Source: Candidatus Hydrogenedentota bacterium
GTDB taxonomy: Bacteria > Hydrogenedentota > Hydrogenedentia > Hydrogenedentales > GCA-2746185
DNA length: 33,198 nt
NCBI GenBank assembly: GCA_029937645.1
Contig: JAPYPO010000005.1
Span: forward strand, 1-33,198
Direction of reading: 5' to 3'
In this document: piece after piece, positions 1-33,198 of the stretch
How the letters are laid out: each line of letters begins with the position of its first letter
Position numbering within the stretch: the stretch's first letter is position 1
Notes under the pieces: generated by a model
Databases searched by the model: none
The model's input: the letters and a program-made list of their open reading frames with translations, nothing else
What the model was told of the DNA's origin: nothing
Made by a program: the position numbers and the translations under genes

Positions 1-2
1 GG

Positions 3-179
3 TTTGAACGGGTCCAGCTGACGCTCACGGGGGTCAGCATGAAGGAACTCGTCAATCTCCTTCACAAGATCTATTCCAGCGATAATTTGATTGTGCTCCA
101 AAAACTGGATCACCTGCGCGCCACGCGCGATGGAAAAGGGCTGGAATTTTCGGCGACCTTTACGGCGCCGAAGCGCTGA
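3..179 (+). CDS. C-terminal fragment of a protein truncated by the window edge; possibly type II secretion GspM/PilO-like
   Basis: Frame 3 is open from the window start to TGA at 177-179: FERVQLTLTGVSMKELVNLLHKIYSSDNLIVLQKLDHLRATRDGKGLEFSATFTAPKR. The 'LTLTG...L..LLHKIY' pattern resembles GspM/PilO C-terminal domains. Family call is tentative. Confidence 0.5.
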   Translation, partial: FERVQLTLTGVSMKELVNLLHKIYSSDNLIVLQKLDHLRATRDGKGLEFSATFTAPKR

Positions 180-311
180 AACCGATAGAATCGCTTGCGG
201 CTTCTTATGGCGTTTCGGATTAGACCCTGCGGGTGACGGCGATTTTCTTCATCTTGCCGTCTCACTCCATCTCATTACGGCGCGGACAACCCTTTGGGAG
301 CTTCTGTTCTA

Positions 312-1157
312 ATGAAATCGAGATCAAAGAAGATGGTGCGGCCGCTTGAGGCATTCAATAATCCTACGTTTCTCAACGGGCCCGACGCCCGGCCTGTCCG
401 CATCCTCACCGAATTTGAAGAGCCCTCGAACCGCCTGAGACGCCTGCGCATCCGAAACACGATCACCTTTTTCGGGTCGGCGCGCATCCACGCGCGCGAA
501 GAGGCCGAGGCGAAACTCGCTGAGGCGGAGAAGGGCCTGCGTGACGGGGTAAAGGAAAACGCCGAACTCCGATTTGCCCGCGATGTGGCGACGCGGGGCG
601 TGACCCTGGCGCGTTATTACGAAGATGCAGCGCTGCTCGCGGAGAAGCTGACCGCGTGGTCGCAAAGCTCTCTTAAATTGGGCAAGCGTTTTTACATTTG
701 TTCGGGCGGCGGACCGGGCATCATGGAAGCGGCCAATCTCGGCGCGTCACGGGCGAAAGGCCGCTCGATAGGTTTTAACATCAGCCTGCCCTTCGAGCAA
801 GAGCCCAACCCCTATCAATCCCCGGAGCTTTCGTTCCAGTTTCACTACTTTTTCATGCGCAAATTCTGGTTCGTATACTTGGCGAAAGCGCTCGTTGTAT
901 TTCCCGGCGGGTTCGGAACGCTCGATGAATTCTTTGAATTGCTTACCTTGATTCAAACTCAGAAAACGTCCAAGTACATGCCGATTGTCCTGTACGGCAG
1001 CGAATACTGGAACGACATCCTTAATTTCGAAAACATGGCGAAGTGGGGCACCATCAGCCCCGCAGATATCAATCTTTTTCAGACCTTCGACGATGTAGAC
1101 GAAACCTTCCGTTACCTCAAGTCTGAGCTCACGCGCCTCTATATGGGGCGGCCGTAG
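312..1157 (+). CDS. LOG family protein (lysine decarboxylase-like / TIGR00730-type)
   Basis: Contains GGGPGIMEAANLGA and PGGFGTLDEFFELLTLIQTQK, the PGGxGTxxE signature of LOG-family proteins. The ORF opens at 294; ATG at 312 is a likely start. Confidence 0.88.
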   Translation: MKSRSKKMVRPLEAFNNPTFLNGPDARPVRILTEFEEPSNRLRRLRIRNTITFFGSARIHAREEAEAKLAEAEKGLRDGVKENAELRFARDVATRGVTLARYYEDAALLAEKLTAWSQSSLKLGKRFYICSGGGPGIMEAANLGASRAKGRSIGFNISLPFEQEPNPYQSPELSFQFHYFFMRKFWFVYLAKALVVFPGGFGTLDEFFELLTLIQTQKTSKYMPIVLYGSEYWNDILNFENMAKWGTISPADINLFQTFDDVDETFRYLKSELTRLYMGRP

Positions 1158-1320
1158 GCAGGTCGCAGTAGACCGGTGGATGCGGGGTAGTTGAGGGTGC
1201 CCATGTACTATGCCATAATGGATTCCGCTTACACTGCGGTGGCGGGCATTCCCTTCCGTCCCCTTTTTTCCAGTTCTGCAATGGGTGCGCCGACACAGCC
1301 GCACCACTGGAGGTCTAATC

Positions 1321-2319
1321 ATGGCAAACATCATTCACCGGCCCTCGTGGCACTTGCCCGAAAGCGCCGCCACCCCCGAGTCCCTGTACCTGAACCGCCG
1401 TCATTTCATCAAAACGTTGGGCTTGGGTGCCGCAGCAATGGCCGTGACCGCGCGGTGCGGCGTGGCGCAGCAGGCTCCTGTATCCCGGACCGATCCCGCA
1501 GTGGAGAAACTCGGGCCTCTGCCTGAGTATGAGCTCAACGCCGATTTCGCGGATGCGGGGCGGGCGATCACGAGCTTGGATGACAAAGTCAATCCGCTCG
1601 TGTATAACAATTTTTACGAGTTCGGCGTCGGTAAATTTCAGCCGGCGATTAATGCCAAGGGCTTCACCCTTGACCCCTACACACTGGAAATTGATGGCCT
1701 GGTTAAAGAACCCGTTAAACTGGGCCTTGAGGATATCGAAAAGCTTGGCATAGAGGAGCGCGTTTACCGTTTTCGCTGCGTGGAAGCGTGGGCGATGACG
1801 GTGCCGTGGGTGGGTGTGCCCCTGGCCAAGATTCTCGCGAAGGCCGATATTCTGCCGGAAGCGAAGTATGTCGCCTTCGAGACCTTCTACGATCCAGAGC
1901 GGGCGCCTGGCCAGAATTCGCGCGAGTACGATTGGCCCTACAAAGAAGGGCTGCGCCTGGATGAGGCGATGAACGAAATGACAATGGCGGTCACGGGGAT
2001 GTATGGCAAGCGGCTCCTCCCTCAGAGCGGGACGCCGCTCCGGCTGATTACGCCTTGGAAGTATGGGTACAAGGGCGCGAAGAGCATCGTCAAGATGACG
2101 CTCACGGCGGAGCAACCCCCGACGCTATGGAACACGGCGCTCGCGGCTGAATATAAGTTCTACTCCAACGTCGATCCAAAGGTGCCGCACCCGCGTTGGT
2201 CGCAAGCCTCCGAAAAGCTGCTGGCCGATAAGATTGTAGAGGTGCCGACGCAGTGGTACAACGGCTACGGCGATCAGGTAGGGGCGATGTATGCGGATCG
2301 GGATCGCGTTCTGTATTAG
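1321..2319 (+). CDS. msrP: Protein-methionine-sulfoxide reductase catalytic subunit MsrP (YedY-type molybdopterin oxidoreductase), Tat-exported
   Basis: Tat-like N-terminus NRRHFIKTLGLGAAAMAVTA; sulfite-oxidase-fold motif YRFRCVEAWAMTVPWVGVPL; C-terminal ...GDQVGAMYADRDRVLY. An SD-like GGAGG lies just upstream of ATG 1321. Confidence 0.9.
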   Translation: MANIIHRPSWHLPESAATPESLYLNRRHFIKTLGLGAAAMAVTARCGVAQQAPVSRTDPAVEKLGPLPEYELNADFADAGRAITSLDDKVNPLVYNNFYEFGVGKFQPAINAKGFTLDPYTLEIDGLVKEPVKLGLEDIEKLGIEERVYRFRCVEAWAMTVPWVGVPLAKILAKADILPEAKYVAFETFYDPERAPGQNSREYDWPYKEGLRLDEAMNEMTMAVTGMYGKRLLPQSGTPLRLITPWKYGYKGAKSIVKMTLTAEQPPTLWNTALAAEYKFYSNVDPKVPHPRWSQASEKLLADKIVEVPTQWYNGYGDQVGAMYADRDRVLY

Positions 2320-2894
2320 CTCGCGAAGGCCGCGTTTACGCGCTCGACTAATTCGGCAACGCTGAAGGGCTTTTTCAGGTAGTCGTCGATGCCGTAGGCT
2401 TTCAGTTTTTGCGCCTCTTCTTCGCTCACGTACCCGGAAATAGCCAAGACCCGCGTGTTCTTCGTTTCGGGTCGCGACTTGACGCGTTCGCACACCATCC
2501 GCCCATCCATGTCCGACAGATGGATGTCCAAAATAATCAGTTGCGGGTTGTGCTCGACGACCTGGGATCCGGCATCAAAGCCGGTCGAGGCGACGAGGAC
2601 TTTGTAACTTCCTTCTTTGGCGAGAATGGCTGGAATGATGTCGAGGTAGTACGGGTCGTCGTCTACCACGAGAATTTTCTGTTCGTCCTTTTCCAAGCGC
2701 TCAAGAGGAATACCGTGGCCCAGCATGAATTTTCGCAGGTTTTCATAAGGGATACGCCGGTCGCCACCAGGGCCTAATCGGTATCCTTCGATTTGCCCCA
2801 GATCGAACCATCGCGACACCGTATCTGCGGACACGCCGCAGATCTGGGCGACTTCACCACTGGTGAATACTTTATTAAGAAACATTCCAGCCAC
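2316..2894 (-). CDS. Response regulator with N-terminal MerR/excisionase-type HTH and C-terminal receiver (REC) domain
   Basis: N-terminus FTSGEVAQICGVSADTVSRWFDLGQIEGYRLGPGGDRRIPYENLRKFM is a MerR/excisionase-like helix-turn-helix. It is followed by ILVVDDDPYYLDIIPAIL...LIILDIHLSDMDGRMVC...VLAISGY...GIDDYLKKPFS, a REC domain with acidic pocket, phospho-Asp and conserved Lys. Confidence 0.88.
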   Translation of the reverse strand: MAGMFLNKVFTSGEVAQICGVSADTVSRWFDLGQIEGYRLGPGGDRRIPYENLRKFMLGHGIPLERLEKDEQKILVVDDDPYYLDIIPAILAKEGSYKVLVASTGFDAGSQVVEHNPQLIILDIHLSDMDGRMVCERVKSRPETKNTRVLAISGYVSEEEAQKLKAYGIDDYLKKPFSVAELVERVNAAFAS

Positions 2895-3142
2895 AAGGAA
2901 ACCTCCGTGCCTAATACGAGACTCTTTCGGGAAATTCCGGATTCCTGTAAAAACAGCGTCTACCTACGCTATGAATAGGGGTACAAGATATCGGGGTATG
3001 CGGAGTTTCCGCGCTTATAGTACGACCTTCGAAGCGCTGTGTCAACCGGTTGGACTGATCGGATTCCGTCATCGCCGCAGGGGCTCGCGAGGGGGAGTCT
3101 TGCGGACGATTCAACCGAACCTACCCATGGTATGATCTTCCC

Positions 3143-4477
3143 ATGAAGGGATTTACCGTTTTCCTCCCGTTCTCCTTAGTCACGCTGTTGGCCGGCGTAA
3201 TGATGGGTGCTTTCGCCATGTTTCCCTCCGAGAATATGATGGGCTTGGCCGAGTTTGCCGATGTCGGGCCCGGATTCTTCGGGGGCGAATTGCCGTTCAC
3301 CATTCGCCTTGATGAGACAATTGTTCTCGATGCGTGGGCGGTAGAGCCTGCGCTACGCATCGCGGGCGGAGGCGGGGACAGGGACATCCTCGCAGCGCCT
3401 GGCCAGAAGATCGCCCTCTCCCATGGCACTGCGGTGGTGAAGAGTGTCGGTCCGTGGTCGGGCCTCTTCCCGGACTCAGGAGGAAATGCCATGGCGGCGC
3501 TGTCTCTCGATTTTGGCGGGGGGAGCGATGGGAATGTCATGGGCATCCACGATGGTGAATGGAATCGTGTCGGCGAGGAGATGGCCATCTATTTTCGTTG
3601 GACGTCGAGCGAAGAGGAGGCGCGCAAGCATCTCGTCGATGCGCCTGCGTCTATGGATTCAGCCCGCTGGGGAGCGGTGGATGGCAGAAGGGTTCAGTGG
3701 TTTTCATCGTTTATGCAGGGTGAGGGGATGCGTCTTCGATCGGGCGAATCGCTGTTCTTGCTCGACCTGGATATGAACTGGCATGACCGAGATCACGCGG
3801 AACTTGGTGTGCGCCCTGCGGTGCTGGTCCGCAGCACAAGGGAAGGCGTTATTCGCGACCGATGGTATCCCGCTGAGGTGAAGCCTACAAACTCGACGGT
3901 GATATTCGAATATCCTGCATCCCGGAAGCGCCTGCTGATTCTGTGCGCATGGGATGAAGAGGGTGTGTTGGCCGGCGCGTATGAGGACGGACAAGAGACG
4001 GGCAATGCGACGCTCGAATCGGGATCGGTTTGGCAGCCAACGGGTTCGGAATACTCTCTTCGATGGCGGCGAGCGCTCCGGGGCGCGCTATTCGTCCCGC
4101 CGACAAACTCGCCCTTCGTGGCCGCCGTGTTGGAATACAATGCGAAGGAGATTCATGTGCGTCAGGGGGAAGCGTTGCGTATCGAGGACGACGTTCTTCG
4201 ATTCTCCTCGGGGAAGCGGGCCGAGGCCTACCGAATTTCCGTTCTTCGCCCGAGCGGCTCCAAAGAGGAAGCCGTCCTTCGACCGGGCGCTGAGTTGGCG
4301 CTTCGTTTCGATGGCGAAAGCGACCGTTATACCCTCCGCCATGAAAACGTGCGGCCTGGAGAAGGGATAGGCGTGGCGGTGTCGCCGGGCCGGAGTCTGG
4401 GTTTAATTGCAGCGGGCGTTGCGCTGTTGGTAATAGGTATGATGGGTGCCGCCGTTTCACTTCGAGTGAGGCGCTGA
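3143..4477 (+). CDS. Uncharacterised membrane-anchored protein, ResB-like N-terminal pattern
   Basis: 444-aa ORF with N-terminal TM segment (FTVFLPFSLVTLLAGVMMGAFAMF), large soluble domain beginning GGELPFTIRLDE, and C-terminal TM (LGLIAAGVALLVIGMMGAAV). 'LPF(T/S)IRLD' resembles ResB cytochrome c biogenesis proteins. Family assignment is weak. Confidence 0.65.
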   Translation: MKGFTVFLPFSLVTLLAGVMMGAFAMFPSENMMGLAEFADVGPGFFGGELPFTIRLDETIVLDAWAVEPALRIAGGGGDRDILAAPGQKIALSHGTAVVKSVGPWSGLFPDSGGNAMAALSLDFGGGSDGNVMGIHDGEWNRVGEEMAIYFRWTSSEEEARKHLVDAPASMDSARWGAVDGRRVQWFSSFMQGEGMRLRSGESLFLLDLDMNWHDRDHAELGVRPAVLVRSTREGVIRDRWYPAEVKPTNSTVIFEYPASRKRLLILCAWDEEGVLAGAYEDGQETGNATLESGSVWQPTGSEYSLRWRRALRGALFVPPTNSPFVAAVLEYNAKEIHVRQGEALRIEDDVLRFSSGKRAEAYRISVLRPSGSKEEAVLRPGAELALRFDGESDRYTLRHENVRPGEGIGVAVSPGRSLGLIAAGVALLVIGMMGAAVSLRVRR

Positions 4478-4508
4478 GTTTATTGGGCAGGCTTGAAAGG
4501 GGTTCGCG

Positions 4509-5597
4509 TTGAACGGACAGCGTCGTGAAGGCAGGTTTTTCGAAGATTTCGAAATTGGGCAGATTATCGAACACCGCTATGCCCGGACGATTACCGAAGG
4601 CGACACGGCTGCGTATATGACGCTGACGGGTGACCGCTTTCCGGCGTATTGCGATCGAGAGTTTGCCCAACGCCTGGGCTTTCGCCGCGAAATCGTCAAT
4701 GACTTGCTGGTTTTTAATATCGTTTACGGGAAGAGTGTGCCCGATATATCGATCAATGCCTTGGCGCATCTCGGATTCGCGGATGTCGAGTTCGAGGCGC
4801 CTGTTTACGCGGGCGATACGCTGCGCGCCGTCACCCACATCATCGGCAAGAAGGAAGATTCGGCAGGCGATGCGGGTACGCTCTATATACACACCCGAGG
4901 CCTCAACCAAGATCGCAAGACGGTTGTCCACTTTTTCCGATGGATGTCGATTCGGAAGCGCGACACCGCAACCCGCACGAACGAAGACGAGGTCTTATCC
5001 TTTCCAAGAACGGCGGATCCAGCGCGTCTGTTTGTCCCCGAGGACTTGCGGAACGCGGGGGTATGGTCGGCCCTGGAAACGGCGCCCACCTTCGAATCCT
5101 ATGAACCAGGACAACGCATTTATCACGGGCCGGGCTTGATGATTGAGGAGGGGGAAAGCGCCCTTGCCACAGGCTTGTATCAATTTACCGGCGCGCCCTA
5201 TTCGGATGCTTTCGCCGCGACGGATCGGGCTGCGGACGGGCGGGTTGTGTGCGGTGCCCATGTCATTTCTTTGGCGCGTGCGGCGTCGTTCAATGGTTTC
5301 GAGGGCGTCGTGCGGATTCTGGCCTGGAATAGCGGGGTCTACCCGAACCCGGTCTATGCCGGCGATACGATGTACGCGTTTACGGATGTGTTGGACACGA
5401 TGCCCATCGCGGGCCGAGACGATCTCGGTGTTTTGCGATTGAGGTTGGTGGCTGTTAAGAACGAGGATCCGCGGGGCAAGGTTCTGAAACTGGAGCCCCA
5501 CGATGAAATGAACGCGCGCGGCCCGTACGACGCCACGGTGGTTCTCGATTTAGATTATTATGTTCTCATTGGCAAAGACGGAGTTTTTGGCGAATGA
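4509..5597 (+). CDS. mch: Mesaconyl-CoA hydratase (double MaoC-like hot-dog dehydratase)
   Basis: REGRFFEDFEIGQIIEHRYARTITEGDTAAYMTLTGDRFP...VNDLLVFNIVYGKSVPDISINALAHLGFADVEFEAPVYAGDTL matches the known Mch pattern. About 362 aa with two MaoC-like halves, TTG start, and ATGA overlap with the downstream mcd. Confidence 0.82.
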   Translation: MNGQRREGRFFEDFEIGQIIEHRYARTITEGDTAAYMTLTGDRFPAYCDREFAQRLGFRREIVNDLLVFNIVYGKSVPDISINALAHLGFADVEFEAPVYAGDTLRAVTHIIGKKEDSAGDAGTLYIHTRGLNQDRKTVVHFFRWMSIRKRDTATRTNEDEVLSFPRTADPARLFVPEDLRNAGVWSALETAPTFESYEPGQRIYHGPGLMIEEGESALATGLYQFTGAPYSDAFAATDRAADGRVVCGAHVISLARAASFNGFEGVVRILAWNSGVYPNPVYAGDTMYAFTDVLDTMPIAGRDDLGVLRLRLVAVKNEDPRGKVLKLEPHDEMNARGPYDATVVLDLDYYVLIGKDGVFGE

Positions 5598-7279
5598 CCA
5601 CACCATCACCTACACGAACCACCAGCCTTTCGGAGGCCGAAGGATTGCTCGGTTGCGGCCGGGATCACCTGGAGCGCGCTCTGGAGAAGATCCGTGCGAT
5701 TACGGACCATGGGCGAAAAATCGACGAGAACCAAATCGTGACCCGTGAAGCGGCCCGGCTGACGACGCGCTTCGAGGCGGCCGACGCGCTGCTGCGATAC
5801 GCGATCCGGATCGAGGAGGAGGGGCTTGCCTCGAATGAGGACCTGGCCCGGGTCGCGGAAATGTATGCCGCTGAAACCCTGATCCATTTTTGGACTACGA
5901 TACAGTGGCAGAGGGATGCCTTCGGATTCTCGTCGGACGAGGCCGAATCTGCGCGGCCCGATTCTGCGGCTGAGGACTGGATTCGAGGGCGATTGGGCAG
6001 CGGTTCATATGAAGCCCTGGGGCGCGTTGCGCTTGAACGCGGGGGCATAAACGACGGGCCCATTCTTTCGGAAGGCAGCCCTTCCCCCGACGCAATCGAC
6101 TTGCGCGATGGTACGCGCCGTTTCGCGACTGAGGTGGTCCGCCCATTGGCGGAAGACATTCACCGCGAGGATTTGCTCGTGCCCGATAGTCTTATCGAAC
6201 AAATGTCCGAGATGGGCTACTTCGGCATGTCCATCCCCGAGAAACACGGAGGCATCGGCATGTCGAACCTCCTCATGATCGTCGCGACCGAAGAACTATC
6301 CGCAGCATCATTGCCGGCGGCAGGCAGTCTGATCACGCGTCCTGAAATCCTGTCGAAGGCCCTCCTGAAGGGCGGCACCGACGCGCAGCGCGAACACTGG
6401 CTCCCTGCCATCGCGTCGGGCGAGGTGATGGTCGCCATTTCCGTTACCGAACCCGATACCGGATCCGATGTGGCGCACCTTACATGCCGGGCGACCGCTG
6501 GGGTGGTCGACGGGCGCGAAGGGTATCTGCTCAACGGCGCAAAAGCCTGGTGTACCTTTGCGGGCCGGGCAAATATCCTGGCGCTCTTGGCGCGTACGAG
6601 CGACGATTCCGATTCAGGCCACTCTGGATTGTCGTTGTTCATTGTCGAGAAGGAGGTATTCACGGGACACGAATTCGCCGCCGAACAATCCACCGGTGGC
6701 CGCTTGACTGGGAAAGCCGACGCCACGATGGGGTACCGGGGCATGCACTCGTTTACGCTTCAGTTCGAAGATTATTTCGTGCCGAAAGAGAATTTAGTTG
6801 GGGGCGATGCGGGTGCGGGCAAGGGATTCTACTTGCAAATGGACGGGTTCGCAGCGGGCCGCCTTCAAACAGGCGGCAGGGCGCTGGGTCTGGCCCAAGC
6901 CAGCATGGAAGCGGCATGCGAATACGCCCTCGGTCGGCCACAATTTGGCAGGCCAATCGCCGAATACCAAAATACCCAGTACGAAATCGGGGCCATGGCC
7001 ATCCGCATCGAAGCGGCCCGTCAACTCACCTACGCGGCCGCCGACGCGATGGATCGCGGCGACAAGAAAGCCGCCCTTCTTGCGTCCATGGCGAAGCACT
7101 TTTCGTCACGCGCGGCGGTTGATGTGTCGCAGCGCAGCCAGCTCCTCCACGGTGGATGGGGATACGCGGAAGAATTCGCGATTTCGCGGTATGTGGCCGA
7201 CGCGTTGGTCCTCCCCATTTTCGAAGGGGTCGAGCCTATCCTGGAATTGAAAGTCATCGGCCGGGGGATCTTGGCGTAG
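5594..7279 (+). CDS. mcd: (2S)-methylsuccinyl-CoA dehydrogenase (acyl-CoA dehydrogenase with N-terminal extension)
   Basis: 561 aa. The acyl-CoA dehydrogenase core (VAISVTEPDTGSDVAHLTCRAT, GWGYAEEFAISRYVADALVLPIFEGVEPILELKVIGRGI) is preceded by an N-terminal extension of about 165 aa typical of Mcd. Translationally coupled to mch. Confidence 0.83.
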   Translation: MTTPSPTRTTSLSEAEGLLGCGRDHLERALEKIRAITDHGRKIDENQIVTREAARLTTRFEAADALLRYAIRIEEEGLASNEDLARVAEMYAAETLIHFWTTIQWQRDAFGFSSDEAESARPDSAAEDWIRGRLGSGSYEALGRVALERGGINDGPILSEGSPSPDAIDLRDGTRRFATEVVRPLAEDIHREDLLVPDSLIEQMSEMGYFGMSIPEKHGGIGMSNLLMIVATEELSAASLPAAGSLITRPEILSKALLKGGTDAQREHWLPAIASGEVMVAISVTEPDTGSDVAHLTCRATAGVVDGREGYLLNGAKAWCTFAGRANILALLARTSDDSDSGHSGLSLFIVEKEVFTGHEFAAEQSTGGRLTGKADATMGYRGMHSFTLQFEDYFVPKENLVGGDAGAGKGFYLQMDGFAAGRLQTGGRALGLAQASMEAACEYALGRPQFGRPIAEYQNTQYEIGAMAIRIEAARQLTYAAADAMDRGDKKAALLASMAKHFSSRAAVDVSQRSQLLHGGWGYAEEFAISRYVADALVLPIFEGVEPILELKVIGRGILA

Positions 7280-8555
7280 CGCCCGTCGCGGGGCTCCACC
7301 CGTTTTCCAGGAGACGCCGGGCATTTCCTCCGAAGAATTTGGCGGAAACATTTGCACCGAATCGTTTGAGCATCGCCGCAGCCAGATAGGGCAGATCGGA
7401 GGGCTCTCTCAAGTCGTTGGGCGGATTGGTAAGACCGTCGAAATCGGATCCCCACCCGATACAATCTACGCCGCCCGCGTCAATAAGTTTTTCTACCGTC
7501 ATCACGATTGTGTCAATTCCCTTTCCCTTAACCTTCCCATTCAAAAAGTAGTTCATAAAGATCACGCCGATCACGCCGCCAGTGTCGGCGATACGACATA
7601 CCTCATCGTCCTTCGGATTCATCTTAAAGGGCGCGAGGCCGTGGTGTCCGACGTGCGACATGACGACAGGCCGATGGTGACGATGGGCCATGGCGGTCGC
7701 TTCCCGGCGTGCCGTAGGCGCGCAATGGCTCAAGTCTACGATCATGCCCAGGCTGAGCATACGGTCGACGGCCTCCCGCCCGAATTTCGGGAGCGGCCCA
7801 TCGGTTTTCTCCGACGCGATCTGGTTCTGAAAGCAATGGAATGCTCTGTAAAGACGCCGGTCTGGAAGGCCCATGATGTTCGGAGCCACTCCACGGTCAT
7901 AGAAATGGGCAATCGTCAACATGCACACGCCCCGGCTGTGCAGTTCTTCGACCATGCCGATGTCGCAGCCGAGGCTATGGCCACCCTCGACACCGTGCAA
8001 GATAGCGATTCCGCCTTTCGCGTTTATGCGGTCCAATTCCGCAACCGACCGCGCCACACCCAGGGAGCCGTCGCTTTCCGATTCGGAGATGACCTTCTCG
8101 AAGGCTTCCAACTCGCGCACGACGACTTCGTCGGAGGGCTGCGCCATGCTCCGCTTCACTTTTCGCAAGCTTGGCGTCATGCTGGAAACGGCACGCAACG
8201 GAGCCGAGTCTTCTAGGAACTCCCGTTCCGGTGGATAAATGACGGACACAATAGCGTCGACCTGCCCGTCTTTCAGCGAGGGAAGGTCGCCGCGCATCGT
8301 GAATGGCCACGTTCCGCTGGGCGCGGCGTGGGCTTTCGTTAGGTCTTTTCCCAAGAAGGATGTCTTCAGAGAGGGATGCGTGTGCAGATCGACGACGAAG
8401 TTTTCGGCGAGAAATGCCTTTGCTTCCTGAAATTCAGTAGCGGATAGAGAAGAATGACGCGCCTGCGCGGGTTTCGAAAAGAGGCCACTTGAAGCCATCG
8501 TCGCGCCCAGACATTGCACCATAAACTTCCGACGCGTGATTGGCTTGTTGTTCAC
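7254..8555 (-). CDS. Membrane dipeptidase (peptidase family M19), Tat-like signal peptide
   Basis: N-terminus ITRRKFMVQCLGATMASSG; FVVDLHTHPSL, GIAILHGVEGGHSLG, MIVDLSHCAPTARREA, VMSHVGHHGL, GVDCIGWGSDFDG are M19 metal-binding and active-site patterns. Confidence 0.9.
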   Translation of the reverse strand: MNNKPITRRKFMVQCLGATMASSGLFSKPAQARHSSLSATEFQEAKAFLAENFVVDLHTHPSLKTSFLGKDLTKAHAAPSGTWPFTMRGDLPSLKDGQVDAIVSVIYPPEREFLEDSAPLRAVSSMTPSLRKVKRSMAQPSDEVVVRELEAFEKVISESESDGSLGVARSVAELDRINAKGGIAILHGVEGGHSLGCDIGMVEELHSRGVCMLTIAHFYDRGVAPNIMGLPDRRLYRAFHCFQNQIASEKTDGPLPKFGREAVDRMLSLGMIVDLSHCAPTARREATAMAHRHHRPVVMSHVGHHGLAPFKMNPKDDEVCRIADTGGVIGVIFMNYFLNGKVKGKGIDTIVMTVEKLIDAGGVDCIGWGSDFDGLTNPPNDLREPSDLPYLAAAMLKRFGANVSAKFFGGNARRLLENGWSPATGATPRSPGR

Positions 8556-8676
8556 GCTTTTTTCCTCCCGTCAAGGACTCGGCAGGAACAGATGAGAGGT
8601 GATCCCCAGGCGGAAGCCCCGCAGAGTTTGTGTTACATTAACAGGTCGTCGAACAAATCAAAAGGAGCTGGATAGG

Positions 8677-9573
8677 ATGAAGTTGGATAGGAGCATCAGG
8701 CGTCGCGGCGGCTACGTGTTGACCGCCTTGCTCGCGCTGTGTTGTGTGGTCGGTGGCTGCGGGCGTGCCGAGGAGACCGAGGTTTCGACTGGTGTCGAAC
8801 CCGATTCCGCGCCGTCTCTTGAGGTAGAAGCGCGGCTCGTGGCGGACGTAACGGCTCTCACACCGGGTACTCCTTTCACGTTGGCCGCGCATTTTACGAT
8901 CCCGCGGAATGGCCATATTTACTGGCGTTATCCCGGAGATTCGGGCTTGGCCACGGAGGTGGTTTGGGAGCTGCCGGATGGATTTTTCGCCACGCCCCTG
9001 GAGTGGCCTGCGCCGTCCCGGTTCGAGATCGCGGCAATCGACGATGTTTCATACGGCTATGAACACGAGGTTCTACTCGCTTCGGAAGTCACTCCACCGG
9101 TCGGCCTTTCAGCGGAAGCCGTATCCACTCTTTCCGCGAATCTTTTTTGGCTCGTATGTTTGGAAGATGGACAATGTATTCCTGGGGAAGCGACGGTAAC
9201 GATTGAATTACCTTCGGGCGACGGCGGGCCATCGGAATCTTCGGCGATGATCGCGGGAGCCCACGCCGCTGTACCCACCTTGCTCGATAGGGACTCCACG
9301 TCGCTACGCGTTGACCGTTCGGACGACGGCGTCCTTTCGATTCTGTCGTTGGCGCCTTGGCGTTTCACGGGGGCGTCGGCTCAGTTCTTTCCGTATGACG
9401 GCCCCGCGTGGAATCTCGCGCCGGGTGGCGGCATGGAGAGCGTTGCATTCAATCGGGAGAAAGGCTCCGGCGATGCTGCCGGTCCGGTGGCTGGAGTGTT
9501 GACCGTCGAGATGGCCCACACGGAAACCGGGGAACCGAAGACATATCGTCTTCGCATCGGCACGACTCCCTGA
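8677..9573 (+). CDS. Lipoprotein with DsbD N-terminal-like domain
   Basis: Signal and lipobox VLTALLALCCVVGGCGRAEE; domain with GHIYWRYPGDSGLATEVVWELPDGF and ANLFWLVCLEDGQCIPGEATVTIELP, typical of thiol:disulfide interchange DsbD N-terminal domains. ATG at 8677 follows an AAAAGGAG ribosome-binding site. Confidence 0.78.
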   Translation: MKLDRSIRRRGGYVLTALLALCCVVGGCGRAEETEVSTGVEPDSAPSLEVEARLVADVTALTPGTPFTLAAHFTIPRNGHIYWRYPGDSGLATEVVWELPDGFFATPLEWPAPSRFEIAAIDDVSYGYEHEVLLASEVTPPVGLSAEAVSTLSANLFWLVCLEDGQCIPGEATVTIELPSGDGGPSESSAMIAGAHAAVPTLLDRDSTSLRVDRSDDGVLSILSLAPWRFTGASAQFFPYDGPAWNLAPGGGMESVAFNREKGSGDAAGPVAGVLTVEMAHTETGEPKTYRLRIGTTP

Positions 9574-9596
9574 AATTCTAACTTTAGAGAGCCTGC

Positions 9597-9669
9597 CGGG
9601 AGGGCGAGCGTACTCGCGAGCCGCGGTCCATAGGCCTTACCCCAGCTCGCGAGTACGCTCGCCCTCCCG
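9597..9669. repeat. 25-bp perfect inverted repeat with 23-nt loop (dispersed palindromic element or terminator-like hairpin)
   Basis: Left arm 9597-9621 CGGGAGGGCGAGCGTACTCGCGAGC; right arm 9645-9669 GCTCGCGAGTACGCTCGCCCTCCCG, exact reverse complements. Confidence 0.93.
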
Positions 9670-9747
9670 ACTCATTTCTTGATCCAAATCCCCGCGAAGC
9701 GGACCCAGTCTCTGTGATCGCTGTGCGCTCTGTGGCATACTCTTTCC

Positions 9748-10329
9748 ATGCCCTCCTTTGAACAACGAGTCCTCCGTCTTTTTGAAGCCATTCATCCGTT
9801 GGATCGTGTGGCGCGTGCGGGATTTGTCCTTCGCGGGGTAACCGAGCCCGAATCGGTGGCCGCGCATAGCCACTTTGTGTCGTTGATGGCGTTGGTATTT
9901 CTCGACGAGTACCCGGGCGAATTCGACCGGGATAAAACGTTGGCGATCTGCCTTATCCACGATCTGTGCGAAGCGCAACTTATGGACATCCCCATGCCCG
10001 CTGCGGACGCGCATTTGCGTGAAGTGAAAGACGAGGCGGAGCGGGCGGTGACGCGGGAATTGTTCGACGGTTTCGGGGAGCAGTACGGCGAGTACATGGA
10101 TGAATTCTTGGCGGCGGAGACGCCGGAAGGCCGTCTGGTCCGTGCGCTCGACAAGGCGCAGATGATGATCAAGGTGCTGATGTATGAGCGCGAAGGACGA
10201 GGTCGGCTGCGTGAATTTTGGCTGAACCCGAAGAACTTCTCGGACTACGGTATCGACGGCGCGTCGCGGTTGTTCGACGGGATATGCGCGGAGGCGGGTG
10301 AAGTACGCCCGGTTATTAAGCAGGCCTGA
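9748..10329 (+). CDS. HD-domain hydrolase (YfbR/HDDC2-like 5'-deoxynucleotidase family)
   Basis: ESVAAHSHFVSLMALVF...ICLIHDLCEAQLMDIPMP...RLVRALDKAQMMIKVLMYE: H...HD...D architecture of the YfbR/HDDC2 group. Confidence 0.82.
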   Translation: MPSFEQRVLRLFEAIHPLDRVARAGFVLRGVTEPESVAAHSHFVSLMALVFLDEYPGEFDRDKTLAICLIHDLCEAQLMDIPMPAADAHLREVKDEAERAVTRELFDGFGEQYGEYMDEFLAAETPEGRLVRALDKAQMMIKVLMYEREGRGRLREFWLNPKNFSDYGIDGASRLFDGICAEAGEVRPVIKQA

Positions 10330-10343
10330 CCGAAGAACCGGTC

Positions 10344-13300
10344 TCAATCTGTCGAAGAAGGCCGCCCATACCCTCCGCCGCCCGGCGTCTCGATGACCAA
10401 GACATCGCCTTTTTGCACGTCGAGCCGCGCGTGACCTTCGAGTTCGAAGGTGTCGCCATCCCTTAGGAGCAGGTTGCGGCCCGTTGCGCCAGGTGCGCCG
10501 CCGTTCAACCCGTAGGGCGCGAGGACCCGGCGCTCTGACAAGACGCCCACGGCCATCGGCTTGAGGAATTCGATAGCTCGGACGGTTCCGTCGCCTCCGC
10601 AAAATTCGCCGCGACCACCGCTGCCTTTTCGAATCGAAAATTCCCGGAGCAGCACGGGATAGCGCCGCTCCAATACTTCCGGATCCGTGATCCGCGTGTT
10701 CGTCATGTGCGTGTGGACGGCGGACGCGCCATCGAATCCGGGCCCGGCGCCGGCACCGCCGCAGATGGTTTCGTAGTAGCCCCACTCTTCCGTGCCGAAG
10801 GTCAGATTGTTCATCGTGCCTTGCCCGCCGGCGATGGTCCCGAGCGCGGCGTAGAGCGTATCGACGATGCGGACGGAGGTCTCGACGTTTCCCCCGACCA
10901 CGGCGGCGGGGCTGCGCGGGGCGAGAAGGGAGCCTTCGGGAATGTGAATGGAGATGGGGTCCAAGCAACCGGCGTTCAATGGAATGGGGTGTTCGATGAG
11001 CGTCCGAAAGACATACAGCACGGCGGCGATGGCTACGGCGGGAGGCGCATTAAGATTGCCTTCGAGCTGTGAGTCGGTTCCGGAAAAATCGACCGACGCC
11101 GTGTCGCCCGCAATGACGATTCGACAGACGATTTTCGCGCCGCTATCGAGGCGATCTTCGGCACGGTATTCGCCGTCGGGCAAGCGTGTGAGTCGGTTGC
11201 GCATCGCCTCCGCGGCGTTGTCTCGAACGTGCCCCATGTACGCTTGGACGACCTCTGCGCCGTATTGTACGCGCAGCTCTTCCAGCAACAGCGCCCCCGC
11301 GTTATTCGATGCAATCTGCGCACGAAGGTCGCTCAGGCGTTCGTCTATGTTGCGCGCGGGGTAGGGATGCTCGGTAAGGAGGCGTACGATGGCTTCCTCG
11401 TGAAAGACCCCTTCCGAAACGAGCGTGAAATTGTGGATGACCACGCCCTCCTCCTCGATACAGGTCGAGAAGGGCGGCATTGAACCGGGGGTAATCCCGC
11501 CGATGTCGGCATGGTGTCCCCGGTTCGCCACGAAGAACGCAGGCGACCCGTCGGTGCCCATCACCGGGGTAACGAGGGTAATATCCGGAAGATGCGAGCC
11601 TCCGTGATAGGGGTCATTCGTCATGTACACGTCCCCCGCCTTCATGCTGCCGGAACGCTCGTCGAGAATCGCACGCACGCTTTCCCCCATGGCCCCTAAG
11701 TGAACGGGCATATGCGGCGCGTTCGCCACGAGTTCGCCATCGGGGCTAAATACGGCGCACGAAAAGTCGAGGCGCTCTTTGATGTTTGCCGAATGGCTGA
11801 CTCGCTCTAGTGTCTTGCCCATCTGCTCGGCGATGGACATGAACAGGCTGTTGAAGACTTCGAGCATGACCGGATCGCAATCCGTCGCGAGTGGTTCCAT
11901 CGCGTGAGCGGTTGCCGCCGTCAAAATGAGGTGATTGTATCCGTTTACGTCGGCCTCCCATCCGGGATCGACCACAATGGTCGAGACCGCCTCCACGATG
12001 AGGGCCGGCCCGCTTACGCGGTCACCGGGCTTCAGGTCGGCGCGGCGGTAGACGGGGGTGTCCACCGGGACAACTGCGCCCGAGCCCGTTGCGAAATAGA
12101 CGGCCACGCGGTCGACGCGAAGACTTACAGGAACTTCGTGCGGCTTGCACTCCATGCGTGTCTCCGCCGGTTTATCCGTGTGGCCGATGGTCTCAGTGCG
12201 CACATTGACGATCTCGACAGGATGCCCCGCCTTGACGAATCCATACAAAGCGGCGTGATGGGCTTCGAACAACACGGCCACATCGTCGTCCGGGCCGTCG
12301 GGGATGTTCAAAAATGTATCCACGCCCGCGTACCGTAGGTCTGCCGAACGTGCTTGTTCAATGCGGTCTCGCGTGAACCCTTCCGCTTCCAGCACATCGC
12401 GGCCCACCGCTTCCAGTTCGCTAAAGCGAGGTCCGTAGGGCGCCATCCCGTCCGGGCCGAGCGTATCGAGTACGGCTTCCACTTCCGTGTGGATCATGTC
12501 GGCCAGGCCCATGCCGTAGGCGCTGAGCACGCCGGCGTGAGGATGCAGCATCACCTTCGCGATACCCAACGCGCCGGCTACGGCGCACGCATGTTGCGCG
12601 CCCGCCCCTCCGAAACACGCCAACGCGTACTCGCGGACATCGTAGCCACACGCCACGCTGATCTTCTTGATTGGCTGAACCATGTTTTCGTTGGCGACTC
12701 GGATGAACCCCGCCGCCACCGCCGCGACCGACCAAGGTGCAGGGGCTGATTCGTTGACGCGCGCGGTCAGCGCTTCGAGCGCGGATCGCGCGGCCGTCAC
12801 ATCAAGCGGCGCATCTCCAGAAGGGCCGAAGCAGTTGGGGAAATAGGCAGGCTGAATGCGTCCCAGCACAAGATTCGCATCGGTGACCGTAGCGGGGCCT
12901 CCCAATCGGTAGCAGGCAGGCCCGGGCCGTGCACCGGCGCTCTCGGGGCCAACGAGGAAGCGTTGCCCATCGAAGCGAAGAATCGAGCCGCCTCCAGCGG
13001 CGACGGTTTCGATGTGGAGCATGGGGGCCTTGAGGCGGACGCCCGCGACGCGTTTTTCGAATACGCGCTCGAAAGCGCCGTCATGCCGACTTACATCGGT
13101 AGACGTGCCGCCCATGTCGAAACCGATGGCGTGGTGGAATCCTGCCTGCTTGCACGTATGGGCGTACGCGACGACTCCACCTGCGGGCCCCGACAACACG
13201 GCGTTTTTTCCGATGAAGCGATCCGCGTCGGTTAGTCCGCCATTGGACTGCATGAAGCGCAGTGGAACGGCCGCGCCGAGTTCTTGCCGCACGTTTTCTA

Positions 13301-13967
13301 CATAACGCCGGAGCAGTGGGTTGAGGTAGGCATTCGTTGTCGCCGTGTCGCCGCGCCCGACGGCCTTAATTTCACGGGCCACCTCGTGGCTAAGGCTGAC
13401 TTCGGTGAATCCCGCGGTGCGCGCTAGCGCCCCCGCCTGGCGCTCGTGTTCGGGGAAGGCGTAACTGTGAATGAACAGTATCGCGATGGCTTCGACGCCC
13501 GCCTCACGAAAATCGGCCAAGGCTTCATTCACGCTTTCCTCGTGCAAAGGCGTCCGCACCGTACCATCCGCCATCACCCGTTCGCCGATTTCTCTCACTT
13601 CGGCGTAGAGCGTCTCAGGCTTTTCGATACGCAACGCAAAAATGTCGGGCCGGTCCTGGTAGCCAATCTCGAGCAGGTCCGCGAAACCCTTCGTGACCAA
13701 AAGGCCGACACGGGCCCCCTTGCGTTCGAGGAGGGCGTTCGTGGCCAGCGTGGTGCCCATCTTCACCGAATGGATAGCGTCGTTTGGCAGAGGAGTATCC
13801 GTATCAATGCCCATGAGCTGCCGAATCGCATGAAGCGGCGCGTCCGCGTAGTGATCGGGATTGTCGCTCAGCAGTTTGAGGATTTGGATGCGGCCTTCCG
13901 GGTCGCGGGCGACCACATCGGTAAATGTGCCGCCGCGATCCACCCAGAATTCCCACCCGCAATCCAC
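10344..13967 (-). CDS. Hydantoinase/oxoprolinase, fused HyuA-HyuB (5-oxoprolinase-like)
   Basis: [60 protein letters not shown] (HyuA), then [42 protein letters not shown] and YGRPSSTD-end (HyuB). The ORF is open to 14039; GTG at 13967 has an AAGGAG at good spacing. Confidence 0.92.
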
Positions 13968-14177
13968 GCTCACCCACTCCTTTGTCCGCCAACCACGACT
14001 TTCTTGGTTACCGCGCACATGATAAGCCATACGAAGCATGAATTGATCATCTTTGTGTCCCTGTTAACGAAGTCGTTCTCAAGAGGCCACAGAGGACATA
14101 GCGCGGCATAGCCGCAACTAAAGACAGCGTCCCCAACGAACTCTGTTCAATTGGCATGGATTACCCTCAGCGAAAAA

Positions 14178-14246
14178 GCATCTCCGCGTCTCCGCGGTGA
14201 ATTTAATTTTTTTCTCACCGCGGAGACGCGGAGGGCGCGGAGATGC
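14178..14246. repeat. Imperfect inverted repeat (CACCGCGGAGACGCGGAG-type dispersed element)
   Basis: Left 14178-14200 GCATCTCCGCGTCTCCGCGGTGA; right 14215-14246 TCACCGCGGAGACGCGGAG-(GGCGCGGAG)-ATGC. Arms are complementary except for a 9-nt insertion. Confidence 0.9.
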
Positions 14247-14302
14247 TCCTGGGTTCGCCCATCAATTTTTCTTCTATTCATTGGCGCGATAAATCAATGC
14301 CT

Positions 14303-14339
14303 ATTCGTGGAAAAACGTAAATTATGATTCACCACGAAT
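14303..14339. repeat. Short inverted repeat ATTCGTGG...CCACGAAT
   Basis: ATTCGTGG at 14303-14310 and CCACGAAT at 14332-14339, in the same non-coding repeat cluster. Confidence 0.6.
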
Positions 14340-14373
14340 TTCTCAACATGGCGCAGCTACAACCAATGAGTGT

Positions 14374-14464
14374 CACGCAAAGACGCAGAGCCGCAAAGGG
14401 GCAGTAACATGGCGGGTAGGCATACCGCCAGGCAGAGTTCTTTGCGCCCTTGCGGCTTTGCGTG
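14374..14464. repeat. Imperfect inverted repeat (CACGCAAAGACGCAGAGCCGCAAAGG-type dispersed element)
   Basis: Left 14374-14400 CACGCAAAGACGCAGAGCCGCAAAGGG; right 14440-14464 CTTTGCGCCCTTGCGGCTTTGCGTG, largely complementary. Confidence 0.82.
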
Positions 14465-14687
14465 GACTAAAATAGTCCAGCGTTCTCCTTGTTCTCAAAG
14501 GACTCGTAAGATTCGCCACTCGAAAATCTTGCCAAGAAAACAAGATTCTGACGGATAGTAGTACGAGGAAATATTTGGGGCTTGATATCCATCAGGCCGT
14601 GCGAGAGCTGAAGCACCGTCCCAGAAGTTTGAAGACGCCCCCCGGTTAAACGTAGAGTCTTCGAAATTAGAACGAGAAGGAGCCGAA

Positions 14688-15581
14688 ATGACACGAATCA
14701 TCGATGGGAAAAAGATTGCCGCTGAGATCCGCGCTGAGATCGCCGACGAAGTGAAGGCCCTTACGAAGCGCAAAATTGTTCCGGGCCTCGCCGTCGTGCT
14801 GGTCGGGAACGACCCCGCGAGCGAAGTGTATACGCGAATGAAAAAGAAGGCCTGCGCTGACTTAGGCATGGCTTCCTTCGATTTCGATTTACCTAGTTCG
14901 TGTACGGAAAAAAGGCTCTTGAATCTCATCGATAAATTGAACCGTGATCCGAAGGTCGACGGGATTCTGGTGCAGCTTCCGCTGCCCGAGCGGATCAACG
15001 AATCGAAGGTGCTCAACGCCATCGACCCCGATAAAGATGTGGATGGATTTCATCCGATGAACGTGGGCAAGATGCTCATCGGCGACGACGCCTTTCTGCC
15101 CTGTACGCCCCACGGTTGTCAGCAGCTTTTGATGCGATCCGGTTACGATCCGGCGGGTAAGCATGTGGTGATCGTTGGTCGATCAAACATTGTCGGTAAG
15201 CCCCTGGCTGCCATGCTCATGCGCAAAGCCCCCGGCGCAAATGCGACCGTGACCGTATGCCATTCACGAACGAAGAAGCTGGCTTCCATCTGCAAACAGG
15301 CGGACATTTTGATTGCCGCCATTGGCGTACCCGGTTTTATCAAGGGGCGCATGGTGAAAGAAGGCGCCGTGGTGATCGATGTGGGAACAAACCGAGTCCC
15401 CGACAAGACGAAGAAGTCAGGGTTTCGTCTAGTCGGCGATGTGGACTTCAAGAACGTGTCAAAGAAGGCCCGGGCCATCACACCAGTTCCAGGCGGCGTA
15501 GGCCCGATGACCATCACCATGCTCATGAGGAACACGGTTGATTCAGCCAAGCGCCGCGTAAAGCGAAAAGCGCGCCGGTAG
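14688..15581 (+). CDS. folD: Bifunctional methylenetetrahydrofolate dehydrogenase/methenyltetrahydrofolate cyclohydrolase
   Basis: GLAVVLVGNDPASEVYTRMKKKAC, VDGILVQLPLP, DVDGFHPMNVGKM, VIVGRSNIVGKPLAAMLM, ITPVPGGVGPMTITMLMRNTV: canonical FolD motifs. Confidence 0.96.
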   Translation: MTRIIDGKKIAAEIRAEIADEVKALTKRKIVPGLAVVLVGNDPASEVYTRMKKKACADLGMASFDFDLPSSCTEKRLLNLIDKLNRDPKVDGILVQLPLPERINESKVLNAIDPDKDVDGFHPMNVGKMLIGDDAFLPCTPHGCQQLLMRSGYDPAGKHVVIVGRSNIVGKPLAAMLMRKAPGANATVTVCHSRTKKLASICKQADILIAAIGVPGFIKGRMVKEGAVVIDVGTNRVPDKTKKSGFRLVGDVDFKNVSKKARAITPVPGGVGPMTITMLMRNTVDSAKRRVKRKARR

Positions 15582-15635
15582 CCGCGACATCCCCGCAATG
15601 CCACGCACGGAAAAAAGGTGGAGGATACCGAAAAA

Positions 15636-15968
15636 TCAGGTAAATACGTTCTGCTCGAAATCGAGGCCGCAGTAAAGGCATCGCCAATGTTTCGAAGTCG
15701 ACACCCGGTTGCAGCTGGGACAGCGAAGCGGAACACTGGATATTTTACCATCTTCGACCCCGTCACGCAGGTCGACCTCCTTAATACGGGCCTCCAGATC
15801 GGCGTCAGTCGCCTTCAGCGCGCCACGGAGAAGTTCCCACATGGCGGCGTTGACGATTTGGACGCGTTTCAGGCTGATTTCCAATTCCTTCACGCGGCTG
15901 CGCAAGTCGAAATCGATGGATCCGCTTGGTTTCTGGTGCCCGGTCGTCGGCATGTGTGGATGGTACAT
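15636..15968 (-). CDS. Hypothetical protein with C-terminal zinc ribbon
   Basis: From MYHPHMPTTGH...: predicted coiled region followed by LRCPSCNRVSTSKHWRCLYCGLDFEQ (CxxC...CxxC). The longer ORF to 16091 has a low-plausibility N-terminus. Confidence 0.65.
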   Translation of the reverse strand: MYHPHMPTTGHQKPSGSIDFDLRSRVKELEISLKRVQIVNAAMWELLRGALKATDADLEARIKEVDLRDGVEDGKISSVPLRCPSCNRVSTSKHWRCLYCGLDFEQNVFT

Positions 15969-16126
15969 GATGGTTTCCCTCCTGTTATGGACAGTATTTT
16001 TCGGGTGGCGCGATGTCACCTCCCGTTCCCGGTGGTGGCTCCCTTGACACGCAGGGCGTGGCGACTCTACTCTGCGGCATCTCCCGCACACGGCTACCGC
16101 TACGTCACGACCGACTGGAACCTGTT

Positions 16127-16588
16127 ATGAACGATCAAGAGCATGTGTATCAACCTGGCTTCCTCCTCCTTTTCACGCCCATCTTTCTATTTGGCGCGGC
16201 CGTCGGCGCCGGATTAACCATGGCACTGCATGCGATGGGTCACCTAGGCTACGGCGTTGTCAGCTATACCTTCTTACAACTCCTGTGCATCATTTATTTG
16301 TGGGCGGTCGTGGGCGCGTACATCGTGGCGAAAGCGACTGCAGTGAAATTGACGGATGACGTCATCCGAGGCCGGACGTTTTGGGGACGCGCTCGGTCTC
16401 TTGAGTGGCCCAACGTGTCCGACATGCGCCCCCTCAACATCATGGGCTTTCGATTCCTTCGGATATACCCAAAGGAAGGCGGAGCGCCGCTGTGGGTCCC
16501 TCTGTTTGTCAGGAAGAAGGCCGAGTTCCTCGCAGCCATCGAATCGCGCGCCTCTACCGGTCGTCGCGTCGAGCACGTATTGCCATAA
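16127..16588 (+). CDS. Hypothetical membrane protein (two TM segments plus PH-like cytoplasmic domain)
   Basis: FLLLFTPIFLFGAAVGAGLTMAL and YTFLQLLCIIYLWAVVGAYIVAK TM segments, then KLTDDVIRGRTFWGRARSLEWPNVSDMRPLNIMGFRFLRIYPK, a bacterial PH-like pattern. Confidence 0.65.
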   Translation: MNDQEHVYQPGFLLLFTPIFLFGAAVGAGLTMALHAMGHLGYGVVSYTFLQLLCIIYLWAVVGAYIVAKATAVKLTDDVIRGRTFWGRARSLEWPNVSDMRPLNIMGFRFLRIYPKEGGAPLWVPLFVRKKAEFLAAIESRASTGRRVEHVLP

Positions 16589-16635
16589 CGTCTCCCGAAG
16601 AACAGCTTCGCCAGCCTAGGTATGCACGGGCGTCG

Positions 16636-17046
16636 CTATATCTGCCGACATACCAACCCGGGGTTGATTCGCTTTCCCTCGCGCATACCGTTCAGCAGCT
16701 CCTTCAGGCGCTGTGCTTCCCACGCATGGCCCAGCGCCCCGTGGCAACGCATTTTCATGTCTATCAAGTGCTTAGTGAGCGTTCCACGCTTGTCAAGCAT
16801 GGAATCACGAACGTAGATGCTGAGCGCCCGATCATAGGACAGAACGGCTCGCTTGTACTTACGTCCAATTCGCATATGTTCGCCCCAGATGGCCCATAAG
16901 AACGCGAGCAAGCCACGGGCAAAACGGATAGGCGAACGGAGCGCGAAGACGACCAGACGACCGGCCATTCGAAGCGCCCCCTTTGGGGTCTTCATTTGCT
17001 CGCACGCGCAGCACTTTCCAGAACCATCGATTTTACACGCGTCCAT
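16636..17046 (-). CDS. Hypothetical protein with N-terminal Cys cluster
   Basis: MDACKIDGSGKCCACEQMKTPKGALRMAGRLVVFALRSPIRFARGLLAFLWAIW...KRAVLSYDRALSIYVRD. Plausible composition; ATG 17046 preceded by AGGAGA. Confidence 0.6.
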   Translation of the reverse strand: MDACKIDGSGKCCACEQMKTPKGALRMAGRLVVFALRSPIRFARGLLAFLWAIWGEHMRIGRKYKRAVLSYDRALSIYVRDSMLDKRGTLTKHLIDMKMRCHGALGHAWEAQRLKELLNGMREGKRINPGLVCRQI

Positions 17047-17169
17047 CGCATTCTCCTCTGCCTTGTGCCAACTCGGCACGTCGTCTGCGGTTGCTGCTAT
17101 GAATACTCCTGTGGCGCTGGATTTATTCTCAGGAATTGGAGGAGGGGTCGGAACAAAGCCTCTCGCGAC

Positions 17170-17928
17170 TTAGTACGAAACTTCCACCAGGAACAACCCC
17201 TTCGCGGGGGCGGTGTAGCCCATGTAGGGGCCGGGCGAAGCGAGGCGCTCGTCTATGCGTTCTTCGGAGACTTTTCCGCGCGCGATGTCGATGAGGGTTC
17301 CGGTGATGTTGCGGACCATCTTGTAAAGAAAACCGTTCCCCGAGAATTCAACACGCCAGAATACGTCGCTATCGTTGGGGCCGACGACGGGGCCGGGTAT
17401 CACGCGGATGCTGTAAATTTCGCGGACGGTGGTTTTCGCGGAGGATCCGCTGGAACAGAATCCCGCGAAATCGTGCTTGCCCACCAGGCGTTGCGCCAAT
17501 TCCGTGAACCGGGATTGATCGATTTGATGCGATAGGTTCCAGGCGTAGCGGTCGGCGAAGGGGTCGGGGTAGGGCGCGTTGGATAGGACGTAGGCGTAGC
17601 GTTTGGCGGTTGCGTCGGCGATAGCGTGGAAGGTTTCCGGGGCCTCTTCCATTGCTTCGATTCGAATCTCGGGACCGAGCATCTTGCTCAGCGAACGGAT
17701 CAACGTGTCTGCGGCCTGCGCGTCCTCCCACTCGAAGTGGAATACTTGAGCCAGCGCGTGGACACCCGCGTCGGTCCGGCCCGCGCCGATAACGCGGACG
17801 GGCTGCCCGGCGATGGTCGCGAGGGCTTCTTCGAGGGATCCCTGAACGGTGCGCTGTCCTGGCTGGACTTGCCAGCCGGAGAAGTTGGTCCCGTCGTAGC
17901 GGACGGTGGCTTTGAGTTTGCGCGGCAT
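17170..17928 (-). CDS. truA: tRNA pseudouridine(38-40) synthase TruA
   Basis: KATVRYDGTNFSGWQVQPGQRTVQGSLEEAL, VIGAGRTDAGVHALAQVFHF (catalytic RTDxGVHA), FLYKMVRNITGTLIDIARGK. Confidence 0.96.
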   Translation of the reverse strand: MPRKLKATVRYDGTNFSGWQVQPGQRTVQGSLEEALATIAGQPVRVIGAGRTDAGVHALAQVFHFEWEDAQAADTLIRSLSKMLGPEIRIEAMEEAPETFHAIADATAKRYAYVLSNAPYPDPFADRYAWNLSHQIDQSRFTELAQRLVGKHDFAGFCSSGSSAKTTVREIYSIRVIPGPVVGPNDSDVFWRVEFSGNGFLYKMVRNITGTLIDIARGKVSEERIDERLASPGPYMGYTAPAKGLFLVEVSY

Positions 17929-18021
17929 GGGCGCATTCTAGCGGAGCGCGGCGAGAACCGGTTAGCTCGTGTCGGTTGGAAAGTCTGACGCTGCCAACGG
18001 AGACGGGAGGTTCTTTATTTG

Positions 18022-18200
18022 GGATGCAGTACTGCCATTACCGCTCCAGAGACCGTAGTGGGAAAGAACCTATTTAGCCTTCACAAGGGCATTTTGGTGT
18101 GCGGGGCTGAGGAATTTAACGCTTTCAGCGTAAACCGCCGAAGGGTACCGGCAAAGAAGGGTCTCTGAAAATTTCAGCGGTCGTAACAGAACTGTACCGA
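18022..18200. mobile_element. MITE-like palindromic repeat element, copy 1 (short form)
   Basis: Imperfect terminal inverted repeats: GCAGTACTGCCATTACCGCTCCAGAGACC (18026-18054) versus GGTCTCTGAAAATTTCAGCGGTCGTAACAGAACTGTACC (18160-18198). Internal GGGCTGAGGAATTTAACGCTTTCAGCGTAAAC is shared with copy 2. No ORF of its own. Confidence 0.75.
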
Positions 18201-18277
18201 TTGTTCGTCCAACGTTGCGGCACGCTGGGACTTCGCGTAAGATTTCCTTTTTCACAATACCTGGAATCCAATTTGCC

Positions 18278-18748
18278 ATGAACGTGCCGCCCGCGATAGC
18301 GAAAGCCATGGAACCGTTGACGACTGCCGCGCCGCTGTTGGAGGCGATGGAGCGTCTGGTCGTCTCTGAACCTGCGGACCCGGCCCGATTCGAACTCGCC
18401 GCGAAGGTCGTTCAGAATCCCGTGATTCAGGCGAATCCGACCCTCTGCGCGGGGGTTTGGCTGTACGTTGACGCGCTCGACCGGAGCCATACGATAAGCC
18501 AAGGGGTGAAGGATGCGACGGGCTCGTTTTGGCATGGCATCATGCACCGGCGCGAGGGTGATTTTAGCAATAGCCATTATTGGTTCCACAGGACGGGCGA
18601 CCATCCGGCCATGGCGGACATCTCGGGCTACGATCCCCACGCGTTTATCGACCAAGTGGAGGATCGAAGCGAAGCGGATTCCCCCGCGCTTGTAGCGATG
18701 CAGCGCCGGGAATGGCAGACGCTGTTTGAGTGGTGCGCCAATCGATGA
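18278..18748 (+). CDS. Conserved hypothetical protein
   Basis: MNVPPAIAKAMEPLTTAAPLLEAMERLVVSEPADPARFELAAKVVQNPVIQANPTLCAGVWLYVDALDRSHTISQGVKDATGSFWHGIMHRREGDFSNSHYWFHRTGDHPAM; well-composed ORF with a His/Trp-rich conserved-looking core. Confidence 0.75.
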   Translation: MNVPPAIAKAMEPLTTAAPLLEAMERLVVSEPADPARFELAAKVVQNPVIQANPTLCAGVWLYVDALDRSHTISQGVKDATGSFWHGIMHRREGDFSNSHYWFHRTGDHPAMADISGYDPHAFIDQVEDRSEADSPALVAMQRREWQTLFEWCANR

Positions 18749-18850
18749 TGTCTCCGTATTTGGCGTCGTTTGCGCGGGGTCTGGGGGGCTGATATGATCA
18801 CGGGTAACGGGGCGGGTCTGGCCCGCAGAATCTTGACGTGGAGGACGACC

Positions 18851-19873
18851 ATGCGTTTAGCGCGCAGTGTAACGGCATTTGCTTTGGCAACGGTGATATT
18901 GGCCCCTGTGGTGGCGCACGGCCAGTGGATTTGGACGCCGCAGACAGGCCGCTTCATCAATTTGAAGAATCTGCCTAAGGAGACTCCGGAACTCCAGATC
19001 GAGTTTGCCCGCGGGCTGATGATCGATGGAAAGTATAAGCAGGCTCTGGGGGAGACGGGCAAGTTTAACCGCTATTACGGGGACACGGAGCGGGCGGACG
19101 AGAACCAGTTCCTCCGTGGCGAAATCAAGATGGCCCAGGGCGATTTGGTCGAGGCCGCTGACGAATTTCAGGTAGTCCTCTCAAGTTTTCCGGACAGCCA
19201 GTATTTTGACGAGGTCATCGTGAAGCAGTATGAAATCGGGGATTCCCTTTTCGAGAAGGGCCGCGTCAGCCTCGAAGCGAAGGCGGACCGCCGCTGGTAC
19301 AAGTCGCGCTGGAATCCCTTTCGCAAGCGCCCGTTTAAGAAAGCGATTGAGGTGTATTCGCTCGTTCGTGATAACCAGCCGTTCACGGACGCGGCGGCCC
19401 AGGCGCAATATAAGATTGGGTTGAGCCACTTTACCCGCGAGCAGTACATGGAAGCTGGATTGGAGTACCGCCAACTCTTGGACGTCTACCCAAATTCGGA
19501 CTATGTCCGCGAAGCGTCCTTTGGGCTTGTCCAGACGTATCACGAGCTGTCGCTCAGCCCCGACTACGACCAAGATCCCAGCCAGTTGACCATTGACCGC
19601 ATTGACGACTTCACGGCGCAATTTTCACGGGATGAACGCCTGGAGGAACTCGGACAGGTCCGCGCCGAGATGACGGAAAATATCGCGCAGCAGCGTTTGC
19701 AGACCGCCAAGTTTTATGAGCGCCGACGGCTATTCCTCTCGGCGCACATCTCGTATCAGGCGCTCATGGACCAGTATCCCGACTCGGAGGCGGGCCGTAC
19801 GGCGCAGGAGTGGCTCAGCCAACATGCGGGACCCCAGTCAACCCAAGCCCGTTTTGTCGGGTTGGCGGACTAA
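18851..19873 (+). CDS. BamD-like outer-membrane assembly lipoprotein/TPR protein
   Basis: Signal peptide RSVTAFALATVILAPVVAHG; TPR repeats (QFLRGEIKMAQGDLVEAADEFQVVLSSFPDSQYFDEV; AQYKIGLSHFTREQYMEAGLEYRQLLDVYPNSDYVREASFGLVQTYHEL) typical of BamD/YfiO family. No clear lipobox Cys. Confidence 0.75.
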   Translation: MRLARSVTAFALATVILAPVVAHGQWIWTPQTGRFINLKNLPKETPELQIEFARGLMIDGKYKQALGETGKFNRYYGDTERADENQFLRGEIKMAQGDLVEAADEFQVVLSSFPDSQYFDEVIVKQYEIGDSLFEKGRVSLEAKADRRWYKSRWNPFRKRPFKKAIEVYSLVRDNQPFTDAAAQAQYKIGLSHFTREQYMEAGLEYRQLLDVYPNSDYVREASFGLVQTYHELSLSPDYDQDPSQLTIDRIDDFTAQFSRDERLEELGQVRAEMTENIAQQRLQTAKFYERRRLFLSAHISYQALMDQYPDSEAGRTAQEWLSQHAGPQSTQARFVGLAD

Positions 19874-19877
19874 GTCG

Positions 19878-20471
19878 ATGGACAGGGTGCTTGCGACCCG
19901 GCTTCGGCATGCTGGCTGGCTTCGGTTCACGGTGGGCATTCTCGCGCTTGGCGTTTTGGCCGGTTGCGGCTACACGCTCAGCTCGACGTTGGATCAGAAG
20001 TATCAGACGATCCACGTCGCCGCGTTTCTCAATGAGAGCCGAGAATACGATCTACAAGCGCCCCTGACGAACGCTCTGATCCGAAAATTTTTGACGGACG
20101 GACGGCTTGAGGTCGTTGACATGGAGACCGCGGACCTGCTGGTTGAAGGGGTTATCCTGGGATACCGGCAGAAGGGCCTTACCTTCGATCCTGACGATGA
20201 GGTCACGCAATTTCTTACGGTCATCTCGGCGGGAGTTCGACTGACGGACCGGCAAACGGGCGAGGTCATTTGGGAAGATCCACTCATGGCGGGGGAAACC
20301 AGCTATTACACCCGCGTGATCGGCGCAACGTCCGACCGGCTCAGGGGCAACGCGGAAACATTCTTGCCTACCGTCCGCTCGTTTCAGACGCAAGAGGAAA
20401 ACTTCGCGGCCTCGGAGGCGCTTGAGCAATTGGCGTCGGATATTTATTACCGCACGATCGAGCCCTGGTAG
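19878..20471 (+). CDS. lptE: LptE-family LPS-assembly lipoprotein
   Basis: Lipobox LGVLAGCGYTLSS and LptE-like 'HVAAFLNESREYDLQAPLTNALIRKFLTDGRLEVVDMETADLLVEGVILGY'. Directly upstream of holA, as in many Gram-negatives. Confidence 0.82.
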   Translation: MDRVLATRLRHAGWLRFTVGILALGVLAGCGYTLSSTLDQKYQTIHVAAFLNESREYDLQAPLTNALIRKFLTDGRLEVVDMETADLLVEGVILGYRQKGLTFDPDDEVTQFLTVISAGVRLTDRQTGEVIWEDPLMAGETSYYTRVIGATSDRLRGNAETFLPTVRSFQTQEENFAASEALEQLASDIYYRTIEPW

Positions 20472-20494
20472 ATGAACCCACCCCTGGGAGGCGC

Positions 20495-21517
20495 ATGAAC
20501 GTAGCGGATTTTATTGGCGGTATCGATTCGGGCGCGGTCTCTGCCCCGGTCTATTTGTTTTGCCCCGGTAAGCCTCCGCGTGCCCGCGCCGCCACCTTCG
20601 AACCCTTCCTGGTCGAACGCGCTCTCGAATTGTTCGTGGACAAAGCCATCGATCCCGCGTCAAAAGAATTCGCCTACGCGGCGTACTACGCCGACGAAAC
20701 TCCCGTGGAAAGCGTCGTCATGGAGGCGCAAACGCTCCCCTTCTTGGCGGACCGGCGCGTGGTGGTGGTGCGCAACGCGGATCGCTATCTGAGTGAGTCG
20801 AACGCCGGGCCCATGTTGCAATACCTTTCCGATCCAAATTCGGCCACGGTGCTGTTGATGGTGACGGACCGCGTGGATAAGCGGACGAAATTTTATAAGG
20901 CCTGCGCGAAGGTTGGCGAGATCGTCGAGTCGCCCGAACTGTCGGAAGCGGAGGCGCGGAAATGGGCGCAGAAGGAAGTCGAAAAACGCGAGCGCACGAT
21001 TGAACGGGACGCCCTGGAAGAGTTGGTTCGGCGTGCGGGAAATCACCTGAGCGATGTGTCCAACTCGATCACCATCCTCATTAATTTTCTGGGCGATGAA
21101 ACGCACACGATTACCGTCGATGCCGTGATCGCGGCGAGCGCCGATGTGGCGGAAGAGGAAGTGTGGGCGCTGACCGACGCGATCGCTGCGTCGCAACCCG
21201 GCTTGGCGCTGGCCTCGCTGCGGCGGCTGACGGACCTCGGCAAACACCCGGACGAACTGCTCGGCACCATCAACTGGCTGCTGAAAAGCGCCTACGCGGT
21301 CGCGGCGGCGGATGGCCCTCCACCGATCAGCCGGTTCGTCGCACAAAAGGTGACCCCGCTGGCCACGAAGTTGGGCGCACGGAAAATGCGCGCTGCCTTC
21401 GCCTTGTGCACGGACACCCAGTTTATGATGAGAAATACGGGCACAGACGCGGTACTCGCGCTGGAGTTGCTCGTGGTAAAACTCGCCTACCCTCGAGGGC
21501 GCCGAAAAAGCGCCTGA
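20495..21517 (+). CDS. holA: DNA polymerase III subunit delta
   Basis: PVYLFCPGKPPRARAATFEPFLVERAL...TLPFLADRRVVVVRNAD...YLSDPNSATVLLMVTDRVDKRTKFYKAC...ELVRRAGNHLSDVSNSITILINF...WALTDAI...DELLGTINWLLKSAY: HolA architecture. Confidence 0.9.
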   Translation: MNVADFIGGIDSGAVSAPVYLFCPGKPPRARAATFEPFLVERALELFVDKAIDPASKEFAYAAYYADETPVESVVMEAQTLPFLADRRVVVVRNADRYLSESNAGPMLQYLSDPNSATVLLMVTDRVDKRTKFYKACAKVGEIVESPELSEAEARKWAQKEVEKRERTIERDALEELVRRAGNHLSDVSNSITILINFLGDETHTITVDAVIAASADVAEEEVWALTDAIAASQPGLALASLRRLTDLGKHPDELLGTINWLLKSAYAVAAADGPPPISRFVAQKVTPLATKLGARKMRAAFALCTDTQFMMRNTGTDAVLALELLVVKLAYPRGRRKSA

Positions 21518-21746
21518 CCTCGATTCGGCCCCTTGGAACTTTACAGCATGGGTCGGTGTATAATGGTACTGGTAACAACCGTGTGGTACTGGGCGGTAAT
21601 TGTTGCCCGGACGCCTCGAAGCGTTCTTTACAAAAGGGATTGAGCTTGATGCGTACGCAACGCCGGTGGGTGCCGCAGCCTGGTCGTCTATGACGCCGTG
21701 GGCCGCTTCGTATTCTCGCGAAGTGTCTTGCAAACCCGGTAGTGTC

Positions 21747-21775
21747 TTGTAAACGAGGCGTTTACGGACTACAAT
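21747..21775 (+). promoter_or_regulatory. Putative sigma70-type promoter upstream of tatA
   Basis: TTGTAA (21747-21752), 17-nt spacer, TACAAT (21770-21775). AGGAG RBS at 21811-21815 precedes ATG 21823. Confidence 0.5.
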
Positions 21776-21822
21776 TGAGCGTCTGTATGCGCGGTACAAC
21801 TCTATTTTTAAGGAGATAAGAT

Positions 21823-21996
21823 ATGTGGACCCCTGGAATGGGTGAGCTTCTTGTAATTTTGGTCATCGTGATGATCATCTTCGGCGCGGGAAAACTCCCG
21901 CAAGTCGGTCGGTCTCTGGGCTCGGCGATCAACGAGTTCAAGAACAGTGTGAAGCCCGAAGACGAAGAAGACGAACCCACCGAAAAAGAAGACTAA
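21823..21996 (+). CDS. tatA: Sec-independent protein translocase subunit TatA/E
   Basis: 57-aa ORF, too short for the supplied track: MWTPGMGELLVILVIVMIIFGAGKLPQVGRSLGSAINEFKNSVKPEDEEDEPTEKED. TM helix, FGxGKLPxxGRSLG hinge and acidic tail are diagnostic. Confidence 0.95.
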   Translation: MWTPGMGELLVILVIVMIIFGAGKLPQVGRSLGSAINEFKNSVKPEDEEDEPTEKED

Positions 21997-22019
21997 ACTC
22001 TAACTAAATTAATTTCGTG

Positions 22020-22058
22020 GCACGGGACAGCCGGACAGGCGTCCCGTGCTGTTTTTTT
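22020..22058 (+). terminator. Rho-independent terminator downstream of tatA
   Basis: Stem GCACGGGAC (22020-22028) / GTCCCGTGC (22041-22049) followed by TGTTTTTTT. Confidence 0.88.
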
Positions 22059-22313
22059 GGGATTGCACTGCCCATGCCATGTCAATGCGAGTGTGGACCC
22101 GCTACGCAGGGAATTGGGATAAGAACATAGGAGTGAAACGGGTGGCACCTTCAAACTTGTTTGGAGGAGTTTGCGCCTTCAGCGCACGGTACTTCCTTAC
22201 CGCTCTTGGGAAAATCTGCCATAAGCAAGCGGAGAATAGGTCAAAGCGAGGCGCCTATCCCGGAATTCCGTGAAGAGCCGATAAAATCGGCTGAAAGTCC
22301 GATCTGTCGTCGC

Positions 22314-23813
22314 CTATTTAACCGGCGAGGCCCAGCCTTTGGATCGTTCCACGGCCTTTTTCCACTCGGAATAGGCCGCCTTGCGCGCGGTGGGTTTCAT
22401 AGCCGGTTTGTATTCGGCGGCGAGCGCCCAATTGCTGGTGACGTCGCTGGTGTTTTTCCAGAAACCCGTGGCGAGTCCCGCAAGGTAGGCCGCGCCGAGC
22501 GCCGTTGTTTCGTGGACGGCCGGGCGCTGGACCTTCACGCCGAGGATGTCTGATTGATATTGCATAAGGGTGTTGTTGAGCGACGCGCCGCCATCCACCT
22601 TCAGCAGTTTGAGCTTCACGCCGGAGTCCGCCTCCATGGCCTCGACCAAGTCCCGCGATTGGTAACACATGGATTCGAGGGTAGCTCGCGCAATGTGCCC
22701 GGCCGTCGTCCCGCGTTCTATGCCAACGATCGTGCCCCGCGCATAAGGGTCCCAATAGGGAGTCCCGAGCCCGACGAACGCCGGCACAAAATATACGCCG
22801 CCATTGTCTGTTTCCGTCAGGGCCAGCTTCTCGATAGCGGGTGCGGTCTTGATGAGCTTGAGTCCATCCCGCAACCATTGAACCGCCGCGCCAGCCACGA
22901 AAACAGAGCCTTCTAAGCAGTAAGTGACCTCTCCGTCGAGCCCCCAGCCGATGGTGGTCAGGAGACCGTTTTTCGAGGCCACGGCTTTGGTTCCCGTGTT
23001 CATGAGCATGAAGCAACCGGTGCCGTAGGTATTCTTGACCATGCCCGGCTTGAAACAGCCTTGGCCAAAGGTGGCCGCCTGCTGATCGCCCGCGATTCCC
23101 GTGACGGGCAAGGCCGCGCCGAATAACTTGGGGTCCGTTTCGCCGAAGAAACCGCTCGAAGGTTTGACCTCCGGCAGCATCGCTCTGGGGACGTCGAGTA
23201 TCTTGAGCAGTTGGGCATCCCATTTCAGGGTGTGGATATTGAAGAGGAGCGTGCGGCTGGCGTTGCTGTAGTCGGTCGCGTGGACCTTACCGCCGGTGAG
23301 CCGCCACAGAAGGTAGGTGTCGATTGTGCCCGCCAGGATTTCGCCTTTCTCGGCGCGTTTGCGCAAGCCCCTATACTTGTCGAGGAGGTACTTTATCTTC
23401 GTGCCCGAAAAGTACGCGTCTACCACCAGGCCCGTCTTTTTCTGGAAGGTTCTTTCCAAGCCCTCCTTGATGAGCGCGTCGCAGATGGGCGCGGTAATTC
23501 GGCTTTGCCAGACGATGGCGTTGTGGACCGGTTTGCCGGTGGACTTTTCCCAAAGAACAATCGTCTCGCGCTGGTTCGTGATGCCAATCGCCGCAATGTC
23601 TTTGGGCTTGGCATTGGCCTTCTTGATGGCGCTTCGTGCCGTCGACAGTTGCGATTTCCAGATCGCTTCCGGGTCGTGCTCGACGTGCCCGGGCAACGGA
23701 AATATCTGGGGGAACTCTTTCTGCGCAGACGTGTGGACACGCCCGTCCTTTTTGAAAAGTATGGCGCGGCTTGAGGTCGTTCCTTGGTCGAGCGCGAGAA
23801 CATATTTGGCCAT
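22314..23813 (-). CDS. glpK: Glycerol kinase
   Basis: [139 protein letters not shown]. Confidence 0.97.
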
Positions 23814-23858
23814 CGGTTGGGTCTCCTTTTCAGCGGCGTACAGCCGATTGCGAAGCCG

Positions 23859-24620
23859 TTAGAGAGCCCAAGCTCCACCCAGCGCCTTGTAGGCGATGGC
23901 CCCGGCGATTCCACCCGCGATAGGCCCAGCGACCGGTATCCACGAGTACGCCCAATCCGAGGGTCCCTTCCCGGGAATGGGCAGAATTGCGTGTGCGATG
24001 CGGGGTCCGAGGTCGCGCGCGGGGTTAATCGCGTAGCCGGTGGGTCCGCCAAGGCTTATTCCAATGCCGAAGACCAGTAAGCCAACGAGGAGTGGCGCGA
24101 TGCCCGTCGCGTAGACCGCAGCAAGATCAATATCGCCCGCATCGGAAATGGCGCCTGCGTTGGCCCCAATGGACAGGACGCCAAAAAGGAGCATGGCGGT
24201 GCCGATGAACTCGCAAAGGAAGTTTGCGGGCGTAGATGGTATTGCCGGTGAGTTACAGAAGACGGCCAGCTTCTTGCCGGGGTCTTCGGTTGCACGCCAA
24301 TGGGGGAAGTACGCGAGAAAAACGAGGATCGCTCCGGCAATCGCGCCGACCATCTGGGCGGCGACATAGCCCGGGACCATGGCCCAATCGAATTGTCCGA
24401 TGGAAGCCAACCCAAAGGTCACGGCGGGGTTGATATGGGCGCCGCTGATGCGGCCTACGGAGTACACGGCCAAAGCCACGGCCAGGCCCCAGCCTGTGGT
24501 GATAACGATCCAACCGGAATCGTTGCCCTTGGTCTTGGCCAGAAGCACGTTCGCAACGACCCCGTCTCCAAGAAGAACCAGAATAAGAGTGCCTATGAAT
24601 TCCGCGACATATTGATCCAA
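23859..24620 (-). CDS. glpF: Glycerol uptake facilitator / aquaporin family (MIP)
   Basis: Two NPA boxes: SGAHINPAVTFG and GYAINPARDLGPRIAHAI; six-TM MIP pattern. Upstream of glpK on the same strand. Confidence 0.95.
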   Translation of the reverse strand: MDQYVAEFIGTLILVLLGDGVVANVLLAKTKGNDSGWIVITTGWGLAVALAVYSVGRISGAHINPAVTFGLASIGQFDWAMVPGYVAAQMVGAIAGAILVFLAYFPHWRATEDPGKKLAVFCNSPAIPSTPANFLCEFIGTAMLLFGVLSIGANAGAISDAGDIDLAAVYATGIAPLLVGLLVFGIGISLGGPTGYAINPARDLGPRIAHAILPIPGKGPSDWAYSWIPVAGPIAGGIAGAIAYKALGGAWAL

Positions 24621-24684
24621 GGTATCGTCTCCTTTTTTTCGGCGTTATCTGGCTTCCAACAACCCTGACTCTACCCTAGGCGCG

Positions 24685-25743
24685 CTACGGAATAAAGTTA
24701 GCGGTCGATTTGAGCGTCAGTATCCACTCGGAGATTAGTTTGGCGCAATTCTCGGCATCTTTCAACGACACCATCTCGACCGGAGAATGCATATAGCGGT
24801 TGGGAATGCTGACCAGTCCGGTCGCGACGCCGCCCCGGCTCAATTGAATGGCGTTTGCGTCGGTGCCCGTGCCCCTCGGCGCGGCCTCCGCCTGAACGGG
24901 AATCTTCCTTTTCTTGGCGATGGCGAAAAGTTGTTTGGCGATTTTCGGGTTAATGTTAGGGCCTCGACTAACCATCGGGCCGCCATCAAGCTCGAAGTAG
25001 CCGTGGCGTTTACTGTCCACATCCGGATGATCCGTGGCATGGGAAACGTCGACCGCGATGGCCGCGTGGGGGTCGCACCCGTAGGCGCTGGTCGTCGCGC
25101 CACGCAATCCGATTTCTTCCTGCACCGTCGTGACGCCGTACACGGCGCACTCGATCTTCTTGTTCGCAATCAAGCGCATGACTTCCAACACGACAAACGC
25201 GCCAATCCGGTCGTCCATGGCCCGCGCGACCATCCGCCCGTTCATCAGTTCCAAGTGGGTCACGTTCATGGTCGCAGGGTCGCCAATCGCGACATGCTTT
25301 TCCGCTTCGTTCTTCGATCGCGCGCCTATGTCGATCCACATCTGATGCATCTTCATGCCCTTGCCGCGGTCGGCCAGATCGGTGAGGTGAATGGCGCGGC
25401 GACCGATAACGCCGGGAAGCGCGCCTTTCTCCGTGTGGATTTGCACACGCTGACCATCGAGCACAGATGGATCGACTCCTCCTATGGCCATAAAACCCAG
25501 GAAGCCCTTGCTGTCAATATGATTGACCATCAGCGCGATCTCATCGACATGACCGGCCAACATGATACGCAGCTTGCCCTTCGGATTCTTCACATGGAAC
25601 TGATTCCCGTGAACATCTTTGTAGATTTTATCCACGTAAGGCGTGGCGTAATCCTTGCACACCTTCTGGATCTTCGGTTCGAATCCCGAGGGGCTCGGGG
25701 TCGAAAGCAGTTTCTTGAGGAATGTCAGTGATTCTTTTCGCAT
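24685..25743 (-). CDS. M42 family metallopeptidase (glutamyl aminopeptidase/endoglucanase-like)
   Basis: LLSTPSPSGFEPKIQKV, IMLAGHVDEIALMVNHIDSKGFLGFMAIGG, ARAMDDRIGAFVVLEVMR, GVTTVQEEIGLRGATTSAYGCDPHAAIAVDVSHATD, MHSPVEMVSLKDAENCAKLISEW. The ORF is open to 25854; start MRKESLTFL at 25743 is more plausible. Confidence 0.93.
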   Translation of the reverse strand: MRKESLTFLKKLLSTPSPSGFEPKIQKVCKDYATPYVDKIYKDVHGNQFHVKNPKGKLRIMLAGHVDEIALMVNHIDSKGFLGFMAIGGVDPSVLDGQRVQIHTEKGALPGVIGRRAIHLTDLADRGKGMKMHQMWIDIGARSKNEAEKHVAIGDPATMNVTHLELMNGRMVARAMDDRIGAFVVLEVMRLIANKKIECAVYGVTTVQEEIGLRGATTSAYGCDPHAAIAVDVSHATDHPDVDSKRHGYFELDGGPMVSRGPNINPKIAKQLFAIAKKRKIPVQAEAAPRGTGTDANAIQLSRGGVATGLVSIPNRYMHSPVEMVSLKDAENCAKLISEWILTLKSTANFIP

Positions 25744-25978
25744 GTAGAAAGATTCCTGTGTCGATTTTGTTGTGTCCCATATGGGGGGCGACCAAAGAGC
25801 GCGTAAGTTATCGAACCGAGAACGTTCGATCAGCCCGCAGCGCTCGTCAGTCACCAGCGAAATTCGGGAAGCCGCATCATACCAGATCCCGGATTGGAGG
25901 GTCAGCCATGGTCCGAGCGGAGACTGAGGTTCGACAATCTAACACCGGCGACGCTTCCCAATATCGACTGGGTAGCGG

Positions 25979-26332
25979 CTAAAACTCACCCGTAAATTCG
26001 CGCCAGATTTTACGCTGTTTGCTTTGGGCGGCGCGCCAGAGATCGCCGGCCTCGGTTTGCGCTTCACGGAGGCGATCCCGTAGCGCCGTCATATCGAAAC
26101 CCCACCCATTTTCTGAATGAGCGTCGTGGGGCTTTCCTTCGCGCGTTCGTTCGAATTCGTCGATCGCGGCTTGGAGATACTCGGGGGACACGCCCGATTC
26201 CGCAGCCACTTCGTCCAACTCTTCGCGGCTGACGGTATTGGCACGGTGTTGCCGTTTCAATGCGGCGCGGATGATGGCGCGTACGTCCGCGACGGTGTAT
26301 CGCGCCTCTCGAAATTTCTCATCGCTGGCCAT
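25979..26332 (-). CDS. Hypothetical protein, SHOCT/HTH-like short protein of unknown function
   Basis: From MASDEKFREARYTVADVRAIIRAALKRQHRANTVSREELDEVAAESGVSPEYLQAAIDEFERTRE...; start preceded by AAGGAGA. The longer ORF to 26695 overlaps the MOSC gene and is implausible. Confidence 0.65.
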   Translation of the reverse strand: MASDEKFREARYTVADVRAIIRAALKRQHRANTVSREELDEVAAESGVSPEYLQAAIDEFERTREGKPHDAHSENGWGFDMTALRDRLREAQTEAGDLWRAAQSKQRKIWREFTGEF

Positions 26333-26409
26333 AGTTCCAGTCTCCTTATATGTACCTACAGCCGAGAACCACGAATATTCGCGGCGAGGCCGTTGGGTAC
26401 CTGTTTCGA

Positions 26410-26859
26410 TTAATCGGAAACGACGATGGTGTCGCCCACCGACAGTATGCCACCCTGCTTGACGCTGCCGTATACGCCGCCCCGGCATTCGGGCGTTAAG
26501 GCCCCGCGGAGTCCCTGGTGTATTTGATCCATCATGTAACAGGGCTCGGTTTCGCCGTTGATCGTGACCTCGACCTCTCCTATTTTCAGCGACTTGCCGA
26601 GCCACGACTTTAGGGCGGTCCCGCAAACGAGGATATTCGCGCGGCGGGTGTGCCATGGGAGATCGACGTCCAGCTCGGCGAGGGTGTCGGCCCATTGCTC
26701 TTCGGATATGAAGGTGACGCGCCGGTGTTCCTTCGTCGGAATATGCCCTTCAAGGCCGCCCTCGACTGATATGGACGCAGATTCGACGAGGGTCAAGGGA
26801 CGGCCCTGGGCCTCCTTGATGCCGATCGCGGCGATGGTTACGGCGTTGGGTGCTGACAT
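26410..26859 (-). CDS. MOSC domain-containing protein
   Basis: VEGGLEGHIPTKEHRRVTFISEEQW...RRANILVCGTALKSWLGKSLKIGEVEVTINGETEPCYMMDQIHQGLRGALTPECRGGVYGSVKQGGILSVGDTIVV: MOSC pattern with conserved Cys. Confidence 0.88.
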   Translation of the reverse strand: MSAPNAVTIAAIGIKEAQGRPLTLVESASISVEGGLEGHIPTKEHRRVTFISEEQWADTLAELDVDLPWHTRRANILVCGTALKSWLGKSLKIGEVEVTINGETEPCYMMDQIHQGLRGALTPECRGGVYGSVKQGGILSVGDTIVVSD

Positions 26860-27112
26860 GAGACGTTCCTCCGGACTAAGTCGCGTGGCCTAATGGCGTT
26901 CTCCGAGCGCGGCGTTCACTCAAAGGGGATTGTATCGAATCCCCTGGCGCAGAGAAAAACTTGTTCCCGAGGCGGTCAGGCTCCTGGGCGGCCAGGATCT
27001 TGAGCACCCTTTTCAAATTCGTCTTTTTCCCGTATGATGATCGGTAATAGGGGCATACGCCATACGCATTTGCCGCCGCCTAGAGTTTTGACCGCGCGGC
27101 GAGGAGGACATC

Positions 27113-27418
27113 ATGCACGAATCTCAAGCGTTGGAAATCATGGAAGAGATTTACCCGAAGCTGGACTTGACGAAAGTGGCCGCCAATCTGCACCCGGTGG
27201 ACCACGGCACGAAGTACCTCGTCATGTGCCCGAAGTGCCATAAGAAGGAAGCCTTTTTATCCAAGGAGAACCCGGCCATCCGGTGTAACCGCACGACCCA
27301 CTGCGGGTATCACTCTACGCTGTGGGAATATTACCGGCACGAACATTCGCTGGACGCCGAGCACATGCTCCGAGAATTCGCGAACATGGCGAACCATCCG
27401 CTGCCAGAATCATTCTAG
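27113..27418 (+). CDS. Small zinc-ribbon protein resembling a primase-type (CHC2/Toprim_N-like) zinc-binding domain
   Basis: KYLVMCPKCHKKEAFLSKENPAIRCNRTTHCGYHSTLWEYYRHEHSL: CxxC...CxxxxxC arrangement like primase zinc-binding domains. SD GAGGAGG upstream of ATG 27113. Confidence 0.72.
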   Translation: MHESQALEIMEEIYPKLDLTKVAANLHPVDHGTKYLVMCPKCHKKEAFLSKENPAIRCNRTTHCGYHSTLWEYYRHEHSLDAEHMLREFANMANHPLPESF

Positions 27419-27463
27419 GGGATTGGGGACGCGGCCCTTCGGTTGCCGTGTTTCCAGTAGCCC

Positions 27464-28897
27464 CTAAAACGCAAATTGGAATCGCGTCTGCAGGATGTCA
27501 ACAGCGCCGTCGTACAGGGGATGATCCACGTTCGCGCGGACGTAGTTGAGCATCCACCGCGTGTTCGGATTCAGATACCAATTGACGCCTACGGTAACGT
27601 TGTCTTCCTCACCGCCATGGATGCCGGAATCATTTAGGTCGAGGGATGAATACCGCAGGGTCAGTTCCCAAGCGCCCCAGCCTCTATTTTCGGGCGACAG
27701 CGAGAAATTCCGGTTTGGACGAATGGAACCGAAGGCGCCTGACGTGGTGCTGTATCGCCGGTTCTCCCCCGTGAGGACGTAGCTGCCAAACACGTAATAT
27801 CCATCCAGATTCACATCGCCATGACGGCGGGTATCGATGTTCGACGCTATGTACTCCGCTTGCAGCGAAAGCGGCCCGTAGACCAGCGCCGCTTCGAGAG
27901 AGTACCTATCTTCATCTTCCGCGTAGAACAAACCTGTATCGACAAAGCGCACATTGGAAAGGTGGGCTTCCGGCCGCTGGCGCACGCGTATAAACGCGTC
28001 CGGATTCCGATGGCTGTAGCTTAGGCCCAGGTGCGCGAGCCTCCGCCCGTCTTCCTCATACCACGGCAGCCCGGTCACGCGGGCCGTCAGGCTGTAATTT
28101 CCGTCACCGGAGCCGTCGCCGTAGGAGTCGGTATCACGAAAAACGCCTGCGGCCCAGGTCAGGCGCTTGTTTAGCGCCGTGTTCGCCACGCCGAGCCCCG
28201 TGTTGCGTTTTGGTGAAAACACATCCGAGAGCGCCCGTTCCAAGAAGGTGATATTGTTGTCACTCGTTAATTGGTTCAGGCTGAAGGGCTCTTTGAAATG
28301 GCCGACCTTCACCTTGCCGACCACCGGCACATCCCGCATGGCGATAAAGACATCCTTGAAATCGGTGTCGCCATCCGTGAAGTCAACCTGTATCTTGAAC
28401 TCGAGGTCATCATAGGCCTGACCCGAAATATCGAAGTAGCCCCGGCGGAATTCCGCGCCATCCTCCAAGTCATTCGAAAACGCCGCACCGAGCAACGGGT
28501 TCCACAACAACTTTAGATCGTCGTCCTCATCGAACCATGCCCAGTCCTGTTGAATACGCCCGCCCAGGCGCAACTTAAAACGACCGTCGTTCGTTTCAAA
28601 GCGTAGGCTGTTATTCCAAAACACGCGGAAATCGCTGGCGACCGCTTCCTGGGTCTCCTCGGCCTCCTCCTCCAACTGCGTGACCCGCTCGTCCAGCTTC
28701 GGCGAGCCTGCCGAATCGGCTTTCAGGCGCTCCAGCTCCGATTCCAACGCACCGATGCGCGCGTTAAACGTCTCAACAATCGCTTGCATCTCACGCTGTA
28801 ACGCTTCGACATCCGCCTCCTGCGCCGATGCGGTCGCACAAACTACGAGGCCCGCAAGGAAACCTACGCAAGCTTTTGACCCTAAGAAATAATGCAT
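27464..28897 (-). CDS. Phosphate-selective porin O/P-type outer-membrane porin
   Basis: Signal peptide GFLAGLVVCATASAQ, N-terminal coiled coil, then RFKLRLGGRIQQDWAWFDED...EFRRGYFDISGQAYDDLEFKIQVDFTDGDTDFKDVFIAM...VGHFKEPFSLNQLTSDNNITFLERAL, C-terminal aromatic residue (QTRFQFAF). Confidence 0.92.
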   Translation of the reverse strand: MHYFLGSKACVGFLAGLVVCATASAQEADVEALQREMQAIVETFNARIGALESELERLKADSAGSPKLDERVTQLEEEAEETQEAVASDFRVFWNNSLRFETNDGRFKLRLGGRIQQDWAWFDEDDDLKLLWNPLLGAAFSNDLEDGAEFRRGYFDISGQAYDDLEFKIQVDFTDGDTDFKDVFIAMRDVPVVGKVKVGHFKEPFSLNQLTSDNNITFLERALSDVFSPKRNTGLGVANTALNKRLTWAAGVFRDTDSYGDGSGDGNYSLTARVTGLPWYEEDGRRLAHLGLSYSHRNPDAFIRVRQRPEAHLSNVRFVDTGLFYAEDEDRYSLEAALVYGPLSLQAEYIASNIDTRRHGDVNLDGYYVFGSYVLTGENRRYSTTSGAFGSIRPNRNFSLSPENRGWGAWELTLRYSSLDLNDSGIHGGEEDNVTVGVNWYLNPNTRWMLNYVRANVDHPLYDGAVDILQTRFQFAF

Positions 28898-28936
28898 GTC
28901 CCGCCCTTCTAGTCTCACTGCTCGTTATTCATGGGT

Positions 28937-29285
28937 GCAGTTCTGTTGCTACCGCTGAAATTTTTAGAAACCATTCTTTGCCATTATCCTTCGGTGGTTT
29001 ACGCTGAAAGCGTTAAATTCCTCAGCCCAGGGTTCGCGAAGCGTACCCAGGGTCAAGGAAATCCAAAATATGTACCCTGAAAGGGTTCAACGTTACGGTG
29101 TAACCCTTTCAGGGTACATATTTTGGGCTGCTTTCTCAACCCAGGGTGGCGCGCTTCGCGCTGACCCTGGGCTGAGGAATTTAACGCTTTCAGCGTAAAC
29201 TGCCAAGCCCTCGACACTGCCAAGCCCCTTGTGCGGTCTAAATATGTACTCTCCCGCCATGGTCTCTGAAGCGGTAATGGCAGAC
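28937..29285. mobile_element. MITE-like palindromic repeat element, copy 2 (long form with nested palindromes)
   Basis: Termini GCAGTTCTGTTGCTACCGCTGAAATTTTTAGAAACC (from 28937) and GGTCTCTGAAGCGGTAATGGCAGAC (29261-29285) match, in inverted orientation, the termini of the 18.0-18.2 kb copy. Contains a 37-bp perfect IR (28997-29033/29164-29200) and a 25-bp perfect IR (29063-29087/29102-29126). Confidence 0.8.
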
Positions 29286-29352
29286 CTTCACCATTATTTA
29301 ATTTTAGAGATAATCCGCAAACCACTGATCATTACCTTCATTCATGCGCAGT

Positions 29353-30258
29353 TTAAAACCCCACCGTGATTTTTAGCCCCGCGCCGAATTCTGGCGTCTG
29401 GTCGCGGTTATCGAGTCCGATTAGGATTCCGGGGCCCAAGACGAGATGATCGTTGACCTCGTACTGGGCGGCGAACTCAAGAATGCTCGATTCTTTTTGG
29501 CCGAATTCCTCGCTGCCTTTGAATATGTAATTTCCATACAAGGCGAATCGCTCGGAAACGCGCCACTTATACCCAAGCTGAGCGCCCCAGATGAAGTCGC
29601 GTAACGCATCATCTTCCACATCGAGGGGCACCGTACCCCAGGCGCTAAGATACACGGTTCCGGGTCCTAGATCCTTGTCGAGAATGCCGGTCAGGGTTGC
29701 ATCGGCGCCCGTGGAACCGTTGCCCGTGGGAAGACGCACCGAGAATAGGGTCGCGAGCGTGGGAACCTTTCCCGCTTCGACATGCCAGCGCTGTTGCCAA
29801 TTCAATTCTGCGTCGCCATTACCATCAACGCTGCCGTTCCCGATTTCCGATCCCTGCGTCAAGGAGAGTTTCATGTTGTCTCGGAAGGTACTGCCCTCTC
29901 CCGTGTATTTCATCTCGTACTCTGCTTCGAAGATATCCTCAAATACCGTGCGCGTTTCGGGCATCTCCGAGTCCATTGTCAGCCGCTCAAGAGGCCCCGC
30001 CGCGTCCCCCTCCATCATGGGAGATTTAAACCGGCGTTCGATCTCTTTATCCGTGCGCTCTTTTTGCCAACCAAGTGTGATGGCAAGTTCCCACGATCCA
30101 GGGTCGCCGGGCTGACCGTCTTCGATGGAGATGAAGGCGTCGACCGATTGGCGGCCGGCCACGTCGTCATCCGATTCCTCTCCGAAAGCCCCGAAGGAAA
30201 AAAAGACGCCAAGGCCCGCGAACGCTGAAATTAGGATGGGGAGTGTTCTTGGACGCAT
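29353..30258 (-). CDS. Predicted outer-membrane beta-barrel protein (transporter-like)
   Basis: Signal peptide TLPILISAFAGLGVFFSFGAFG; alternating beta-barrel pattern; LATLFSVRLPTGNGSTGADATLTGILDKDLGPGTVYLSAWG; C-terminal GAGLKITVGF. Confidence 0.8.
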   Translation of the reverse strand: MRPRTLPILISAFAGLGVFFSFGAFGEESDDDVAGRQSVDAFISIEDGQPGDPGSWELAITLGWQKERTDKEIERRFKSPMMEGDAAGPLERLTMDSEMPETRTVFEDIFEAEYEMKYTGEGSTFRDNMKLSLTQGSEIGNGSVDGNGDAELNWQQRWHVEAGKVPTLATLFSVRLPTGNGSTGADATLTGILDKDLGPGTVYLSAWGTVPLDVEDDALRDFIWGAQLGYKWRVSERFALYGNYIFKGSEEFGQKESSILEFAAQYEVNDHLVLGPGILIGLDNRDQTPEFGAGLKITVGF

Positions 30259-30426
30259 GATCGCATTCCTTTGTAAGCCATGTTGGGAAAGTCGCAGCAG
30301 TCGGGCAAGAATTTAACGGACTTTGCTCTTGACTGTCAACCTGCGCGCTAAAGACTACTCGTCAGCCAAGCGCATCACTGGGTGCCCGCCATCACCCTGG
30401 CCAGTCTCCATTTCGCAAGAAACTTC

Positions 30427-30468
30427 TTGACACCTGATTAAACGTTCAGTATACTACTGGATGAACGT
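30427..30468 (+). promoter_or_regulatory. Near-consensus sigma70 promoter with overlapping dyad, upstream of the helicase gene
   Basis: TTGACA (30427-30432), 17-nt spacer, TATACT (30450-30455). Dyad ACGTTCA (30442-30448) / TGAACGT (30462-30468) flanks the -10 box. Confidence 0.75.
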
Positions 30469-30537
30469 GGACGGAATTGTCCTGCCCGGCCTCTTTAGCC
30501 GGGACTCCGCTCATGGAAGCGCATGAGGTGTTGCGTG

Positions 30538-33144
30538 ATGAAAATGGATGGATTGATTCGCTATGGAGCGCCTGTGGAAGTCATCGGGCTGTGGAAAAAA
30601 CAGGAGAGTCAGGCCTTGCTGCCGCTGCAAGAGTTGGCCGTGAAGCGGTACGACTTATTCGGGGGCGGCAACCTTCTGATTCAGGCGCCCACCTCGTCGG
30701 GCAAGACCTTCATCGGTGAGATGGCCGCTGTGGAGACGGCGCTGCGGCGCAAGAAGGTGGTGTATTTGGTGCCGTTAAAGGCGCTGGCGGAAGAGAAGTA
30801 CCAGTCGTTTCGGGAAAAGTATGAAGCCTACGGCCTCAAAGTGATTGTGTCGTCGCGTGACCACCGAGAGTTTGATGCGGAATTGGAAAGCGGCGATTTT
30901 TCAATGGCCGTCGTGGTGTATGAAAAACTCTCGCAATTGTTGGTTCGGCGCCCGGAGCGGCTGCAAGAAATCGAGCTGATTATCGCGGATGAATTGGAGC
31001 TGCTCTCGGACCCGGAGCGCGGCGGCGGGTTGGAACTGCTGCTGACGCGCATATTGCTCTCGGGTACGCGGCTGATTGGATTGTCGGCGGTGATCGGGCA
31101 AGCGGAGAAGCTGGCCAAGTGGATGGAAGCGAAGCTGGTATTGCATGAGCAACGTCCCGTGGAGTTGCGCTACGGGGTGCTCTACAACGGGGTCTTCCGC
31201 TACCGAACCTATAACGCCTATTCGGAGGGCGAAGAAACCCTCAGCGATCAGGGCGCGGAATCATCGTGGGAAGTCTTGGCACAAAATGTCGCTTCCTTTT
31301 CGGAGGCCGGCGAAACGTGTTTAGTTTTCGTAAAGTCAAAACAGGAATCGCGGAGGGGCGCGCAAGCGCTAGCGGATTGCATCGACGGCCCTCCCGCGCG
31401 CGAGGCGATCGAGGCGCTGCGGGCCTTGGAGCCGACACGCTCGCGGGAGGGGCTGATCGATGCGCTGGAGCGGGGCGTCGGCTTCCACAACGCCGACCTG
31501 ACCCCCGACGAGCGCAAGGCCATTGAGGCAGCCTTCCGCTCTGGGGAAATCCGGGTGATGGTCTCGACGAGCACCCTCGCCGTGGGACTCAACATGCCGG
31601 CGCGCAATGTGTTCATCACGGCGGATAAATGGCGCTATGATGCGCGCTTCGGTATGCCATGGAAGGCGCCGATCATGCGCGCGGAATACGAAAATATGGG
31701 GGGCCGCGCCGGGCGCTATGGCCAAGGTCACGCGTTCGGCCGCTCGATTCTGATCGCGGACACCGCCTTCGACGCGGAAACGCTATGGCGCCGCTACATC
31801 GAAGGGGAACGCGAAGGCATCGAACCGTGTCTGTCGAAGGAACCGCTCGAAAACTATGTGCTGCAGCTGGTCGCATCGCGGTGTTGCCGGACGGAAGACG
31901 AGCTGTTAGATTTCTTGGAAAACACGCTGACGGGTGAGTGGGTGTGGCGCGAAATGTACGCCCTGGAGGAAGTCGAGCTGTTGATCCGCAGCGCGATCAA
32001 CCGCGCCGCAGATACCGGCATGGTCGCTCGGGCAGGCGAAGGAACCCTGGAGGCCACGCCGCTCGGGCGCGCCGTAGCGGCCAAGGGGATCTCGATCGCG
32101 ACCGCCTTGGAATTGGAACAGTGGATCAACGAATCGGAATCCCGGGTCTGGAGCGATCTTGACCTCATCGTCGCGGCGGCGACGACGCCGGACGGGCGTG
32201 TGCCGGCGGTGACGCTCACCTCGGAAGAATATGCGAGGGCCGCCTATGTCGATCGGCTGAGGCGGGCCGCCGAGGGCGAAGACGATTCCGCGGATGTCCC
32301 GCTCAACCGAATTCGAAAGGGGCACCTGACACCCTTCTTCGAAGAGGTCCGTGCTATAAAAATTGCGCTACTTCTCCGGCAATGGATCGATCAGCAACCG
32401 GTCCACGACTTGGAGCAAGAATTTGAAACCATGTCCGGCCAGATTCTCGCGGCCGCGCATCAAATTAGCTGGCTCACCGATGCCACTGCCTCCATCGCCA
32501 GAGCGTTGGGCGCTTCGGAAGCGTTCACGGAACGCATCCGTGTGTTGTCGCAACGCGCGCAAACCGGGCTATTGGAAGAAGCACTTCCCCTGGGCCACTT
32601 GAACGAACCCAAACTATCGCGGCCGGCCATCTGCGCGCTGGTGGGCCATGGACTCCATCGCACGCGCGCTCTCGCGACCGCGCCGACGGAGGTGTTGGCC
32701 CAATGGATCTCGAAAAAAGACGCACGCGCGCTCATCTCGTGGGCAAAGAAAAAGGTCAAGACCGAGAACAAGGGCGCGCCCCACGCAGAACGTGAAGCAA
32801 CCGCCACCCCAGTATTAATCGTAGACGACCGGGTTCCCGGCCAGATACTCCTGGATGGCGCGGTGGTTCGGTTGCAAGAAAAGCAGTATTTACTGATACA
32901 CGCGCTGGCGGAATTTCCCGGTGAGTGCGTGCCGTATGACGCGATTTATGATGCCGTTTGGGGAGACGCGATTGTCGAGAACAATCAGAGGCATTTTCAA
33001 AAGCGAAAACTACTGGATCGGATCAAGACCGCGGCTCCACACTATGCCGACCTGGTGAAAACGGTTCCGAAAAGGGGCTTCATTCTAAATCTGGCCCCGG
33101 CGCAAGTCGAACGAAAACGGGCCACTGTGTCGAGTGCCGCGTAG
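30538..33144 (+). CDS. Ski2/Hel308-like superfamily 2 helicase with C-terminal OmpR/PhoB-type winged-helix domain
   Basis: Walker A IQAPTSSGKTFIGE, Ia VYLVPLKALAEEKYQSF, motif II variant IIADELELL, III LSAVIGQ, V VMVSTSTLAVGLNMPARNVFI, VI YENMGGRAGRYGQG. HhH-like region LSRPAICALVGHGLHRTRALATAPTEVL; C-terminal ILLDGAVVRLQEKQYLLIHALAEFPGECVPYDAIYDAVWGDAIVENNQRHFQKRKLLDRIK resembles trans_reg_C. SD GAGGTG upstream of ATG 30538. Confidence 0.88.
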   Translation: MKMDGLIRYGAPVEVIGLWKKQESQALLPLQELAVKRYDLFGGGNLLIQAPTSSGKTFIGEMAAVETALRRKKVVYLVPLKALAEEKYQSFREKYEAYGLKVIVSSRDHREFDAELESGDFSMAVVVYEKLSQLLVRRPERLQEIELIIADELELLSDPERGGGLELLLTRILLSGTRLIGLSAVIGQAEKLAKWMEAKLVLHEQRPVELRYGVLYNGVFRYRTYNAYSEGEETLSDQGAESSWEVLAQNVASFSEAGETCLVFVKSKQESRRGAQALADCIDGPPAREAIEALRALEPTRSREGLIDALERGVGFHNADLTPDERKAIEAAFRSGEIRVMVSTSTLAVGLNMPARNVFITADKWRYDARFGMPWKAPIMRAEYENMGGRAGRYGQGHAFGRSILIADTAFDAETLWRRYIEGEREGIEPCLSKEPLENYVLQLVASRCCRTEDELLDFLENTLTGEWVWREMYALEEVELLIRSAINRAADTGMVARAGEGTLEATPLGRAVAAKGISIATALELEQWINESESRVWSDLDLIVAAATTPDGRVPAVTLTSEEYARAAYVDRLRRAAEGEDDSADVPLNRIRKGHLTPFFEEVRAIKIALLLRQWIDQQPVHDLEQEFETMSGQILAAAHQISWLTDATASIARALGASEAFTERIRVLSQRAQTGLLEEALPLGHLNEPKLSRPAICALVGHGLHRTRALATAPTEVLAQWISKKDARALISWAKKKVKTENKGAPHAEREATATPVLIVDDRVPGQILLDGAVVRLQEKQYLLIHALAEFPGECVPYDAIYDAVWGDAIVENNQRHFQKRKLLDRIKTAAPHYADLVKTVPKRGFILNLAPAQVERKRATVSSAA

Positions 33145-33198
33145 CCCGGTCGCCCAGCGAAAGAACCCGAATCGAAAGCCCCTCCCTCGATGCTGAGG

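Follow-up and report, generated by a model that had tools for sequence, protein, structure and literature searches.

We propose that the last gene of the analysed stretch of DNA (33,198 bp, in the following called the window) very probably encodes a bacterial DNA-repair helicase of the Hel308/HELQ type, which would be repressed by LexA, released upon DNA damage and belong to the core SOS genes of Candidatus Hydrogenedentota; the proposal is based on comparisons of sequences and predicted structures. The source is a MAG of 4.8 Mb (99.8% complete) with Candidatus Hydrogenedentota as nearest relatives, of which the window is exactly one whole contig, and the 54 bp that the first-pass annotation had counted between the stop codon and the window end are correct. 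Hel308/HELQ and the Pol theta helicase have been studied in archaea and animals, and their exact pathway is still debated. In several phyla a shared LexA operator, a lexA operon or a recA operon links the bacterial Hel308-like lineage to SOS/RecA, and this link predicts a testable job for the helicase and makes Hel308-type enzymes accessible to bacterial genetics. We also describe an apparently new LexA box for Hydrogenedentota and a natural fusion of a helicase to the DNA-binding fold of transcription factors. All features are listed in Table 1; the start at ATG 30538 is consistent with the N-termini of the orthologues, and a second in-frame ATG is located at 30523.

Table 1. Promoter elements, domains and motifs of the helicase gene with their positions in the window.
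Feature	Position	Strand	Basis
-35 element TTGACA	30427..30432	+	pattern match; TTGA at same spacing in 36/37 orthologues
Predicted LexA-type (SOS) operator, CTGATTAAACGTTCAG, one mismatch to CTGAA-N6-TTCAG	30434..30449	+	motif, orthologue comparison
-10 element TATACT	30450..30455	+	pattern match, orthologue comparison
CDS, 868 aa, Hel308-like SF2 helicase with C-terminal winged helix	30538..33144	+	ORF translation
RecA1 / DEAD domain, residues 30-187	30625..31098	+	Pfam PF00270, E 1.3e-22
Motif II DELE, residues 151-154	30988..30999	+	translation, family alignment
Motif III SAV, residues 183-185	31084..31092	+	translation, family alignment
RecA2 / Helicase_C, residues 311-395, with motif VI ENMGGRAGR inside	31468..31722	+	Pfam PF00271, E 2.4e-11
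Motif IVa FHNADL, residues 316-321	31483..31500	+	counterpart of archaeal Hel308 F/YHHAGL
Hel308 domain 4 (ratchet) region, residues 600-677	32335..32568	+	Pfam PF21280 (Helicase_dom4_arc), E 7e-12
Hel308 domain 5 (helix-hairpin-helix-like), residues 690-738	32605..32751	+	aligned with C-termini of Hjm 2zj2 and Hel308 9b15
OmpR/CadC-type winged helix, residues 759-860	32812..33117	+	PF00486 in 20/20 homologues; CadC 5ju7, E 5.6e-9; AF2 topology
Predicted recognition helix of the C-terminal winged helix, residues 817-832	32986..33033	+	conservation and AF2

Promoter, predicted LexA box and SOS genes

The promoter had been overlooked in the first-pass annotation and holds the main functional information. 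The operator fills the 17-bp spacer between its -35 and -10 elements (30427-30455), and the upstream regions of 37 orthologues share the consensus TTGACA-N-CTGAA-N6-TTCAG-TATACT. In 35 of the 37 the -35 and -10 elements flank the inverted repeat at the 17-bp spacing, and CTGAA-N6-TTCAG is present within one mismatch in 34 of the 37 helicase promoters (26 exact), the other three having two mismatches. Among 387 control ORFs, 7 have such a site upstream (Fisher test against the helicase promoters, p about 1e-39). The full promoter pattern occurs once in the window and never in shuffles. Genome-wide, operator sites with at most one mismatch were not enriched (64 compared to 70 for the reversed pattern), so the specificity of the operator rests on its position and conservation. 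The 5' leader of the gene also contains a CCCGGC...GCCGGG hairpin (30485-30515), and a similar one is found in L033, a relative from the same family (G001); the fold of the 5'UTR was not significant (z -1.3) and an Rfam scan of the window gave no match.

The operator motif was defined on the helicase promoters and then tested independently on lexA genes collected by Pfam. Upstream of lexA it was found within one mismatch in 24 of 24 genomes, 21 of them exact, compared to the same 7/387 for the controls, and in the genome of the window itself an exact site is located 18 bp before the lexA start. Using the motif to search the genomes of relatives we detected sites before genes starting like lexA, dnaE2, dinB, imuA/imuB and recQ. 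From one example each, NCBIfam identified LexA (TIGR00498, 207 bits), and the RecQ family, the DNA polymerase III alpha superfamily and DinB above a curated cut-off, with ImuA and the ImuB-like protein being below the cut-off. In family f6 the first half-site reads GTGAA both before the helicase (2/2) and before lexA (4/4). The simplest reading of these sequence comparisons is that CTGAA-N6-TTCAG represents the LexA box of Hydrogenedentota. The loci L224-L260 with lexA, dnaE2, dinB, imuA, imuB and recQ form a predicted small SOS regulon, and once, in L246, a MiaB-like radical SAM gene was seen behind a CTGAA-N6-TTCAG site.

By 2021, 17 LexA motifs had been reported (PMC8565304). We found no description of CTGAA-N6-TTCAG as a LexA box in the papers searched, where the comparison with these 17 motifs was not exhaustive, and none of a Hel308-like helicase as a member of a LexA regulon in a search of mainly open literature, in which no paper mentions LexA, SOS and Hel308 together. 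Likewise, the literature searched contained no description of an SOS response in Hydrogenedentes and no paper using the phrase 'bacterial Hel308'.

Relatives of the helicase in other phyla are also associated with SOS genes or recA. In Zixibacteria, where 119 of 133 genomes carry a relative, the helicase box CTGCACAnATGTGCAG occupies the same spacer position and has a matching lexA box CTGCACAAATGAGCAG, with the spacer operator being recognised in only 6 of the best 30 loci (two of the 30 are without an upstream region). In several Zixibacteria without the spacer operator, the helicase start is immediately preceded or overlapped by the gene of a small zinc-ribbon protein (CPxCG...CxxCGW/Y), an arrangement seen in L330, L331, L337, L339 and L347. 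In Zipacnadia the helicase box CGAACAGGCGTTCG and the lexA box CGAACCGATGTTTG are of the type CGAAC-N4-GTTCG. Planctomycetota-type loci (L135, L139, L140, L145) have the helicase -4 to 100 bp behind lexA and Myxococcota-type loci (L121, L125, L126, L130, L131, L136) have it 9-11 bp behind recA. As the gene is rare in Planctomycetota (6/199 genomes) and in the Myxococcota class (5/193), these lexA and recA operons are local features of few lineages. No LexA box was recognised in the upstream region of the Binatota helicase. Shortly before its start, L114-L116 and L124 carry a long inverted repeat, AAAGAGTAAACGT...ACGTTTACTCTTT, which is not LexA-like.

Helicase fold and C-terminal winged helix

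Residues 1-740 represent a complete five-domain Hel308-like helicase consisting of RecA1, RecA2, a winged helix, the ratchet domain 4 and the helix-hairpin-helix domain 5. The AlphaFold2 (AF2) model of the protein, calculated from 48 sequences, has a mean pLDDT of 90.6, and Foldseek matches it to archaeal Hjm/Hel308 (2zj8, E 1.3e-42, TM 0.89 on the target, ~750 columns); Hel308 targets in general gave TM values of 0.86-0.90 at 25-29% identity. Archaeal Hjm/Hel308 proteins are the closest solved structures by profile and by fold, with Pol theta next in the fold search, and domain 4 (PF21280) was detected in 20 of 20 homologues. The Hel308-type NCBIfam models outscore other helicase families by far, both being below their equivalog thresholds (PRK02362 with 372 bits over residues 12-751, cut-off 887; NF040935 with 283.8 bits, cut-off 1200).

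According to Pfam, Foldseek, AF2 and the homologues, the fusion of this helicase to an OmpR/PhoB-type winged helix, which the first-pass annotation had suggested, is real and unusual, and the C-terminus quoted there is present in the 868-aa translation. In the window copy Trans_reg_C (PF00486) reaches an E-value of 8.4e-5 and 23.0 bits, just below the curated 26.2. Trans_reg_C matches all 20 homologues at E < 0.01 (best 1.7e-9), and a search of the PDB with the C-terminal profile gave the DNA-binding domains of CadC (5ju7, best, 5.6e-9), ArlR and PhoB and many other OmpR-family domains, showing that the winged helix is real although its match in the window copy is sub-threshold. AF2 agrees with the HMM and the PDB profile, as it predicts the topology b-b-b-a-a-a-b-b over residues 760-860 with a pLDDT of about 90, preceded by a linker (746-755) with a pLDDT under 50. 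The predicted recognition helix carries the invariant residues Q817 and K822 as well as a near-invariant Q821. The domain is not an ordinary Hel308 domain and is kept in every Hydrogenedentota copy with a recovered 3' end.

Outside Hydrogenedentota, Trans_reg_C is clear in the homologues from Zipacnadia (52.9 bits) and Coatesbacteria (26.2 bits on a truncated copy). The relatives from Zixibacteria, Planctomycetota and Myxococcota have a diverged C-terminal extension, for which Pfam gave no relevant match, and hhalign aligned the Zixibacteria and Planctomycetota C-termini to the Hydrogenedentota winged helix only weakly (probability 23). For Zixibacteria the top Foldseek matches of the modelled C-terminus are almost all of the OmpR type (best E 7.5e-3), making it probable that this extension is a winged helix in general terms. 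The Binatota relatives stop after domain 5 and lack the C-terminal winged helix, which the helicase family can thus do without.

From the operator and the five-domain homology we infer a model in which LexA would sit on CTGAA-N6-TTCAG between the -35 and -10 elements and block RNA polymerase until, upon DNA damage and activation of RecA, LexA cleavage allows the helicase to be expressed. Judged from the shared sites, it would be produced together with DnaE2, ImuA/B, DinB and sometimes RecQ. The enzyme would then load on single-stranded DNA at stalled or damaged forks, move 3'-5' through the ring of RecA1, RecA2 and ratchet like archaeal Hel308, and either unwind the blocking strand or remodel recombination intermediates. 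The most likely, if speculative, function of the C-terminal winged helix would be to anchor the helicase, either to a partner protein or to duplex DNA beside the fork.

A more far-reaching idea is that bacterial Hel308-like helicases of at least six candidate or named phyla form a class with ties to SOS or recA, in which an acquired winged helix of the transcription-factor type directs the enzyme either to RNA polymerase or to particular sites on the DNA, which would make it a helicase for site-directed or transcription-coupled repair; we regard this as rather doubtful. It is also unlikely that the winged helix serves as a protein-protein adaptor to RNA polymerase or a replication protein and so couples repair to transcription or to the replisome. 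OmpR-type winged helices do contact RNA polymerase in activator complexes, such complexes are among the Foldseek matches, and the flexible linker would suit a tethered adaptor, but DNA anchoring is the simpler reading.

That the winged helix reads a DNA sequence, by which the helicase would bind the promoter of its own gene or every SOS box, and would repress itself or feed back on SOS, appears improbable to us. The extreme conservation of the operator would fit such a reader, the recognition helix is among the best-conserved parts of the C-terminal domain and its Q817, Q821 and K822 could plausibly share a face, and the f6 copies combine a changed operator with a divergent protein. On the other hand, the f6 change is common to lexA, which points to LexA as the reader, and the same operator precedes lexA in 24/24 genomes and other SOS genes as well. 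With the operator being that of lexA, the promoter can be explained without the winged helix regulating its own gene. Direct repeats are the usual targets of OmpR-family domains, whereas this operator is a LexA-like inverted repeat, and the different box types of Zixibacteria and Zipacnadia are each matched to their own lexA.

Motif variants, distribution and neighbourhood

The first-pass annotation was right about DELE at motif II and SAV at motif III, both being present in the translation and the alignment, but calling them degenerate does not hold. Motif II is DEL[E/D] in Hydrogenedentota (DDID in one family) and DELQ, DEIQ or DEVQ in the relatives from other phyla, with SAV at motif III nearly throughout; judged from this alignment, DELE and SAV are lineage signatures and not signs of decay. 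Motif IVa is FHNADL or similar and thereby of the HxxDL type instead of F/YHHAGL. In archaeal Hel308, mutation of motif IVa led to hyperactive unwinding and annealing (PMC10484726). With scores under the equivalog cut-offs and divergent motifs II, III and IVa, the activity of the enzyme may differ from that of archaeal Hel308.

The gene is present in 58 of 68 Candidatus Hydrogenedentota genomes and in 36 of the 38 good ones, as identified by a search of the genome contigs with an alignment as query; a single-protein query had found nothing. In the protein tree of the helicase body, Hydrogenedentota form one clade, and the window copy groups with its own taxonomic family. L049-L052, from f6 and one f10 genus, are fast-evolving copies with ~34-36% identity and altered motifs II and III (DDID; AGA). 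Two f6 genomes (G017, G027) have retained lexA, and no helicase was found in them. The record titles of L107, L127 and L135 name Nitrospiraceae, Klebsiella pneumoniae and Pseudomonadales, while their copies resemble those of Hydrogenedentota, the Binatota type and the Planctomycetota type, respectively; these are probably mislabelled MAGs.

No conserved neighbour genes were detected among the Hydrogenedentota relatives. The largest apparent neighbour clusters were rejected, as they are antisense shadow ORFs of the helicase itself, and the genuine recurrent neighbours are lineage-local (a membrane protein in 5 genomes, a small protein in 4). In the window the genes around the helicase are mostly metabolic. 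At 2316-2894 on the minus strand the window encodes a response-regulator-like protein in reversed order, with an excisionase/MerR-like HTH followed by a receiver domain, and relatives of it are found near the helicase in L045, L047 and L048.

An anti-phage defence role, in which the helicase would be of the HamB kind (Hachiman) or close to it as the first-pass annotation had considered, is very improbable: PADLOC HamB models do match the helicase core (best 126 bits), but Hel308 models reach 372 bits, PADLOC gave no match for the 8 window neighbours scanned, no partner gene is conserved, and, whereas a defence gene would be patchy, this one is present almost everywhere in the phylum and passed on vertically. 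A search for HamA (PF08878) in the own genome gave no match, with the control being likewise silent. An inactive, degenerate helicase retained as a scaffold is hardly credible. The fourth residue of motif II is indeed not H and motif III is SAV and not SAT, but these variants are clade-wide, and the homologue alignment shows little or no variation in Walker A GK[T/S], D151 and GRAGR of motif VI.

Comparison with known systems

The protein shares its five-domain SF2 architecture with archaeal Hel308/Hjm (2zj2, 2zj8, 2p6r, 2va8) and with human HELQ and the Pol theta helicase domain. Unlike archaeal Hel308/Hjm with DExH, SAT and HHAGL, the bacterial protein has DELE/DELQ, SAV and HxxDL and adds both the C-terminal winged helix and the LexA-type operator. 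The Ski2-like SF2 helicase core is also common to Hachiman HamB (8vx9), to which the similarity is lower than to Hel308, and the gene described here is a core chromosomal one, very probably of the SOS response. With the OmpR/PhoB/CadC domains (PF00486; CadC 5ju7, ArlR 6iju, PhoB 1gxp) the winged helix has the profile and the b-b-b-a-a-a-b-b topology in common, but the known domains sit on a receiver or a membrane sensor and not on a helicase, and the recognition helix reads NQxHxQK here, unlike the usual HIxxLR pattern of the OmpR family. As in the LexA/SOS regulons of other bacteria, one operator is common to lexA, dnaE2, imuA/B, dinB and recQ.
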